NCBI RefSeq assembly: GCF_000239815.1
Contig: NZ_CAFK01000323.1
Location: forward strand, 1 to 64,000
Origin: Bradyrhizobium sp. STM 3843
GTDB lineage: Bacteria > Pseudomonadota > Alphaproteobacteria > Rhizobiales > Xanthobacteraceae
Reading direction: 5' to 3'
Length of the DNA stretch: 64,000 bases
The notes under the pieces are model-generated. The model saw only the letters and a program-made list of their open reading frames with translations. It was not told where the DNA came from and did not search any database. Positions 1 to 64,000 of this stretch are shown here, piece by piece; the stretch's first letter is position 1, and each line of letters starts with the position of its first letter. The position numbers and the translations under genes were made by a program.

Positions 1-96
1 AACGAGCGCTTCCTCACACGCATCGAGAAGCTGACCGGACGGGTGCTCAAACCCGGTAAGCGCGGGCCGAAGCCAGCGGAGGCGGAGGATCGATGA
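1..96 (+). CDS. C-terminal end of a probable REP-associated tyrosine (Y1) transposase, cut by window edge
   Basis: An open frame runs from base 1 to a TGA at 94-96 and gives 31 residues. It ends in a basic, proline-rich tail with LTGRVLKPGKRGPKP. That pattern (short helix, LGR/LTGR, then RPxKxGxKP) is typical of the C-terminus of RAYT proteins, the single-strand transposases linked to REP palindromes. The catalytic HUH and tyrosine motifs would lie outside the window. REP-type palindromes occur elsewhere in the window, which fits. A different basic-tailed protein remains possible from so short a fragment. Confidence 0.5.
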   Translation, partial: NERFLTRIEKLTGRVLKPGKRGPKPAEAEDR

Positions 97-152
97 GTGC
101 ACCCGACCGGGCCGGTGCACTGTCACCGTAAAGCTGGTGAAGTGGTCGAGGT

Positions 153-1700
153 TTGATCCGCGGAATGCATGTTAACAAGCTTGACGATGTCTCGTTTTGT
201 TGGCCTAGTTGGGTCATTGCAACTAAAGCGAGATTGGATATGAGTGTTGCACCCTCGACATTAAGGGCACTAGGAACGCGTGTAGCAAAGCGAAACTATC
301 AAAAATATTTGCTAGAAGTCCGTTTGCGAAATGTGCGCGCCTTCGGTGATCAGAAGATCACGTTAGCATTTCCAGTAACGGCAGTAATAGGTACAAATGG
401 TGGCGGCAAATCTACTATCTTAGGAGCCGCCGCGCTCGCCTATAAATCGGTGAAGCCAGGAGATTTTTTTCCAAAGTCGAATGTTGGAGATACATCGATG
501 GCCGATTGGCGCATCGAATATGACATTCTAGATCGGGAAGTGGCAAATGCTGCGCTGAGCAAGAACGCTCGATTCGTAGCTGCAAAGTGGAGGCGGGACA
601 ATTCTCTCGACCGAGACGTGATAGTTTTCAAGATACAAAGAACTGTTCCTGCTGGAGAGCAAACAAGATACAAGAAATTTATTGGGATGACGCAGCGAAA
701 CCCTATCATCACGCCGCTGCCGGTTGCAGTAAGAAGGCACGCCGGTCACATACTCGGTAAAGATCTTACAGCGTTTAAGCTCGCAAAATTGCACAAAACG
801 GACGAAGATTACATTCTTCTCGGCTATCAAAAAGCGAATGACTACTCGCAGTTCCACTTCGGCGCGGGAGAAGCGTCAATTATCGAGATGGTTACAAGAA
901 TCGAGGCCGCAGATAATGAGGCTTTGATCTTGATCGAAGAGATTGAGAATGGGCTTCATCCTGTAGCCACCGAACGGATGGTGGAGTACTTGATCGGTGC
1001 GGCCGAAAGAAAGCGCCTCCAAGTAATTTTCACAACGCATTCCGAGTATGCGCTCAAAAAGCTACCGCCCGAGGCTATTTGGGCTTGCATTGACGGCGAG
1101 GCTTATCAGGGGCGCCTGTCAATCGACAGTTTACGTGCGATCACGGGTGGCGGCGAGAAGGAGCGAGTTATCTTTGTCGAAGACGACTTTGCTGTAGATT
1201 GGGTCGAAGATATCCTGCGACAATACGACATGAAGGCGCTAGCAGCGACAGAAATTCATGCCGCCGGAGGATACCCTTATCTTATCAGCGTTGCGGAACA
1301 TCACAACAAGAACCCCAGCATATCGAAAAGAGCGATTGCAGTGGTCGATGGTGACCAGCCAATTGCAGCAAGTGGCAAAATACTAAAGTTGCCGGGCGAG
1401 ATTCCGGAAAGTGAAGTATACGGCTATATATCCGAAAACGCCCAATCGCTTTCGAGCTTGGTACAGCAACGCTGCCAGTGCCCTAATTTAAGTCAAGATG
1501 AAATTGTAAAGGCGATCAAGAAAGCAGAGATCGACACCACTGATCCGCATTTGATTTTCCGTACTCTAGGCGAGTGCCTCGGTTTCATGTCAGAAATCGT
1601 GGTGCGACGTGGTATGATCTCAATCTATGACGAGAGAAATAAATCGTCAGTTCAGTCTCTTGCGAAATCCCTGGTTGCATTCGTTCGAGACGATAATTGA
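153..1700 (+). CDS. OLD-family ATP-dependent endonuclease (ABC ATPase + TOPRIM), candidate phage-defence protein
   Basis: Seen in the 515 residues: Walker A GTNGGGKST at 80-88, an ABC-signature-like FGAGE near 236-240, Walker B ALILIEEIENG at 257-267, and the H-loop TTHSEY at 294-299. A TOPRIM-like half follows, with VIFVEDD around 339-345 and the DGD motif at 399-401. This order is that of OLD nucleases, which cleave DNA and often act in phage exclusion. No UvrD-like helicase (GajB), reverse transcriptase or second subunit lies beside it, so a stand-alone class 1 OLD is the simplest reading. The start is uncertain: TTG at 153, ATG at 165 or ATG at 240; conserved sequence starts near residue 53. 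Base composition is clearly more AT-rich than the flanks, which suggests transfer. Confidence 0.82.
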   Translation: MIRGMHVNKLDDVSFCWPSWVIATKARLDMSVAPSTLRALGTRVAKRNYQKYLLEVRLRNVRAFGDQKITLAFPVTAVIGTNGGGKSTILGAAALAYKSVKPGDFFPKSNVGDTSMADWRIEYDILDREVANAALSKNARFVAAKWRRDNSLDRDVIVFKIQRTVPAGEQTRYKKFIGMTQRNPIITPLPVAVRRHAGHILGKDLTAFKLAKLHKTDEDYILLGYQKANDYSQFHFGAGEASIIEMVTRIEAADNEALILIEEIENGLHPVATERMVEYLIGAAERKRLQVIFTTHSEYALKKLPPEAIWACIDGEAYQGRLSIDSLRAITGGGEKERVIFVEDDFAVDWVEDILRQYDMKALAATEIHAAGGYPYLISVAEHHNKNPSISKRAIAVVDGDQPIAASGKILKLPGEIPESEVYGYISENAQSLSSLVQQRCQCPNLSQDEIVKAIKKAEIDTTDPHLIFRTLGECLGFMSEIVVRRGMISIYDERNKSSVQSLAKSLVAFVRDDN

Positions 1701-2726
1701 GCCTGCGAGCAGGCTGGGAAAATGTTTGATTCGTTCAGGAGTGAGCGGGCAAGTAACTTGCTTCAGCGGCGAGCTTCGTGTCGTTGAAATGGATGTTTGA
1801 TGGCTGAGCGAAAAAAGGATCTTTGGGTGAAAGTTACGGCGACACCGTGATTAGCTATCCGGTTCGATGCTGCGTATGCGTTGATCAGGTCGACAGCGGA
1901 CGCTAGGTAGCAACGGCTCCGGATCAGCTTTTCGGCTTGCGATCGACGGTTAGCGCTGAATGCGTGCCCCTCTCGTCGCGTCGAACGACTAAGTTCACGA
2001 ACACTTTCAACGCGTCGCGCCCGTTCGGCCCTCGCGCAAAATATTCCTATTGCGTTTTTTCCGAAATTGTGCTTTGATGATCCCATCCCGCCCCACCGAG
2101 GGGGCGCTTCGCGATCGTCACGGACGTCGGGTGCGGGATGCGGTGGGCGTGTCGGGTCGCAGCGCGAACTGTCTCGTGCGGACGAACGATCCCGATGCGA
2201 CGGTGAAGTCGCGTGGTTCTGGCATCCCGGTGCTGATGCCAAGCAGGCCGATGACGAATCGCCTGCGACGGGGGCAACAAAGCCGGTCCCCGGGAAGAGC
2301 GCGTATAAATCGTAACACCATCGCGCAGGGAAGGTCGGGATGTCTCGGCTGATCCTGTGGTGACTGCCGCCTGCGTTCTTTGTTGCAGGCGGGCCATGGG
2401 AGAGGCCAGCTCCCGACCTTCCCTGCGCCCTCGACTTAACGAGGGCGGCATTGCCGGACAAAACTCGGGCGCAATCTGCCGCGAGAACGAACGCTCATGT
2501 GGATGCGTGACGACCATCTTTCGGGTTCATGGCAAGCGGCCTCTGATGTGTAGGCGGGATCAACCTGGTCGCGCGCAAAGCTGGTGGAATCGCCCCGTAA
2601 ATGCCCGGGGAACCTGCTCGGTCACACTCGCGTGTGATCGGACCATCGAAGGCGGGAAAGTCCGCAGGAACGGGTGGCCGGCTTGCGCCTTTGTGGTAGG
2701 CTGGCGGTCCGGGCAACCTGGAGAGT
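1701..2726. repeat. Non-coding 1 kb region with a large dispersed repeat (copy A)
   Basis: No convincing gene lies here. From about 1990 to 2500 the sequence matches, diverged but collinear, the stretch at about 28190-28715. Shared landmarks are an AATATTCC block, a CATCCCGCC/GATCGTCACG block, a GGTCCCC..GGGA block, and a large hairpin. Hairpin arms GCGCAGGGAAGGTCGGGA (2323-2340) and its exact complement (2411-2428) enclose an inner stem CCGCCTGC (2367-2374)/GCAGGCGG (2385-2392). Open frames on both strands here are artefacts of the repeat. The last 200 bases lead into the next gene and contain its GGAGAG ribosome-binding site. Confidence 0.75.
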
Positions 2727-2729
2727 TTG

Positions 2730-5330
2730 TTGAGCGGTGCCACTCCTGATCCGGCTCGGCCGGTAACCACCCCTGATGCGCTGGCGCGGCTGAAGCTGAC
2801 GCAAGCGTTGCAGCAGGCGCGCCTCGCGATCGCATGGGAGCGCGGCTGGCCGCATCTCGCGCGCGTACTGACCGCGATCGGCCTGTTTTTGGTGGTGTCC
2901 TGGGCCGGGCTGTGGCTGTCGCTGCCGTTTGCCGCACGCGTGATCGGGGTCGGCCTGTTCGTCCTGCTCACGCTGGCTGCGCTGGTGCCGGCGCTCCGGT
3001 TCCGCTGGCCGACCCGCGACGAGGGCTTGGCGCGGCTCGATCGCGCTTCCGGAATCGCGCACCGCCCGGCCACCGCCCTCACCGACACCCTGTCCACGCA
3101 GGACCCGATCGCGCGCGCATTGTGGCAGGCGCAGCGCGAGCGCACGCTGGCCTCGATCAAGCGGATCCGTGCCGGCCGGCCGCGTCCGCGGCTGTCGCTG
3201 CATGATCCCTGGGCGCTGCGCGCTTTGGTCGTGGTGCTGATGGTCGCGACCTATGTCGCAGCCGGCGACGAGCGGACCATGCGGGTCGCCTCGGCCTTCG
3301 ACTGGAACGGCGTGCTGGCGCCGGTCGCGGTTCGCGTCGACGCCTGGGTGAATCCGCCGGTCTACACCGGCCGGCCACCGATCATCCTGTCGGCGGCCAA
3401 CAAGGACGCGGCATTGCCGCCCAGCGGCGTGCTCGCGGTGCCCGCGGGCAGCACCCTGATCGTGCGTGCGAGCGGCACCAATCTCGACGTCGTCACCGGT
3501 GGCGGCATCACCGAGGCGGCGACCACCGAGCCGGTGCCCCAGGGCACCATCGAGAAGCACTACACCATCGCGACCGACGGCACCGTCCATGTGCGCGCGC
3601 CCTCCGGCCAGCCGCAATGGGCGTTCGCCGCGACTCCGGACCGGCCGCCGACCATCAGCTTCGCCAAGGATCCGGAGCGCCAGGCGAAAGGCGCGCTGAA
3701 ACTGTCCTACAAGCTCGAGGACGATTACGGCGTCTCCGAAGCGCAGGCCCATGTCGCCGCGCGCTCGGCCGACAAGCAGCCAAGGGAGCCGAGTGCGCAA
3801 GCGCCGCGGCCGCTGTTCCAGCCGCCGGAGTTTCCGCTGGTGCTGCCGAATGCGCGGACCCGCAACGGCGTCGGGCAGACGGTGAAGGACCTCAGTGAGG
3901 ATCCCTACGCCGGCGCCGATGTCACGATCACGCTGACGGCCAAGGACGAAGGCGGCAATGAGGGCAAGAGCGAGCCGTTCGAGACGCGGCTGCCGGAGCG
4001 GCTGTTCACCAAGCCGTTGGCGCGCGCGCTGATCGAGCAGCGCCGCATCCTGGCGCTCGACGCCAACCGCAATGGCGACGTGTTCACCGCGCTCGATGCG
4101 CTGTTGATCGCGCCCGAGCTGTTCACGCCGGAGACGGGGCAGTATCTCGGCCTCCGCTCGGTCACCAGCCAGCTCGAGGCCGCGCGCACCGATGACGCGC
4201 TCCGCGAGGTGGTCGCCAGCCTCTGGGCGCTCGCCGTCACCATCGAGGACGGCAACATCACCGACGTCGACAAGGCGCTGCGCGCGGCGCAGGACGCGTT
4301 GAAGCAGGCGCTGGAGCGCGGCGCCAGCGACGAGGAGATCAAGAAGCTGACGCAGGACCTGCGCCAGGCGATGGACAACTACATGCGCCAGCTCGCCGAG
4401 CAGCTGCGCAACAATCCGCAGCTGGCGCAGCGCCCGCTCGATCCCAACACCAAGTTCCTGCGGCAGCAGGACCTGCAGAACATGATCGACCGCATGGAGC
4501 GGCTGTCGCGCTCCGGCGACAAGGAAGGCGCGCGCGAGCTGCTCGAACAGCTGCAGCAGATGCTGGAAAACCTGCAGATGGCGCAGCCCGGCCAGGGCGA
4601 CGACAACGAGATGGAGCAGTCGCTCAACGAGCTCGGCGACATGATCCGCAAGCAGCAGCAGTTGCGCGACAAGACCTTCAAGCAGGGCCAGGACTCCCGG
4701 CGCGACCGCATGCGCGGCAAGCAGCAGGGCGATCAGGACCAGAGCTTCGGTGACCTGCAGCAGGATCAGCAGGCGCTGCGCGACCGGCTCAAGCAGCTTC
4801 AGGACCAGCTTGCCAAGCGCGGCATGGGTCAGGGGCAGCGCGGCCAGAAGGGGCAAAAGGGTCAGCAAGGTCAACAGGGTCAGAGCGGCCAAGGTGACCA
4901 GGGTGATCAAGGCGACCAGGGAGATCAGGGCGACGGTCTCGACGAGGCCGACAGCGCGATGGGGGATGCCGGCAGCCAGCTCGGCGACGGCAATCCCGAC
5001 GGCGCCGTGGAGAGCCAGGGCAAGGCGCTCGACGCGCTGCGCAAGGGCGCGCAGAGCCTGGCCGAGGCGATGCAGCAGGGCGACGGCGAGCAGCAGGGCG
5101 ACGGTCAGGGCAGCCGCGTCGGCCGTCAGGCCGGCAATGGGCAGACCGATCCGCTCGGCCGCCCCTGGCATCCCGGTCGCGACATCGACGATTTCTCCCA
5201 GAAGGTCCCCGGCGAGATCGACGTTCAGCGCGTCCGCCGCATCCTGGAAGAGCTGCGCCGCCGGCTTGCCGATCCGTCGCGGCCGCAGATCGAGCTGGAC
5301 TACATCGAGCGGCTGTTGAAGGACTATTAG
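2730..5330 (+). CDS. TIGR02302 family (DUF4175) membrane protein
   Basis: A protein of about 866 residues. Two hydrophobic segments lie near residues 47-65 and 72-92, with a third near 165-183, followed by a long soluble part. This layout and length match the TIGR02302 family of alphaproteobacteria, whose function is unknown. A Gln-rich, coiled-coil-like region (about 570-690) leads into a low-complexity tail around 698-737 made of GxQ and GDQ triplets, resembling collagen repeats. The start is one of two TTG codons (2727 or 2730); GGAGAG at 2720-2725 favours 2730. It stands alone, 140 bases before the efflux genes. A very long reverse-strand frame over it is only a high-GC shadow. Confidence 0.85.
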   Translation: MSGATPDPARPVTTPDALARLKLTQALQQARLAIAWERGWPHLARVLTAIGLFLVVSWAGLWLSLPFAARVIGVGLFVLLTLAALVPALRFRWPTRDEGLARLDRASGIAHRPATALTDTLSTQDPIARALWQAQRERTLASIKRIRAGRPRPRLSLHDPWALRALVVVLMVATYVAAGDERTMRVASAFDWNGVLAPVAVRVDAWVNPPVYTGRPPIILSAANKDAALPPSGVLAVPAGSTLIVRASGTNLDVVTGGGITEAATTEPVPQGTIEKHYTIATDGTVHVRAPSGQPQWAFAATPDRPPTISFAKDPERQAKGALKLSYKLEDDYGVSEAQAHVAARSADKQPREPSAQAPRPLFQPPEFPLVLPNARTRNGVGQTVKDLSEDPYAGADVTITLTAKDEGGNEGKSEPFETRLPERLFTKPLARALIEQRRILALDANRNGDVFTALDALLIAPELFTPETGQYLGLRSVTSQLEAARTDDALREVVASLWALAVTIEDGNITDVDKALRAAQDALKQALERGASDEEIKKLTQDLRQAMDNYMRQLAEQLRNNPQLAQRPLDPNTKFLRQQDLQNMIDRMERLSRSGDKEGARELLEQLQQMLENLQMAQPGQGDDNEMEQSLNELGDMIRKQQQLRDKTFKQGQDSRRDRMRGKQQGDQDQSFGDLQQDQQALRDRLKQLQDQLAKRGMGQGQRGQKGQKGQQGQQGQSGQGDQGDQGDQGDQGDGLDEADSAMGDAGSQLGDGNPDGAVESQGKALDALRKGAQSLAEAMQQGDGEQQGDGQGSRVGRQAGNGQTDPLGRPWHPGRDIDDFSQKVPGEIDVQRVRRILEELRRRLADPSRPQIELDYIERLLKDY

Positions 5331-5469
5331 CAGGACGATGAGCGGGAGTGTCGCGATCGAGGCGGTCCGGATCGCCCGCTGGTGTCATCGGGTGCGGGCC
5401 AATGTCGCCCCTTGAAGCCCGGTCTTCAGGGCGATAATCGTTGCAGACCGACAAGCTCCAGGTGTCCTC

Positions 5470-6528
5470 TTGCCCAGAAATGGCGGATTCGTGCGCAGGT
5501 TCGCCGTTGCCGTTTGCCTGCTGACGGCGGGCTCCCTGATCTGGGCCGCCGCCCGAACCGGCGCCGCGCCTTTGCAGACAAACGACGACGGCCCGGACAA
5601 TGCGGCGTCGTCTTCCGCCGCACATGCGTCGCCCGGTACCGTCAGCCTTTCCGCCGTGCAGCAGCGGCAGATCGGGCTGCAGACCGCAGTCCTGGAGGCG
5701 GCGCCTCATCCTGAGCAATTCCGGGCCTATGGCGCCGTACTCGATGTCGCCCGGGTGACCGAGCTCACCAACAGCTACACCAATGCCCAGGCGCAGTTGC
5801 AGACGGCGCAGGCCAAGTTCGACGTGGCCAAGAGCGCGTTCGACCGGGTCCAGAACCTCGTCCAATCTGCGGCGATGCCGAAGAAGGACGTCGAGACCGC
5901 CGAAGGAACGCTCCGAACCGATCAGGCCTCCCTCGCTGCCGCGGAATCGCAGGTGAAGACGCTCGCGGCGACCGCGCGGCAGGAATGGGGCGTCGTGATC
6001 GGAAAGTGGATCGTCGAGCGCTCACCGCATGTCCTGCGATTGATCGAGCGCGACCAGTTTCTTGTTCAGGTCACCTTGCCGCCGGGCGTGGTCCTCACCG
6101 GGGAGCCGCGGGCCGCGCTGGCGCAAGCGCCGACACAGAGCGCCAACATCGATCTCTCCTACATCTCCCCGGCCACGCGAACGGACGCGCGGATCCAGGG
6201 GCTCAGCTACTTCTTTGTGGCATCCGGCGACAGCGGCCTGCTGCCAGGGATGAACACCACGGTCTATGTCCCCTCGGGCAAGACCTATGAGGGCGTCTTC
6301 GTCGAGGACACTGCCATCGTCCAATGGCAGGGCCGGTCGTGGGTGTATCTCCGCGCCGGACCCACCAGCTTCAAGCGGCATCCGATCAGCACGGATCAGC
6401 CTGTGTCCGACGACGACTACGTCGTGCAGGATATCCCGCCGGGCTCCGAGATCGTGGTACGGGGCGCGCAGGTTCTGCTGTCCGAAGAGGCCAGGAGCGA
6501 GCTTCGGGGCGACGACGACAATGATTGA
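5470..6528 (+). CDS. RND efflux periplasmic adaptor subunit (HlyD/MFP type)
   Basis: Membrane-fusion protein of 352 residues for the RND pump that follows. An N-terminal hydrophobic segment (about residues 10-30) looks like a signal or anchor. A short coiled-coil hairpin rich in Ala, Gln and Glu lies at about 98-165, followed by the beta-barrel part with the GLLPGMNTTVY pattern near 255-265. It is shorter than most CusB/AcrA adaptors. The TTG start at 5470 is the only plausible initiator before the hydrophobic segment. Its stop overlaps the start of the pump gene, so the two are translationally coupled. No outer-membrane channel gene is present nearby. Confidence 0.85.
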   Translation: MPRNGGFVRRFAVAVCLLTAGSLIWAAARTGAAPLQTNDDGPDNAASSSAAHASPGTVSLSAVQQRQIGLQTAVLEAAPHPEQFRAYGAVLDVARVTELTNSYTNAQAQLQTAQAKFDVAKSAFDRVQNLVQSAAMPKKDVETAEGTLRTDQASLAAAESQVKTLAATARQEWGVVIGKWIVERSPHVLRLIERDQFLVQVTLPPGVVLTGEPRAALAQAPTQSANIDLSYISPATRTDARIQGLSYFFVASGDSGLLPGMNTTVYVPSGKTYEGVFVEDTAIVQWQGRSWVYLRAGPTSFKRHPISTDQPVSDDDYVVQDIPPGSEIVVRGAQVLLSEEARSELRGDDDND

Positions 6529-9500
6529 CGGCGTCGGCCCGACACCGGCGGGGCCGCAGGCGGCGTTGGTTTCCTTTGCCATCCGCTTCCGCGGGATCGT
6601 GCTCGCGCTCGCATGCGCCATCGCCGGCTACGGCCTGTTTGCCCTCGGCAATGCGAGCTATGGCGTGTTTCCCGAATTCGCTCCGCCGCAGGTCTCGGTC
6701 CAGACCGAAGCGCCGGGCCTCGGCCCCGAGCAGGTCGAGGTCCTCGTCACCCAGCCGGTCGAAACATCGATTAGTGGCTTGCCTGGGATCGAGAGCATGC
6801 GCTCATCCTCGATTCAGGGCTTGTCGGTCCTGACGGTGATCTTTCAGCCGGGCAGCGACATCTACCGGGCACGGCAACTGGTCGCCGAGCGCCTCGGGGT
6901 CCTTGCCAGCCGCCTTCCGCAAGGCGTGCAGCCTCCTTCCATGACGCCGCTGACGTCCTCAGCCGGCACCGTGCTCGTGATCGGCCTGACCTCCGAGCGG
7001 CGCTCGCTGATGGATTTGCGCACGCTTGCGGACTGGACGGTGGGCAGGCGGCTCTTGGCTGTGCCCGGCGTGGCGCAGATATCGACCTACGGAGGCGACA
7101 CGAGGTCGCTGCAAGTGCAGGTCCGCCCCGACGATCTGGTCCGGTTCAACGTCGGCATGAATGACGTTCTGACCGCAGCGCGGAAAGCCACTGGGGTCCG
7201 CGGAGCCGGGTTCGTCGACACGGCCAATCAGCGCGTCGTCTTACAGACGCAGGGCCAATCGTTGACGGCCGAACAACTCGCTCGCACGGTTCTCTTCCAC
7301 CATGATGGCGCAAGCGTCGTGCTCGGCGATGTTGCCACGGTCGAGACCGCGCCCGAGCCGCCGATCGGTGCTGCGCTGATCAACGGACGGCCCGGGATCA
7401 TGCTGATGATCAGTCAGCAATACGGCGCGAACACCCGCGAGGTCGCGACGCGGGTCGAAGCGGCGCTGCGGGACTTGCGGCCGGCGCTGGAGACCGAAGC
7501 GGTCCAGCTCCATGCCGATCTGTTTCGCCCGGCAAGTTTCATCGATACGGCGACCAGCAACGTCCTGTACGCGCTGCTGATCGGCGGCGCGCTGGTGATC
7601 ATCGTCCTGCTGCTGTTCTTGTTTGATTGGCGCACTTCCGTCATCAGCTGCACCGCAATTCCGCTGTCGCTGCTCGCGGCCGTGCTTGCCCTGGAATGGA
7701 TGGGCGAAAGCCTCAATACGATGACCCTCGGCGGACTTGCGATCGCCATCGGCGAAGTCGTCGATGACGCCGTGATCGGCGTCGAGAATGTCGTGCGCCG
7801 CTTGCGCGAGAATCGCCATTCCGCGACACCTCGCGCCGAGGCGCAAGTCGTGCTTGGCGCCATGCTCGAGGTCCGCACCTCTGTCGTCTACGCGACCTTT
7901 GCGGCGCTCATGGTGTTCGTGCCGATCCTTGTCCTTCCGGGGGTCGCCGGCCGCCTGTTTGGGCCTCTCGGCATCGCCTATATCCTCGCTGTGGCGGCCT
8001 CGCTCGTTGTCGCGCTCACGGTCACGCCTGCGCTCTCCATGGTCCTGCTGGCGGGAAAGACGGCTGCGGGCCGAAAGCACAGACCGCCGCCCCTGGTGCG
8101 CTGGTCACGTCGCCACTACGAAAGTTTGCTGCGAGGGATCGGGAGGTTTCCTCGGTTGGTGGTCGCGACCGCGGTGCTTCTCACCATGCTGGGGGCCGGC
8201 ATGTTGCCGTTCTTCGGTGGCACCTTCCTGCCCGATCTGAAGGAGGGTCATCTGATCCTGCACGTGTCCGCGATTCCCGGGACGTCGCTCGATGAATCAC
8301 TGCGCATCGGCAAGCTGATCACCGATGCCCTTCGAACCGTGCCGGGCGTGCGCAGCGTGGCCCAGCATGTGGGACGCGCCGAGGCGGGCATCGACACGGT
8401 CGGTCCCCACTCCAGCGAGTTCGAGATCGACTTCCAGCCAGGGCTGTCCGGGGCGGACCAGGAAACGACGGAGACGCGCATTCGATCTGCCTTGGCGGAC
8501 TTCCCCGGCATCGTCTTTTCGATCAAGACCTATTTGACCGAGCGCATCGAGGAGACGGTGTCCGGCTTCAACGCAGCGGTGGTCGTGAACGTCTTCGGTC
8601 CCGATCTCGACTCATTACAGCGCGCGGCACGCGACATTGCCCGTGAGCTCGGGGAGGTTCGGGGCGCGATCGAGGTCCAGCAACAAGCTCCGCCGGGGAT
8701 GCCGCAGGTCGATGTGACGCTTCGCCCGACCGATCTGCAGCGATGGGGATTGGACTCGGTCGATGTGCTGGAACTGATCCGGACGGCGTATCAGGGTGAC
8801 GTGGTCGGTCAGGCCTATGAAGGTAACACGGTCTTCAACGTGATCGTCAGGATGGACACGCGTGCCAACGCCCGTCTTTCTCAGATTGGCGACATGCCTC
8901 TGCGGACACCGAGCGGCGCTTATGTTCTGCTGAGGCAGATCGCGGACGTCTACGGTGCGTCCGGTCGCTATCAGGTCCTCCATCGAGACGGGCAACGCGC
9001 TCAGACGGTTACTGCCGGTGTCAGCGGGCGTGACCTCGAATCCTTTGTTGCCGATGCCAGACGGAAGATCGCCAGCGAAGTCAAGCTTCCGCCCGGTGCC
9101 CATGTCGAGTTCGCGGGAGCGGCCGAGGCGCAGGCCCGGTCGCGGCGCGATCTCCTGGTGAATTCACTGCTGGCGGCGACTGGCATCGTCCTGCTGCTAT
9201 CGTTCGTCACTGGCCACTGGCGCAATTTGGTGCTCGTCCTCATCAACCTGCCGTTTGCGTTTGTGGGCGGCGTGTTCGCGGTCGCATTCACGGGCAGATT
9301 GCTGTCCCTCGGCTCGATGGTCGGGTTTGTCACCCTGTTTGGAATCACGCTTCGCAACTCCATCCTGATGATCTCGCATTATGAGCATCTGGTCACCGTC
9401 GAACGTCGTGTCTGGGGAGCTGAGACGGCAATTGAGGGCGCGGCCGATCGCCTCGTTCCGATCTTGATGACTTCGCTTGTGACGGGCCTCGGCTTGCTGC

Positions 9501-9685
9501 CGCTGGCGCTCGGCGCCGGCGAGCCGGGCCGTGAAATCGAAGGGCCGATGGCCATCGTGATTGTCGGCGGCCTCGTGACCTCGATGGCACTGAACCTTCT
9601 CGTGCTGCCGCCGCTTGCATTGCGCTATGCGCGGTTCGATGTCGCGTCGCCCGATGCGACGTGCCAGGAGACGTCAGGATCCTGA
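6521..9685 (+). CDS. RND efflux transporter permease, heavy-metal (HME/CzcA-CusA) type
   Basis: Inner-membrane proton-driven pump of 1054 residues. The start is ATG at 6521, overlapping the adaptor stop by 8 bases; the longer open frame upstream is read out of frame through the adaptor gene. The first transmembrane helix is at about 14-35. A second block of helices holds GGLAIAIGEVVDDAVIGVEN, the transmembrane-helix-4 acidic signature of metal-exporting RND pumps, and the C-terminal half repeats the fold (VTLFGITLRNSILMISHYE). The substrate cannot be read from sequence; monovalent or divalent metal is expected from family and neighbourhood. It is distinct in sequence from the CusA-like pump at 12600-15773. 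Confidence 0.88.
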   Translation: MIDGVGPTPAGPQAALVSFAIRFRGIVLALACAIAGYGLFALGNASYGVFPEFAPPQVSVQTEAPGLGPEQVEVLVTQPVETSISGLPGIESMRSSSIQGLSVLTVIFQPGSDIYRARQLVAERLGVLASRLPQGVQPPSMTPLTSSAGTVLVIGLTSERRSLMDLRTLADWTVGRRLLAVPGVAQISTYGGDTRSLQVQVRPDDLVRFNVGMNDVLTAARKATGVRGAGFVDTANQRVVLQTQGQSLTAEQLARTVLFHHDGASVVLGDVATVETAPEPPIGAALINGRPGIMLMISQQYGANTREVATRVEAALRDLRPALETEAVQLHADLFRPASFIDTATSNVLYALLIGGALVIIVLLLFLFDWRTSVISCTAIPLSLLAAVLALEWMGESLNTMTLGGLAIAIGEVVDDAVIGVENVVRRLRENRHSATPRAEAQVVLGAMLEVRTSVVYATFAALMVFVPILVLPGVAGRLFGPLGIAYILAVAASLVVALTVTPALSMVLLAGKTAAGRKHRPPPLVRWSRRHYESLLRGIGRFPRLVVATAVLLTMLGAGMLPFFGGTFLPDLKEGHLILHVSAIPGTSLDESLRIGKLITDALRTVPGVRSVAQHVGRAEAGIDTVGPHSSEFEIDFQPGLSGADQETTETRIRSALADFPGIVFSIKTYLTERIEETVSGFNAAVVVNVFGPDLDSLQRAARDIARELGEVRGAIEVQQQAPPGMPQVDVTLRPTDLQRWGLDSVDVLELIRTAYQGDVVGQAYEGNTVFNVIVRMDTRANARLSQIGDMPLRTPSGAYVLLRQIADVYGASGRYQVLHRDGQRAQTVTAGVSGRDLESFVADARRKIASEVKLPPGAHVEFAGAAEAQARSRRDLLVNSLLAATGIVLLLSFVTGHWRNLVLVLINLPFAFVGGVFAVAFTGRLLSLGSMVGFVTLFGITLRNSILMISHYEHLVTVERRVWGAETAIEGAADRLVPILMTSLVTGLGLLPLALGAGEPGREIEGPMAIVIVGGLVTSMALNLLVLPPLALRYARFDVASPDATCQETSGS

Positions 9686-9730
9686 CGCATACGCAGATCT
9701 CTCGACCTCGCGAGCGGAGCGACCCTCGAT

Positions 9731-10975
9731 CTACGATCCCGCTGCCGCGAGCAGGACGCCTCCGACCGCGCTGATCGCCACGACGACGAGTGGCGGCGCG
9801 CGCCAGGCGGTGAGCAGCACGAAGCCGACCAGCGCCAGGCCGAAATCCCGCCTGTTGTGCACGGTGCTGGTCCAGACCGGGTTGTACAGCGCCGCGCCAA
9901 GAAGGCCGACCACCGCGGCGTTGACGCCGCGCATCATCGCCTGCGCGCCGGCGCGTCTCCGGAACGAGTCCCAGAATGGCAGGGCGCCGAGCAGGATCAA
10001 AATTCCCGGCAGAAAGATGCCGACGAGACCCAGCACTGCCCCCGCCAGCCCGTGCGGCTCTGGCGTGACCACCGCTCCCAGATAGGCTGCGAAAGTGAAC
10101 AGCGGCCCCGGCACCGCCTGGGCCGCGCCGTAGCCGGCGAGGAACGCATCGTCGCTCAGCCAGCCCGGCGTGACGAAGGCCTCGCGCAGCAGCGGCAGCA
10201 CGACGTGGCCGCCGCCGAAGACGAGCGCGCCCGAGCGATAGAAGGCGTCGAACAGCGCCACGCCGGACGATCCGGTCGCAGCGCGCACCAGCGGAAGCCC
10301 GATCAGCAGCAGGAAGAAGGCCGCGAGTGCAACGAGGCCCGCGGTCCGCGACACAGGCATCTCGATGTGCCCGGACGGCGCGGCGACCTCGCTGCGGCAG
10401 AGCAGGACCCCGGCGATCCCGCCGAGCAGGATCGCGCCGATCTGCACGACCGACTGTGTGCTGAACAATATGATCAGCGCGGCTGCGACCGCGATCGACG
10501 CGCGCTCGCGATCCGGGCAGAGCGTGCGGGCCATGCCCCAGACGGCCTGCGCCACGATTGCGACCGCGGTCAGCTTGAGGCCGTGCAGCAGTCCGTTGCC
10601 GAGTGGTCCGCTCAGCGCACTGGCGCCATAGGCGAACAGGATCAGTGCGATGGCGGACGGCAGGGTGAAGCCGGTCCACGCGGCGAGCGCGCCGAGATAG
10701 CCGGCGCGCATCAGCCCGATCGAAAACCCGACCTGGCTGCTGGCCGGCCCGGGGAGGAACTGGCAGAGCCCGACGAGGTCGGCGAAGGCATGTTCGTCGA
10801 TCCACCTCCGGCGCACGACGAACTCGTCGCGGAAATAGCCGATATGGGCGATCGGCCCACCGAAGCAGGTCAGCCCGAGCCTGAGAAAGATCAGGAGCAC
10901 TTGCGTCGGCGATGTGCGATCAGCTCGCTCCCCTTCGGAGACCGGCTCGGGATCGGCGATAGCTCCTTCTTTCAT
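9731..10975 (-). CDS. chrA: Chromate efflux transporter, CHR family
   Basis: A protein of 414 residues with the two homologous halves of long-chain ChrA proteins. The N-terminal half shows FGGPIAHIGYFRDEFVVRR and LCQFLPGPASSQVGFSIG. The C-terminal half shows FGGGHVVLPLLREAFV and GYGAAQAVPGPLFTFAAYLG. These are the paired glycine/proline motifs that mark the family, which exports chromate across the inner membrane and confers resistance. It converges with the RND permease (45-base gap) and diverges from the multicopper oxidase. No ChrB regulator is adjacent. Start is ATG at 10975. Confidence 0.92.
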   Translation of the reverse strand: MKEGAIADPEPVSEGERADRTSPTQVLLIFLRLGLTCFGGPIAHIGYFRDEFVVRRRWIDEHAFADLVGLCQFLPGPASSQVGFSIGLMRAGYLGALAAWTGFTLPSAIALILFAYGASALSGPLGNGLLHGLKLTAVAIVAQAVWGMARTLCPDRERASIAVAAALIILFSTQSVVQIGAILLGGIAGVLLCRSEVAAPSGHIEMPVSRTAGLVALAAFFLLLIGLPLVRAATGSSGVALFDAFYRSGALVFGGGHVVLPLLREAFVTPGWLSDDAFLAGYGAAQAVPGPLFTFAAYLGAVVTPEPHGLAGAVLGLVGIFLPGILILLGALPFWDSFRRRAGAQAMMRGVNAAVVGLLGAALYNPVWTSTVHNRRDFGLALVGFVLLTAWRAPPLVVVAISAVGGVLLAAAGS

Positions 10976-11132
10976 ACGACCTCCATCTACCGGCGTCCCC
11001 CTTCATATCGGTTCCCGATGAAGCCTCAAGTCAAGCATCAACTTGTTTTGTTGCCACCGCTCCCTTGTTTGGCTGCGTCACCCGTCGGACATTGCGGGCT
11101 CGCGACGTGTCGCGTTTTGAGCGGAGCAGGTG

Positions 11133-12569
11133 ATGACCACCTACGATCGAGACCGAGAGATGCGCCAGGCACTGCCGCGCCTCAGCCGCAGAACATTGCT
11201 GCGCGGCGCCCAAGCCGGCGCGGTCTCGCTGCTGGCGGCCCGGACCATGCCTCTCGTCCGCGCTCAGACGACGCAGAGTGAGGCTGCCGACTACAAGATC
11301 AGCATCGCGCCGACCTCGATCGAGATCGCACCGGGCAAGGTGATCAAGACCACCGCCTATAATGGGAGCGTTCCCGGTCCGGCGCTGCGGCTCAAGGAAG
11401 GCAGGGCAGTCCGGATCGATGTCAGCAATGAGTCCGGTTACCCCAATCTGATCCACTGGCACGGCCTGATGATTCCCGCGACTGAGGACGGTGCAACGGA
11501 AGAAGGTTCGCCGATCATTGCGCCGGGCAAGACGCTGACCTATTCGTATACGCCGAAGCCGTCGGGGACGCGCTGGTATCACAGCCACGCGATGGCGATG
11601 ACCGATCTCAATAAGAGCACCTATACCGGTGAATTCGGCTTTCTGATCGTGGAGCCCGCGGCCGGCGATCCCGGGAGCTACGATCGCGAGGTGCTGCTTG
11701 CGGCCCACCATTGGGATGGCCATTGGGTCAGTCTGCAGGACATCAAGAAAGGTCCGCCGCCGGACAATGGCCTCGAGGTCATGTATCACGCCGCCACCTT
11801 GGGCGACCGCATGCTCGGTCACGGCGAGCCGATCCGGGTCCGTGAAGGCGAGCGCGTGCTGTTTCGGCTGCTCAATGCGAGCGGCAACATGGGCATCTCG
11901 CTCGCGCTGCCGGGGCACCGGTTCAAGGTCCTCGCGCTCGACGGCAACCCGGTTCCGACCTCCGCGACGGTCGATGTGCTGAAGCTGGACGTTGCCGAGC
12001 GGGCCGACGTGATCGTCGAGATGAACAATCCCGGCATCTGGGTGTTCGGCTCGACCGATGACGAGGATCGCAACATGGGCATGGGCGTGGTCGTGGAATA
12101 TGCCAACCGCAGCGGTGAACCTGCCTGGTCGGCGCCTGCCAATCCCAAATGGGACTGTACCGCGTTCGGTCGCCCCGGCGCGGCGGCTGCTGCACCCGAC
12201 GAGACGATCGGCCTGAAATTCGAGAAAATTCCGGGCGGTCGGGGCGGCTACAACCGCTGGACCATCAACGGCAAGTCCTGGCCTGAGACCAATCCGTTGT
12301 TCACGGTCACCGAGGGCAAGCGTTACCGCCTGCTGCTCAACAACAACAGCGGAGACGAACATCCGGTGCATCTGCATCGGCATTCCTTCGAGATCACCAA
12401 GGTCGGCGACAAGCCGACATCCGGCGTCATCAAGGACACCATCAGCCTGCCGCGCTTCTCGACCGCCGAGATCGATTTCGTCGCCGACGATCCGGGCGCG
12501 ACCTTCTTCCACTGCCATCACCAGGATCACATGGACGAAGGTTTTGCCGGCCTGATCACCTATCGATAG
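11133..12569 (+). CDS. Tat-exported multicopper oxidase
   Basis: Periplasmic copper oxidase of about 478 residues. The N-terminus has the twin-arginine signal LSRRTLLRG followed by a hydrophobic stretch ending in a VRAQ-type cleavage site, so it should be exported folded. Copper ligand motifs appear in order: HWHG, HSHA, HPVHLHRH and HCHHQDHMDEG, covering the T1 and T2/T3 centres. It is shorter than CopA/CueO and lacks a long Met-rich insert. A role in copper detoxification, oxidising Cu(I) or organics, is inferred from the adjacent CusBA-type genes. The ATG at 11133 has GGAG six bases upstream; a GTG at 11130 is the alternative. Confidence 0.9.
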   Translation: MTTYDRDREMRQALPRLSRRTLLRGAQAGAVSLLAARTMPLVRAQTTQSEAADYKISIAPTSIEIAPGKVIKTTAYNGSVPGPALRLKEGRAVRIDVSNESGYPNLIHWHGLMIPATEDGATEEGSPIIAPGKTLTYSYTPKPSGTRWYHSHAMAMTDLNKSTYTGEFGFLIVEPAAGDPGSYDREVLLAAHHWDGHWVSLQDIKKGPPPDNGLEVMYHAATLGDRMLGHGEPIRVREGERVLFRLLNASGNMGISLALPGHRFKVLALDGNPVPTSATVDVLKLDVAERADVIVEMNNPGIWVFGSTDDEDRNMGMGVVVEYANRSGEPAWSAPANPKWDCTAFGRPGAAAAAPDETIGLKFEKIPGGRGGYNRWTINGKSWPETNPLFTVTEGKRYRLLLNNNSGDEHPVHLHRHSFEITKVGDKPTSGVIKDTISLPRFSTAEIDFVADDPGATFFHCHHQDHMDEGFAGLITYR

Positions 12570-12599
12570 GCGTGCGTGCCTCCAGGTTGGCGACCCTCC

Positions 12600-15500
12600 T
12601 CACGCCGCCTTCGGCACATCCTTCGCCTCGTCGCCGCGCGATAGTCGTCCGGCCGCCTCGTCGCGGAGAAGGCCGCGCCCTTTCACCAGACCGAAGATCG
12701 CGGGGATGACGATCAGCGTCAGCAGCGTTGAGGAAATCATGCCGCCGATCATCGGTACCGCGATCCGCTGCATGATCTCCGAGCCGGTCCCGCTGCTCCA
12801 CATGATCGGCAGCAGACCCGCCATGATCGCGACCACCGTCATCATCTTGGGGCGGACCCGTTCGACCGCGCCCTCCATGATCGCTTCGTGGAGGTCCTTG
12901 CGGGTCAGAGCTCCGCCGGCCGCGCTCACCCTCGCCTTCATCTCGGCCAATGCGTGATCGAGATAGATCAGCATCACCACGCCGGTCTCAGCGGCAACGC
13001 CCGCAAGCGCGATGAAGCCGACCGCGACTGCGACCGAGAGATTGAAGCCGAGCCACCACATCATCCAGATGCCGCCGACCAGCGCGAAGGGCAACGAGAG
13101 CATCACGATCAGCGTCTCCGTGATCGACCTGAAGTTCAGGTACAAGAGCAGGAAGATGATCGTCAGCGTCACCGGCACCACCACCTTCAGACGTGCTGCG
13201 GCCCGCTGCAGATATTCGTACTGTCCGCTCCAGACCACATAGGTGCCGGCCGGAAACTGGATGCTCTCGGTCACAGCACGCTGCGCGTCGGCCACGTAGC
13301 TGCCGATGTCGCGATCCCGGATATCGACGTAGATATAGGTCGCAAGCTGGCCGTTCTCGGTGCGGATCGAGGTCGGACCGCGCGCCGGCTCGACCTTCGC
13401 GACCTCGCCGAGCGGCACCGCGCCGCCTGCGGGCATCGGCACCAGGATGTCGCTGGCGATGGCCTTCGGATTGTCTCTGAGGTCGCGCGGGTAGCGCATG
13501 TTGACCGTGAAGCGCTGCCGGCCCTCAACCGTGGTGGTGACGGTCTGGCCGCCGAGTGCGGCTGCGATGGTGTCTTGGACGTCCTGGATCAGGATGCCGT
13601 AACGGGCGAGCGCGTCGCGGTCGGGCGTGATCTCCAGGTAGTAACCGCCGATCCCCCGCTCCGCATAGGCTGACGAGGTGCCCGGCACCGCCTTGAGCAC
13701 GCGCTCGATCTGCTTGGCCAGGCGGTCGATCTCGACCAGATCGGTGCCCATCACCTTGACGCCAACAGGCGTACGGATGCCGGTCGAGAGCATGTCGATC
13801 CGCGCCTTGATCGGCATGGTCCAGGCGTTCGATACGCCCGGAAACTGCAGCGCCTTGTCCATCTCGGCGATCAGGCTGTCGACGGTGACGCCGGGCCGCC
13901 ATTGCTCCTTCGGTTTCAGATTGACGACGGTCTCGAACATCTCGGTCGGCGCGGGGTCGGTCGCGGTGGCGGCGCGTCCGGCCTTGCCGTAGACCGAGGC
14001 GACCTCGGGGAACGACTTGATGATCCGGTCCTGCATCTGCATCAGCTCAGCCGCTTTGGTCACGGAGATGCCGGGCAGCGTGGTCGGCATATAGAGCAAC
14101 GTCCCCTCGTTCAGATTGGGCATGAACTCGGTGCCGAGCTGGCGCGCCGGCCAGATCGAGACGGCCAGCACGACGAGCGCGAGGAGGATGACCAGCGTCT
14201 TCGCCCGCAGCACGCCCTTGATCACCGGACGGTAGATCCAGATCAGGAAGCGGTTGATGACGTTGCGGCTCTCGGGGACGATCCTGCCGCGGACGAAGAT
14301 CACCATCAGCGCCGGCACCAGCGTCACCGAGAGCAGCGCCGCCGCGGCCATGGAGAACGTCTTGGTGAAGGCAAGCGGGCTGAACAGCCGGCCTTCCTGG
14401 GATTCCAGGGTGAAGATCGGCATGAACGACACCGTGATGATCAGCAGGCTGAAGAACAGCGCCGGCCCGACTTCGGAGGCCGCATCGATCAGGATCTGCA
14501 CGCGCGACTGATCGGGCTTGGCGCGCTCCAGATGCTTGTGCGCGTTCTCGATCATCACGATGGCGGCGTCCACCATGGCGCCGATCGCGATCGCGATCCC
14601 CCCGAGGCTCATGATGTTGGAGCCGAGACCCAACAGCTTCATGGCGCCGAACGCCATCAGCACGCCCACGGGGAGCATCAGGATCGCGACCAGCGCGCTG
14701 CGGACGTGCAGCAGGAACACGACGCAGACCAGCGCGACGACGATGCTCTCCTCGACGAGCGTGTGCTTGAGCGTGTCGATCGCGGCGTAGATCAGGTTCG
14801 ACCGGTCGTAGACCGGGACGATCTCCACCGATTTCGGCAGGCTGCTTGCGATGTCCTTGAAGCGCTTCTTGACGTTCTCGATCACGTCGAGCGCGTTGAC
14901 GCCGAACCGTTGCAGCACGATTCCGCTCGCGACCTCGCCTTCGCCATTGAGTTCGGCAATACCGCGGCGTTCATCGGGACCGAGCTCGACCCGGGCGACG
15001 TCGCGCAGTAGCACCGGCGTGCCGCCGGAAGCCTTCAGGACAATGTCGCCGAGATCGTTGATGCTCTTCAAATAGCCCTTGCCGCGAATGACGTATTCGA
15101 ACTCGGAGAGTTCGACCGTGCGGCCGCCGACATCGGCGTTGCTGGCGCGGATCGCATCCCGGATCTTCTGCATGCTGATGCCGCGGTCGCGCATCCGCTG
15201 CGGATCGAGGACGACGTTGTATTGCTTGACGAAGCCGCCGATGCTCGCGACCTCGGCGACGCCTTCCGCCTTGGCCAGCGCGAATTTCAGATTCCAGTCC
15301 TGGATCGTCCTGGTGTCCGCGAGGTTCAGCTCCTTGGACATCACGGCATATTGGTAGACCCAGCCGACGCCGGTGGCGTCGGGGCCGATCGTGGGCGTGA
15401 CGCCGGCCGGGAGGCGGGAGGCGGCGCTGTTCAAGAACTCCATCACGCGTGAGCGCGCCCAGTAAATGTCGGTGCCGTCCTCGAAGATCACATAGACGAA

Positions 15501-15773
15501 CGACACGCCGAAGAACGAGAAGCCGCGCACCACCTTGGATTTGGGTACCGTCAGCATCGCCGTCGTCAGGGGATAGGTGACCTGATCCTCGATCACCTGC
15601 GGCGCCTGGCCTGGATATTCGGTGTAGACGATCACCTGGGTGTCGGAGAGATCCGGGATCGCGTCGAGCGGAAGATGAATAAGCGCGTAGAATCCGGCCG
15701 CAGCCGCGAAGCCGGTGCCGAACAGCACCAGCAGCAGGTTGCGCGCCGACCATGCGATGATGCGGGCGATCAT
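12600..15773 (-). CDS. cusA: CusA/CzcA-type heavy-metal RND efflux permease
   Basis: Proton-driven export pump of 1057 residues for metal ions, probably copper/silver. The first transmembrane helix follows MIARIIAWSARN. The helix-4 signature GGIAIAIGAMVDAAIVMIEN is present and matches CusA-type pumps closely; the C-terminal half repeats the topology (LAGVAAETGVVMLIYLDHA). Its start overlaps the last bases of the adaptor gene (ATGA), so the pair is translated together. It converges on the multicopper oxidase with a 30-base gap. The Cus assignment over Czc rests on overall similarity and on the copper-type neighbours. The outer-membrane channel is not in the window. Confidence 0.9.
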   Translation of the reverse strand: MIARIIAWSARNLLLVLFGTGFAAAAGFYALIHLPLDAIPDLSDTQVIVYTEYPGQAPQVIEDQVTYPLTTAMLTVPKSKVVRGFSFFGVSFVYVIFEDGTDIYWARSRVMEFLNSAASRLPAGVTPTIGPDATGVGWVYQYAVMSKELNLADTRTIQDWNLKFALAKAEGVAEVASIGGFVKQYNVVLDPQRMRDRGISMQKIRDAIRASNADVGGRTVELSEFEYVIRGKGYLKSINDLGDIVLKASGGTPVLLRDVARVELGPDERRGIAELNGEGEVASGIVLQRFGVNALDVIENVKKRFKDIASSLPKSVEIVPVYDRSNLIYAAIDTLKHTLVEESIVVALVCVVFLLHVRSALVAILMLPVGVLMAFGAMKLLGLGSNIMSLGGIAIAIGAMVDAAIVMIENAHKHLERAKPDQSRVQILIDAASEVGPALFFSLLIITVSFMPIFTLESQEGRLFSPLAFTKTFSMAAAALLSVTLVPALMVIFVRGRIVPESRNVINRFLIWIYRPVIKGVLRAKTLVILLALVVLAVSIWPARQLGTEFMPNLNEGTLLYMPTTLPGISVTKAAELMQMQDRIIKSFPEVASVYGKAGRAATATDPAPTEMFETVVNLKPKEQWRPGVTVDSLIAEMDKALQFPGVSNAWTMPIKARIDMLSTGIRTPVGVKVMGTDLVEIDRLAKQIERVLKAVPGTSSAYAERGIGGYYLEITPDRDALARYGILIQDVQDTIAAALGGQTVTTTVEGRQRFTVNMRYPRDLRDNPKAIASDILVPMPAGGAVPLGEVAKVEPARGPTSIRTENGQLATYIYVDIRDRDIGSYVADAQRAVTESIQFPAGTYVVWSGQYEYLQRAAARLKVVVPVTLTIIFLLLYLNFRSITETLIVMLSLPFALVGGIWMMWWLGFNLSVAVAVGFIALAGVAAETGVVMLIYLDHALAEMKARVSAAGGALTRKDLHEAIMEGAVERVRPKMMTVVAIMAGLLPIMWSSGTGSEIMQRIAVPMIGGMISSTLLTLIVIPAIFGLVKGRGLLRDEAAGRLSRGDEAKDVPKAA

Positions 15774-17194
15774 TGGTGTTCTCCCATCCCTGCGTGGGCT
15801 GATTGGTCCGGCTGCGAGGCCTCGGCAAAGCCCTTCAGCGCCGCCTTCAGATTGCTCTCGGCATCGATCAGGAAGTTCGCCGACGTCACCACTGCCTCAC
15901 CATCGGCGACGCCGTCGCGCACCTCGATATAGCCGCCGCCACGCCGTCCGAGCTTGACGTCGCGCGGCTCGTAGCGCCCGTTCCCCTTGTCGACGAGAAC
16001 GGCCTGGTGGCCGCCGGTATCGAGCACCGAACTCTCCGGCACCGCCAGGACCGGCGAAGGATCTGCCGTGTCGATCTCGGCATCGACATACATGTCCGGA
16101 AGCAGCGCCGTATCCGGATTGGCAAGCTCGATCCTGATACGCGCGGTGCGCGTGTCGCGGTTCACCTGGGGATAGATCACGGCGATCTTTCCGGAAAAGC
16201 TCCGGCCGGCGAAGCTGCGGGCGTGGATCGTGACGGACTGCCCGACCGCGACGGTGCCGAGATCGCGTTCGGCGACATCGACAAGCGCCCACACGGTCGA
16301 GATGTCGGCGATCCGGAACAGCACGTCACCGGGATTGGCCCGCATGCCCGGAATCGCATTGCGCTCGAGCACGATGCCGTCGCGCGGCGCTGTCCATTGC
16401 ACGGTGACCGGCGCGATATGGGATTTTTCCATCTCGGTGATGATCGGCTCCGGAACGTCGAGGTTGACCAGGCGCTGGCGCGAGCCGCGTCCGTAGGCCT
16501 CGACGCTGCCGACGATCTTCGAACTGATGGTGGAGAGATATTCCGCGGCCGCGGCCGCGATGGCAGAACTGTAGATCTGCATCAATGGCTGGCCGGCCTT
16601 CACGCGCGTGCCGGTGGTGACGTCGGCCACGGACTGAACGAAGCTCTCGGACCGCATCGCGATCACCGAGATCAGACGTTCGTCCAGCTGGATGGTGCCG
16701 GGCGCCTTCACCATCACCCGGATCGGGCGCCGCTCGGCAGGCTCGGAGGTCACGCCGCTCCGCTGCATCTTGCCCGGTGACAGCTTGACGGTGCCGTCAT
16801 CAACGTCGTCGCCTTCATAGACCGGGATGTAGTTCATCCCCATCGGGTCCTTCTTCGGGACCGGTGAGGTGTCCGGCAGTCCCATCGGATTCCGGTAGTA
16901 GAGGATCTTGCGCGACGAATCCGCCTGTTGCGTCGGTTTCACTGGCTCGGAGGCGGCCTGGTCGTCGTCGTAGACGGGCAAGTAGTCGCGTCCGCGGTCG
17001 TCTTTCTTGGGACCGGCGGACCAGAACGGCGCGCCGCTCGGATCGCGATAGTAGAGCGGAGTTCGGTCTGCGCTGGCCGCAGCCATGGTCGTCTCGGCGT
17101 GAACAGGCCAGCGTCCGTCATCCAAGGACCAGTAGGCGCCTGAGGCCAGGCCGCCGCCCAGCGCAAGTGTCGTCAATACGCGCAGCGTTTTCAT
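15770..17194 (-). CDS. cusB: CusB-type RND adaptor with two tandem heavy-metal-binding domains
   Basis: Periplasmic adaptor of 474 residues. After a signal-like N-terminus come two copies of a short metal-binding module. The first is near residues 48-80 (LYYRDPSGAPFWSAGPKKD), the second near 95-128 (LYYRNPMGLPDTSPVPKKD). Only the second keeps the Met pattern NPMG..DPMGMNYIPVY; the first has Ser/Arg instead and looks degenerate. The barrel-sandwich and hairpin regions follow, then a C-terminal membrane-proximal domain. It lies third in a reverse-strand operon and overlaps the pump start by 4 bases. Confidence 0.9.
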   Translation of the reverse strand: MKTLRVLTTLALGGGLASGAYWSLDDGRWPVHAETTMAAASADRTPLYYRDPSGAPFWSAGPKKDDRGRDYLPVYDDDQAASEPVKPTQQADSSRKILYYRNPMGLPDTSPVPKKDPMGMNYIPVYEGDDVDDGTVKLSPGKMQRSGVTSEPAERRPIRVMVKAPGTIQLDERLISVIAMRSESFVQSVADVTTGTRVKAGQPLMQIYSSAIAAAAAEYLSTISSKIVGSVEAYGRGSRQRLVNLDVPEPIITEMEKSHIAPVTVQWTAPRDGIVLERNAIPGMRANPGDVLFRIADISTVWALVDVAERDLGTVAVGQSVTIHARSFAGRSFSGKIAVIYPQVNRDTRTARIRIELANPDTALLPDMYVDAEIDTADPSPVLAVPESSVLDTGGHQAVLVDKGNGRYEPRDVKLGRRGGGYIEVRDGVADGEAVVTSANFLIDAESNLKAALKGFAEASQPDQSAHAGMGEHQ

Positions 17195-17303
17195 GGCGTG
17201 TTCCTGCGCACTCCGGAGAGCGCGCGTCTGTCAGGAGGAGGAGACCGGGCGCCCGCTCGAGCGGCGCCCGAAGGCTCACTTGCAAGAGCTCACTTGTGAG
17301 CGG

Positions 17304-17696
17304 TCACTTGGTTGCCTTGACGATCACCTTGCCGGTGACGTTCTCGGGTTCGCCCTGCACCTTCGCGGACAGCGTGACCTGATAGCGGCCCGCCATCGGC
17401 AGATCGGTCTTGAAGGCGTAGACGCCCGGTCCCTGGGGCGGGAGCGGCGTGACCGGCGATTCCATCTCGGCCATGCCGTCGGGGGCCATGTCGACGCGGG
17501 TCTTGAAGATCACCGCATCCGGCACCGGCTTGCCGGTCTGTTTGTTGGTCAAACGAATGGCGAGCGTGACGTCGTCGCCCTTCTTCATCTCCGGAGTGAC
17601 CGGCTCGAAGCTGTAGTCGGCCGCGCCAGCGAAGGCAGAGGAAGCGGCAAGCGCAAGGGTGGCGGCCAGCGCCGCGGTGCTGAATTTGGCAATCAT
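17304..17696 (-). CDS. FixH/YtkA-like periplasmic protein
   Basis: A 130-residue protein with a cleavable signal peptide (hydrophobic residues 7-22, ending AFAGA). The rest is an all-beta domain with SFEPVTPEMKKGDDVTLAIRLTNK and DMAPDGMAEMESPVTPL, the pattern of the FixH/YtkA-like family often found beside copper-efflux adaptors. Met and acidic residues in DMAPDGMAEM could take part in metal binding, but that is inference. It sits between the Cys/Met/His-rich gene (103 bases upstream) and the CusB-type adaptor (109 bases downstream) and is probably co-transcribed with them. Confidence 0.8.
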   Translation of the reverse strand: MIAKFSTAALAATLALAASSAFAGAADYSFEPVTPEMKKGDDVTLAIRLTNKQTGKPVPDAVIFKTRVDMAPDGMAEMESPVTPLPPQGPGVYAFKTDLPMAGRYQVTLSAKVQGEPENVTGKVIVKATK

Positions 17697-17799
17697 GGTT
17701 TCGTCCTCATGGGTCTGTCTCGGCCGTGGCTCCGAGTGAGCGCACAGCAGTCGCGATTCACGCGAACAGCCGGTGCTGCACGCGTTCGGTTGCGCGAGA

Positions 17800-18201
17800 T
17801 CAGACGCGAGGAGGACGGAAGGGAGGGCTGGTGCCTGAGGTGGGGACGATCTGGTCCGCCGGGATTACGACCGAGGTGGCCCCGGCCGACCTGAACTCGA
17901 ACCCGACCATGCGAAGTTCGCCGAGCGCCAGGGCTCCGCCGATGCAGCAGAAACCCATGTCGCATTTATGGGGGGCGGTTGGCGCCGGTGCGCCCGTCAT
18001 GTCATCCGGACAGCAATCCTCCATCGACATGTCGCCGGAGGCGCCCATCTGCATGTGCATGCCGGGCTGCGGATCGCCTGATCCCACCGCGGCTCCCATG
18101 ACGGCTGGTCCCATGGCGGCAGCGGTCGCCGACGCTCCCACGGGCAGCAACGCCAGTGAGGCGGCAATCGCAAACGCCAGGATGGTACGGACGAGCCGCA
18201 T
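17800..18201 (-). CDS. Exported Met/Cys/His-rich small protein, first gene of the metal-efflux operon
   Basis: A 133-residue protein with an N-terminal signal peptide (hydrophobic residues 7-25). The mature part carries clustered potential metal ligands: MHMQMG, DMSMEDCCPDDM and HKCDMGFCC. The C-terminal third is a plainer, Ser/Pro-rich tail. I do not recognise a named family. The ligand set (Met for Cu(I), CC pairs, His) and its place as first gene before FixH-like, cusB and cusA genes suggest a periplasmic copper sponge or sensor. That role is inference. The base composition matches its neighbours. Confidence 0.7.
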   Translation of the reverse strand: MRLVRTILAFAIAASLALLPVGASATAAAMGPAVMGAAVGSGDPQPGMHMQMGASGDMSMEDCCPDDMTGAPAPTAPHKCDMGFCCIGGALALGELRMVGFEFRSAGATSVVIPADQIVPTSGTSPPFRPPRV

Positions 18202-18420
18202 CGGAGTTCAGAAACCTGCCATGTTTCGTTTCGGGCCCGGCGGGCCGCGATCCGTCAACTATCACATCAATTGCGGCACCGAGTCGTTGATCCGGCTCAA
18301 TCATCCGTGACCGCTGGGACCTCCATACCGCCGCGGGGGCTCGCGATGCAAGTCTCCGGCGGCTGTTGGTGGAAGCGGTTGGCTCTGATGGGGGGACCGC
18401 CGCCGGTGCGGCTCCAGCGT

Positions 18421-19089
18421 TCACCATGTGATCAGGGGCGAACGCTTCAGCCAGGTATCGTCACGCACCTGGTCCAAGACGAAGCTGGCGACGTCCGCCC
18501 GCGAGATCGTTCCGCCATGGAAGCCGGACAGATCGGTCAGCGCGCGGATCGTATGGCCGCCGGGCTTGTCGTTCAGAACCGAGGGGCGAACAAGCACCCA
18601 GTCGAGGCCGCTGTCTCTGACGATCGCTTCCTGCCGGTTCTTGTCGGCGTAGACTTTGCGCAGGAGCAGCGGGAAGATCACGTTGTCGAACAGGAAGCCA
18701 CCGTGCCCGACGCTGTCGCCTGCGCCAATGCCGGTGATGCTGATCAGCCGAGCGACGTGCTCGGCCTTCATTGCGTTGACGAGCGTTCGCGTCATCTGCG
18801 AGAGAGCCGTGACCTCGCGGAACGGGCTTGCCGGCGTGCCCAACGCGCTGATGACGACATCCTGTCCTTTCAGGGCCTCACGCAACGCGCGTTCGTCGCG
18901 GGCGTCGCTGACGACAAGCTTGGCGCCTTTCAGGTCGCTCGCCTTGTCGGGCGCGCGCACCAGCATGGTGACCTCGTAGCCGCGTGCGAGCGCCTGGGCG
19001 ACGATCAGGCGGCCGGTGCCGCCGGTTGCTCCAAGGACCAGGATCTTCGGTTGGGTAGTCTTAACGTTGTCGGTTTGCGAGTCGCTCAT
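18421..19089 (-). CDS. NAD(P)-binding oxidoreductase, NmrA/SDR-like
   Basis: A 222-residue Rossmann-fold protein. The dinucleotide motif ILVLGATGGTGRLIV is close to the N-terminus (about residues 16-30), and the middle contains VVISALGTP and the active-site-like stretch around DSGLDWVLVRPSVL, as in NAD(P)H-binding (PF13460) proteins. Start is ATG at 19089, supported by CAGGAG seven bases upstream; a longer open frame reading back into the AtaL-like gene is out of frame with it. It is the last gene of a three-gene reverse-strand operon divergent from a LysR regulator. The substrate is unknown. Confidence 0.85.
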   Translation of the reverse strand: MSDSQTDNVKTTQPKILVLGATGGTGRLIVAQALARGYEVTMLVRAPDKASDLKGAKLVVSDARDERALREALKGQDVVISALGTPASPFREVTALSQMTRTLVNAMKAEHVARLISITGIGAGDSVGHGGFLFDNVIFPLLLRKVYADKNRQEAIVRDSGLDWVLVRPSVLNDKPGGHTIRALTDLSGFHGGTISRADVASFVLDQVRDDTWLKRSPLITW

Positions 19090-19157
19090 GATTGTCTCCT
19101 GTTGAAAGCGGGACGCCTCCTGCGAGGCCGTCCCGTCCGTTGAATGTCTGGTGAGGG

Positions 19158-19631
19158 TTAGAGCTTGCCGTCCGCGAGCAGCTCGCGGGTCCGCTTCAGC
19201 GTCGAAAGGAGCGCGCTCCTGTAGCCCTTGTCGCCGTCGAACTGCGCCTGCTCGGCCTGTTCCTCGGGGCCACCGGGCTGTTTGCCGCGCAGGCCGAGAT
19301 AGCAATAGAACCGCAATTGCAGCGCGCCGGTCTCGTCCTCGAACAGCTCGTTGATGATCGCGCCTTCGCGCGGGCCGGTGGCCTGGAAGAAGGTCACCTT
19401 GCGCTCCGGCTCGAAGCTGATGATCTCGCGCAGGTCGGTGCCTCCGATCGTCGCGTCGCGCACGATATGAGATGCGCTTTCCTCGACGACCTCGCATCGG
19501 GTGCACAGGCCGGGCGGCAGGAACAGCCGGGCGTCGCGGGCCTTGAGGACTAGGCCTTGCCACACCTGCGCTCGGGTCAGCGGAGTTGCGCCTTCCGGAT
19601 TCACCGGAACGGTGGCGGTGGAATAGATCAT
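19158..19631 (-). CDS. SRPBCC-superfamily AtaL-like (DUF1857) protein
   Basis: A 157-residue protein starting MIYSTATVPVNPEGA, with LTRAQVWQGLVLKARDARLFLPPG and later FFQATGPREGAIINELFED. These match the DUF1857/AtaL-like group of START-like (SRPBCC) ligand-binding proteins. Some members sit in secondary-metabolite pathways, but the bacterial ones have no assigned ligand. It lies between two NAD(P)-binding proteins, 42 and 68 bases from them, which suggests a small operon under the neighbouring LysR regulator. Confidence 0.78.
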   Translation of the reverse strand: MIYSTATVPVNPEGATPLTRAQVWQGLVLKARDARLFLPPGLCTRCEVVEESASHIVRDATIGGTDLREIISFEPERKVTFFQATGPREGAIINELFEDETGALQLRFYCYLGLRGKQPGGPEEQAEQAQFDGDKGYRSALLSTLKRTRELLADGKL

Positions 19632-19673
19632 GGTGGAATTCCTTGTTGTCGTGGTTGAGGTTGGCCCGTGCGG

Positions 19674-20543
19674 TCAGGCCGATGCCGCGGTCTCGGCGGC
19701 GAAGTCGCGATAGGAGCGCAGCGGGCGGCCGAGCAGCGCGGTGAGGCGTTCGACGTCGCCGGCCTCGGGGATCATTCCCTCGGTGAGGAAACGCTCGCTC
19801 ATCAGCCGCATGTCGAAGGCCATCCAGCTCGGCATAAACGTCCGCAAGTTTTGCTCGAAGGCGGCGGTGTCATCGCCGCCATAGGCGATCGCGCGGCCCA
19901 GCACCTCCGTCCAGATGGCTGCGACGTCAGCACCTCGCAGCCTATCCGGACCGACCAGATTGATCCGCTCGAGCGGCAGCGGGCCGGAAGCCTGCTCGCG
20001 GCGAATGAGCTCGATCGCTGCGATCTCGCCGATATCGCGGGCGTCGATCATGGCGAGGCCCTTGGCGCCGATCGGCATCGGGTAGACGCCGTAGTTGAAC
20101 ACGACGTCCTTGATCGCAAGGTCGTTGCTCATGAAATACGCGGGCCGCAGGATGGTGGCGTTGAAGCCCATCTGCTCGATCATCCGCTCGACGCCGAACT
20201 TGCCCGCGAAGTGCGGCACGTTCACGTAGAGGTCGCTGTGGATCACCGACAGATAGACGATCCGCTCGATGCGGGCCTTTCGCGCCACGTTGAGTGCGAT
20301 CAGGCCTTGCGTGAATTCATCTGCAACCACGGCGTTGAGCAGGAACAGGGTGGAAACGCCCGAGAACGCGCCGCGCAGGGAGTCGACATCGAGCAGGTCG
20401 CCCTGCACGACGGTGACACCAGCCGGGACACTGGCCTTGGCGGGATCGCGCACCAGGGCGCGCACATCGGCGCCGCGCTTGGCGAGCTGTTCGACGACTT
20501 GGCGGCCGACGGTGCCGGTTGCGCCGGTAACGAGGATGGTCAT
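19674..20543 (-). CDS. NmrA-family NAD(P)-binding protein
   Basis: A 289-residue atypical short-chain dehydrogenase. The N-terminal TILVTGATGTVGRQVVEQL is the dinucleotide-binding loop; RALVRDPAKA and VVQGDLLD follow in the usual order for NmrA/quinone oxidoreductase-2-like proteins. The canonical YxxxK pair is not evident, as in regulatory NmrA members. ATG at 20543 is preferred over GTG at 20552 because CCGGAG lies at a good distance before it. It is the first gene of the operon and reads away from the LysR regulator, with a 94-base shared promoter region. Confidence 0.87.
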   Translation of the reverse strand: MTILVTGATGTVGRQVVEQLAKRGADVRALVRDPAKASVPAGVTVVQGDLLDVDSLRGAFSGVSTLFLLNAVVADEFTQGLIALNVARKARIERIVYLSVIHSDLYVNVPHFAGKFGVERMIEQMGFNATILRPAYFMSNDLAIKDVVFNYGVYPMPIGAKGLAMIDARDIGEIAAIELIRREQASGPLPLERINLVGPDRLRGADVAAIWTEVLGRAIAYGGDDTAAFEQNLRTFMPSWMAFDMRLMSERFLTEGMIPEAGDVERLTALLGRPLRSYRDFAAETAASA

Positions 20544-20637
20544 GGGGGTCACTCCGGGTTTGGCGAGAACACACCCCGGAAATTAGCGATCCACATTTGA
20601 TCCGATAGGCGGTATATTTGGACAGACCGTCTCACTG

Positions 20638-21585
20638 GTGGAACAGATGGATTTACTGGCCCTCGCTGATTTCAACCTGGTCGCCCGGCACGAAGGGTTC
20701 GGCCGGGCTGCGCGCGCGTCCGGGCGGCCGAAAGCGACCCTCTCCCGACGGGTCGCGGAGCTGGAGACCAGCCTCGATCTGCGGCTGTTCGAGCGCGGCG
20801 GGCGCGCATTGAAGCTCACCCAGGAAGGACGGGCGCTGTTCGAGCGCACGGGGGCATTGCTCGCCGAGCTCGACGAGACGGCGGCAGCGATCGCCTCCGG
20901 CGGGGACAAGCCGCGAGGACGATTGCGGATCAGCGCGCCGCTCTTGTTTTCGCAGACCGCAATGGGGAAGCTGGCGGCCGCGTTCGCGGTGAAATATCCG
21001 CAAGTCCGGCTTGAGGTCACGACGGAAGACCGGACCGTCGACATGGTGGAGGAGGGTTATGACCTGGTGATCCGGGTCAATCCCGATCCGGACGACACGC
21101 TGGTCGGACGCATCTTCTTGCGCGACCGCCTGGTCGCCGTGGCGAGTCCGAGTCTTGTTAGACCGAGTCTTGTTAGACCGGGGCTTATTCCATCAGGCCG
21201 CATTCGACCGGCGGACAATTCCGCCATCCCCGCCGTCGTGCGCGGGGCCGCCGACCAGGCTGCGGCCTGGAACGTCACGACGCCGTCTGGCAAGTCGCGC
21301 ATCGCGATTGATCCAGTGCTTCGCCTGTCGTCGCTCCTCATGGTCCGCGACGCGGTCCGCGCCGGCATCGGCGCCGGACGCCTGCCAATATCACTCGTCA
21401 GCCACGATCTCGCTGCCGGCACGCTCGTGCATTTGGGTGACGTCGATGGGCCGGAGATCGCGCTCTGGACTCTCTATCCGTCGCGACGGCTCTTGAGCGC
21501 GCGCGTCTCCGCCTTCCTGGACTTCCTGAAGGACGCCTTTCCGATGGGGACGTCTGATGAACTGGCGGCCTATGTCGGGGGATGA
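20638..21585 (+). CDS. LysR-family transcriptional regulator
   Basis: About 315 residues with a typical N-terminal winged helix-turn-helix (residues 6-65, GFGRAARASGRPKATLSRRV) and a C-terminal LysR effector-binding domain. The start is GTG at 20638 or ATG at 20647. Divergent placement next to the NmrA/AtaL-like/NAD(P)-binding operon makes it the probable regulator of those genes. A 15-base direct duplication at 21151-21180 repeats SLVRP inside the effector domain. The frame stays open, so the protein is probably functional. Confidence 0.92.
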   Translation: MEQMDLLALADFNLVARHEGFGRAARASGRPKATLSRRVAELETSLDLRLFERGGRALKLTQEGRALFERTGALLAELDETAAAIASGGDKPRGRLRISAPLLFSQTAMGKLAAAFAVKYPQVRLEVTTEDRTVDMVEEGYDLVIRVNPDPDDTLVGRIFLRDRLVAVASPSLVRPSLVRPGLIPSGRIRPADNSAIPAVVRGAADQAAAWNVTTPSGKSRIAIDPVLRLSSLLMVRDAVRAGIGAGRLPISLVSHDLAAGTLVHLGDVDGPEIALWTLYPSRRLLSARVSAFLDFLKDAFPMGTSDELAAYVGG

Positions 21586-21654
21586 GAGCGTCCGATCGGC
21601 CGTCGGTCAAACAAGTCGGCGATGAAACACTGTTTGCGTCGAAATGGAGAAAAC

Positions 21655-22341
21655 ATGACCCTCTTGATAGTGAGCGCGGTTGGATTGGTGATCGGCTATC
21701 TTTTCGGTTCTACGCCGACGGGCTATCTGGCGGGGAAACTCCTCAAGGGTATTGATATTCGAGAGCATGGCTCCAGATCCACCGGGGCGACGAATGTCTT
21801 GCGGACCCTCGGCAAGTGGCCTGCGTTGGTAGTGCTCATCGTCGATGTGCTGAAAGGCGTCGGTGCCATCATCGTTGTCCGGTCGTTCTGTCCTTGGCTC
21901 TATACCGAGTTAGCTCCGACGCCGCCGACGGCGCTTGATTTGCAAATCTGGGTGCCATGGGCTGTCTGCTTGGCCGGAATTGCCGTGTTGTTTGGGCATG
22001 GCCGCTCGATTTGGTTGAATTTCACGGGCGGCAAATCCGCCGCGACCGGGCTGGGCGTGTTGCTGGCGATGTCGTGGCCAGTGGGATTGGGAGCTGCAGC
22101 GGTCTTTGGCATCGTACTGGCTATTGCTCGGATCGTTTCCCTCAGTTCGATCCTCGCGGCGTTGACAGCCATCGTTCTCGTCTGCGGCTTCGAGCAACCG
22201 TTGCCCTATCGGTTGCTGGTGATCGCAGGCGGCATCTACGTGATTATTCGCCATCGTGCCAATATTCAGCGGCTATTAGGGGGAACGGAGCCGCGCCTGG
22301 GCCGAAATGGCCCCGATACGAAAGCAGAGGTGCAAGTCTAG
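21655..22341 (+). CDS. plsY: Glycerol-3-phosphate acyltransferase PlsY
   Basis: Membrane enzyme of 228 residues that moves acyl groups from acyl-phosphate to glycerol-3-phosphate, the first step of phospholipid synthesis. The three PlsY motifs are readable: GSTPTGYLAGKLLKGIDIRE..GSRSTGATN, then GHGRSIWLNFTGGKSAATGLG, then RHRANIQRLLGGTEPRLG. Several hydrophobic segments fit a polytopic inner-membrane protein. ATG at 21655 has GGAGA six bases upstream; the open frame extends a little further without support. The C-terminus is slightly longer than usual. It could be a second copy, since codon use is somewhat less GC-rich than in the core genes nearby. Confidence 0.9.
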   Translation: MTLLIVSAVGLVIGYLFGSTPTGYLAGKLLKGIDIREHGSRSTGATNVLRTLGKWPALVVLIVDVLKGVGAIIVVRSFCPWLYTELAPTPPTALDLQIWVPWAVCLAGIAVLFGHGRSIWLNFTGGKSAATGLGVLLAMSWPVGLGAAAVFGIVLAIARIVSLSSILAALTAIVLVCGFEQPLPYRLLVIAGGIYVIIRHRANIQRLLGGTEPRLGRNGPDTKAEVQV

Positions 22342-22451
22342 CACATGTATTTTCCTGAGCCTCGATCTCGCGCGCGGGTCTCTGACCCGAAGCGGAAGCC
22401 GCTCCCGCCGACGCTCTGGAAGTGCGGCTGATATTGAAAAAGCGAGATCGG

Positions 22452-23099
22452 CTATGACATACGCCTGCCGGAGCTTGCGGGCGGCATCGCGGACGGATGG
22501 CTCTGCCGCCCCGTCGAGATCAGGAAAGCTTCGCGTTCAGCGGCGGGCATCGCCTTTATGCGGCGAACGACTGTGAACCGTATTGCCAGAAATCCAGCAA
22601 CGAAGACGGCCAGTTTGCTGACGATCCCGAAGATCGGCATGATCATAGCCCAAGTCGGCACGCTCCAAGCCATCGCCCCGAAGGCATTCACTGCTGCCGA
22701 CACGAACATCAGGCCGGCCCAGACGAAGCCAACGACGACGGCGACGTCAGAGGCGACAGCACTTGCAATGGCCGGCAGATAGCGAATCATCCAGCCCGGC
22801 TTGAGCATGACCACGCCGACGATCAGATAGATCACGCTTGGCTTGAACAGCACGAAGCGGGGGTCATCGGTCAGGAGTGTCGCGGTGCCGGCGGCGATGA
22901 CCAGAAACAGGCTCAGCCACTCCATGATGTCGATTGTCTTTCGCCGGAGGAATTGAATTGCGATCTGGGTGATGCCGAGCGCAATGCCTAGGCTGACGGA
23001 GAGGATCGTGTTGTGGGTCAGGAGAAACACAACGAGAAAGAAAAGGGTAGAAGCCAGATCGAGCAGCAACAGTTTGATCGCTTCGAGGAAGTCTCTCAT
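22452..23099 (-). CDS. ispZ: IspZ/YciB family inner-membrane septation protein
   Basis: A 215-residue polytopic membrane protein. The family pattern is clear: LGITQIAIQFLRRKTIDIME, then WLSLFLVIAAGTATLLTDDP and FKPSVIYLIVGVVM, and a tail of hydrophobic segments. IspZ/YciB proteins affect cell-envelope synthesis and septation. Start is ATG at 23099; the longer upstream frame has no ribosome site. It converges on plsY with about 110 bases between. The C-terminal 25 residues are polar and variable. Confidence 0.88.
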   Translation of the reverse strand: MRDFLEAIKLLLLDLASTLFFLVVFLLTHNTILSVSLGIALGITQIAIQFLRRKTIDIMEWLSLFLVIAAGTATLLTDDPRFVLFKPSVIYLIVGVVMLKPGWMIRYLPAIASAVASDVAVVVGFVWAGLMFVSAAVNAFGAMAWSVPTWAMIMPIFGIVSKLAVFVAGFLAIRFTVVRRIKAMPAAEREAFLISTGRQSHPSAMPPASSGRRMS

Positions 23100-23351
23100 C
23101 GCTCCCTGAACTCCGCTTCTATTGGCCAATCGGCGTCCGCTTGCTATCAAGAGAGACGCTAAGAATGAATGCGGGTGCGAACAATCAGAGGAAGGATCAG
23201 TACCGCAGAAGCACGACGCAAACCGACAGGAATAATCTGGCCACCGCAGCGCGGAGGCCAAGGTCAAGAGCCGTCAATCCCGTCGCGGGCTCCGATTCAA
23301 TGCAACTCGATAGTACAGGGCTGGACGGGCCAGGCAGCCGGCGTCCAGCTC

Positions 23352-24389
23352 TTACTCTTGGCGGCCTTCATCGAGGAAGGCCTGGACTGCCTCAAACAGT
23401 TTGAGGCGGTTCTTCTCCATGATGATGGAATGAGTTCCTTCGGCGAGTTCGACGTAACGTTTGCCAAGCGAGTTCACCAGCAACGGAAACAAGGTCTGCG
23501 CCATGTAAGGTGGCGTATCACGGTCCCACTCTGCCTGAATGAGCAGGGTCGGCACCGTGATCTTGGCCGGGTCGTAGTACGCTTTGCCGGCGCCCGTGAA
23601 TTGCTGCCCGTCCTGAACGACGCCATTCGGGGCCCGGACAACGGGAGGGTTCATTGCCGCTCCAACCGGATCAGTGGCGAAAGTCGCATCGGCCCAAGCG
23701 TCAAACCATCCCGGCGGAATCAATGAGGCCTTTTGGTCCTCGGCAACGCCGGTGTACCAACGCTCCTTGGCTTGCTCTCTCGTGACCATCCGATAGGCGC
23801 CGAGCTTGCCTGAGCCCGCCTGAACAAGAGATGGTGTCTGGCGTATCCAGGCCGGTGCATAGAGAACGAGGCGTTGGACTTTGGATGGATTCTGCGTGGT
23901 GTAGGTTGCCATGAGAGTGGTTCCCCATGACCAGCCGAGCAGATCCAACCTGGGAATGTTGCGACGCTGCAGGATGTAGTCGACCGCCGCCCCGATATCC
24001 CTGACCGCAGTCTCTCCGGTCACAATGGGCGGATTTGCCTCGGGCTTGTCCGCCATTTCGGGCGGGCGGGTGGACTTCCCGTACCCACGTACATCGAGAA
24101 GCCAGACATCGTAGCCGCGAGAGGCGATGTACTCCATCCAGGATAGCCCATCCAGCTTGAGATCGAACGCCGTCTCGGCCGGATAAGTCGCACCATGAAC
24201 AAACAAAACCGTTTGCTCCGGTCGAAATGCGGTCATATCCGCCAGCCGCTTGTTGCGAACATAGACTTCAATTCCTGGGTCGCTCGTCTTCACCATCGCT
24301 TCTTCGGTCACGAGTGGTTTCGACTGTGCCAGGGCCGGAGTACCAAACAAAACGGCTGCCAAAAAACCAGCAAGAATGGGTACGTGCAT
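23352..24389 (-). CDS. Exported alpha/beta-fold hydrolase
   Basis: A 345-residue serine hydrolase with a signal peptide (hydrophobic residues 4-18, ending ALA-QS), so periplasmic. The oxyanion region is VLFVHGATYPAE; the nucleophile elbow is GWSWG near residue 150; WDRD supplies the likely acid and GTHS the histidine near the C-terminus. The substrate is not deducible. ATG at 24389 is supported by GGGAGG eight bases upstream; the extra 72 codons of open frame upstream belong to non-coding DNA with a repeat. It stands alone. Confidence 0.88.
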   Translation of the reverse strand: MHVPILAGFLAAVLFGTPALAQSKPLVTEEAMVKTSDPGIEVYVRNKRLADMTAFRPEQTVLFVHGATYPAETAFDLKLDGLSWMEYIASRGYDVWLLDVRGYGKSTRPPEMADKPEANPPIVTGETAVRDIGAAVDYILQRRNIPRLDLLGWSWGTTLMATYTTQNPSKVQRLVLYAPAWIRQTPSLVQAGSGKLGAYRMVTREQAKERWYTGVAEDQKASLIPPGWFDAWADATFATDPVGAAMNPPVVRAPNGVVQDGQQFTGAGKAYYDPAKITVPTLLIQAEWDRDTPPYMAQTLFPLLVNSLGKRYVELAEGTHSIIMEKNRLKLFEAVQAFLDEGRQE

Positions 24390-25030
24390 GAATGGGCCTC
24401 CCTTTGCTCCCGGCTTCTTGCCAAGTCTTGGGAAGCTTAGCGCCGAACGGAAACGGTTCAAACTCGAAAGACAAAGCGGATTACCTGGTACGGTGGCGAA
24501 TTGCTGGACCGACGCTCGGTCTGCCATCTTCTGCTTCGGGCCATCTCGGACCTTGCGGCCGGCTCCAGCGATGTCTGCCGTTGGGGTTCGACTGGAAGTT
24601 AGCAATCACGGACGAAGGGCGCTTTTGACCCGACGGCGTCGTATCGGTGAATTCATTGCGGTGCGGCTGCAGACGAAGGGAGACGATGCGGTCGTCGCGC
24701 GCCTCGGGTCGGAGTGCGTGGAGATGTGCCGAGCTTTTCCTGCTCCAAGCGTGGCGCCTCGGTCCGGACCGAACTGACCGGTCTCAAACAAGCTGCGCTC
24801 CCGCCTGATGCGGATTCTTAGCGAAGGGCACGGCGCCAATCGGAATGACGAGCGCAGACAAGAGACCAGGCACGACAATGTTCATTGTGGGCATCGTGGA
24901 ACGCTGCTAATGTAGTGTCCTCGCGTGACTGGCGACATCGGATGGAGCACCATCGGGAAGCGCGGGATAACTGCCGTTCGCCTGGGCAATTGGGGATTCC
25001 CCCGTTGAAGCGCTTCTTCTGGAGCTGCCC
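24390..25030. repeat. Gene-free stretch with diverged repeat, copy 1 of the GCTTTTGACCC family
   Basis: No gene is evident. From about 24520 to 24640 the sequence matches three other places in the window (about 26068-26185, 27110-27222, 28020-28150). The shared order is a GGCCxxTxTCGGACC block, a GATGTCTGC block, GGAAGT, and a terminal GCTTTTGACCC (24621-24631). The rest, 24650-25000, shows no recognisable feature. Confidence 0.6.
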
Positions 25031-25432
25031 ATGCTGACGTCGATCAAAATCACCGGCCTTCAAACTTACGGCTATCACGGCCTGTTCGAGGAAGAGCGAA
25101 CGCTCGGACAAAAATTCAGTTTTGATATTACAATCGCGCTGCGAGAGGTCCGGACCCACCTCAGTGATGATCTGGACTCATCCGTGAGATATGATGCCGT
25201 CGTCGATGAAGCAGTGAGAATTGCCGCGTCGGACAAGTTCCAGACACTGGAGGCTCTGGGTGAGACGATTGCCCTGGGTCTGCTGCGACGCTTCATCATC
25301 ATGGATAGCGTTACGGTCGCCGTTGCGAAATCCAGTCCACCGATTGCCCATTCGATAGAACAGGTCGGCGTCCAGGTAAGCCTGCGGCGTGCCGACCTCG
25401 TGCTGGGTCAGGACGAGATCGCCGGAGTCTGA
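25031..25432 (+). CDS. folB: Dihydroneopterin aldolase
   Basis: A 133-residue FolB that converts 7,8-dihydroneopterin to 6-hydroxymethyl-dihydropterin in folate synthesis. Family motifs are present: TGLQTYGYHGLFEEE at residues 8-22, VRYDAVVDEAV, TLEALGETIA and the C-terminal VTVAVAKSSPPI. No other folate genes are close; the usual folP/folK partners are absent. It may be a second, stand-alone copy in a region that otherwise looks accessory. Confidence 0.87.
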   Translation: MLTSIKITGLQTYGYHGLFEEERTLGQKFSFDITIALREVRTHLSDDLDSSVRYDAVVDEAVRIAASDKFQTLEALGETIALGLLRRFIIMDSVTVAVAKSSPPIAHSIEQVGVQVSLRRADLVLGQDEIAGV

Positions 25433-25482
25433 CTTCCCCAGCATCCCACGCCCACGTCAGGGTGATCAAGGAGGAGGTTCCC

Positions 25483-25989
25483 ATGGCGATCCTCACACGC
25501 CCCGAAGCAAACTGGACAATTCGACCATTCCGGCTCGACGACGCGCCGGCTGCTCGGCGTCTCATCGAAGTGGTTTGGCATGAGCATTTTCATGATCACC
25601 CGGATTCTTTTGTGCGGGACTTCGTCTATTCTCGCCTGTCGGACGTCGACAATGCAGAAGCCGTGTATGTCGATCGGGCTCTCTTTTTGTGTGCGGTGGT
25701 CGAAACCGCAATCGTCGGCACCGGTGCGATCAAGCGTCTCGACGATCGAGAGTGCGAAATGGTTCGCATGTTTGTCGCGCCGATCTACCGAGGCCGCGGG
25801 ATCGCGCGGGCTATTGCAGATGGACTCATCAGCTTTGCCCGCAGCGCCGGATATGATCGCATACGCTTGTCCAGCAACAGCGCGCTGACGATCTCGCATC
25901 GCCTCTACGAAAGCATGGGCTTCCAACCTGCCGCCCCCTGGGACCCAGGCGGCGAGACCTACTCACGGTACTACGCCCTCCAATTATGA
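25483..25989 (+). CDS. GNAT-family N-acetyltransferase
   Basis: A 168-residue acetyltransferase. The acetyl-CoA-binding motif A is visible as VRMFVAPIYRGRGIARAIAD (R/Q-x-x-G-x-G/A), and the C-terminal motif B as HRLYESMGF. The start is ATG at 25483, behind a strong GGAGGAGG; the open frame begins 21 bases earlier without a site. It lies 50 bases after folB on the same strand and may share its transcript. The acceptor substrate is unknown. Confidence 0.88.
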   Translation: MAILTRPEANWTIRPFRLDDAPAARRLIEVVWHEHFHDHPDSFVRDFVYSRLSDVDNAEAVYVDRALFLCAVVETAIVGTGAIKRLDDRECEMVRMFVAPIYRGRGIARAIADGLISFARSAGYDRIRLSSNSALTISHRLYESMGFQPAAPWDPGGETYSRYYALQL

Positions 25990-26392
25990 GCTGCCACGTG
26001 CCCAAGGAGGCCTGCCTGGATGAGGCGGCATCGCACCTCGTATATGGCGAATTGAAGGAGACCGACTGCCTTTATTGGCCTATCTCGGACCCTGCGGCAG
26101 GCTCTGGCGACGTCTGCTGCTGGGGTTCGACCGGGAGTAAGCATTCATAGAAGCGAACGCTCGCTTTTGACCCAGACCGGAAGTCGCGCCTGATCCATTC
26201 AAAACTGATCATTCTACGCGTTAAAGCTCGCCGCAACTCCTTCGCATCCGATTAATTTCGGCTACCCTTGTTGCATGTCCGTGCTGTCTGCGTCCTCCAG
26301 AGAAATCTCAGGACAATCCTCGTCCCGGTCGATCTCGTCGAGCGCCGCCTCGATCTGATCGTTCGCCACCCTGGGCACCGGTTCGAGGCAGT
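25990..26392. repeat. Gene-free stretch with copy 2 of the GCTTTTGACCC repeat
   Basis: A diverged copy of the repeat occupies about 26068-26185 (CTATCTCGGACC block, GACGTCTGC block, ending GCTTTTGACCC at 26163-26173). The remainder is non-coding and contains the downstream region of the CheZ gene. Open frames on both strands here have no ribosome sites and no recognisable protein pattern. Confidence 0.6.
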
Positions 26393-26911
26393 TCACGCGA
26401 ACAGCTTGTCGATGTCGTCCTGGGAAATCGCCACGCTCGGCCGCTGCGGGCCCTCCATCAAGTCCGGGGCGCTTTCGACAGCAAGCTCGGCGGCTAGCCG
26501 CGCCAGCTCCTCTTTTCCCCACATGCGGACTAGCCTGTTGATGTGGTCCTCCATGAACTGCAGCGACTTGACGACTCGCGTGATCCGCTGCCCTGTGAGG
26601 TCCTGAAACGCGCAAGCCTCGAACACCTTGTTTGTGCTATCGACGATCTCGTCGCATACCGCTGCGGCAGTGGGGTCGTTGACGCTTTGCAACTTCACGA
26701 CGCTGGCGCCGATCGCCTCCATGCTTTCGAGGATCGTGTTCCCGGCTGCCTCCGTATTCTCGACGATCGCGTCGAGGGTGTCTGCCATCGTCGCGAAACT
26801 GCCCTTGCTGTCACCTTGAAGGGCGGCGAGTTCCCGCCGCATGCTGCTAAGTTGGCCGAACATCTCGACCAGGAGCGTTTTCAGCACCCTCTCTTGTTCC
26901 GGCGCAATCAT
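26393..26911 (-). CDS. CheZ-family protein phosphatase
   Basis: A 172-residue, mostly helical protein. The central SFATMADTLDAIVENTEAAGNTI and the hallmark ACAFQDLTGQRITRVVKSLQ (catalytic Asp and Gln of CheZ phosphatases in FQDLTGQ) identify it. CheZ dephosphorylates CheY-P. The last residues, AISQDDIDKLFA, resemble the CheY-binding N-terminal peptide of FliM (LSQxEIDxLL), a plausible docking tail. No che or flagellar genes are near, so it is an isolated gene in an accessory-looking stretch. Start is ATG at 26911. Confidence 0.83.
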   Translation of the reverse strand: MIAPEQERVLKTLLVEMFGQLSSMRRELAALQGDSKGSFATMADTLDAIVENTEAAGNTILESMEAIGASVVKLQSVNDPTAAAVCDEIVDSTNKVFEACAFQDLTGQRITRVVKSLQFMEDHINRLVRMWGKEELARLAAELAVESAPDLMEGPQRPSVAISQDDIDKLFA

Positions 26912-27360
26912 CGAAATCCCCGATTCTCCTTCAACGTCTCCGTACTAAGGGTTTCACGATGCAGTTGCAAACCCCGGCCTGCTTGTCTGCAATGACATCT
27001 CACATTCGATTCGGCGGCAACCAGGTCGCGACGCGGTCATCGAGATCGAGCGCAACCTCGAAGCGGTACTTTGGTCAGGGTCGTGTTGTTCAAGAAATTG
27101 ATCGGCGACGAGGAGGTCAGCTTCTGGCCCGTCCTGGACATTCTGGTCTGCGCCCGCGATGTCGGCTTCCGGCCGTCCACCGGAAGTAAGGCAGTCGGGG
27201 ACCGCTAGCCCGCTTTTGACCCGTTGCTGACCTCGGCTAGGCCCCGATGTTGTAAGCACTATAGCTATGGGAGCGATGGTTCGCTCAGGTACTACGATCG
27301 CCGGGACTCGCCGAATTGGCGGCCCGAGTTCGCCAGCGCTCGGCATCACAGGAGAACTTC
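26912..27360. repeat. Gene-free stretch with copy 3 of the GCTTTTGACCC repeat
   Basis: The region between divergent cheZ and imm11-like genes. A diverged repeat copy spans about 27110-27222 (TTCTGGCCCGTCCTGGACATT block, GATGTCGGC, CGGAAGTAAG, ending GCTTTTGACCC at 27212-27222). The last part supplies the GGAGAA ribosome site of the next gene. No gene is supported here. Confidence 0.6.
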
Positions 27361-27972
27361 ATGAGGGAGCAGGCCAAGGATTCGCCTTGCGGACCACGAA
27401 ACTACTATACGCTTAAGCCGGATTTCAACGTCAAGGCGCCCGGACATCAATGGCTGAATCGAGCCGAGCAGATGGCCGGGTGGTATCCTTACCCCGATCA
27501 GCCCTTTCGCGGAATACGGTTCTCGAAACCGCCGCAGATCAGATTCGATCGCAAGCGAGGACGAACGACGTTACGTGACGCTGCGCCATTCACGCTGAGC
27601 AGCTGGCTGGTTACGGATCGCCTAAAGGTGCTGTTCGAACGGTTGGATCCCGAGGCGTTCGTCTTTCAAAAGGTCGATGTCGACTATAGCAATTTTCCCG
27701 AGCCGGGTCCGGACTATTGGCTCGTGTACTTCATGCGAATGCTCGACTGCGTCGACGAAGAACATTCGATTATTGCCTATCAAGACGACCTGCCTGGCAT
27801 CAAGAACTACCTGGGGCTGATCGATGTCCGGATGCGGTCGGACATCGTAGGCGCGGCGCACGCGTTCCGGCTCATCTACGCGGACAGTACGCTGATCGTC
27901 GACGACATCATCGTCGCAGCGTTAAGGGCCGAACAGATTCGGGGCTTCGAATTCGAGCCGATCCAAAAATGA
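27361..27972 (+). CDS. Imm11/DUF1629-like immunity-type protein, orphan
   Basis: A 203-residue soluble protein. The C-terminal half has the pattern of the Imm11 (DUF1629) family: VDYSNFPEPGPDYWLVYFMR, a Asp-rich CVDEEHS, then VGAAHAFRLIYADSTLIVDD and a closing helix with AEQIRGFEFEPI. Members are thought to protect against cognate polymorphic toxins. No toxin gene is recognisable on either side, so it would be an orphan immunity gene. ATG at 27361 follows GGAGAAC at a good distance. Family assignment is by pattern only. Confidence 0.65.
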   Translation: MREQAKDSPCGPRNYYTLKPDFNVKAPGHQWLNRAEQMAGWYPYPDQPFRGIRFSKPPQIRFDRKRGRTTLRDAAPFTLSSWLVTDRLKVLFERLDPEAFVFQKVDVDYSNFPEPGPDYWLVYFMRMLDCVDEEHSIIAYQDDLPGIKNYLGLIDVRMRSDIVGAAHAFRLIYADSTLIVDDIIVAALRAEQIRGFEFEPIQK

Positions 27973-28180
27973 TCCTGATTGGTCACGCAACCGAAATGAT
28001 CGATCGCCCATTCTCCGCGAAGACGTCCGGTTCAGTCCGCTGTTGGCCCGTTTCGAACCTTACGGGTGGCGCTGAGGACGTCCGCTCTCGGGGCATGACC
28101 GGAAGTCTGCAATCCGAGCCCATGGGCCGCTTGAGACCCAAAGCGGGCAACGTTGCCAAATCGCCTGCGCCCAAACACGA
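27973..28180. repeat. Copy 4 of the GCTTTTGACCC repeat
   Basis: From about 28020 to 28150 the same block order as in the three copies upstream is seen: TGTTGGCCCGTTTCGAACC, GAGGACGTCCGC, CCGGAAGT, and a mutated terminal box GCTTGAGACCC at 28129-28139. It is the most diverged copy and lies immediately before the large hairpin repeat. Confidence 0.5.
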
Positions 28181-28189
28181 AGTTCGCCA

Positions 28190-28715
28190 GCGTTTTCAAT
28201 GCGACTCGGCATGTCCAGTCGTCTCGCGAAAAATATTCCAGTTTCTAATTTTCAGAAATCGTGCTTATCTCTTGTCATCCCGCCTCGATGAGAGGGGCGT
28301 TGCGCGCGATCGTCACGACACGTGAGGCGGGGATGCGGTGGCCGCGAGATGTCGGAGCATGTCCTTTGGAGGTGCTGACGAACGATATTCTTGCGGACGT
28401 GAAGTCGTGTGGTCCTGGCGCTCCGGTGCTGGCGTCAAGCTTGCGATGATGCTTCTCGACATCGCTTTGCGATGCGAGGGCATTGCGCAGGTGATGGGGG
28501 CAAGAGAGCCGGTCCCCAGGGAGAGCACGTATAACCGTTAAAGCCATCGCGCAGGGAATGCCGGATGATCGGCTGCACCTGTGGTAACTGCCGCCTGCTT
28601 TCTTTGATGCAGGCGGGCCATGGGTGAGGCCTTCACCCGGCATTCCCTGCGCCCTCTGCCTTCGAGGGTGAAGCTGATGGATAGCTCGGGTGCAAATCGC
28701 TCCGCGAGATCGAGG
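28190..28715. repeat. Large dispersed hairpin repeat (copy B)
   Basis: Collinear with the copy at about 1990-2500. Hairpin arms GCGCAGGGAATGCCGG (28549-28564) and CCGGCATTCCCTGCGC (28637-28652) are perfectly complementary and enclose an inner CCGCCTGC/GCAGGCGG stem. Outer-arm bases differ from copy A but both stay paired, so the changes are compensatory. No gene is supported; short open frames on the minus strand are repeat-borne. Confidence 0.75.
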
Positions 28716-28727
28716 ATGCATGTCTCC

Positions 28728-28815
28728 GTCATTGCGAGGCGCGCTTGCGCCGAAGCAACGCAGAGTCGGTCGAGCAGTTGTGGATTGTTTTGAAGCCATC
28801 GCGCCTCGCAGTGAC
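28728..28815. repeat. Palindromic intergenic element with GTCATTGCGAGGCGC ends
   Basis: GTCATTGCGAGGCGC at 28728-28742 is mirrored by GCGCCTCGCAGTGAC at 28801-28815 (14 of 15 pairs). Between them is a short A/T-richer core. This end sequence is typical of a widespread rhizobial palindromic repeat of unknown function. It directly precedes the CpdR-like gene end. Confidence 0.65.
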
Positions 28816-28858
28816 GCTGAGAATCGGAATGCCTCAAGACGCGATGGAGGAGACCAGA

Positions 28859-29236
28859 CTACTGCGCCCGCTTCGATGCCAGCGCGTCTGCGACAGCGGT
28901 GCGGATGTCGGCGACCGAGAACGGCTTGGTGATCACGTCATGCGCGATCGCGCTCAGATTGGAGGCGCGTTCGCGCTGATGGGCAAAGCCGGTCATCAGC
29001 AGAATGGTCAAATGCGGGAAATCGCGTGCCGCCGACAGCGCCAGCGCAATGCCGTCCATCACCGGCATCTGGATGTCGGTCAGCAAGAGGTCGAAAGCGC
29101 CGTTCTCCCGCGTGAGAATATCCAGCGCTTCGGCGCCGTCCTGCGCCGTGACGGTGTCGTGGCCGTCCATCGCGATCGCCCGCGCGACCAAGGTCCGCAT
29201 GGATTCTTCGTCGTCGGCGATGAGCACGCGCGACAT
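28859..29236 (-). CDS. cpdR: Single-domain response regulator, CpdR-like
   Basis: A 125-residue receiver domain with nothing attached. Acidic pair ADDEE near residues 7-11, the phosphoacceptor Asp in DLLLTDIQMP (about residue 53), the Thr in LLMTGF and the Lys in ITKPF are all present. Its length, and its place next to a zinc-ribbon protein and ftsE, match CpdR, which controls ClpXP proteolysis in the alphaproteobacterial cell cycle. The C-terminus (ASKRAQ) lacks the di-alanine seen in Caulobacter CpdR, so the name is provisional. Confidence 0.78.
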   Translation of the reverse strand: MSRVLIADDEESMRTLVARAIAMDGHDTVTAQDGAEALDILTRENGAFDLLLTDIQMPVMDGIALALSAARDFPHLTILLMTGFAHQRERASNLSAIAHDVITKPFSVADIRTAVADALASKRAQ

Positions 29237-29287
29237 CGTCTCGCCTTTCTCTCTCGTGGCCTCGCGAGAAGCCCGCGAGATCCAACC

Positions 29288-30136
29288 TTACGCATTGCCA
29301 GCGGTAACGTCGCGCCGGTTGAAGAATCGTATATCGATATTGCGTCCTTCGGGAGGGGGCGAAGCGAGACGCGACTTGAAGGCGGCGCGCTCGCCCGGCT
29401 TGAGCGTGGTCTGATCGAGCACGGCATTCCAGGCGTAGATTTCCGCCCCCTGTGCGTCGCGCACGCTGAAGCGCAGACGCGGCAGGTCGACCGCCTTGCG
29501 GCCGGTCGCGACGACGGCGCCTTCGATCACCAGCACCGGCTTGCCGTCTACCGTTTCCATCGCGACTTTCAAGTCCCTGAAGGTGGCGCCGCGCAGGTTC
29601 ACGTCGAGTCCCACCAGTCTGTAGAAGCCGGCGGTTTGCGGCATCAGCCGCACCACGTCGGCGCGCCAGACCACGAGGGCGAGGACGAGGGCGGCCATGG
29701 CAGCCGTGAGCGCCGGCAGGTTGAATACGGACTTACCGGCACTGCCTGCGAAATCGGGTCGCTTCAACAGCCTGCGAAACCAGGGCGGACGGCTGCCCCC
29801 GCTCTCCGTTTCGTCAAGTTCTGCCGTCGACCAGTCGGCTTGGTTGTCCGTGCTCTCCTCCGGCCAGCCTGCGGCGATCGAAGGACTGTCGACCACCGGA
29901 GGGTGGTCGTCGGCCTCATCGTGCGCAAGCGCCTCCCAATTGGCTTCCTCCGGCAGGGCATCGGAATTGCCGGCTTCCGCCATGGCCGGCATCGGTGCGG
30001 GCGCCTCGACCGCGTCTTCCGGGTGCGCCAGCCAGACCTCCTTGCAGCGGGAGCAGCGGACAGTGCGGCCGTCCGCACCCAATGTTGCCAGATCGATGGC
30101 GTAAGATGTTGTACAATGAGGGCAAACGATGAACAT
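29288..30136 (-). CDS. MJ0042-type zinc-ribbon, DUF3426-like membrane protein
   Basis: A 282-residue protein. The N-terminus MFIVCPHCTTSYAID followed by RTVRCSRC forms a CxxC..CxxC zinc ribbon of the MJ0042 type. A long acidic and proline-rich linker follows, then one transmembrane helix (LTAAMAALVLALVVW, near 170-190), and a C-terminal beta-rich domain resembling DUF3426. The ATG at 30136 places the zinc ribbon exactly at the N-terminus as in the family. It is 51 bases upstream of the CpdR-like gene on the same strand and divergent from ftsE. Function unknown. Confidence 0.85.
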   Translation of the reverse strand: MFIVCPHCTTSYAIDLATLGADGRTVRCSRCKEVWLAHPEDAVEAPAPMPAMAEAGNSDALPEEANWEALAHDEADDHPPVVDSPSIAAGWPEESTDNQADWSTAELDETESGGSRPPWFRRLLKRPDFAGSAGKSVFNLPALTAAMAALVLALVVWRADVVRLMPQTAGFYRLVGLDVNLRGATFRDLKVAMETVDGKPVLVIEGAVVATGRKAVDLPRLRFSVRDAQGAEIYAWNAVLDQTTLKPGERAAFKSRLASPPPEGRNIDIRFFNRRDVTAGNA

Positions 30137-30378
30137 CCAGCCTGTCTCCACCAGCGGCCTTGACCGCGTCGTATCCGGACAGTTCGTGACCAGTGAAGCG
30201 GATTTAACCTTCGCGTACGCCTTCCGAGAATCGCAGGCGGCGAAACGTCAAATCCAAAGCTTCACTGGCATCAATGTGTTATCTAATGTTCCCACGGCGT
30301 TCACATTCGCAAAATGTGCATCCCGAGGGGGGATGCGAAAGAGATGCGAATGCCGCCGTCGGACACTAGAAGGACCGC

Positions 30379-30522
30379 ATGACGAACTTTGGAACCTCAG
30401 CACGCGGATGGTACATGGTGACCGTTAACGAACCGGAAACCATAACGAGAGCCACATTGGCTGATGCAGCCAAACGCCTGCTTGCGCCCAAGCCGCGCGA
30501 GCAAGCTTTCGGACGGAGCTGA
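30379..30522 (+). CDS. Possible 47-residue leader ORF before ftsE
   Basis: ATG at 30379 preceded by AAGGA, open to TGA at 30520-30522, three bases before the ftsE start. The 47-residue product is hydrophilic with a helical middle (ITRATLADAAKRLLAPKPRE) and ends FGRS. Placement, ribosome site and spacing suggest a translated small protein or leader coupled to ftsE. I do not recognise a family. Codon bias is only weakly coding-like, so it could be chance. Confidence 0.4.
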   Translation: MTNFGTSARGWYMVTVNEPETITRATLADAAKRLLAPKPREQAFGRS

Positions 30523-30525
30523 CGC

Positions 30526-31185
30526 TTGGTTCGGTTCGAAAATGTCGGATTGCGCTACGGGCTCGGGCCGGAGATTCTCCGCGACCTGAGCTTCAATGTT
30601 CCCGCGCACTCCTTCCAGTTCCTGACCGGGCCCTCCGGCGCCGGCAAGACCTCGCTTTTGAAGCTGCTGTTCCTGTCCTTGCGGCCGACCCGCGGATTGG
30701 TCAACCTGTTCGGCTATGACATCTCGCTGCTCGGCAAGGACGAGATTGCCGATTTGCGCAAGCGGATCGGCATCGTGCTGCAGGACTTCCGCCTGCTCGA
30801 CCACATGACCACCTATGAGAACGTCGCGCTGCCGTTTCGGGTGATGGGCCGCGAGGAGTCCAGTTATCGCAAGGAGGTCATCGATCTCCTCAAATGGGTG
30901 GGCCTGGGCGAGCGCATGGACGCACTTCCGCCAATCCTGTCTGGTGGAGAGAAGCAGCGGGCGGCGATCGCACGCGCGGTGATCTCGCGGCCGCAGCTGC
31001 TGCTCGCGGACGAGCCGACCGGCAACGTCGATCCGACCTTGGGCCGCCGCCTGTTGCGCCTGTTCATCGAGCTCAACCGCTCCGGGACCGCGGTCATTAT
31101 CGCAACCCACGACATCACGCTGATGGACCAGTATGAGGCCCGCCGGCTGGTGCTACATCAGGGACGGCTGCACATCTATGAGTAG
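30526..31185 (+). CDS. ftsE: Cell-division ATP-binding protein FtsE
   Basis: A 219-residue ABC ATPase. Walker A GPSGAGKTS near residues 37-45, the Q-loop LQDFRLLDHMT, signature LSGGEKQR, Walker B LLLADEPTGNVDP, and the H-loop ATHD are all in place, with the short FtsE-type length. With FtsX it forms the complex that activates peptidoglycan hydrolases at the septum. The start is TTG at 30526, backed by GGACGGAG. Its stop overlaps the ftsX start. Confidence 0.95.
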   Translation: MVRFENVGLRYGLGPEILRDLSFNVPAHSFQFLTGPSGAGKTSLLKLLFLSLRPTRGLVNLFGYDISLLGKDEIADLRKRIGIVLQDFRLLDHMTTYENVALPFRVMGREESSYRKEVIDLLKWVGLGERMDALPPILSGGEKQRAAIARAVISRPQLLLADEPTGNVDPTLGRRLLRLFIELNRSGTAVIIATHDITLMDQYEARRLVLHQGRLHIYE

Positions 31186-32146
31186 CGTGGACGATCGCGG
31201 CCTTTTGGTCGACCTTGGCGACGAGCGCCCGCAGCTGCCGGCGCAGGCGCGCATCATATCTCCCATCGTGCCGCGGGCGTCGATCGCCGGCCGCGCGCTG
31301 GTCGCGGTGGTCGCGATCATGACTTTTCTTGCCTCGATCACGACCGGCACCGTGATGCTGGTCAGCGAATCAGCGGCGGAGTGGCAGTCGGAGGTCGCGA
31401 GCGAGATCACGGTGCAAGTGCGCCCCAGGACCGGGCGGGATCTCGATCGCGACACCGCGGCGGTGGTGGACGCGATGCGGGCCCAGCCCGGGATCGTCGA
31501 GACCAAGCCCTTCACCAAGGAGGAATCCGGCAAGCTGCTTGAGCCTTGGCTCGGCAGTGGCCTCTCCTTCGACGACCTGCCGGTGCCACGCGTGATCGTT
31601 GCGCGGGTTCAGCCCGGCAGCACGTTCGATCTCGCCGGCCTGCGCGAGCGCGTCACCATGATCGCGCCGAATGCCAGCGTCGATGATCACCGGGCCTGGA
31701 TTGACCGGATGCGTTCCATGACCGGAGCCACCTTGCTGGCGGGTATCGGGATTCTCGTGCTGGTCATCGCCGCCACCATCCTCTCGGTCTCGTTCGCGAC
31801 CCGCGGTGCGATGGCGGCGAATCGGCCGATTGTGGAGGTCTTGCACTTCGTCGGTGCCGGCGACCGCTACATTGCCAATCATTTCCTGCGCCATTTCCTG
31901 CAACTCGGCCTCGAGGGCGGCGTGATCGGCGCCGGCATCGCGATGCTCGGCTTCGGCTTCTCCGAGTCGATCGCCAACTGGTTCTCGGGCACGCCGGTGG
32001 GAGACCAATTCGCGGCGCTGCTCGGCACTTTCTCGCTGCGGCCGCTCGGCTATGTCGTGATCGCGGTGCAGGCGGTCGTGATCGCGGCCGTCACCGGCTG
32101 GGCTGCGCGCCGGACTCTGTTCGCGACGCTTGAGAGCATCGACTGA
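31178..32146 (+). CDS. ftsX: Cell-division permease FtsX
   Basis: A 322-residue inner-membrane partner of FtsE. A first transmembrane helix at about 40-62, a periplasmic domain (about 65-175), then three helices (about 182-204, 232-260, 285-310) as in FtsX. ATG at 31178 overlaps the ftsE stop by 8 bases. The family motif region ILSVSFATRGAMAANRPIVEVLHFVGA is clear. Confidence 0.94.
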   Translation: MSSVDDRGLLVDLGDERPQLPAQARIISPIVPRASIAGRALVAVVAIMTFLASITTGTVMLVSESAAEWQSEVASEITVQVRPRTGRDLDRDTAAVVDAMRAQPGIVETKPFTKEESGKLLEPWLGSGLSFDDLPVPRVIVARVQPGSTFDLAGLRERVTMIAPNASVDDHRAWIDRMRSMTGATLLAGIGILVLVIAATILSVSFATRGAMAANRPIVEVLHFVGAGDRYIANHFLRHFLQLGLEGGVIGAGIAMLGFGFSESIANWFSGTPVGDQFAALLGTFSLRPLGYVVIAVQAVVIAAVTGWAARRTLFATLESID

Positions 32147-32268
32147 AGGGACCGGCCCGCTGCCACGCCGGATTTCACTTTAGCCAAAAAAAGCCTAAAA
32201 TCGTCTGCGCCGGAGGTGCGTCTGCGCATACCGCATCATGATCCAAGGAGAGGACCGCCGGACGTCGC

Positions 32269-32982
32269 ATGGGTTCGCAGACCGACGATACGCCGCCGAG
32301 CCCCTCCTTTTTTCGGGTGGTTCGGCGCGGTGTGGCGGGAATGGTGGCCGCGCTGGCGCTGGGCTTTCTGGTCGCGGCGATCGGCTTTATTGGCTTCCTG
32401 TCGCAATTGCGTGGCGCCGAGATCAAGCCGGAGCGCCAGGCCGACGGCATCGTCGTTCTCACCGGCGGCTCGTCGCGCGTATCGGACGCGGTCGAGCTGT
32501 TGGCCAGCGGCTATGGCAGGCGGCTGTTGATCTCGGGCGTGCATCCGACCAACGACGCCAATGACATTTCGCGCTCGCTGCCCGAGGCGCGGTCGTTCAT
32601 CGCCTGCTGCGTCGATCTGGATTATTCGGCGATCAATACCCGCAGCAATGCCGCCCAGACCCGGCGCTGGGCGCATGAGCGCGGCTTCAAGTCGGTGATC
32701 GTGGTGACCTCGAACTACCACATGCCGCGCGCGATCGTGGAGCTCTCGCACGCGATGCCGGATATCGATCTCATTCCCTACGCCGTGGTCGGCGAGCGCT
32801 GGCGGGACGAGCCGTGGTGGACCAGCGGTCCCACGTTGCGGCTGCTGTTGTCCGAATATGCGAAATATGTCGCCGCCGAGGTCAGGGTGCGTCTCGCCGA
32901 TCTTGGCCTCGATCTCGCGCCGGAGGGCGAACCGCCGAGCGGAGCGCTGGCGCATCGTCCGGCCACGGCGCAGGCCAATTGA
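32269..32982 (+). CDS. YdcF/DUF218 family (ElyC/SanA-like) envelope protein
   Basis: A 237-residue protein with one N-terminal transmembrane helix (about 20-45) and a DUF218 domain: ADGIVVLTGGSSRVSDAVELL, NTRSNAAQTRRWA and VVTSNYHMPRAIVEL. Relatives (ElyC, SanA) act in peptidoglycan and envelope homeostasis. It follows ftsX by 122 bases and precedes plsC, probably in one transcript. Start is ATG at 32269 with no strong ribosome site close by. Confidence 0.88.
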   Translation: MGSQTDDTPPSPSFFRVVRRGVAGMVAALALGFLVAAIGFIGFLSQLRGAEIKPERQADGIVVLTGGSSRVSDAVELLASGYGRRLLISGVHPTNDANDISRSLPEARSFIACCVDLDYSAINTRSNAAQTRRWAHERGFKSVIVVTSNYHMPRAIVELSHAMPDIDLIPYAVVGERWRDEPWWTSGPTLRLLLSEYAKYVAAEVRVRLADLGLDLAPEGEPPSGALAHRPATAQAN

Positions 32983-32994
32983 ACAGGATGTGCG

Positions 32995-33762
32995 ATGGTT
33001 TCGATCTTTCTGCGTTCGCTGGTGTTCAACATCCTGTTCTATCCGGTGTTCATCTTCTGGGCGCTGGTGGCGCTGCCGACCCTTGCGATGCCCCGGAAGG
33101 CCTTGATGCGCGTCGCCAATTGGTGGGGGCAGACCAACATCCTGTTGATGCGCGTGATCTGCAACATCAGGGTCGAATATCGCGGCGTCGAGAAGATCCC
33201 GAAGGGTCCTTTGATCGTCGCCGCCAAGCATCAGTCGATGTGGGAGACCATCTCGCTGTTGCACTTCTTCGACGAGCCATTCTTCGTGCTCAAGCGCGAG
33301 CTTAGGCGCATTCCGATCTTCGGCCTCTTCCTGATGAAGGCCGACATGGTTGCGATCGACCGCAGCGCCGGCAGGCGCGCCTTGATGCAGGTCGTGCGCC
33401 GCGCATCCGAGGAGGTGAAACGCGGACGCCAGTTCGTGATCTTTCCGGAGGGCACGCGCCGGCCGCCCGGCGCACCGCCGCATTATAAGGCCGGCGTTGG
33501 CCTGATCTACGTCGATTGTGGCGTGCCGTGCCTGCCGGTCGCGCTCAATTCCGGCCTGTTCTGGCCGCGCAACTCTTTCATGCGTTATCCCGGCACGCTG
33601 GTCGTCGAATTCCTCGATCCGCTGCCGCCGGGGCTGCCGCGCGAGGAGTTTCTCTCCCGTGTCGAAACCGCGATCGAGGATGCGACCAATCGTCTCGTCG
33701 CTGCGGGCGAGGCGGAGCAGGCGCAGCTGTTCGGGCGTGTGCCGCAGGCGGCCAAGGCGTGA
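32995..33762 (+). CDS. plsC: 1-acylglycerol-3-phosphate acyltransferase (PlsC-type)
   Basis: A 255-residue acyltransferase anchored by an N-terminal hydrophobic segment (about 5-28). Conserved blocks: block I AAKHQSMWETIS, block II region PIFGLFLMKADMVAIDRS, block III FVIFPEGTRR and block IV VPCLPVALNSG. Block I reads HQSMWE, that is HX4E rather than the textbook HX4D. Enzyme makes phosphatidic acid or a related lipid. It is separated from the ydcF-like gene by 12 bases, so the two are co-transcribed. Confidence 0.9.
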   Translation: MVSIFLRSLVFNILFYPVFIFWALVALPTLAMPRKALMRVANWWGQTNILLMRVICNIRVEYRGVEKIPKGPLIVAAKHQSMWETISLLHFFDEPFFVLKRELRRIPIFGLFLMKADMVAIDRSAGRRALMQVVRRASEEVKRGRQFVIFPEGTRRPPGAPPHYKAGVGLIYVDCGVPCLPVALNSGLFWPRNSFMRYPGTLVVEFLDPLPPGLPREEFLSRVETAIEDATNRLVAAGEAEQAQLFGRVPQAAKA

Positions 33763-33766
33763 GGTG

Positions 33767-34363
33767 TTATGCTCCGTCTTGCGGTGGATGCCGCGCATGG
33801 CCGTCGTCGTGCAGCATCAGCGCCAGCCGATGCAGCTGCGCGTCGCGAAAGCCTTGGGCTTCGATCGCCTTCACGGTCGAGAGCACATACTCGCGATTGG
33901 GGCCGGATTGGCCGTGGCCCTGCCGCACGTGGCGGAGCTGCTCGACTGGCGACAGCCGGCCGGCATATTGCACGTGACCACGATCGACCACATAGGTCAG
34001 CGCGCTCACCCGCTGGCGGGCCTCGTTCTCGAGCCACACCGAGCGCTTCACCTCGCGATAGACCGACGTGACCTGCTCGCGTGCGCGCAGATAGGCGATC
34101 ACCGTTTCGCGGTCCTGTTCCTTGACTCGGAACGCGATCCCCCGGCACGCGCCACCGCGGTCAAGCCCGAGCACCAGCCCCGGTTTCTCCGGTGTGCCGC
34201 GATGAACGAAGGAATACACACACAGCGCGCGATGCTCACCGATCAGCCGCGCCGGAACCTGCTCGACGAAATCGAACCCGGGCCGCCACATCAACGAGCC
34301 ATAACCAAAGACCCAGAGATCGCCATGAGGGAATTCGCTCTCAGACAGGTTCATTGTCGCCAT
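33767..34363 (-). CDS. chaC: Gamma-glutamylcyclotransferase, ChaC type
   Basis: About 198 residues. DLWVFGYGSLMWRPGFDF is the ChaC substrate-binding loop; RGTPEKPGLVLGLD and GIAFRV follow in order, and NREYVLSTVKAIEAQGFRD ends the domain. ChaC enzymes cleave glutathione to 5-oxoproline and Cys-Gly. The start is taken as ATG at 34363; ATG at 34396 or 34354 is possible, since no strong ribosome site distinguishes them. It converges with plsC (4-base gap). Confidence 0.87.
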   Translation of the reverse strand: MATMNLSESEFPHGDLWVFGYGSLMWRPGFDFVEQVPARLIGEHRALCVYSFVHRGTPEKPGLVLGLDRGGACRGIAFRVKEQDRETVIAYLRAREQVTSVYREVKRSVWLENEARQRVSALTYVVDRGHVQYAGRLSPVEQLRHVRQGHGQSGPNREYVLSTVKAIEAQGFRDAQLHRLALMLHDDGHARHPPQDGA

Positions 34364-34462
34364 AAGATTAGGAGCCCCATGCTGGCCGATGCGCATTCGT
34401 TAACTTAAATACACAATCCGTGATCGCCGAATTGCCAAAATTGCTCCGCAAAGGGTCCCCGC

Positions 34463-35647
34463 ATGTCCGATATGAGGTCAGCGCCGCGCAGGCGCCCGCT
34501 GTGGGGGCTTTTCATCGCTCCCGTTCTGCTCCTGATCGCCGCCGTGGCGTGGAGCGCATTCTGGTTTTTTGCCGCTTCGCAGGTCGATGTCCAGGCCGAT
34601 GCCTGGCGTGCGCGCGAGGCGAAGTCCGGACGCGTCTATGATTGCGCGCGGCATTCGGTCGCCGGCTTCCCGTTCCGGCTCGAGGTCCGCTGCGAGGATC
34701 CGAGCGTCTCGCTGTTCGGGCAGGCGGCCCGCATCCCGCTGATGACAGCCAAGCTCGGCGAGATCCTGGTCGTCGCGCAGGTCTATGACCCGAAACGTCT
34801 GATCGCCGAATTCACGGGACCCGCGGCGATTTCGAACGGCAGCGATCCTGCGTCCTTCGCGGTGAACTGGCGGCTCGGCGAGGCCAGTGTCTACGGCTTG
34901 CCTGTCGCGCCGGAGCGTGGAGCACTGGTGTTCGACAATCCCACGATCGATCGGATCGATGGAGCCAACCAGGTCCCGCTTGCGCGCGCTGATCATGTCG
35001 AATTGCACGGCCGCCTTGCCGAGGGATCGCCGACGGATCATCCGGTGATCGAGACCGCGCTGCAGATCGCGAGCGGAAGCATTCAGGGCAGCCATCCGCT
35101 GCTCGCCGAACCCTTCAATGCCGACATTCAGACGCGGCTCTCTGGGCTGAAGGATTTCCGGCCAAAACCGTGGCCGGAGCGGTTTCGGGAGATCCAGGCT
35201 GCGGGCGGGCATGTCGAGATCGTGCAGTCGCGGATTCAGCAGGGCGAATTGCTTGCCGTGGCCTCGGGCACGCTCAGCCTCACACCGAATGGCAATATCG
35301 ATGGTGAGCTGCAGATGACCGTTGCGGGGATGGAGAAGGTGATCCCGGCGTTGGGTATCGACAAGATGCTCGACAGCGGCGTGCCGCAGTCGACGCTCGA
35401 TCGCGTCGCTCCCGGCGTGAAGTCGCAGGATCTCAACAATCTGTTCGGCGCGCTGGACCGCGCGATTCCAGGGCTCGGCAAAGTCGTCAAGCAAAATGCC
35501 AATGCCGGCGTCGCTGCCAGCATCAACGCGCTGGGCAAGGAAGCCGTGCTCGAAGGGCGCAAGGCGCGCACATTCCCGTTGCGCATCTCCGATGGCGCGG
35601 TCGTGCTTGGCCCGTTCAAGGTCGCGCAGATCCCGCCACTGTTTTAG
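34463..35647 (+). CDS. DUF2125 domain-containing protein
   Basis: A 394-residue protein with one N-terminal transmembrane helix (about 14-38) followed by a large periplasmic domain. The family pattern YDCARHSVAGFPFRLEVRCE appears near residues 59-78, and the C-terminus holds the repeated hydrophobic strands ending FPLRISDGAVVLGPFKVAQ. DUF2125 proteins are common in alphaproteobacteria and have no known function. The gene diverges from chaC and converges with tyrA. Confidence 0.88.
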   Translation: MSDMRSAPRRRPLWGLFIAPVLLLIAAVAWSAFWFFAASQVDVQADAWRAREAKSGRVYDCARHSVAGFPFRLEVRCEDPSVSLFGQAARIPLMTAKLGEILVVAQVYDPKRLIAEFTGPAAISNGSDPASFAVNWRLGEASVYGLPVAPERGALVFDNPTIDRIDGANQVPLARADHVELHGRLAEGSPTDHPVIETALQIASGSIQGSHPLLAEPFNADIQTRLSGLKDFRPKPWPERFREIQAAGGHVEIVQSRIQQGELLAVASGTLSLTPNGNIDGELQMTVAGMEKVIPALGIDKMLDSGVPQSTLDRVAPGVKSQDLNNLFGALDRAIPGLGKVVKQNANAGVAASINALGKEAVLEGRKARTFPLRISDGAVVLGPFKVAQIPPLF

Positions 35648-35671
35648 CAGGAGCTGCGCGGGTCTCAGCCC

Positions 35672-36607
35672 TTACGGCTGCTTGATCTGCGGATGCGGTC
35701 GGCCGAAATCGGGCGCGGCGGAATCTTGACCGATCTCGACGATGCCGCGACGGATCGCGCGGGTTCGGGCGAAATGATCGAACAGCGCCTGGCCGTCGCC
35801 GCGACGGATCGCGCGGGTCAGCTTGGCGAGATCCTCATTGAAGGTGCCGAGCATCTCCAACACGGCGTCCTTGTTGTTCAAGAATACGTCGCGCCACATC
35901 GTCGGATCAGAGGCCGCGATGCGGGTGAAGTCGCGGAATCCGCCGGCGGAAAACTTGATCACCTCGGATTCCGTGACCTGCGCGAGTTCGTCGGCCGTGC
36001 CGACGATCGTGTAGGCGATCAGATGCGGAAGATGGCTGGTGATCGCGAGCACGAGATCATGATGATCGGGCGTCATGATCTCGACCTTGGCGCCGAGCGC
36101 AGCCCAAAATGCGCGAAGCCGGTCGACTGCACCGGCGTCGACCCCTTCCGGCGGGGTCAGGATGCACCAGCGGTTGATGAAGAGCTCCGCAAAACCCGAA
36201 TCAGGCCCGGAATTCTCGGTGCCTGCGACGGGATGCGCCGGAACGAAATGAACCTCTTTCGGCAGGTGCGGCGCCATGTCGCGGACGATGGCGCCCTTGA
36301 CCGAGCCGACATCGGAGACGATCGCGCCCGGCTTGAGGTGGCCAGCGATCTCCTGCGCGACAGGCCCGCAGGCGCCGACGGGAATGCAGAGGATGACGAG
36401 GTCGGCACCATCCGCGGCTTCCGCATTGCTCGCGACCACCCGATCGACAATGCCAAGTTCGGCGATGCGCGCGCGCGTCTTCTCCGAGCGTGCCGTCGTG
36501 ATGATCTCGCCGGCCAGACCGTGCGCGCGTGCGGCGCGGGCGATCGAGCCGCCGATCAGGCCAAAGCCGATCAGGGCGAGGCGCTCGAATTTCGGCGATG
36601 CGTTCAC
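35672..36607 (-). CDS. tyrA: Prephenate/arogenate dehydrogenase
   Basis: A 311-residue enzyme of tyrosine synthesis. N-terminal NAD(P)-binding loop [16 protein letters not shown]; middle [10 protein letters not shown] and [10 protein letters not shown], the latter carrying the catalytic histidine region; helical C-terminal domain with [20 protein letters not shown]. It starts with GTG at 36607, whose last bases overlap the hisC stop (GTGA), so it is translationally coupled behind hisC. Confidence 0.94.
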
Positions 36608-37701
36608 TTCGGCCCCATGAATTCGCGCAAGGCGTCCACCACCAGGCGATTGGCTTCTTCGGTGCCGATCGTCATGCGCAGCGCATGCGTAAGTTTGTAG
36701 TTGCCGAGCGCGCGCAGCACCAGGCCACGCCGGGTCAGGAACTCGTCGGCCTCGGCGGCGGTCTTGCCCTTCTCGGCCGGGAAGTGGATCAGGACGAAGT
36801 TCGTCACGCTCGGCGTGACTTTCAGGCCGAGCTTGCCGATCTCCTCAGACAGCCAATTGCGCCATGTCTCGGTGTGGGTTTTCGACATCTGCACATGCGC
36901 GGTGTCCTCGATCGCAGCCACGGCTGCGAGCATCGCCGGCGTGGAGACGTTGAACGGGCCGCGAATCCGGTTCACCGCATCGATGATGTGGGCCGGGCCG
37001 AACATCCAGCCGACGCGCAGCGCTGCAAGACCGTGGATCTTGGAGAACGTGTGCGTGACCACGGTGTTCTCTGTGGTGGCGACGAGCTCGATGCCGAGCT
37101 CATAATCGTTCCGCGACACGTAGTCGGAATAGGCCGCATCCAGCACCAGCACGACATGCGACGGCAGGCCGGCGCGCAGGCGCTTCACCTCGTCGAATGG
37201 AATATAGGTGCCGGTTGGATTGTTCGGATTGGCCAGCCACACCAGCTTGGTGCGCGGTGTAACCGCATTCAAGATTGCGTCGACATCGCAGGTGAACTCG
37301 CGCTCGGCTGCGACCACGTTCTTAGCGCCGCAGGCCATGGTCGCGATCGGATAAACCAGAAAGCCGTGCGTGGTCGAAATCGCCTCGTCGCCGTGGCTGA
37401 GATAGGTGTGCGCGAGCAGATTGAGGATCTCGTCAGAACCGGCGCCGCAAACGATGCGGTCGGGATCGAGGCCGAAGGCGCGGCCGATCGCTTCGCGCAG
37501 CACCCGGGAGGTGCCTTCGGGATAGTCCTCCAGATGACCAGCCGCACTCTTGTACGCCTCGATCGCCTTCGGTGATGGCCCAAACGGGGTCTCATTGGCC
37601 GAAAGCTTGAACACCTTGCGGCCCGGCTCCGGCTTCGGGCTCTTGCCGGGCGTGTAGGGCGCAATATCGAGGATGCCGGGATTCGGCACGGGGCGGGACA
37701 T
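36604..37701 (-). CDS. hisC: Histidinol-phosphate/aromatic aminotransferase
   Basis: A 365-residue class I/II PLP aminotransferase. [18 protein letters not shown] near the N-terminus, [15 protein letters not shown] for the cofactor pocket, DAAYSDYV, and the Schiff-base lysine in [15 protein letters not shown]. Lying between chorismate mutase and tyrA, it probably transaminates aromatic keto acids as well as, or instead of, imidazole-acetol phosphate. Start is ATG at 37701. Confidence 0.92.
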
Positions 37702-37743
37702 CTCAAGACTCCGGAGGTAACAGGGCGGCCAGAGGCTCAGGCC

Positions 37744-38577
37744 CTAGCTCGGGACCGTATAGCGCTTTGCATGGCCGCCGACGAGGGCCGTCGAGCGCAC
37801 TGAGGCGCCCGCCGCGATCAGGGCTGCCCTGATCTTTTCGAGGCTCGAGGGGGCCTCGATCGAGACCAGAAGGGCGGCGCTGTCGAAGGCGGTATCCGGC
37901 ACCGTTACGATATCGGCCAGAGGCGATAGCGCCCGCGCGACCTGGGCATTCCATCCGGAGACGCGGATGCTCCAGGTCTCGACTTCCAGCAGCAGCGCGT
38001 CGTCGGCCACGCGCGAGATCGCAAACACGGGCAGCGCCGCCGGATGATCAGCGCGCTCCAGGAATGGCAGCCGGGCGATGATCTTCGGCGCGCCGACCGG
38101 CTCGAGCGCGATCCACCACGGCGTATGCCCCGATGTCACCGAGACCAGCGCCAGATCGCCCTTGGATTTCGCCACCGCTTCGACCGCGGCCTGGGCGCTG
38201 AAATGCGCCACATAAGGCACCAGGAAGCCGAAATGGAACCGCGCGGAATCGCGCATCGCAGCCTCGCCGACCGAGACGTCGGCATGCACGGAAAACGGCG
38301 CCTGCACATACGTGAACGTGGACACGATCACGCGCCAGATGCTCTCGACCGTATCGAGCGGCAGAATGCCGCGATGGCGCTGAACCAGGCGCTTCATCAT
38401 GTCGGCTTCGCGCGCCGGGCGGAAGGCCGAGCCGACCTCCTGCGTCTTCTTCACCTGGATCAGCCGATCGATGATGTCGCCGCGCCTCATCAACAGCTGA
38501 TGCATCTGCTCGTCGATCGCATCGATCTCCTTGCGCAGATCCGTAAGCGAGGGCGGGGCGGGAGGCGTCTCGGGCAT
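37744..38577 (-). CDS. Chorismate mutase with C-terminal extension
   Basis: About 277 residues. Residues 10-95 are an AroQ-type chorismate mutase: LRKEIDAIDEQMHQLLMRRGD, IQVKKTQ, and FRPAREADMMKRLVQRH, including the usual Arg, Lys and Glu/Gln positions. A C-terminal part of about 175 residues resembles a worn prephenate dehydratase/ACT-like region but lacks a clear TRF motif. Start is taken at ATG 38577; ATG 38601 is possible. It heads the reverse-strand operon chorismate mutase-hisC-tyrA, which fits the prephenate-to-tyrosine branch. Confidence 0.88.
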   Translation of the reverse strand: MPETPPAPPSLTDLRKEIDAIDEQMHQLLMRRGDIIDRLIQVKKTQEVGSAFRPAREADMMKRLVQRHRGILPLDTVESIWRVIVSTFTYVQAPFSVHADVSVGEAAMRDSARFHFGFLVPYVAHFSAQAAVEAVAKSKGDLALVSVTSGHTPWWIALEPVGAPKIIARLPFLERADHPAALPVFAISRVADDALLLEVETWSIRVSGWNAQVARALSPLADIVTVPDTAFDSAALLVSIEAPSSLEKIRAALIAAGASVRSTALVGGHAKRYTVPS

Positions 38578-38742
38578 CGCGCGATAATCTCTATGCTGCA
38601 TGCAACGCCTGCTGCGCGGCAGGCCTTTGTCGTTCTGTCCCATCGATGAGGTCTGCGCAACACCAAGTTTACCCCGCGCTGCTTGGCTTTCAGAATTGCT
38701 ACAGCTGCAACGTCAGCGGGATGCCGTTAACCACCGCTCGCC

Positions 38743-38771
38743 TTGACGTCGGTCGTGCGCGGGACTAGGTT
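38743..38771 (+). promoter_or_regulatory. Probable sigma-70 promoter of metX
   Basis: TTGACG at 38743-38748, 17 bases, then TAGGTT at 38766-38771. Transcription would begin near 38778, just before the first stem of the SAM-II aptamer. The -35 box matches well; the -10 box only moderately. Confidence 0.5.
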
Positions 38772-38782
38772 AATGCCTGTTC

Positions 38783-38837
38783 CGTGGTCATTTGAGCCGG
38801 CCGGCTTGCAGCCACGTTAAAAAACTCGCTAAACAGG
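38783..38837 (+). promoter_or_regulatory. SAM-II riboswitch aptamer
   Basis: The stretch carries the SAM-II (metA motif) signature: stem P1 CGTGG (38783-38787)/CCACG (38812-38816), the U-rich loop TCATTTGAG, the CTTGCAGCCACG core, an A-rich linker, and the pseudoknot tail CTCGCTAAACAGG (38825-38837). It stands 105 bases before metX, the usual partner in alphaproteobacteria. It binds S-adenosylmethionine and turns methionine synthesis down. Confidence 0.88.
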
Positions 38838-38887
38838 CCGGGGACAGTTTCGATCCCGGCCGAACCCAAGTTCAGGCCGGGTTTTTT
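38836..38887 (+). terminator. Competing antiterminator and terminator hairpins downstream of the riboswitch
   Basis: GGCCGGG occurs at 38836-38842 and again at 38875-38881, and both can pair perfectly with CCCGGCC at 38855-38861. The downstream pairing is followed directly by TTTTTT (38882-38887), a standard intrinsic terminator. The upstream pairing would prevent it. The 5' arm starts inside the aptamer tail, so ligand binding could free the terminator. Confidence 0.75.
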
Positions 38888-38942
38888 ATGGCCTGATATG
38901 TCACGTGGTTCGGGAGCCTCGGCAAGCGCCGGGGACAGAGAC

Positions 38943-40154
38943 ATGACAGGCCTGACGCCCAAATCGAAAACGCCGCGGCGCGCGATCCCGCCGCAGGAGC
39001 GTTCGCATGAGGTCGATCATCCGAGCTCGCCGGTCGCTGAGTTCGGCATTGATAAGCCGTTGCGGCTCGACTGCGGCGTTGACCTCGCGCCGTTCCAGAT
39101 CGCCTACCAGACCTATGGCGAGCTCAATGCCGACAAGTCCAATGCGATCCTGGTCTGCCACGCGCTGACCGGCGATCAGCATGTCGCCAACCGTCATCCG
39201 ATGACCGGCAAGCCTGGCTGGTGGGAGACCATGGTCGGCCCGGGCCGTCCACTCGACACCAGCCGCTACTTCATCATCTGCTCCAACGTCATCGGCGGCT
39301 GCATGGGCTCGACCGGCCCCGCCTCGCTCAACCCTGCGACCGGAAAGGTCTGGGGCCTGGATTTTCCGATCATCACCATCCCCGACATGGTGCGCGCGCA
39401 AGCGATGCTGATCGACTATCTCGGCATCGAGACGCTGTTTGCTGTTGTTGGCGGCTCGATGGGTGGCATGCAGGTGCTGCAGTGGACGGCGGCCTATCCG
39501 GAGCGGGTGTTCTCGGCGCTGCCGATCGCCTGCGCGACGCGCCACTCGGCGCAGAACATCGCCTTCCACGAGCTCGGTCGCCAGGCCGTGATGGCCGATC
39601 CGGACTGGGATCACGGCCGCTACGCCGACAAGGCAGTGCATCCGCATCGCGGGCTCGCGGTGGCGCGGATGGCCGCGCACATCACCTACCTCTCGGACGC
39701 CGCATTGCATCGCAAGTTCGGCCGCCGCATGCAGGATCGCGAGCTGCCGACCTTTTCCTTCGACGCCGACTTCCAGGTCGAGAGCTATCTGCGCTATCAA
39801 GGTTCGTCCTTTGTCGAGCGCTTCGACGCCAACGCCTATCTCTATCTGACCCGTGCGATGGATTATTTCGACATCGCCGCTGATCATGATGGTGTGCTGA
39901 CGGCAGCCTTCCGCGGCATCGAGACGCGCTTCTGTGTCGTCTCCTTCACCAGTGACTGGCTGTTTCCGACCGCGGAATCGCGCGCGCTGGTGCATGCGCT
40001 CAACGCGTCCAGCGCACGGGTGTCGTTCGCCGAGATCGAGACCGACAAGGGGCATGATGCCTTCCTGCTCGATGTACCCGAATTCTTCGACATCGCCCAT
40101 GCCTTCCTCGAATCCGCGGGCAAGGCGCGCGGGCTGAACGAGCCGGGAGAGTGA
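38943..40154 (+). CDS. metX: Homoserine O-acetyltransferase
   Basis: About 403 residues. Alpha/beta-hydrolase acyltransferase that activates homoserine for methionine synthesis. Signature regions: [14 protein letters not shown], the nucleophile elbow [10 protein letters not shown], and the C-terminal catalytic [22 protein letters not shown] fits the family. Start ATG 38943 (GGGGACAGAG before it) is preferred to ATG 38898, which lies just after the terminator hairpin. Regulated by the SAM-II riboswitch upstream; coupled to metW downstream by overlapping stop and start codons. Confidence 0.94.
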
Positions 40155-40822
40155 TGATGTCGCTGCAACAGGTCCTGCCGTTGAACGGCGCGGCGGCGCG
40201 CGAGGCGCTCGCCTATCGTCCTGATCATCTCCTGATCGCCGAGATGGTCGATCGCGGCTCGAAGGTGCTCGACGTCGGCTGCGGCGACGGCGATCTTTTG
40301 CAGCTCCTCGAGAGCCGCGGCATCGACGGACGTGGCATCGAGCTGTCGCGCGAGGGCGTCAACCATTGCGTCGCGAAGGGCCTTGCGGTGGTGCAGGGCG
40401 ATGCCGACACCGACCTTTCCAACTATCCCGACGACGCGTTCGACTACGTGATCCTGTCGCAGACCCTGCAGGCGACACGCCGGCCGAAGGCGGTGCTCGA
40501 AAATCTCCTGCGCATTGGCCGGCGCGCGATCGTGACGTTTCCGAATTTCGGCTTCTGGCGCATGCGCCTGCAGCTTTTGATCGGCGGCCACATGCCGCGG
40601 ACGGAGAACCTGCCGGCGACCTGGTACGACACGCCCAACATCCATTTCTGCACCATCAAGGACTTCGTCCAGCTCTGCGACGAGATCAACGTCAAGATGG
40701 AGCGCGCGGTGGCGCTCGACTCCTACGCCCGCCCGCTGCGCTTCAATATGCCCTGGTGGTTCTGGAACATGTTCGGCGAGCAGGGGATCTTCTTGCTCAG
40801 CCGGGCCGGGAAGGCGCGGTAG
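40154..40822 (+). CDS. metW: Methionine biosynthesis protein MetW
   Basis: About 222 residues with the class I methyltransferase fold. SKVLDVGCGDGDLLQLLE is the SAM-binding loop; VVQGDADTDL and LSQTLQATRRP follow in MetW order, and the C-terminal NMPWWFWNMFGEQGIFLLSR is characteristic. It works with MetX in methionine synthesis. Starts GTG 40151, ATG 40154 and ATG 40157 overlap the metX stop (TGATGATG); GGGAGA lies just upstream. Confidence 0.93.
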   Translation: MMSLQQVLPLNGAAAREALAYRPDHLLIAEMVDRGSKVLDVGCGDGDLLQLLESRGIDGRGIELSREGVNHCVAKGLAVVQGDADTDLSNYPDDAFDYVILSQTLQATRRPKAVLENLLRIGRRAIVTFPNFGFWRMRLQLLIGGHMPRTENLPATWYDTPNIHFCTIKDFVQLCDEINVKMERAVALDSYARPLRFNMPWWFWNMFGEQGIFLLSRAGKAR

Positions 40823-40867
40823 TCCCACGTCATTCGGGGGGCGCGAGTTGTTTCGGCAATCTCCGAT

Positions 40868-40981
40868 GTCGTCCCAGCGAACGCCGGGACCCATAACCAC
40901 CGGCCTTGCTAGACGATGACTGATAGTTTGCTTCTATCCGATAGAATCCGCGGTATGGGTCCCGGCGTTTGCCGGGACGAC
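40868..40981. repeat. REP-type inverted repeat pair (GTCGTCCC...GGGACCCATA family)
   Basis: Arm GTCGTCCCAGCGAACGCCGG with CCCATA beyond it (40868-40895) faces arm TATGGGTCCCGGCGTTTGCC with GGGACGAC beyond it (40954-40981). Each arm is itself an imperfect hairpin (CCCxGCG..CGCCGGG). The same family is seen at 53561-53686. Typical of bacterial REP/BIME mosaics, located downstream of metW. Confidence 0.75.
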
Positions 40982-41029
40982 AGAGGAAGGCTTGGCGACG
41001 TCACGGCCTGAGTCTCCGGGTTTACGTCT

Positions 41030-41180
41030 CGAACAGCGTACGGCGTCCCAGGGCACCCCCGCGGAGCATTTGCGCCCGAGCTTTGCGAAAATCTTTGCCT
41101 CCCACTCAGAGAGGCGCAGGGAAGACCGGGTTCCGGCTGGTACCCACGGCTCCCATCTGGCACGACGAGCAATTTACACC
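41030..41180 (-). repeat. Truncated, inverted copy C of the large dispersed repeat
   Basis: The block GCATTTGCGCCCGAGCTTTG followed by GAGGCGCAGGGAAGACCGGG matches the reverse complement of copies A and B (their CTTCCCTGCGC..CTCGGGCGCAAAT end). Only one hairpin arm is present, so the copy is cut. The gene-free stretch 40823-41346 holds this copy, the REP pair, and then unremarkable sequence up to the AAGGAAGG ribosome site of the next gene. Confidence 0.65.
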
Positions 41181-41346
41181 TGCCGGACGTGATTGCGCAG
41201 CTGCCGGGGCGATGCGTTGTCCTGCCAAACACAATGACTTGCGAAATATTTTCTGCGGGCCCTGTCGGTGCGGCAACCGCCGGTTCGTCTTGTTGAGGAC
41301 GGCCGGATTGTCCGGTCGAGGCGCGAAGTCAAAAAGGAAGGTGACG

Positions 41347-41763
41347 ATGCGATTCATGATGCTGATGATTCCGCTCGGCTATGAGGCGGCGCCGCCTGAC
41401 GTTCAGCTCGATCCCGAGCGTGTCGCGGCGATGATGCGCTACAACGAGGCGCTGAAGGACGCAGGCGTGCTGATCACGCTGGACGGGCTGCATCCGCCGT
41501 CGATGGGCGCCCGGGTCTCGTTTGCCGGTGGCAAGCCGGTCGTGACCGACGGTCCGTTCACCGAATCCAAGGAGGTGCTCGGCGGCTACTGGATGATCGA
41601 CGTCGCCTCGCGTGAGGAGGCGATCGGCTGGGCCAAAAAATGCCCGGCATCCGACAACGAGATCATCGAGATTCGCCAGGTGCAGGAGATGGCGGATTTC
41701 TCCGAGGATGTTCAGAAGGCAGCTGCCGGCTTCGACGCGCTGCCGCGCGCCGGCCGACGCTGA
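41347..41763 (+). CDS. YciI-family (YCII/DGPF-type) protein
   Basis: A 138-residue ferredoxin-like-fold protein. MRFMMLMIP at the N-terminus and VVTDGPFTESKEVLGGYWMI are hallmark YCII/DGPF sequence, followed by EIIEIRQV. The family is common beside ECF sigma factors, but no sigma factor is next to it here. Function unknown. ATG at 41347 follows AAGGAAGG. Confidence 0.87.
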   Translation: MRFMMLMIPLGYEAAPPDVQLDPERVAAMMRYNEALKDAGVLITLDGLHPPSMGARVSFAGGKPVVTDGPFTESKEVLGGYWMIDVASREEAIGWAKKCPASDNEIIEIRQVQEMADFSEDVQKAAAGFDALPRAGRR

Positions 41764-41796
41764 TCCACCCCCATTGCGCAGAACGAGGAAAAATCG

Positions 41797-42165
41797 ATGA
41801 CCGACAACAGCAACACTTATCTCGCCGTGTTTCTTGGCAGCCGGACCAGCCCGCAATGGAAGGCGTGGGAGGCACTGTCCGAAGCCGATCGGAAAGCGCG
41901 GGAGCAGCAGGGCATGGCCGCCTGGCATGCCTGGGTCAATAAGCACAAGGATGCGATCGCCGGCTTGGGCGGTCCGCTCGGCAAGACCAAGCGGGTCGAC
42001 AACGGCGGCATCACCGACATCAGCAACGAGATGGGCGCGTTCACGGTGGTCCGCGCTGCCTCGCACGAGGATGCCGCCAGGATGTTCGAGAACCATCCGC
42101 ATTTTGCGATTTTCCCGGGCGAGCGGGTCGAGATCATGCCGGTGCTGCCGATCCCGGGCGGTTAG
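41797..42165 (+). CDS. YciI-like small protein
   Basis: A 122-residue protein starting MTDNSNTYLAVFLGS. The second half (GGITDISNEMGAFTVVRA, HEDAARMFENHPH, ERVEIMPVLP) follows the YCII-related pattern but is more diverged than its neighbour. It lies 33 bases downstream of that gene and is probably co-transcribed. Function unknown. Confidence 0.75.
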   Translation: MTDNSNTYLAVFLGSRTSPQWKAWEALSEADRKAREQQGMAAWHAWVNKHKDAIAGLGGPLGKTKRVDNGGITDISNEMGAFTVVRAASHEDAARMFENHPHFAIFPGERVEIMPVLPIPGG

Positions 42166-42260
42166 TGGTGGCTGTCGACTGAAAGACCATCGCTGTTGCG
42201 GTGGGGGAGTACGCATGTTTGGGCTGATCGGAGCCCTTATCGTGCGGCGAGCTGGTGTTC

Positions 42261-42476
42261 ACCGTCCCCCGAAGGGGGAGGGTCGGCTCGCATGAGCATG
42301 AGCGCAGCGAAATGCGAGCCGGGGTGGGGTGACGCCGCCATCCGCGTCCCCGGTGCCCATGTTCATGGGCCAGGTCAGGCGCTTTGAGAATAGTCGAACC
42401 AATGACGACCGATTGCGGAGGTCACGCCACCCCGCTCGCCCGCGATCGACCCTCCCCCTCCAGGGGAGGGTGACTT
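42261..42476. repeat. Palindromic intergenic element (GCGAGC..GGGTGGGGTGACG family)
   Basis: Small hairpin CCCCCGAAGGGGG at 42266-42278 and CCCTCCCCCTCCAGGGGAGGG near 42450 sit at the two ends. The inner arms GCGAGCCGGGGTGGGGTGAC (42314-42333) and GTCACGCCACCCCGCTCGC (42421-42439) are imperfect inverted repeats. It fills most of the gene-free stretch 42166-42523 and looks like another mobile palindromic repeat class. Confidence 0.65.
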
Positions 42477-42523
42477 TCCCCGCATTGTGGGCTCTCCGAA
42501 AAGCTCTGGCTTCTGCGTGGCCG

Positions 42524-42550
42524 GCTCATGTAAAAGCCCTTCACATGAGC
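42524..42550. promoter_or_regulatory. Palindrome over the tetR start codon, likely autoregulatory operator
   Basis: GCTCATGT (42524-42531) and ACATGAGC (42543-42550) are perfect inverted arms, extended inward by AAAAG/CTT. The ATG at 42545 lies inside the right arm. The half site ATGTAAA recurs in the operator at 43341-43359. A repressor bound here would block its own gene. Confidence 0.5.
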
Positions 42551-43273
42551 TGGCGCAAGGAACAGCGCCGCGCCGAGCGCGGCTATCATCACGGCAACCT
42601 CAAAGAGGCGCTGCTGCAGGCCGCGCTCGACCTGATCGCGCAGAAGGGTGCCGCTGGTTTCACCTTTGCGGACGCCGCCCGCATGGCGGGTGTCAGCCCG
42701 GCCGCGCCGTACCGGCATTTCCGCGACCGCGACGAACTGTTGACCAGCATTGCCCAGCGCGGCTTCGAGCAGTTCGAAAGCCAGCTCTCCGCCGCCTGGG
42801 ACGACGGCCGGCCCGACACGGTCACCGCATTCGAGCGGGTGGGCAAGGCCTATCTCGCTTTTGCCCGCGAGGAGCCGGCCTTCTATTCGGCGATGTTCGA
42901 ATCCGGCGTGCCGACGGATTCCTCGCCCGGACTGATGGCAGCCGGCGAACGTGCCTTCGGCGTCATTCGCGCGGCTGCGGAGCGGCTCGCAGCGCTGGCC
43001 CCGCCCGGCGCGCCGCGCCCGCCGGCAATGATGATGGCGCTGCATATCTGGTCGATGGCGCATGGCATCGCCTCGCTGTTTGCGCGCGGCGATGCGGCCC
43101 GCCGCAAGCTGCCGATGTCGCCGGAGGAGCTGCTCGAAGCCGAGCTCCTGATCTATGTGCGCGGGCTCGGCTTCCCGACCGATCGCCGCAACACCACCTC
43201 CAGCGCAGCGGCCGAGCCGCCGCCGCTGCCCGAGGACGAGCGTCCGGCCGGTCCATGGGGCCGGGCGAAATAA
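42545..43273 (+). CDS. TetR/AcrR-family transcriptional regulator
   Basis: A 242-residue regulator. The N-terminal helix-turn-helix (about residues 15-62) reads NLKEALLQAALDLIAQKGAA, GFTFADAARMAGVSPAAPYR, HFRDRDELLT. The C-terminal ligand domain has EEPAFYSAMFESG and HIWSMAHGIASLFARGDAA, with a disordered Pro-rich tail. Start ATG 42545 matches the conserved start of the DNA-binding domain. It lies 118 bases before the DUF2852 gene on the same strand and probably controls it through the palindrome there. Confidence 0.9.
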   Translation: MSWRKEQRRAERGYHHGNLKEALLQAALDLIAQKGAAGFTFADAARMAGVSPAAPYRHFRDRDELLTSIAQRGFEQFESQLSAAWDDGRPDTVTAFERVGKAYLAFAREEPAFYSAMFESGVPTDSSPGLMAAGERAFGVIRAAAERLAALAPPGAPRPPAMMMALHIWSMAHGIASLFARGDAARRKLPMSPEELLEAELLIYVRGLGFPTDRRNTTSSAAAEPPPLPEDERPAGPWGRAK

Positions 43274-43313
43274 TCTTTCACAAATAATTCAAGCGACGCG
43301 TCAGGTGGTCGCC

Positions 43314-43342
43314 TTGACAAAATTCATGGTTGAGCTAGCTAT
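43314..43342 (+). promoter_or_regulatory. Probable promoter of the DUF2852 gene
   Basis: TTGACA at 43314-43319, 17-base spacer, AGCTAT at 43337-43342. The -35 box is perfect; the -10 box is weak. The palindromic operator overlaps its downstream end. Confidence 0.5.
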
Positions 43343-43359
43343 GTAAATGTTATTTACAT
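43341..43359. promoter_or_regulatory. Perfect palindromic operator ATGTAAATGTTATTTACAT
   Basis: Eight-base arms ATGTAAAT and ATTTACAT flank GTT. It covers the end of the -10 box and the expected transcription start of the DUF2852 gene. Size and symmetry fit a TetR-type operator; the neighbouring regulator is the natural candidate. Confidence 0.65.
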
Positions 43360-43391
43360 TCACAACGGCGCATGCCGTGATGGAGAGGCAG

Positions 43392-43877
43392 ATGGCCTAC
43401 AGCGCAGACGTCAATCGATGGCGCGGCCCCGACGAGGACCAGTACCGACGGCCCCACATGATGGAGTCGCCGTGGCATCCCGGGTGGATCGCTGTGACCA
43501 TCCTCGGCTTCATCATTTGGTGGCCGATCGGACTTGCCCTTCTCTTTTTCACACTCGGGAGCAGAAAAATGGCGTGCTGGAATGGCGGCGACCGCTGGCA
43601 GAATAAGATGGAGCGGATGCAGTGGAAGATGGAGCGGATGCGCGACAAAATGGAGCGCCGCGGCTTTGGTTTCGCCTTCGCGCCGCCCTCGAGCGGCAAC
43701 CGCGCCTTCGATGAATACCGCATGGAGACGCTGGAGCGGCTCGAGGAGGAACAGCGCGAATTCAAGGAGTTCCTGAGCCGCCTGCGTCACGCCAAGGACA
43801 AGGAGGAGTTCGACGCCTTCATGGCCCAGCACCGCCAGCGTCCGACCCCGCCGAACGATCAGCCGCAGCAGGGCTGA
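43392..43877 (+). CDS. DUF2852 membrane protein
   Basis: A 161-residue protein. One long hydrophobic stretch near residues 32-58 (GWIAVTILGFIIWWPIGLAL), then a charged, Met-rich helix with repeated KMERM units (about 70-100), and a coiled-coil C-terminus rich in Glu and Arg. This is the DUF2852 layout; function unknown. ATG at 43392 follows GGAGAGG. A promoter and operator lie directly upstream, and an intrinsic terminator at 43935 ends the unit. Confidence 0.88.
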   Translation: MAYSADVNRWRGPDEDQYRRPHMMESPWHPGWIAVTILGFIIWWPIGLALLFFTLGSRKMACWNGGDRWQNKMERMQWKMERMRDKMERRGFGFAFAPPSSGNRAFDEYRMETLERLEEEQREFKEFLSRLRHAKDKEEFDAFMAQHRQRPTPPNDQPQQG

Positions 43878-43934
43878 TAGCTGCTGCGACATTGAGCCTC
43901 AGGTCGATCCAGCCCCCAACCTGATGGCCATAAG

Positions 43935-43967
43935 ACGCCCGTCTGCATCCCGCAGGCGGGCGTTTTT
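43935..43967 (+). terminator. Intrinsic terminator after the DUF2852 gene
   Basis: ACGCCCG (43935-43941) and CGGGCGT (43956-43962) pair around an inner CTGC/GCAG stem, followed by TTTT. Confidence 0.8.
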
Positions 43968-44424
43968 GCTTTGGACCGTCCTCTTACCCTTCGCTGGGAC
44001 GGGAAGGGCGGAGACTGCGGCTCCCTCCCGCGCTCTGGCCTCCCAAATGCCGAGCTTGTGATCGGGACGTGTCCATAACGGGTTGCACCGCCAGGGCTTT
44101 CGCCTTTGAAACTCGCGCGCGGTAACCCCGCCTTAACCGTCGGCGGGGTTTGGTGAGCTCCGAGTAAAGTCGCGCAAGCAGCCCTTGTTTTGACATTTTG
44201 GCGGGAGAAGGAGGCCAGAAGGCTTCGGCGGGCCTCCCAAGCGACCAAGACAGGGTTCATCGCGTAGGCGCTTTACCGCCGCGACGGCAGCGGCTGTGAC
44301 CCCCGCCTGCTGCCTGTTCCCGGAACACCTGCAACAAAGACTTGCAAGACAGGACTTGCAACAGGATTTGGGACGCTCAAGACGTGAGACAGTCAGACTT
44401 GGGAAATTTGAGAGGATACTGCCA
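43968..44424. other. Long upstream region of the tol operon
   Basis: No gene seen. AACCCCGCC (44124-44132) and GGCGGGGTT (44142-44150) form a strong hairpin without a clear U-tract. GACTTGCAA is directly repeated near 44340-44365. A GAGAGGA ribosome site ends the stretch before tolQ. Confidence 0.5.
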
Positions 44425-45138
44425 ATGAACCCGGCCGACGTCGGTCAGTCCGCCTTACCGGTCGTCTCGGGCGATGTCTCGCTGATCGCGCTGTTCTGGC
44501 AGGCGCATTGGGTGGTGAAGGGCGTCATGCTCGGCCTGATCACCTGCTCGGTCTGGGTGTGGGCGATCGCGATCGACAAGACATTTCTCTATTCCCGCAC
44601 CCGCCGCTCGATGGATCGCTTCGAGCAGGCGTTCTGGTCCGGTGAATCGATCGAGGAGCTTTATCGCGCGCTATCGGCCAAGCCGACCCAGTCGATGGCA
44701 GCCTGTTTTGTGGCGGCGATGCGCGAATGGAAGCGCTCCTTCGAGGGCCACGCCCGCTCATTCGCCGGTCTGCAGATGCGGATCGACAAAGTGATGAACG
44801 TCTCGATCACGCGCGAGGTGGAACGGCTGGAACGCCGGCTGCTGGTGCTCGCCACGGTTGGCTCTGCCGGCCCCTTCGTCGGCCTGTTCGGCACCGTCTG
44901 GGGCATCATGTCGAGCTTCCAGTCGATCGCCGCGTCGAAGAACACCTCGCTGGCCGTGGTCGCGCCCGGTATTGCGGAGGCGCTGTTTGCCACCGCGATC
45001 GGTCTGATCGCGGCCATTCCCGCGACCATTTTCTACAATAAATTCACCTCGGAGGTGAACCGGCAGGCCCAGCGTCTCGAAGGTTTTGCGGATGAATTTT
45101 CCGCAATCCTGTCGCGTCAGATCGACGAGCGGGGATGA
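44425..45138 (+). CDS. tolQ: Tol-Pal system proton-channel protein TolQ
   Basis: A 237-residue MotA/TolQ/ExbB-family protein. A first transmembrane helix at about 32-52; a cytoplasmic region; then two helices in VLATVGSAGPFVGLFGTVWG and IAEALFATAIGLIAAIPATIFYN, which contain the channel-lining residues. With TolR it couples the proton gradient to envelope constriction. ATG at 44425 follows GAGAGGA. It heads tolQ-tolR-tolA-tolB. Confidence 0.95.
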   Translation: MNPADVGQSALPVVSGDVSLIALFWQAHWVVKGVMLGLITCSVWVWAIAIDKTFLYSRTRRSMDRFEQAFWSGESIEELYRALSAKPTQSMAACFVAAMREWKRSFEGHARSFAGLQMRIDKVMNVSITREVERLERRLLVLATVGSAGPFVGLFGTVWGIMSSFQSIAASKNTSLAVVAPGIAEALFATAIGLIAAIPATIFYNKFTSEVNRQAQRLEGFADEFSAILSRQIDERG

Positions 45139-45177
45139 GGACGGGTATACTGTAGCGGCTATGGCGAGCACCAGAAC

Positions 45178-45657
45178 ATGGGCATGAGCATGGGAAGCGC
45201 GTCCGGCGGCGGTGGCCGTCGGGGCCGGCGCAACAAGGCTGTCATGGCGGAGATCAACGTCACGCCCATGGTCGACGTGATGCTCGTGCTCCTGATCATC
45301 TTCATGGTCGCCGCGCCGCTACTGACCGTAAACATCCAGGTCGACCTGCCGCAGGCGCAAGGTGGCTCGGCCTCGACCGCCGACGCCAAGCCTCCGCTCG
45401 AGGTCACCGTTAAGAAAACCGGGGGCGGCTGCGCCTCCAAGGTCGACGTCTATCTCGGCGAGACGCAGATCGCGCTGAACGAGCTCGGGCCCAAGATCAA
45501 GGCGATGAAGGAAGCCAATGGCGCGGGCGGCGAGAACGTGGTCAAGATCCGCGGCGACCGCGACGCCTGCTATGCCGACATGATGAAGGTGCTGGGCATG
45601 GCGCGCGACGCCGGCTACCGCGCCAGCATTGTCGTGCTACCGGAACAGGGCTCATGA
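45178..45657 (+). CDS. tolR: Tol-Pal system protein TolR
   Basis: A 159-residue ExbD/TolR-family protein. One transmembrane helix with the channel aspartate in NVTPMVDVMLVLLIIFMVAA (about residues 27-46), then a periplasmic domain with VDLPQA and KIRGDRDACYADMMKV. It sits 39 bases after tolQ and overlaps tolA by 4 bases. Confidence 0.95.
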   Translation: MGMSMGSASGGGGRRGRRNKAVMAEINVTPMVDVMLVLLIIFMVAAPLLTVNIQVDLPQAQGGSASTADAKPPLEVTVKKTGGGCASKVDVYLGETQIALNELGPKIKAMKEANGAGGENVVKIRGDRDACYADMMKVLGMARDAGYRASIVVLPEQGS

Positions 45658-46673
45658 CGCTGTCCGATGTCACCCGGTTCGTGCGCACGCGCAAAGGCAC
45701 GGTGCTCTCCGTGCTTTTGCACGTGATCGTGCTCGGCTGGGGGCTGTTCAGCTTTTCCGCGCGCTCGATGGTGGCGCCGCCTGAGGACTTGGTGCCGGTC
45801 GACGTGATCTCGGACGACAACACGTCCAAGGCCAAGGCCGGTCACCTCGACGGCAAGAAGGAGAACCCGAAGCCGCTCGTCGACAAGATCGGCGACAAGA
45901 AGCCGGCCGAAGACATCGTCGGCAAGGTCGATACCAAGCCGGTGACCGAAACGGATGCAGCGCCGACGCCGCAGCCGAAGCCCGACAAGCCGGTGGAGAA
46001 GAAGCCCGATCCACCCAAGCCGGTCGAGAAGAAACCTGATCCGCCGAAGCCGGTGGCCGAGAAGAAGCCGGAGCCGCCGCAGCCTGCGCCTGCCGACAAG
46101 CCGAAGCCGGAAGAGAAGAAGCCCGATCCGTTCAACCCGGACCAGATCGCGAGCATGCTGAACAAGGATAAGGCCAAGCAGCCGCCGAAGCAGCAGCTGG
46201 CTGACGCCGCGCAGCCCGAGCCTCCGAAGCACAAGACCGAGCGCAAGTTCGACTACGAGAAGATTTCGAGCCTGATCAATCAAAAAGACCCGACCCGGCA
46301 GGCGGCCGCCGGCGCCGAACTGAACGCTAACGCCGCGCTCGGCACCGCGCGCGGGATGGCGGACAGCAATGTCGCGAGCTGGCGCGGAGCGTTCATGACG
46401 GCGGTGCGGCGCTGCTTCGGCTTCCCGTATAACGGCCAGGATGCCGATCTCTTCGAGGCCGATATCGACATTCCGATGCGTCCCGATGGAACGCTTGCGG
46501 CCGAGCCGGTGGTCGTGGCCCTTCGCGGGCCATCCCGATCGGTTGCCGCGGCGATGGCCGAGAGCGCAAAGCGCGCCATCGTCCAGTGCCAGACTTACAC
46601 CTTCCTCCCGAAAAATCAGTACGACAGCTGGAGGAAGATCGAGACCACGTTTTCCCTGAAAGACATGCGATGA
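45654..46673 (+). CDS. tolA: Tol-Pal system protein TolA
   Basis: A 339-residue protein. An N-terminal transmembrane anchor (about 15-35), a long Pro/Lys/Glu-rich linker with repeated [11 protein letters not shown] units (about 100-160), a Gln/Ala stretch, and a C-terminal domain with a conserved [13 protein letters not shown] and [16 protein letters not shown]. It bridges inner and outer membranes. The start overlaps the tolR stop, and its stop overlaps the tolB start. Confidence 0.93.
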
Positions 46674-48049
46674 GTGCGAATTTCGAATCCAAGCTTGTCA
46701 TGCGTTCACGTCATGGGCTGTCACGCCGCCGCTTTATTGCCGGTGCCGGCGTCGCGGCCGCCTCGCTGGGATGGTCTGCCGCATTGGCGCAGCAGGGACA
46801 GCAGCAGCAGGGCCGTGTGCGCATCGAGCCGGATGCGTTCCACCCGATTCCGATCGCGATCCCGCCCTTCGTGCCGGGAGGTCCGGCCGACGCCGACGTC
46901 GCCAACGGCATCTCGCAGGTAATCAACAACAACCTCAAGCGCAGCGGGCTGTTTGCTCCGATCGATCCGGCTGCCTTCGCCGAGCGCATCACCAATTTCG
47001 ACGTTCCGCCGCAGTTCGCGAGCTGGCGGCCGCTCAATCTGCAGGGATTGGTGACCGGACGTGCAACGCGTCAGCCCGACGGCCGGCTCAAGGCCGAATT
47101 TCGTCTCTGGAACATCGACTCGCAGCAGCAGGTCACCGGCGCGCAATATGTCACCGCGCCGGAATATTGGCGCCGCATCGGCCACATCATCTCCGACCAG
47201 ATCTACGCGCAGATGACCGGCGAGAAGGGCTATTTCGACAGCCGCGTCGTGTTCGTCGATGAGAGCGGTCCGTCCGAGCGCCGCGTCAAGCGGCTGGCGC
47301 TGATGGACCAGGATGGCGCCAATGTGCGTTATCTCACGCGCGGCGCCGATCTCGTGCTGACGCCACGCTTCTCGCCGTCGAGCCAGGAAATCACCTATAT
47401 GGAATTCGGGCAGGGCGACCCGAAGGTCTATCTGTTCAATATCGAGAACGGCCAGCGCGAGATCGTCGGCAACTTCCCGGGCATGTCGTTCTCGCCGCGC
47501 TTCTCGCCCGACGGCCAGCGCATCATCATGAGCCTGCAGCAGGGCGGCAATTCCAACCTGTTCGTGATGGACCTGCGCTCGCGCACCACGACGCGGCTGA
47601 CCGACACGCCGGCGATCGATACCTCGCCCTGCTACTCGCCGGACGGCAGCCAGCTCTGCTTCGAAAGCGATCGCGGCGGCAAGCCGCAGATCTACGTCAT
47701 GCCAGCGGGCGGCGGGCAGGCACAGCGCATCTCGTTCGGCGACGGCACCTATTCGACTCCCGTGTGGTCGCCGCGTGGCGACTACATCGCTTTCACCAAG
47801 CAGGGTGGCGGTCAGTTCTCGATCGGCGTCATCAAGCCTGACGGCTCGGGCGAGCGCATCCTCACCGCCGGCTTCCACAATGAGGGCCCGACCTTCGCCC
47901 CCAACGGGCGCGTGTTGATGTTCTTCCGCGATCCCGGCGGTAACGCGGGGCCGTCGCTCTACTCGATCGACATCTCCGGCCGCAACGAGCTGAAGGTTCC
48001 CACCCCGGGCTACGCGTCGGATCCGGCGTGGTCGCCGCTGCTGTCGTAA
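46670..48049 (+). CDS. tolB: Tol-Pal system beta-propeller protein TolB with a Tat-type signal
   Basis: A 459-residue periplasmic beta-propeller. The N-terminus has [12 protein letters not shown] followed by a hydrophobic stretch ending ALAQQ, a twin-arginine signal instead of the usual Sec signal. Six propeller blades carry WSPxG/FSPDGxx-type repeats ([37 protein letters not shown]). It binds Pal. It starts inside the tolA stop. Confidence 0.94.
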
Positions 48050-48086
48050 GCGCGCGGGCAGGGCCGCCGGCCCAAAAATATGCTCA

Positions 48087-48110
48087 CGTGTATCATTTAT
48101 AAGATACACG
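48087..48110. promoter_or_regulatory. Perfect inverted repeat CGTGTATC-N8-GATACACG
   Basis: Arms at 48087-48094 and 48103-48110 flank ATTTATAA. There is no U-tract, so it is not a normal terminator. Position 38 bases after tolB and ahead of the GGDEF-EAL gene suggests an operator or a promoter element. Confidence 0.45.
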
Positions 48111-48278
48111 CACCGGTGTTATGATGCCGGGACCGGGCAAGCCTTGCCTAGTCCGTTGTATGGATGGATGGATTTCGCTCCTGCGCGGCTGCAGCAAGCT
48201 TCCGCTAACGATATTCACTCAGAAAGACTTCATCTGCCATCGGTAATACTGCGCGGCGAACGGGACACGCGCGGTCGA

Positions 48279-50615
48279 ATGCAGCTTGCAAGTCAGAAGG
48301 GATATACTGATCAGAGGATGTCGCCCGCGATCCACGCGGCGCTGATCGATTCTCTGTTCCAGGACCCCGGTCCGATGTTCGCCGGCGCGCTCTGCGCGGC
48401 GGTCGCGGCCGTGATGACCGCGATCAAGAGCGGCGATCCCAAGCTTTGGCCGTGTGCCGTTCTGCTGATCATTGTCGGCGCGTTTCGGTCCCTCGACATG
48501 CGCCGTTACCGACGGCTGCGCGATACCCATCAGCTGTCGCAATCGGCGATCGCGCGCTGGGAGCTCCGTTACCAGGTCGGCGCGATGGTCTACGCGCTGG
48601 TCCTCGGCGTGTGGTGCTTCGCCGCGGTGGCTGACAGCCCCGACCCTGTCGTGCATCTGATCGCGATCGCCGTCACGCTTTGCTACATGTCCGCAGGGGC
48701 GGGCCGGACCTATGGACGTCCCTGGATCTTCCACGTTCAGATCGTGCTGGCGTGCGGACCGCTGACGATCGCGCTCATGCTGAACGGCAGCCCTTATTAC
48801 CTGGGCATGGCCGCGTTCTGCGTCCTGTTCTTCCTGTCGTTGAAGCACATCTCGACCAATCTGCAGAAGATGTTCGTCACGGCCTTCGTCGCGCGCGAGG
48901 GCGAGGCGGCGCTGGCCAGCCAGTTCGATACCGCGCTCAACAACATGCCGCACGGTCTGTGCATGTTCGGCGCCGACGGCAAACTCGCCGTCATGAACTA
49001 TCGCTTCTGCCAGATGGCCGGTCTGCCGGACGACATCATTCACAGCGGTGCGAGCGCACACGACATCGTCGGCGCATGCGTCAACGCCGGCTCGATCTCG
49101 GCGGTCAACGGCACCATCATCCTGGCCCAGATCGAGAATACCAAGGCCCACAACATCGTCACCACCGATCCGGACTTGAGGCGCAACCGCTCGCTGTCCT
49201 GGACATTCCAGCCGATGGCCGGTGGCGGGGCGGTGGTGTTGCTCGAGGACATTACGGAGCGCCGGCAGGCCGAAGCCAGAATCACTCATCTGGCGCGCTA
49301 CGACGAACTGACCACCTTGCCGAACCGCGTCAGCTTCCGCGATGAGATCGAGCGTCTGCTGAACATACGCCAGCCGGACGGTCAGCTTTCGGCGCTGCTG
49401 TTCGTCGATCTCGACCAGTTCAAGCAGGTCAACGACACGCTCGGACATCCTTGCGGTGATCAGCTGCTCTGTGCGGTGGCGCGGCGATTGCGTGACATGC
49501 TGCGGCCCGAGGATTTCGTGGCCCGCTTCGGCGGCGACGAATTCGTGGTCTTCCAGCGCAACATCCGTTCCAACGACGATGCCGCGATCTTGGCGCGGCG
49601 GATCGTGGATCATTTGAGCGAGCGCTATAAGATCGACAATCATCTGGTCGAGATCGGTGCCAGCGTCGGCATCGCGATGACTGCGCCCGGCGTCAGCGCC
49701 GACACCCTGTTGAAGAACGCCGACATGGCGCTCTATCGCGCCAAGGCCGACGGGCGCGGCACCTTCTGCTTCTTCCGCGACGAGCTGGCCCAGACCGTCG
49801 AAGCGCGACGCACGCTCGAGCTCGATCTGCGCAAGGCGCTGGCCAACGAGGAATTCGAGCTGTTCTACCAGCCGCTCGTCAATCTCAAATCCGGCAGGAT
49901 CTCGACCTGCGAGGCGCTGTTGCGTTGGAATCATCCGGTGCGGGGCACCGTGTCGCCGGTCGACATCATTCCGGTGGCCGAGGATATGGGGCTGATCGTC
50001 GATCTTGGACGCTGGATTCTGCGCAGGGCGTGCCTGGAATGCGTCAAATGGCCGGAGACGGTCAGCGTTGCCGTGAACTTCTCGCCGCAGCAGTTTCATC
50101 AGCGCGATGTCTTGAGCGAGGTGCGTTATGCCCTGGAGGTCTCGGGCCTGCCGCCGCATCGGCTTGAGATCGAGATCACCGAATCCTCACTGTTGCGCAA
50201 CACGCAGCTGACCCACGACGTGCTCTCGCAACTGCATGCGATCGGCGTGCGGATTTCGCTCGATGATTTCGGCACCGGCTATTCCAGCCTGAGCTATCTG
50301 CATAACTTCCCGCTGCAGAAGGTGAAGATCGATCGCTCGTTCCTCGAGGGCATCGACACCGACCGTCCGCTGACCTTGCTGCGTGGCGTGGCACGTCTTT
50401 CGGCCGATCTCGGCATGTCGGTCGTGGTTGAGGGCATCGAAACCAATGAGCAACTTGAACTGATCAGCGTCGATGGCACGGTGACGGAGGCTCAGGGCTA
50501 TCTGTTCAGCCGGCCGGTGCCGGCTGTGCGCATCCGCCAGCTCCTCAATGCCTCGCATGGCCGCCAATCGGACAACGATCCTATGTTCGCGGTTCGTGGC
50601 CGCTCGATCGGCTGA
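48279..50615 (+). CDS. Membrane GGDEF-EAL cyclic-di-GMP enzyme
   Basis: About 778 residues. The N-terminal third has several transmembrane helices (a MASE-like sensor; LWPCAVLLIIVGAF, YALVLGVWCFAAVAD, FCVLFFLSLKHI), followed by a PAS-like domain with GLCMFGADGKLAVMNYRF. The GGDEF domain keeps FGGDEF (near base 49530) and the EAL domain keeps EALLRW, and DDFGTGYSSLSYL, so both may be active. Start uncertain: TTG 48144, ATG 48279 or ATG 48318. It sits between tolB and pal. Confidence 0.87.
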   Translation: MQLASQKGYTDQRMSPAIHAALIDSLFQDPGPMFAGALCAAVAAVMTAIKSGDPKLWPCAVLLIIVGAFRSLDMRRYRRLRDTHQLSQSAIARWELRYQVGAMVYALVLGVWCFAAVADSPDPVVHLIAIAVTLCYMSAGAGRTYGRPWIFHVQIVLACGPLTIALMLNGSPYYLGMAAFCVLFFLSLKHISTNLQKMFVTAFVAREGEAALASQFDTALNNMPHGLCMFGADGKLAVMNYRFCQMAGLPDDIIHSGASAHDIVGACVNAGSISAVNGTIILAQIENTKAHNIVTTDPDLRRNRSLSWTFQPMAGGGAVVLLEDITERRQAEARITHLARYDELTTLPNRVSFRDEIERLLNIRQPDGQLSALLFVDLDQFKQVNDTLGHPCGDQLLCAVARRLRDMLRPEDFVARFGGDEFVVFQRNIRSNDDAAILARRIVDHLSERYKIDNHLVEIGASVGIAMTAPGVSADTLLKNADMALYRAKADGRGTFCFFRDELAQTVEARRTLELDLRKALANEEFELFYQPLVNLKSGRISTCEALLRWNHPVRGTVSPVDIIPVAEDMGLIVDLGRWILRRACLECVKWPETVSVAVNFSPQQFHQRDVLSEVRYALEVSGLPPHRLEIEITESSLLRNTQLTHDVLSQLHAIGVRISLDDFGTGYSSLSYLHNFPLQKVKIDRSFLEGIDTDRPLTLLRGVARLSADLGMSVVVEGIETNEQLELISVDGTVTEAQGYLFSRPVPAVRIRQLLNASHGRQSDNDPMFAVRGRSIG

Positions 50616-50759
50616 ACCGCCAAAGACACCAATACGATCCGTTGTATTACGGGCGTCCCACACGTCATTAACTCTATGCCGCTGAAATCTTTGCATCCCT
50701 GTTAACGAGCTGTTAAGCTTTAACTGTTCGCGTAAAAGTTGTGTGCAAAGGGGTTTCTT

Positions 50760-51485
50760 ATGAAGTCTGCGGCTGGATCCGCCGCTGTTGCTCTGGAACG
50801 GAAGGCCGACCCTTTAGAGAATGTCGACTACAGACTGGCAGTAACCCCGGAAGACAAAGAGCGGATCTACCGCCTGCGCTACAACGCCTATCTGCGCGAG
50901 GGGGCGATCCTCCCGTCCGAGAGCGAACGCGTCACCGACGAATATGATGATCTGCCGAACAGTTTCATCTTTGGCGTCTTCGTCGATGGCGACCTTTACA
51001 GCTCGATCCGCGTCAGCGTCCTGAACTCGGAGTGGCGCGAATCGCTGTCAGCCGGAATGTTCCCGGATCTGATCCTTCCGGAACTGGATCGGGGCAAAGT
51101 GATCATCGATCCGACGCGATTCGTTGCTGATCCCGAAAAGGCGCGCCGTTTTCCGGCTCTGCCCTACGTCACAGTGCGCCTCGGCTATGTTGCCTGCGCG
51201 CATTTCAACGCAGACATCGGCCTCGCCAATGTCCGGCCCGAGCATCGGGCGTTCTATCGCAAAGTGTTTCTCCAGGAGCCTTGGGGCGAGCCGCGGCTCT
51301 ATTCCGGCCTGATCAAGCCGGTCGGGTTGGTCGCTGCGCATTATCCCTCGATCCGCGACCGGGTGTTCCAGCGCTTTCCCTTCATGCGTTCGAGCGCGTT
51401 CGAGCGGCGCATGCTGTTCGAGCGTCCCGGCGATCAGGCCTTCATCCGCTCGTTCAGGATTCGCCCGGCTGTGATTGCCGGCTGA
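50760..51485 (+). CDS. FeeM-type N-acyl amino acid synthase (autoinducer-synthase fold)
   Basis: A 241-residue protein of the LuxI/FeeM acyltransferase fold. ERIYRLRYNAYLREGAI is the typical N-terminal RYxxY/F element, followed by FIFGVFVDGDLYSSIRV and later KVIIDPTRFVAD. FeeM-like enzymes make N-acyl amino acids from acyl-ACP. ATG at 50760 follows AAAGGGG. The product is unknown. Like the GGDEF-EAL gene, it lies inside the tol-pal region. Confidence 0.8.
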   Translation: MKSAAGSAAVALERKADPLENVDYRLAVTPEDKERIYRLRYNAYLREGAILPSESERVTDEYDDLPNSFIFGVFVDGDLYSSIRVSVLNSEWRESLSAGMFPDLILPELDRGKVIIDPTRFVADPEKARRFPALPYVTVRLGYVACAHFNADIGLANVRPEHRAFYRKVFLQEPWGEPRLYSGLIKPVGLVAAHYPSIRDRVFQRFPFMRSSAFERRMLFERPGDQAFIRSFRIRPAVIAG

Positions 51486-51776
51486 ACGGCGGCATTTGCA
51501 CTGTTTTTTGGCTGCAAAACCGGTCAAGCCAGAAATTGTTGCGCAAAATCTTTTGTTCCGGAAAATCGGCCCGGAAGTCCTGCATTTCCACCGGCCGGAC
51601 TCTTGCCTTCACCCTGGCGCCACATTTACAACGCATTAACCACCGCGGTCGCTTTTGGCGGTTCGTTAGCTTTTGACCCAGTCCAGCAAGACCTCGTCAA
51701 GGTTGACGGAACGTTCGCTTAACCATCGCCCTGTAGACCGGATGACAGTCTAGAACGTGAGCGTGGAGGCTCCGGA
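51486..51776. other. Upstream region of pal
   Basis: No gene seen. A GCTTTTGACCC box at 51669-51679 resembles the end of the repeat found at 24-28 kb but without the rest. A GTGGAGG ribosome site precedes pal. Confidence 0.4.
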
Positions 51777-52268
51777 ATGAAATATCAGATGCGTATCCTC
51801 CAGGGATTGAAGCTGGCCGCCGTGCTCGCGGTCGCGCTGTCGATGGGCGCCTGCGCCAACAAGAATCTGACCGGTATGGACGCCAATGCAAACGCAGCGA
51901 CGCCGGGCAGCCAGCAGGACTTCGTGGTGAATGTCGGCGACCGCGTGTTCTTCGAAAGCGACCAGACCGACCTCACGCCGCAGGCGACCGCGACCTTAGA
52001 CAAGCAGGCGCAGTGGCTGCAGACCTATCCGCGCTATCAGTTCACCATCGAAGGCCATGCCGACGAGCGCGGCACCCGCGAATACAACATCGCGCTCGGC
52101 GCCCGCCGCGCCCAATCGGTCCGCAACTATCTCGCCTCGCGCGGCATCGACCCGAGCCGCATGCGCACGATTTCGTACGGCAAGGAGCGCCCGGTCGCGG
52201 TCTGCAACGACATCTCCTGCTGGTCGCAGAACCGCCGCGCGGTCACGGTCCTGAACGCCAGTTCATAA
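51777..52268 (+). CDS. pal: Peptidoglycan-associated lipoprotein Pal
   Basis: A 163-residue outer-membrane lipoprotein. Signal peptide with lipobox LSMGAC (Cys at about residue 26), then an OmpA-like peptidoglycan-binding domain: VFFESDQTDLTPQATATLD, TIEGHADERGTREYNIALG and ARRAQSVRNYLASRGI. It completes the Tol-Pal complex. An intrinsic terminator follows at 52291. Confidence 0.95.
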   Translation: MKYQMRILQGLKLAAVLAVALSMGACANKNLTGMDANANAATPGSQQDFVVNVGDRVFFESDQTDLTPQATATLDKQAQWLQTYPRYQFTIEGHADERGTREYNIALGARRAQSVRNYLASRGIDPSRMRTISYGKERPVAVCNDISCWSQNRRAVTVLNASS

Positions 52269-52290
52269 GCCTGAACAAGATTGACCAACC

Positions 52291-52322
52291 AAAGCCGGCG
52301 TCCGGAAGGGGCGCCGGCTTTG
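52291..52322 (+). terminator. Intrinsic terminator after pal
   Basis: AAAGCCGGCG (52291-52300) and CGCCGGCTTT (52312-52321) form a ten-pair stem with a T-containing tail. Confidence 0.75.
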
Positions 52323-52442
52323 TCGCGTTTGCGGCTTGCATCTTTCGCTCGAACGTCATTTGTCTGAATCGGATTTTTGCAGTAAGTGCCTCGCCCAAAG
52401 AGGCGCGCGTTCGAGTGCTCCGATCCGGTCGTTCAGGGCAAC

Positions 52443-53498
52443 ATGTCATCCAAAACCCTTCAAGGAACCGCCGCTGCGACGATAGCTGCGCTGGTGCTGC
52501 TGTCGTTGCCGGTCTTGTCATCGCCGGCCTGGGCGCAGGCCGATGAGGATCCGGAGGTGCGCATCGAGCGGCTGGAGAATCAGCTGCGGCAGCTCACCGG
52601 CCAGAACGAGGAATTGCAGTACCGCAACCGCCAGCTCGAGGAGCGGCTGCGCCAGATCCAGGGCGGGGTGCCCGGAGCGCCCGCGGCACAGCCGAATGCC
52701 GCCGCCGCACCACCGCCGCAGCCGACCCCGGCCTATGGTCAGCCGGCGCAGCCAGGCTACGGACAGCCTGCCCAACCGCAATATGGCGGCCAGCCCCAGG
52801 CCTATCCCCAGCAGCAGCCTGGATATGGCCAGCCGCAGGCTGCAGCACCTGCGCCAATCGCGCAGGATCCGGCTGGTCCGGGCAGGGGAGGGCGCCGCGG
52901 CGACGCCTTCGATCCGAACCAGAATCCGAATGCGCCGGGCGCGCCGCAGGCGCTCGGTGGCGGTCAGCTGCCGATGCAGAGCGGCGGCGGTGCACCCGCC
53001 GGCCAGCCGATGAACCTCGCCAATACTCCGGCGGGCCGATACCCGCAAAGCGGGGCGCCACCGGCTGCTGCGGCTGCTCCCGGCCCGGGCGGGATCGACA
53101 CGGCGCCACCGACGCAGTCGCCGCGCGACGAATATGACCTCGGCATCGGCTATATGCAGCGCAAGGACTATGCGCTGGCCGAACAGACCATGCGCAACTT
53201 CGCGCAAAAGTATCCCAACGATCCGATGGTCGGCGACTCGCAATATTGGCTCGGCGAGAGCTTCTTCCAGCGGCAGCAATATCGCGAGGCTGCCGAGGTC
53301 TTCCTGGCGGTGACGACCAAACACGAGAAGTCGGCGAAGGCGCCGGATGCGCTGCTCCGGCTGGGCCAGTCGCTGGCGGCCCTGAAGGAGAAGGAAGCCG
53401 CTTGCGCGGCCTTCGGCGAGATCACGCGCAAATACCCGCGCGCCTCGGCCGGCGTGAAAGCCGCCGTCGATCGCGAGCAGAAGCGGGTGAAGTGCTGA
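52443..53498 (+). CDS. cpoB: Tol-Pal accessory protein CpoB (YbgF)
   Basis: A 351-residue periplasmic protein. Signal peptide ends SPAWAQA; a coiled coil with RIERLENQLRQLTGQNEEL follows (residues 38-75); a long Pro/Gln/Gly/Ala-rich linker with repeated YGQPAQP units; and three C-terminal TPR repeats (about 235-350). CpoB coordinates peptidoglycan synthesis with Tol function. Start ATG 52443 directly precedes the signal sequence. Confidence 0.93.
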   Translation: MSSKTLQGTAAATIAALVLLSLPVLSSPAWAQADEDPEVRIERLENQLRQLTGQNEELQYRNRQLEERLRQIQGGVPGAPAAQPNAAAAPPPQPTPAYGQPAQPGYGQPAQPQYGGQPQAYPQQQPGYGQPQAAAPAPIAQDPAGPGRGGRRGDAFDPNQNPNAPGAPQALGGGQLPMQSGGGAPAGQPMNLANTPAGRYPQSGAPPAAAAAPGPGGIDTAPPTQSPRDEYDLGIGYMQRKDYALAEQTMRNFAQKYPNDPMVGDSQYWLGESFFQRQQYREAAEVFLAVTTKHEKSAKAPDALLRLGQSLAALKEKEAACAAFGEITRKYPRASAGVKAAVDREQKRVKC

Positions 53499-53560
53499 GG
53501 GTTGCCCGCGCCTAAGGCGCGATGGCGTGGATTGGGTTGCTACCTTGCGTCACCATGACT

Positions 53561-53686
53561 GTCGTCCCGGCGGAACGCCGGGACCCATAAACACAGTCGG
53601 GCGTGATAGGCTCAAGCGGTCGCTCCAGCATATTTCAACAATTGACATCGGTGGTTATGGATCCCTGCGTTCGCAGGGATGACAGC
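53561..53686. repeat. REP-type inverted repeat pair, second copy
   Basis: GTCGTCCCGGCGGAACGCCG with GGACCCATAA beyond it (53561-53590) faces TTATGGATCCCTGCGTTCGC with AGGGATGAC beyond it (53655-53683). Same family as at 40868-40981; the right arm has diverged. It lies between cpoB and tilS. Confidence 0.7.
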
Positions 53687-53727
53687 TGAGTTTGTGGTTC
53701 GCACCTCGCGCGCCTAATCTGCCGCGC

Positions 53728-54837
53728 ATGGCACGGCAGAAAACAGCGCGGGACAAAGCCACAGACGACGACCGTCCGATCTCGGACGCCGAGGTCGAAC
53801 GCCTGTTCTCCCCTCTGTCCGATGCGCCCGCATTGGTGCTTGCGGTCTCCGGCGGCCCGGATTCGATGGCGCTGATGTGGCTTGCGGCACGTTGGCGAGA
53901 TCAGCGCGCGCAAGGTCCGCGCCTCATCGCCGTCACGGTCGATCACGGCCTGAGGAGGGAGGCTGCCCGCGAGGCGCGCGAGGTCAAACGGGTGGCGCGC
54001 ACGCTGGACCTGCCGCATCGCACCTTGCGCTGGCGTGGCGACAAGCCCGCCTCCGGCGTACCTGAGGCGGCGAGAGCCGCGCGCTACCGATTGCTGGTGC
54101 AGGCCGCGCGGAGCGCCGGCGCAAGCCACATCGTCACCGCACATACCAGGGACGACCAGGCCGAAACGCTTCTGATGCGACTGCTCCGCGGCAGCGGGAT
54201 TGCAGGCCTCGCGGCAATGTCGGCCATCAGCGAACGGGAGGGGCTTGCGCTGGCGCGCCCCTTGCTCGGCATCTCCAAGGCGCAGCTCATCGCGACATTG
54301 CAGGCGGCCGAGATCAAGTTCATCGAAGATCCGACCAATGTCGATCCCGCCTTCACGCGGCCGCGGCTGCGCGCGCTGATGCCGGCGCTCGCCGCCGAAG
54401 GCGGTGATGCGCGCAATCTGGCCCGGCTTGCGGCCCGTTTCGCCCGGGCCAATGCGGCGATCGAGGTGCTGGCCGATGGCGCCGAGCGTTATCTGGCGCT
54501 GACCAGCCGCATGAATTCGGGAGCCTCCGGTGGCCAGCGCAAGCAGCCCGCGCGCGGGCAGGTGTTCGACCTCCGCGCGTTTGCGGCCTTGCCGGAGGAA
54601 ATTCGGCTGCGTCTCCTGATCCGCACGGTCGATCGTTTCGGGACTGAGGGGCCGGTGGAACTCGGTAAGGCCGAGGCGCTGCTGACCAGGCTGGACCGGG
54701 CTTTTGCGGAGTTTGCAGGAGGTGGCGAAGCCACGCGAGACAGGTTAAAATCGACCCTTGCCGGTGCGTTGGTAAGCGTGGCTAATGGTCAGATCCGCTT
54801 CGAACCGGCGCCGGCCCGTCGCGCTCGGAGCGGCTGA
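53728..54837 (+). CDS. tilS: tRNA(Ile)-lysidine synthase
   Basis: A 369-residue PP-loop ATPase. The P-loop LAVSGGPDSMALMWL is near residues 42-56, followed by AVTVDHGLR and the family sequence AHTRDDQAETLLMRLLRGSG. The enzyme changes C34 of the minor isoleucine tRNA to lysidine, an essential step. The C-terminal domain is short. ATG at 53728 is preferred to the upstream TTG. ftsH follows after 281 bases, the usual order in alphaproteobacteria. Confidence 0.93.
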   Translation: MARQKTARDKATDDDRPISDAEVERLFSPLSDAPALVLAVSGGPDSMALMWLAARWRDQRAQGPRLIAVTVDHGLRREAAREAREVKRVARTLDLPHRTLRWRGDKPASGVPEAARAARYRLLVQAARSAGASHIVTAHTRDDQAETLLMRLLRGSGIAGLAAMSAISEREGLALARPLLGISKAQLIATLQAAEIKFIEDPTNVDPAFTRPRLRALMPALAAEGGDARNLARLAARFARANAAIEVLADGAERYLALTSRMNSGASGGQRKQPARGQVFDLRAFAALPEEIRLRLLIRTVDRFGTEGPVELGKAEALLTRLDRAFAEFAGGGEATRDRLKSTLAGALVSVANGQIRFEPAPARRARSG

Positions 54838-54984
54838 CGGTCCAGCCTGCCATTCGGCCGCCTCGGCGGCTCCCTTGGTGGCTTCCTTGGCGGCCCCTTA
54901 ACCACCTGCAATGGCGCAGCTTTCCAGAGCCATTTTTCGCACTGGAATCGATGTCGGATGCGGTAAATAGTCCTGAGTGGTTCC

Positions 54985-55015
54985 CTTGGCATTGTAGCGA
55001 GTGGCACCTAAATTA
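54985..55015 (+). promoter_or_regulatory. Heat-shock-like promoter candidate before ftsH
   Basis: CTTGGC at 54985-54990, 16 bases, then CCTAAATTA at 55007-55015. This resembles the alphaproteobacterial RpoH pattern CTTG..CnTATnT. Match is partial. The rest of 54838-55118 holds no gene. Confidence 0.3.
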
Positions 55016-55118
55016 GACGACGGTCGACCGGGGGATTCCCTCGTGGCTACCTAGGGATAAGTCCAGGACCCATCCAGGGACAGACGGCCGCGATCCGCGC
55101 GACCACGAAGGAAAATCG

Positions 55119-57041
<1,923 letters not shown>

Positions 57042-57065
57042 GCGACACATCTTATTAAGGTGATG

Positions 57066-57093
57066 AAAAGCCCGGCGATGAGCCGGGCTTTTT
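57066..57093 (+). terminator. Intrinsic terminator after ftsH
   Basis: AAAAGCCCGGC (57066-57076) and GCCGGGCTTTTT (57082-57093) form a strong stem with U-tract. Confidence 0.88.
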
Positions 57094-57219
57094 CATGTGC
57101 CCACGACATGCCGTGAGATGCGGGTCTCGGGCGGGTCGAGCCGCTTAAGCCTTCCTCAAGCGGTTTTCGCCTATTGCTGCCTGGCTGACGCGCCGTCCTG
57201 GCGCGAGGACGAGGTCCGC

Positions 57220-58443
57220 ATGGCCGACAGCTTCCCTGCTTCCGCCGCAAAGCCGCAGCCGAACGCCGTGCCGACCGGGCTGCTTGTGGTCTGCTTCGCG
57301 CTTCTGTGCATCAACGCCTCGTTCTTCCCGACGGCCTATGTGTCCGGCGGCTGGATCTGGGACGAAACCGGCCGCGGCATTCCGACCGATTTCGTCAACG
57401 TGTGGGCCGCGGGCAAGCTCGCGCTGCAGGGACATCCGGCGCTGGCCTGGGACTGGGACGTTCAGCGGGCCATCGAGCTCGATCTGCTCAAGCAGGACTT
57501 TCCCGGTTATTTCGCCTGGCACTATCCGCCGCCGTTCCTGTTCGTGGCGGCATTGCTGGCGCAATTTCCTTACACGGTCGCGTTCATCGGCTGGCTGGCC
57601 GTGAGCTTCGTGCCCTATCTCGCTGTGATGCGCGCGATCGTCGGCCGTGCCTTCGGCTTCCTGCTCGCTGCCGGGCTTCCGGTCGTATTCTCCAACACGC
57701 TGGTGGGGCAGAACGGATTCCTGACCGCGGCCTTGGTCGGCGGTACGCTCTATCTCTTACCCGTACGTCCCGTGTTGGCCGGCATCTGCTTGGGGTTTCT
57801 GACCTACAAACCGCAATATGGCTTGCTGTTTCCGATTGTGCTGATCGCGGCCGGCCGTTGGACCACCTTCGCCGCCGCCGGCGTGACCGCGGTCGCGCTC
57901 GCCGGCATCTCCACGGTCGCCTTCGGGCTCGAGAGCTGGCAGGCCTTCCTGCATTGGATGCCGCATTTCTCGCAGGCCTTCCTCACCGAGGGCAAGGCCA
58001 CCTGGTGGAAGCTGCAGAGCATCTTCTCGCTGGTCCGCTACTGCGGCGGCTCGGAAGCGATTGCCTGGGCGTTCCAATGGGTGCTGACGGCGGCCGTTGC
58101 GGTCGTGCTGGTGATGATGTGGCGCAGTCCGGTGCGCTACAGTCTGAAGGCCGCAGCGCTCGCGGTTGGGACCCTGCTCACCACGCCCTACCTCTTCATG
58201 TATGACATGATGGTGATGGCCGTTGCCGCTGCCTTCCTGGTGCGGGTCGGGCTCAAGGACGGATTCCGGACTCATGAGCTGGCCGCGCTCGGCTGCGCCA
58301 TCCTGCTCCCCGTCACATTCATCCTGTTCGGCATCCCCGTTGGCCTCGCCGCGAATCTGATCGTTGCCGGCATCATATTGCGGCGGGCGGGGCCGTGGTG
58401 GCGGCGGGAACCGGCTGGCGCTCCCGTTGCCGTGGCCGCCTAA
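57220..58443 (+). CDS. GT87 (DUF2029)-like membrane glycosyltransferase
   Basis: A 407-residue protein with about ten hydrophobic segments. The loop with DFVNVWAAGKLALQGHPALA, and WHYPPPFLFVAALLA, is typical of the GT87/DUF2029 family, which uses polyprenyl-phosphate mannose or arabinose. The Asp in DFVNVW would be the catalytic base. ATG at 57220 follows GAGGACGAGG. It lies between the ftsH terminator and a TetR gene. The sugar substrate is unknown. Confidence 0.85.
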   Translation: MADSFPASAAKPQPNAVPTGLLVVCFALLCINASFFPTAYVSGGWIWDETGRGIPTDFVNVWAAGKLALQGHPALAWDWDVQRAIELDLLKQDFPGYFAWHYPPPFLFVAALLAQFPYTVAFIGWLAVSFVPYLAVMRAIVGRAFGFLLAAGLPVVFSNTLVGQNGFLTAALVGGTLYLLPVRPVLAGICLGFLTYKPQYGLLFPIVLIAAGRWTTFAAAGVTAVALAGISTVAFGLESWQAFLHWMPHFSQAFLTEGKATWWKLQSIFSLVRYCGGSEAIAWAFQWVLTAAVAVVLVMMWRSPVRYSLKAAALAVGTLLTTPYLFMYDMMVMAVAAAFLVRVGLKDGFRTHELAALGCAILLPVTFILFGIPVGLAANLIVAGIILRRAGPWWRREPAGAPVAVAA

Positions 58444-58521
58444 GCTTTGTTGCTCGGCCTCATACCTTTAGCCAAGTCGCCTGTAGCCAAGTCAACGATT
58501 TGCGACTTGTCATTCGCTCTG

Positions 58522-58542
58522 AATAAGTGTTCAGTTCTTATT
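58522..58542. promoter_or_regulatory. Inverted repeat AATAAG-N9-CTTATT upstream of tetR
   Basis: Arms at 58522-58527 and 58537-58542, within an AT-richer stretch 90 bases ahead of the TetR gene. Likely operator or promoter element for that gene. Confidence 0.35.
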
Positions 58543-58631
58543 GAGCAGATTGCGAGGCTTGCCTCCAAAAACAGTGAATTTCCGTTCGTCGCGGCACCGC
58601 CGGGACGACGGGGCGGGATGAGAAGCGCTCC

Positions 58632-59306
58632 ATGGTGTACCGACGGACCCATCAGGTCGTGAAGCGGCTGGCTGCCCGCCGCAGCGCCATCCTGGCAGCA
58701 GCCCGCGAGGCCGCTGCCGAGGGTGGCATGGCCGCGGTGCAGATCGCGCCGGTCGCCGTGAAGGCCAACGTTGCCGCCGGAACTGTCTACCGCTACTTCC
58801 CGTCGAAGGCGGATCTGATCTCCGAATTGATTGCCGAGGTCTCCCGCGACGAGCTCGCCGCGGTCCGGCGCGCCGCCGATGCGGCGCCGGGACCATCCTC
58901 GGCACTCGCCGCCGCCATCTCCACGGTCGCCGTGCATGTCCTGTCGCAGCGCAAGCTCGCCTGGGGGATCTTGGCCGAGCCGGTCGATGTCGACGTCACG
59001 GCGTCCCGAATCGCGAGCCGGCGCGAGATCGCCGACGAAATCGCCTCCCGGATCGAGGCTGCGGTTCGCGCCGGTCATCTGCCGGCGCAGGATACCCAGC
59101 TCGCCGCGACCGCGCTGCTCGGCGCGCTGCATGAGGCGCTGGTCGGGCCATTGGCGCCGGACAATCTCGACGATCCCGTCAGGCTGCGCGACACGGTTCA
59201 GGCCGTGACCCTGCTGGCGTTGCGCGCGGTCGGCGTCATGGACGCCCGTGCCCGCGGGCTCGTGGTGCAGGCCGTGCTGCCGGTGAAGACCCTGGTCGGC
59301 GCCTGA
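58632..59306 (+). CDS. TetR-family transcriptional regulator
   Basis: A 224-residue regulator. The DNA-binding domain (about residues 14-62) reads RRSAILAAAREAAAEGGMAA, VQIAPVAVKANVAAGTVYRY, FPSKADLISELI. The C-terminal all-helical domain has EPVDVDVTASRIASRREIAD. No obvious target gene lies beside it except the flanking GT-C-type membrane proteins. ATG at 58632. Confidence 0.9.
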   Translation: MVYRRTHQVVKRLAARRSAILAAAREAAAEGGMAAVQIAPVAVKANVAAGTVYRYFPSKADLISELIAEVSRDELAAVRRAADAAPGPSSALAAAISTVAVHVLSQRKLAWGILAEPVDVDVTASRIASRREIADEIASRIEAAVRAGHLPAQDTQLAATALLGALHEALVGPLAPDNLDDPVRLRDTVQAVTLLALRAVGVMDARARGLVVQAVLPVKTLVGA

Positions 59307-59427
59307 GGGCGATCGCCGCTCGATCCGCCTTAAGCAGAGATTCACTCAGCCCAGCCATGGTGCAGGCTGATGCCTCCGCGTGCAATCGCGCGGTCGCCGT
59401 AACCGTGACGCAGGCGCTTCCGCTCTG

Positions 59428-61044
59428 ATGGTGATTGCACGCAGACGATTGGCGATACCGCTCGTGATCGCCGGCTCCGCTTTGGCCGGCGCCCTCTATT
59501 CGTATGTCGCCGGCGAAGACATCAATTGGGACTGGCAGAACTATCACGACTATGCAGGCTTTGCCCTGAGCCAGGGCCGCTTCGACATCGATGTCATGCC
59601 GGGCGGTTTCCAGAGCTTTCTCAACCCGCTGATCTATCTGCTGCCCTACGCGCTCCGTCATGGCCTCGATGCGCCCTGGTGGGGCGTGGCGCTCGGCGCG
59701 CTGCACGGCCTCAATCTCGCGCTGATCACCTGGATCACGCGCGTGATGCTCGGCGCGCAGGCGCGTCCGCCGGTCCTCGTTGCTGCGGTCCTGATCGCCG
59801 CGTGCGGCCCGATGAGCCTGTCGGAGGTCGGCACCAGCTTTGCCGACATTCTCACCGCCATACCAATCCTTGCCGGCATCGGGCTGATCCTGACCGACCG
59901 CGAACAGGATGGCCGGCGTCTTTTGCTTGCCGGGCTTCTGATCGGCGCCGCCACCGGATTGAAGCTCACCAATGCGACATTCCTGATCGGGGCCGGGGTC
60001 TGTTTGTTGCTCGCGGCGCGCCCGCTTGCGGCGATGCTGTCCTTCGGTGCCGGCAGTGTCGCCGGTGTGCTCGCGGCCGGGGGCGCCTGGGCGTTCAAGA
60101 TGTGGCGCGACTTCGGCAGCCCGCTGTTTCCGTTCTACAACACGATCTTCCATTCGCCGGAGGCGCCGCCGGCCTCGATCGTCGATACCCGCTTCATGCC
60201 GCAGAGCCTCGCCGATGCGTTGGCCTATCCGTTCTATTGGCTGGTCGGACTGCATCCCTCGTCGGAATGGGCCTTTCGCGATCCGCGCTTTGCGCTGGTC
60301 ATCGTGCTGCTGCTCGCGACGATTGCTGCAGGTGTATGGTGCCGGCGCGAGCTCTTGCAACTGCGCGACCGGCAGTTCCTGATATTCTTCTGGGTGAGCT
60401 ATGTGCTGTGGATGCTGGCGTTCTCGATCCAGCGTTACCTGATCCCGCTCGAACTGCTATCAGCGCCGCTGATCCTGCTGCTGATCACCCGGCTGATGGC
60501 GGCCCCGCAGCTGTCCCGATCGTTCGACGTGAGCGCGCGTCCGCGCGCGCAGCACGTCGTCGCCGTCATCATCGCGCTTGCGATCGTGCTGTGGTCGCGG
60601 CCGACCGATTGGACGCGGCGGCCGTGGTCCGACCCGTATCGTCCGCAGCTCGCGGCCGCGTTGCAGAGCCCTGCGACCTTCCTGCTCCTGCAGAAGCCGC
60701 TCGGTCATGTCGTGTCACGGCTCCCCGCCGGTTCGCGGATCTATCAGCTCTCCGAGCTGGTGCTGCCGGTCGTGCCGGGCGGCGTGCTGGACCGGCGCAT
60801 CCGCGCCGGCCTCGCCGATCCCTTGCCGGGTGGGATCTGGGCACTCTATTTCTCCAAGAGCTCGGCGGACAATCCGCCGAGGCTCGAGGCGCTCGAGTCC
60901 TATGACCTGAAGATCGATCCGAGCAGGGCGTGCGAGCGGATCGCCGGTGTCGATCGCATCGACATCGAGGCTTGTCCGGTGATATCGCGCGCGGCATCGG
61001 CCTCGACCGCGGGGCTCGACGGCGCTGGCCGCGCCTCCAATTAG
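59428..61044 (+). CDS. GT-C-like polytopic membrane protein
   Basis: A 538-residue protein with about ten transmembrane segments and a hydrophilic C-terminal part. INWDWQNYHDYAGFALSQGR in the first loop has paired acidic and aromatic residues like the catalytic loop of GT-C glycosyltransferases, and AATGLKLTNATFLIG resembles the same class. I do not recognise a named family. Start ATG 59428. It converges with pyk (13-base gap). Confidence 0.7.
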   Translation: MVIARRRLAIPLVIAGSALAGALYSYVAGEDINWDWQNYHDYAGFALSQGRFDIDVMPGGFQSFLNPLIYLLPYALRHGLDAPWWGVALGALHGLNLALITWITRVMLGAQARPPVLVAAVLIAACGPMSLSEVGTSFADILTAIPILAGIGLILTDREQDGRRLLLAGLLIGAATGLKLTNATFLIGAGVCLLLAARPLAAMLSFGAGSVAGVLAAGGAWAFKMWRDFGSPLFPFYNTIFHSPEAPPASIVDTRFMPQSLADALAYPFYWLVGLHPSSEWAFRDPRFALVIVLLLATIAAGVWCRRELLQLRDRQFLIFFWVSYVLWMLAFSIQRYLIPLELLSAPLILLLITRLMAAPQLSRSFDVSARPRAQHVVAVIIALAIVLWSRPTDWTRRPWSDPYRPQLAAALQSPATFLLLQKPLGHVVSRLPAGSRIYQLSELVLPVVPGGVLDRRIRAGLADPLPGGIWALYFSKSSADNPPRLEALESYDLKIDPSRACERIAGVDRIDIEACPVISRAASASTAGLDGAGRASN

Positions 61045-61057
61045 TTCCTCGCCCTGC

Positions 61058-62494
61058 TCATATGTGGGCGTCGCCGGACGGGCCGACATAGGCGATGCGC
61101 ACCATGTTGGTGGTGCCGGGCGTGCCGAGCGGCACGCCGGCGACGATCAGGACGCGCTGGCCGGCGCGGACGAAGCCGTCGCGAAACGCGATCGAGCCGG
61201 CGCGGTTGACCATGTCGTCCTGGTCGCGCGCGTCCTCGGCGACCACGCAGTGCACGCCCCAGACCACGGACAATTTGCGCCCTGTGGCGATGTTCGGGGT
61301 GATGGCGACGATGGGCGGTTTCGGCCGCTCGCGCGCGACCCTGATCGCGGTCGAACCCGAGGAGGTCCAGCAGATGATGGTGGGCAGATCCAGCGTCTCG
61401 GCGATCTGCCGCGCCGCATCTGCGATGGCGTCACCAGCAGTCGCTTCCGGGTCCGGCCGCTGTGCCGTGATGACCGCGCGATAGGTCAGATCGCGCTCCA
61501 CTTCCTCGCCGATCCGATTCATGGTCGAGACCGCTTCGACCGGATATCTGCCGGCCGCCGATTCGGCCGACAGCATGATCGCGTCAGCGCCCTCATAGAC
61601 TGCGGTGGCGACGTCGGAGACTTCTGCGCGGGTCGGCACCGGCGACTGGATCATCGATTCCAGCATTTGCGTTGCCACCACCACCGGCTTGCCGGCGCGG
61701 CGGGCCAGCCGTGTCATCTGCTTCTGCAGGCCCGGCACCCGCTCCAGCGGCAGCTCGACGCCGAGGTCGCCGCGCGCCACCATCAGCGCGTCGGACGCCT
61801 CCAGGATATCAGGCAGCCGCTCGATCGCCTGCGGCTTCTCGATCTTTGACATGACGGCGGCGCGGCCGCGGATGATCTTCTTGGCGTCCAGCACGTCATC
61901 GGCGCGCTGCACGAAGGACAGCGCGACCCAATCGATGCCGGTATTGAGCGCCGCATCGAGATCGGCGCGGTCCTTCGGCGTCATCGCCGACACCGGCAGG
62001 TCGGTGTCGGGCAGGCTCACGCCTTTGCGATCGGACATCCGGCCGCCGACCACCACGCGGGTGATGGCATAATTCGGCGAGGTCTCCTCGGCGACCAGCC
62101 GCACCTTGCCGTCATCGAGCAGCAAAGCGTGGCCGGGGCGCAGCGCGGCCAGAATCTCCGGATGCGGGAGATAGACCCGGCTGGAATCGCCGGGCGTCTT
62201 GTCCGAATCCAGCACGAAGGGCTGGCCGTTCGCCAGCTGCACGGCGCCCTCGGCAAAGGTGCCCAGGCGGAGCTTCGGCCCCTGCAGGTCGACCAGTATG
62301 CCGATCGGCCGACCGTAGCTTGATTCGACATTGCGGATCGTGGCCACCAGCTCCCGCATCTTGTCATGCGGGGTGTGGCTCATATTGATGCGGAAAATGT
62401 CGGCGCCCGCCTCGAACAGCTTGCGGATCATCGCGCTGTCCGAGGACGCCGGGCCTAACGTCGCCAGGATCTTGATACGGCGCAGTCGCCTCAT
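61058..62494 (-). CDS. pyk: Pyruvate kinase
   Basis: A 478-residue glycolytic enzyme making pyruvate and ATP from phosphoenolpyruvate. KILATLGPASSD and FRINMSHT at the N-terminus; VMSKIEKPQAIERL carries the catalytic Lys and VARGDLGVELPLE the metal/active-site residues; MLSAESAAGRYPVEAV follows. The C-terminal domain is standard. The start overlaps the stop of the DUF1036 gene upstream. Confidence 0.96.
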   Translation of the reverse strand: MRRLRRIKILATLGPASSDSAMIRKLFEAGADIFRINMSHTPHDKMRELVATIRNVESSYGRPIGILVDLQGPKLRLGTFAEGAVQLANGQPFVLDSDKTPGDSSRVYLPHPEILAALRPGHALLLDDGKVRLVAEETSPNYAITRVVVGGRMSDRKGVSLPDTDLPVSAMTPKDRADLDAALNTGIDWVALSFVQRADDVLDAKKIIRGRAAVMSKIEKPQAIERLPDILEASDALMVARGDLGVELPLERVPGLQKQMTRLARRAGKPVVVATQMLESMIQSPVPTRAEVSDVATAVYEGADAIMLSAESAAGRYPVEAVSTMNRIGEEVERDLTYRAVITAQRPDPEATAGDAIADAARQIAETLDLPTIICWTSSGSTAIRVARERPKPPIVAITPNIATGRKLSVVWGVHCVVAEDARDQDDMVNRAGSIAFRDGFVRAGQRVLIVAGVPLGTPGTTNMVRIAYVGPSGDAHI

Positions 62495-63093
62495 GGCTTG
62501 GGCGCTGGCGAGGCTGGCGGCTGGCCGGGCGCAGCCGGCGGAGGAGCGGTGCCTTGCGGCGCGGCCGGCAGACCCGGCACATTGCCGCCAGGCCCAAGCG
62601 TTCCCGGAATGCCCGGCACCCGTTGCTGCGAGGGCTGCTCATTGGCTTCGGTCAGTTGCACGGTCCAGGCGCGCTGATCGCCGGTGTCGACCTCGAAGAA
62701 GCCGGTGCGGTCGAAGCCGCGCGCCAGGCAGTTCTCGGTGCCCTTGATGGTGAATTCCTTGTCGCGCGAGCACATGAAGGCTTGGCCCGACCACTCGCCG
62801 CCGCGGTCATAGTCCAGCGCGTAAATGTAGTAATAGCGCGCGACCAGGGTTCCCTTGAGCAGGGTTTCGCAGCTGCGCGAGGAGACGTTCCACCAGCCTT
62901 CGGTGGTCCAGCCTTCCGCATCCTTGTAGCCGAGCGCAACCCCGACGCGGCTCGAGGTGTTGTTGCAGAGGCGGAAATCCGCCGCCGCGGGACTGGTCCA
63001 TAGACAGAATGTAGCCAGCCCAAGCACCGACAGCAGGCCGAGGCCCGGGCGGCAAAGCATGGGCTGGGGAAGGGTGGAGGTTTTGGGGATCAT
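62491..63093 (-). CDS. DUF1036 exported protein
   Basis: A 200-residue protein. Signal peptide (hydrophobic residues 15-37, ending AAA-D), then the DUF1036 domain FRLCNNTSSRVGVALGYKD, GWWNVSSRSCETLLKG, RYYYIYALDYDRGG and KEFTIKGTENCLARGFDRTG. Four conserved cysteines suggest disulfides. A Pro/Gly/Ala-rich tail of about 50 residues ends it. It overlaps pyk by 4 bases, as in other Rhizobiales. Function unknown. Confidence 0.9.
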   Translation of the reverse strand: MIPKTSTLPQPMLCRPGLGLLSVLGLATFCLWTSPAAADFRLCNNTSSRVGVALGYKDAEGWTTEGWWNVSSRSCETLLKGTLVARYYYIYALDYDRGGEWSGQAFMCSRDKEFTIKGTENCLARGFDRTGFFEVDTGDQRAWTVQLTEANEQPSQQRVPGIPGTLGPGGNVPGLPAAPQGTAPPPAAPGQPPASPAPKP

Positions 63094-63312
63094 TGCGCGA
63101 CGCTATATCAAACCTTGACTGGTGTCGCGTGGCTTGGCCTTTCGACGTCAACGGCGGAGGTGGCCGTGATGCACGCTGCGATCGAGCCCCCAAGCCCTTG
63201 TCTGTAACAAGCTTGCCCGCAACACGATATGGCCAACCCGGCGACGAGGCCGCACTATATAACAGAAATCTGCAACAACGTGACAATGGAACGGAAAACG
63301 AACGAGATGGCG

Positions 63313-63609
63313 ATGGATACCACCACCCGGACCGAGCTCGAAGCCGCCGCATTCCGCCGGCTGGTCGAGCATCTTCGCGAGCGCACCGACGTTCAAAATA
63401 TCGATCTGATGAATCTGGCCGGGTTCTGCCGCAATTGCCTGTCGAACTGGCTCAAGGATGCCGCTGACGCCAGTGGCGTGTCGATGAGCAAGGATGAGAG
63501 CCGACAGGCGATCTACGGCATGCCTTACGACGAATGGAAGGCGAAGTACCAGCGCGAAGCCACGCCGGCGCAGCTCGAGGCGATGAAGAAGGCGCATCCC
63601 GGACATTGA
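63313..63609 (+). CDS. DUF1244 protein
   Basis: About 98 residues. VEHLRERTDVQNIDLMNLAG, FCRNCLSNWLKDAAD and YGMPYDEWKAKYQ identify DUF1244, a small conserved alphaproteobacterial protein with an invariant CRNC pair that may bind metal. Starts at ATG 63286, 63307 or 63313 are possible; 63313 gives the usual family N-terminus. It precedes gapR, the common order. Confidence 0.88.
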   Translation: MDTTTRTELEAAAFRRLVEHLRERTDVQNIDLMNLAGFCRNCLSNWLKDAADASGVSMSKDESRQAIYGMPYDEWKAKYQREATPAQLEAMKKAHPGH

Positions 63610-63655
63610 GCTTCGTACCGGGCGCGGCCGATTGGCGGCGAGAGAGCAAACGTCA

Positions 63656-63693
63656 GATTCGCCAGGCGCGATTCGTGACTCTCGCGAATCGCG
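63656..63693. promoter_or_regulatory. Cluster of four GANTC sites with a hairpin, upstream of gapR
   Basis: GATTC 63656-63660, GATTC 63670-63674, GACTC 63677-63681 and GAATC 63686-63690. CGCGATTCG (63667-63675) and CGAATCGCG (63685-63693) form a perfect hairpin. GANTC is the CcrM methylation site that controls cell-cycle promoters via GcrA. Confidence 0.5.
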
Positions 63694-63901
63694 GCTCATC
63701 CGGCAAAGGCAGCCAAAACGCAAGCGGTACGCTGCCTTTTGCGGGCTGCAGCCATTGTGGCCACAACAAGATGTGGGCGCGCTGTGGATGAGGGCGATGT
63801 CGGCTTGACGCAAGGCACGCCAGATTTGAGGGTCTTTCCGGACACGCGCCTTGAACGACCGGCGCCTTCATCAGCCACACCAGTTCCTTTGGGAGTACCA
63901 G

Positions 63902-64000
63902 ATGGCCACTGCCGCCGCCGCGAAAGACGACGACTCGCCCGCAACCCGCTTTGCCGTAGATCAGCTGAAGTCGATCATCGAGCGGATCGAGCGGCTGGAA
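63902..64000 (+). CDS. gapR: Start of GapR (DUF2312) nucleoid-associated protein, cut by window edge
   Basis: The first 33 codons from ATG 63902, preceded by GGGAG. The product begins MATAAAAKDDD and contains TRFAVDQLKSIIERIERLE, the conserved start of the DUF2312/GapR helix. GapR binds overtwisted DNA ahead of replication and transcription forks. The rest lies beyond the window. Confidence 0.87.
   Translation, partial: MATAAAAKDDDSPATRFAVDQLKSIIERIERLE

Follow-up and report, generated by a model that had tools for sequence, protein, structure and literature searches.

The stretch of Bradyrhizobium sp. STM 3843 DNA analysed here (64,000 nucleotides, referred to below as the window) contains an apparent SAM-II RNA ahead of metX, and the question raised by this locus is whether the operon is controlled by premature termination within its own leader. 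We consider it very probable that the RNA encoded at 38774-38887 (on the + strand, as are metX, metW, the ZMP/ZTP riboswitch and all the leader features described below) is a SAM-II OFF switch governing metXW by transcription attenuation, an assignment based on what was observed of its sequence elements, their mutual exclusivity, their conservation and the gene context. The SAM-II identity put forward by an earlier, sequence-only reading was borne out by the Rfam covariance model SAM_alpha (RF00521), which matched positions 38774-38853 over its full length (model positions 1-79 of 79) with 84.8 bits, far above the gathering score of 36. P1 (38783-38816) is formed by CGTGG (38783-38787) and CCACG (38812-38816), as indicated by the Rfam structure line and verified pair by pair, plus a T38788-G38811 wobble. 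The bases that make up the SAM-II pocket, U10-U12, U20-C23 and G42-A47 in 2QWY numbering (PMC3764141), are represented by ATTTG (38790-38794), TTGC (38806-38809) and GCTAAA (38828-38833). The last two are the strands of the P2b pocket (38806-38833), whose 2QWY counterparts are U20-C23 and G42-A47 (PMC3764141), and extension of this placement, derived from crystal-structure contacts, pairs CCGGCC (38797-38802) with GGCCGG (38836-38841) as P2a, in the register of the 2QWY contacts summarised in PMC3764141. P1 and P2a are thus both complementary in the H-type pseudoknot arrangement, and we infer from these sequence features that the aptamer binds SAM.

The claim that two identical arms compete for a single complement held exactly. 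GGCCGGG is found at 38836-38842 and again at 38875-38881, where it is followed by TTTTTT (38882-38887), and either copy can pair with the only CCCGGCC, at 38855-38861. This arrangement is unique in the window: the pattern "7-mer, complement, same 7-mer, T6", with a maximum of about 40 nt per step, occurred once on the + strand and not at all on the - strand of the 64 kb. The repeat common to both arms is 9 nt long (CAGGCCGGG, at 38834 and 38873). The first arm had been thought to begin at the last two bases of the aptamer tail; it does overlap the tail, but by much more than that, as the whole P2a 3' strand (38836-38841) is inside it. The 5' strand of the antiterminator, GGCCGGG(G) (38836-38843), and the 3' strand of P2a hence use the same six bases, and since the first GGCCGGG contains the complete P2a 3' strand, a ligand-stabilised P2 and the antiterminator are mutually exclusive. 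This overlap lends support, at the level of sequence, to the proposal that ligand binding blocks the antiterminator. The antiterminator (38836-38861; 3' strand 38854-38861) folds into 7 bp plus one G-U pair with -16.4 kcal/mol. Its CCCGGCC doubles as the outer 5' strand of the intrinsic terminator (38855-38887), and the two structures compete for it. The terminator consists of a stem-loop at 38855-38881, CCCGGCCGAAC-CCAA-GTTC-(bulged A)-GGCCGGG, and the T6 tract at 38882-38887, a conserved stem and U-tract located between aptamer and gene. With GAAC paired to GTTC, the stem reaches 11 bp, interrupted by a single bulged A, and folds with about -19 kcal/mol, which makes it stronger than the earlier reading had noted. 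A simple terminator scan of the window did not pick up the 38855-38887 element, most likely because of that bulged A.

The gene context is that of methionine and SAM metabolism. Downstream of the leader are metX, of the homoserine O-acetyltransferase type (38943-40154; NCBIfam NF001209, 565 bits), and, overlapping it in the same operon, metW (40151-40822; NCBIfam TIGR02081, 255.6 bits), and the leaders of relatives precede either metX or metZ; the divergent gene upstream is chorismate-mutase-like. A longer metX ORF could begin at 38898, and the start is likely to be 38943, the same position as that used by relatives, about 60 nt past the terminator and about 100 nt past P2 and the tail. A putative promoter (38743-38771) comprises a -35-like TTGACG (38743-38748), a 17-nt spacer and a -10-like TAGGTT (38766-38771), with transcription probably starting at about 38777-38779. 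In most of 62 distinct metX leaders with the C-type aptamer (see below), the motif CTTGACG (38742 here) is conserved at a distance of some 37-40 nt ahead of the leader, which suggests that it represents the promoter, presumably at this position; a generic sigma-70 promoter scan of the window found no promoter here. The whole feature accordingly extends from the promoter and P1 (about 38743) to 38887, or to 38896 if the post-terminator arm described below is included. Elsewhere in the window, a ZMP/ZTP riboswitch (24915-24994; RF01750, 59 bits) was found just upstream of an ORF (25031-25432) that, judged by eye from its sequence, is dihydroneopterin aldolase (FolB)-like.

Constrained folding, in which P1 was forced and the strands of P2 made unavailable, gave a terminator probability of 1.00 at 38881-38887. 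Folding was performed with a nested model in which the pseudoknot cannot be represented. In the unconstrained fold, the antiterminator predominated (about 0.99-1.0) as the 3' end advanced from 38861 to 38875, and at equilibrium without SAM the terminator was already favoured at 38881-38884, once 38881 had been transcribed. Because the equilibrium without SAM favours the terminator, switching needs the antiterminator to form faster than the terminator, and some leaky termination without SAM is possible according to this model. The decision is probably kinetic, given that P2a is complete only 14-20 nt before the antiterminator strand emerges and that the terminator is the more stable once transcribed; kinetic decisions are usual for transcription attenuators. 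At low SAM, the tail GGCCGGG (38836) would be free as CCCGGCC (38855) emerges, the antiterminator would form and polymerase would pass the T6 tract into metX. When SAM is abundant, the P1/P2 pseudoknot would keep GGCCGG (38836-38841) on CCGGCC (38797-38802) and, with the tail sequestered, CCCGGCC would pair with the second GGCCGGG (38875), transcription stopping at about 38886 with release of a leader some 110 nt long. We infer, again from the arrangement of the sequence, that termination at this locus is SAM-dependent. Two other pairings were discarded. Upstream GCCTGTT pairs with AACAGGC around P1 in some unconstrained folds, but the upstream sequence varies among relatives and the pairing partner may also lie partly before the transcription start. 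The A-rich loop TAAAAAACTCG (38818) could pair with CGGGTTTTTTA (38878), but many relatives carry TTAAACAACTCG instead.

Lack of conservation of the stem in relatives had been named in advance as an observation that would count against the attenuator; the stem turned out to be conserved. RF00521 was present in 196 of the 199 genomes of the window's family and in 227 of 297 of its order, and about 400 SAM-II loci were retrieved for comparison. The tail, CCCGG(C/T)C, GGCCGG and the T-tract are kept in almost all the metX leaders of the family that were listed, and a strong terminator within 190 nt was found in 259 of the 292 distinct leaders of the order versus 37 of 288 within-gene control windows. 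Within the family, covariation was uninformative, as the arms are nearly invariant. Among diverged leaders, pairing of the tail with its native terminator arm came to -12.25 kcal/mol versus -11.43 kcal/mol for arms swapped in from other species, a value as low being reached in 1 of 1000 permutations (83 diverged combinations). When the six-base strands were anchored, the observed covariation was reached by none of 1000 shuffles for P2a and by 9 of 1000 for the antiterminator, and a few compensatory changes are three-way, as at locus L087, with tail GACCGG, loop CCGGTC and terminator arm CCGGTC. These tests ignore kinship among species and involve small numbers, the covariation being modest (32 distinct triples) and contributed solely by more distant leaders, most of them metZ leaders, and we take them as supportive rather than decisive. 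The terminator/antiterminator layout thus hardly varies ahead of metX in the family as a whole, is found a second time in this genome, before metZ, and is maintained in the wider order. Two genomes of the same genus also gave a third, weak SAM_alpha match each (L116, G016:C63:11614-11691, 38.5 bits; L117, G008:C1:1584604-1584682, 33.5 bits), and the usual SAM-II core is absent from both.

The SAM-II copy preceding metZ in the same genome (L001), where metZ encodes an O-succinylhomoserine sulfhydrylase, has the same tail CAGGCCGGGGACAG, CCCGGCC, the arm CAGGCCGG and a T6 tract; its second arm is one G shorter than that of the metX copy, and a G precedes its ATTTG, versus the C (38789) found in the window. 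This position is the equivalent of G8, which in the SAM-II structure joins G42-C23 in a triple adjoining the SAM pocket, a triple that is not among the fully conserved ones (PMC3764141), so that variation there is not in itself new. The listed metX leaders of the family have C at this position and most metZ copies of the family have G; over the order, the share with C was 62 of 83 for distinct metX leaders and 30 of 199 for distinct leaders of the metZ class. A second feature is particular to the metX leaders of the family, in which alone it is conserved: a post-terminator arm, GGCCTGA (38890-38896), complementary to TCAGGCC (38872-38878) on the 3' side of the terminator, whose pairing would loop out the T-tract. 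Among metX leaders, the mean energy of this duplex was -11.0 kcal/mol, versus -7.4 for shuffled and -10.2 for species-swapped arms, only 1 of 500 swap trials being as low. The metZ leaders, taken together, lack this arm. In the metX leaders the arm is transcribed too late to have an effect on termination; our guess is that it holds the 3' arm of the terminator, locking or protecting the read-through RNA. It is tempting, but quite unlikely in our estimation, that C at 38789 and the metX-only arm mark the metX-type leaders of the family as a tuned sub-variant, such that the two met operons would differ in their response to SAM, possibly in a pH-sensitive manner via a C+ G-C triple. Position 38825, three before GCTAAA, differs in a similar way: most metX-type leaders have C there, and metZ-type leaders mostly G or A.

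How else could the arms and the terminator be accounted for? Being short and palindrome-like (GGCC), the repeated arms might have arisen by chance in a GC-rich sequence, yet the arrangement was missing from all 200 random sequences generated with a first-order Markov model (64 kb each) and the arms are conserved over both family and order, so chance is almost certainly not the explanation. It could also be argued that the terminator is constitutive or weakly regulated and that the main effect of the aptamer is on translation or on the stability of the RNA, a mode for which the metA case of S. meliloti is a precedent (PMC9373788); the win of the terminator in the equilibrium fold without ligand and the presence of GGGGA within the P2/tail region (38840-38844) agree with it. 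Unlike in the metA case, however, a clear and conserved antiterminator overlaps P2a here, about 100 nt lie between the tail and the metX start, and the metX genes of many relatives have a GGAGG-type site of their own near the start codon; we hold this view to be very unlikely. Hiding of the ribosome site as the main mode was likewise discarded, with the metX start (38943) far downstream, separate ribosome sites in many relatives and a metX Shine-Dalgarno that is not inside P2.

A broader possibility, which overlaps with attenuation and is compatible with it, is dual action: SAM would set termination, and the arms freed in the read-through mRNA would also affect translation or stability. It would include the post-terminator arm (38890-38896), whose complementarity in metX leaders surpasses that of swapped arms, and an 11-nt direct repeat, GCCGGGGACAG, present in the tail (38837-38847) and just before the metX start (38928-38938); incoherent dual effects of SAM-II RNAs are on record in S. 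meliloti (PMC9373788). However, the start-codon regions of relatives showed GGAGGTC-type sequences in place of the repeat, and the arm, besides coming too late to influence termination, does not occur before metZ. We regard dual action as somewhat unlikely, and SAM-dependent attenuation by P2a occupying the antiterminator strand as the reading to be preferred.

The design itself is not new, and the notion that a terminator is unusual for SAM-II did not stand: in 2005, Corbino et al. (PMC1273637) described putative terminators, located after P2 and ahead of the ORF, for many SAM-II RNAs and took them to suggest an OFF switch, with Bradyrhizobium japonicum among the organisms of their alignment figure, and terminators after SAM-II were reported again in 2007 (Barrick and Breaker 2007, PMC2258182). 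The locus in the window shares with those RNAs the aptamer, the position of the terminator and the OFF logic; the portions of both papers available to us give general terminator predictions and do not spell out the strand shared by P2a and the antiterminator in this metX leader. A regulon study of 2014 placed SAM_alpha before metXW in five Bradyrhizobiaceae genomes (PMC4239095), the same riboswitch, operon and bacterial family as here, and is, in its available portions, a catalogue that does not give the terminator/antiterminator anatomy of SAM_alpha. In Sinorhizobium meliloti, which differs in genus and in having the switch before metZ rather than metX, a terminator likewise comes after SAM-II and is predicted to form once SAM is bound; work from 2022 on this riboswitch and the sRNA RZ found that at high SAM the leader RNA of about 100 nt went up and the mRNA went down (PMC9373788). 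The attenuator design having been known for SAM-II since 2005, the present locus leaves the general picture of SAM-II function unchanged and is a clear, well-conserved example of it, compact in that the ligand-binding pseudoknot and the antiterminator share a single strand of six bases. It would be a good model for measuring SAM-II transcriptional control, which is experimentally less studied than the compact translational SAM-II RNA.
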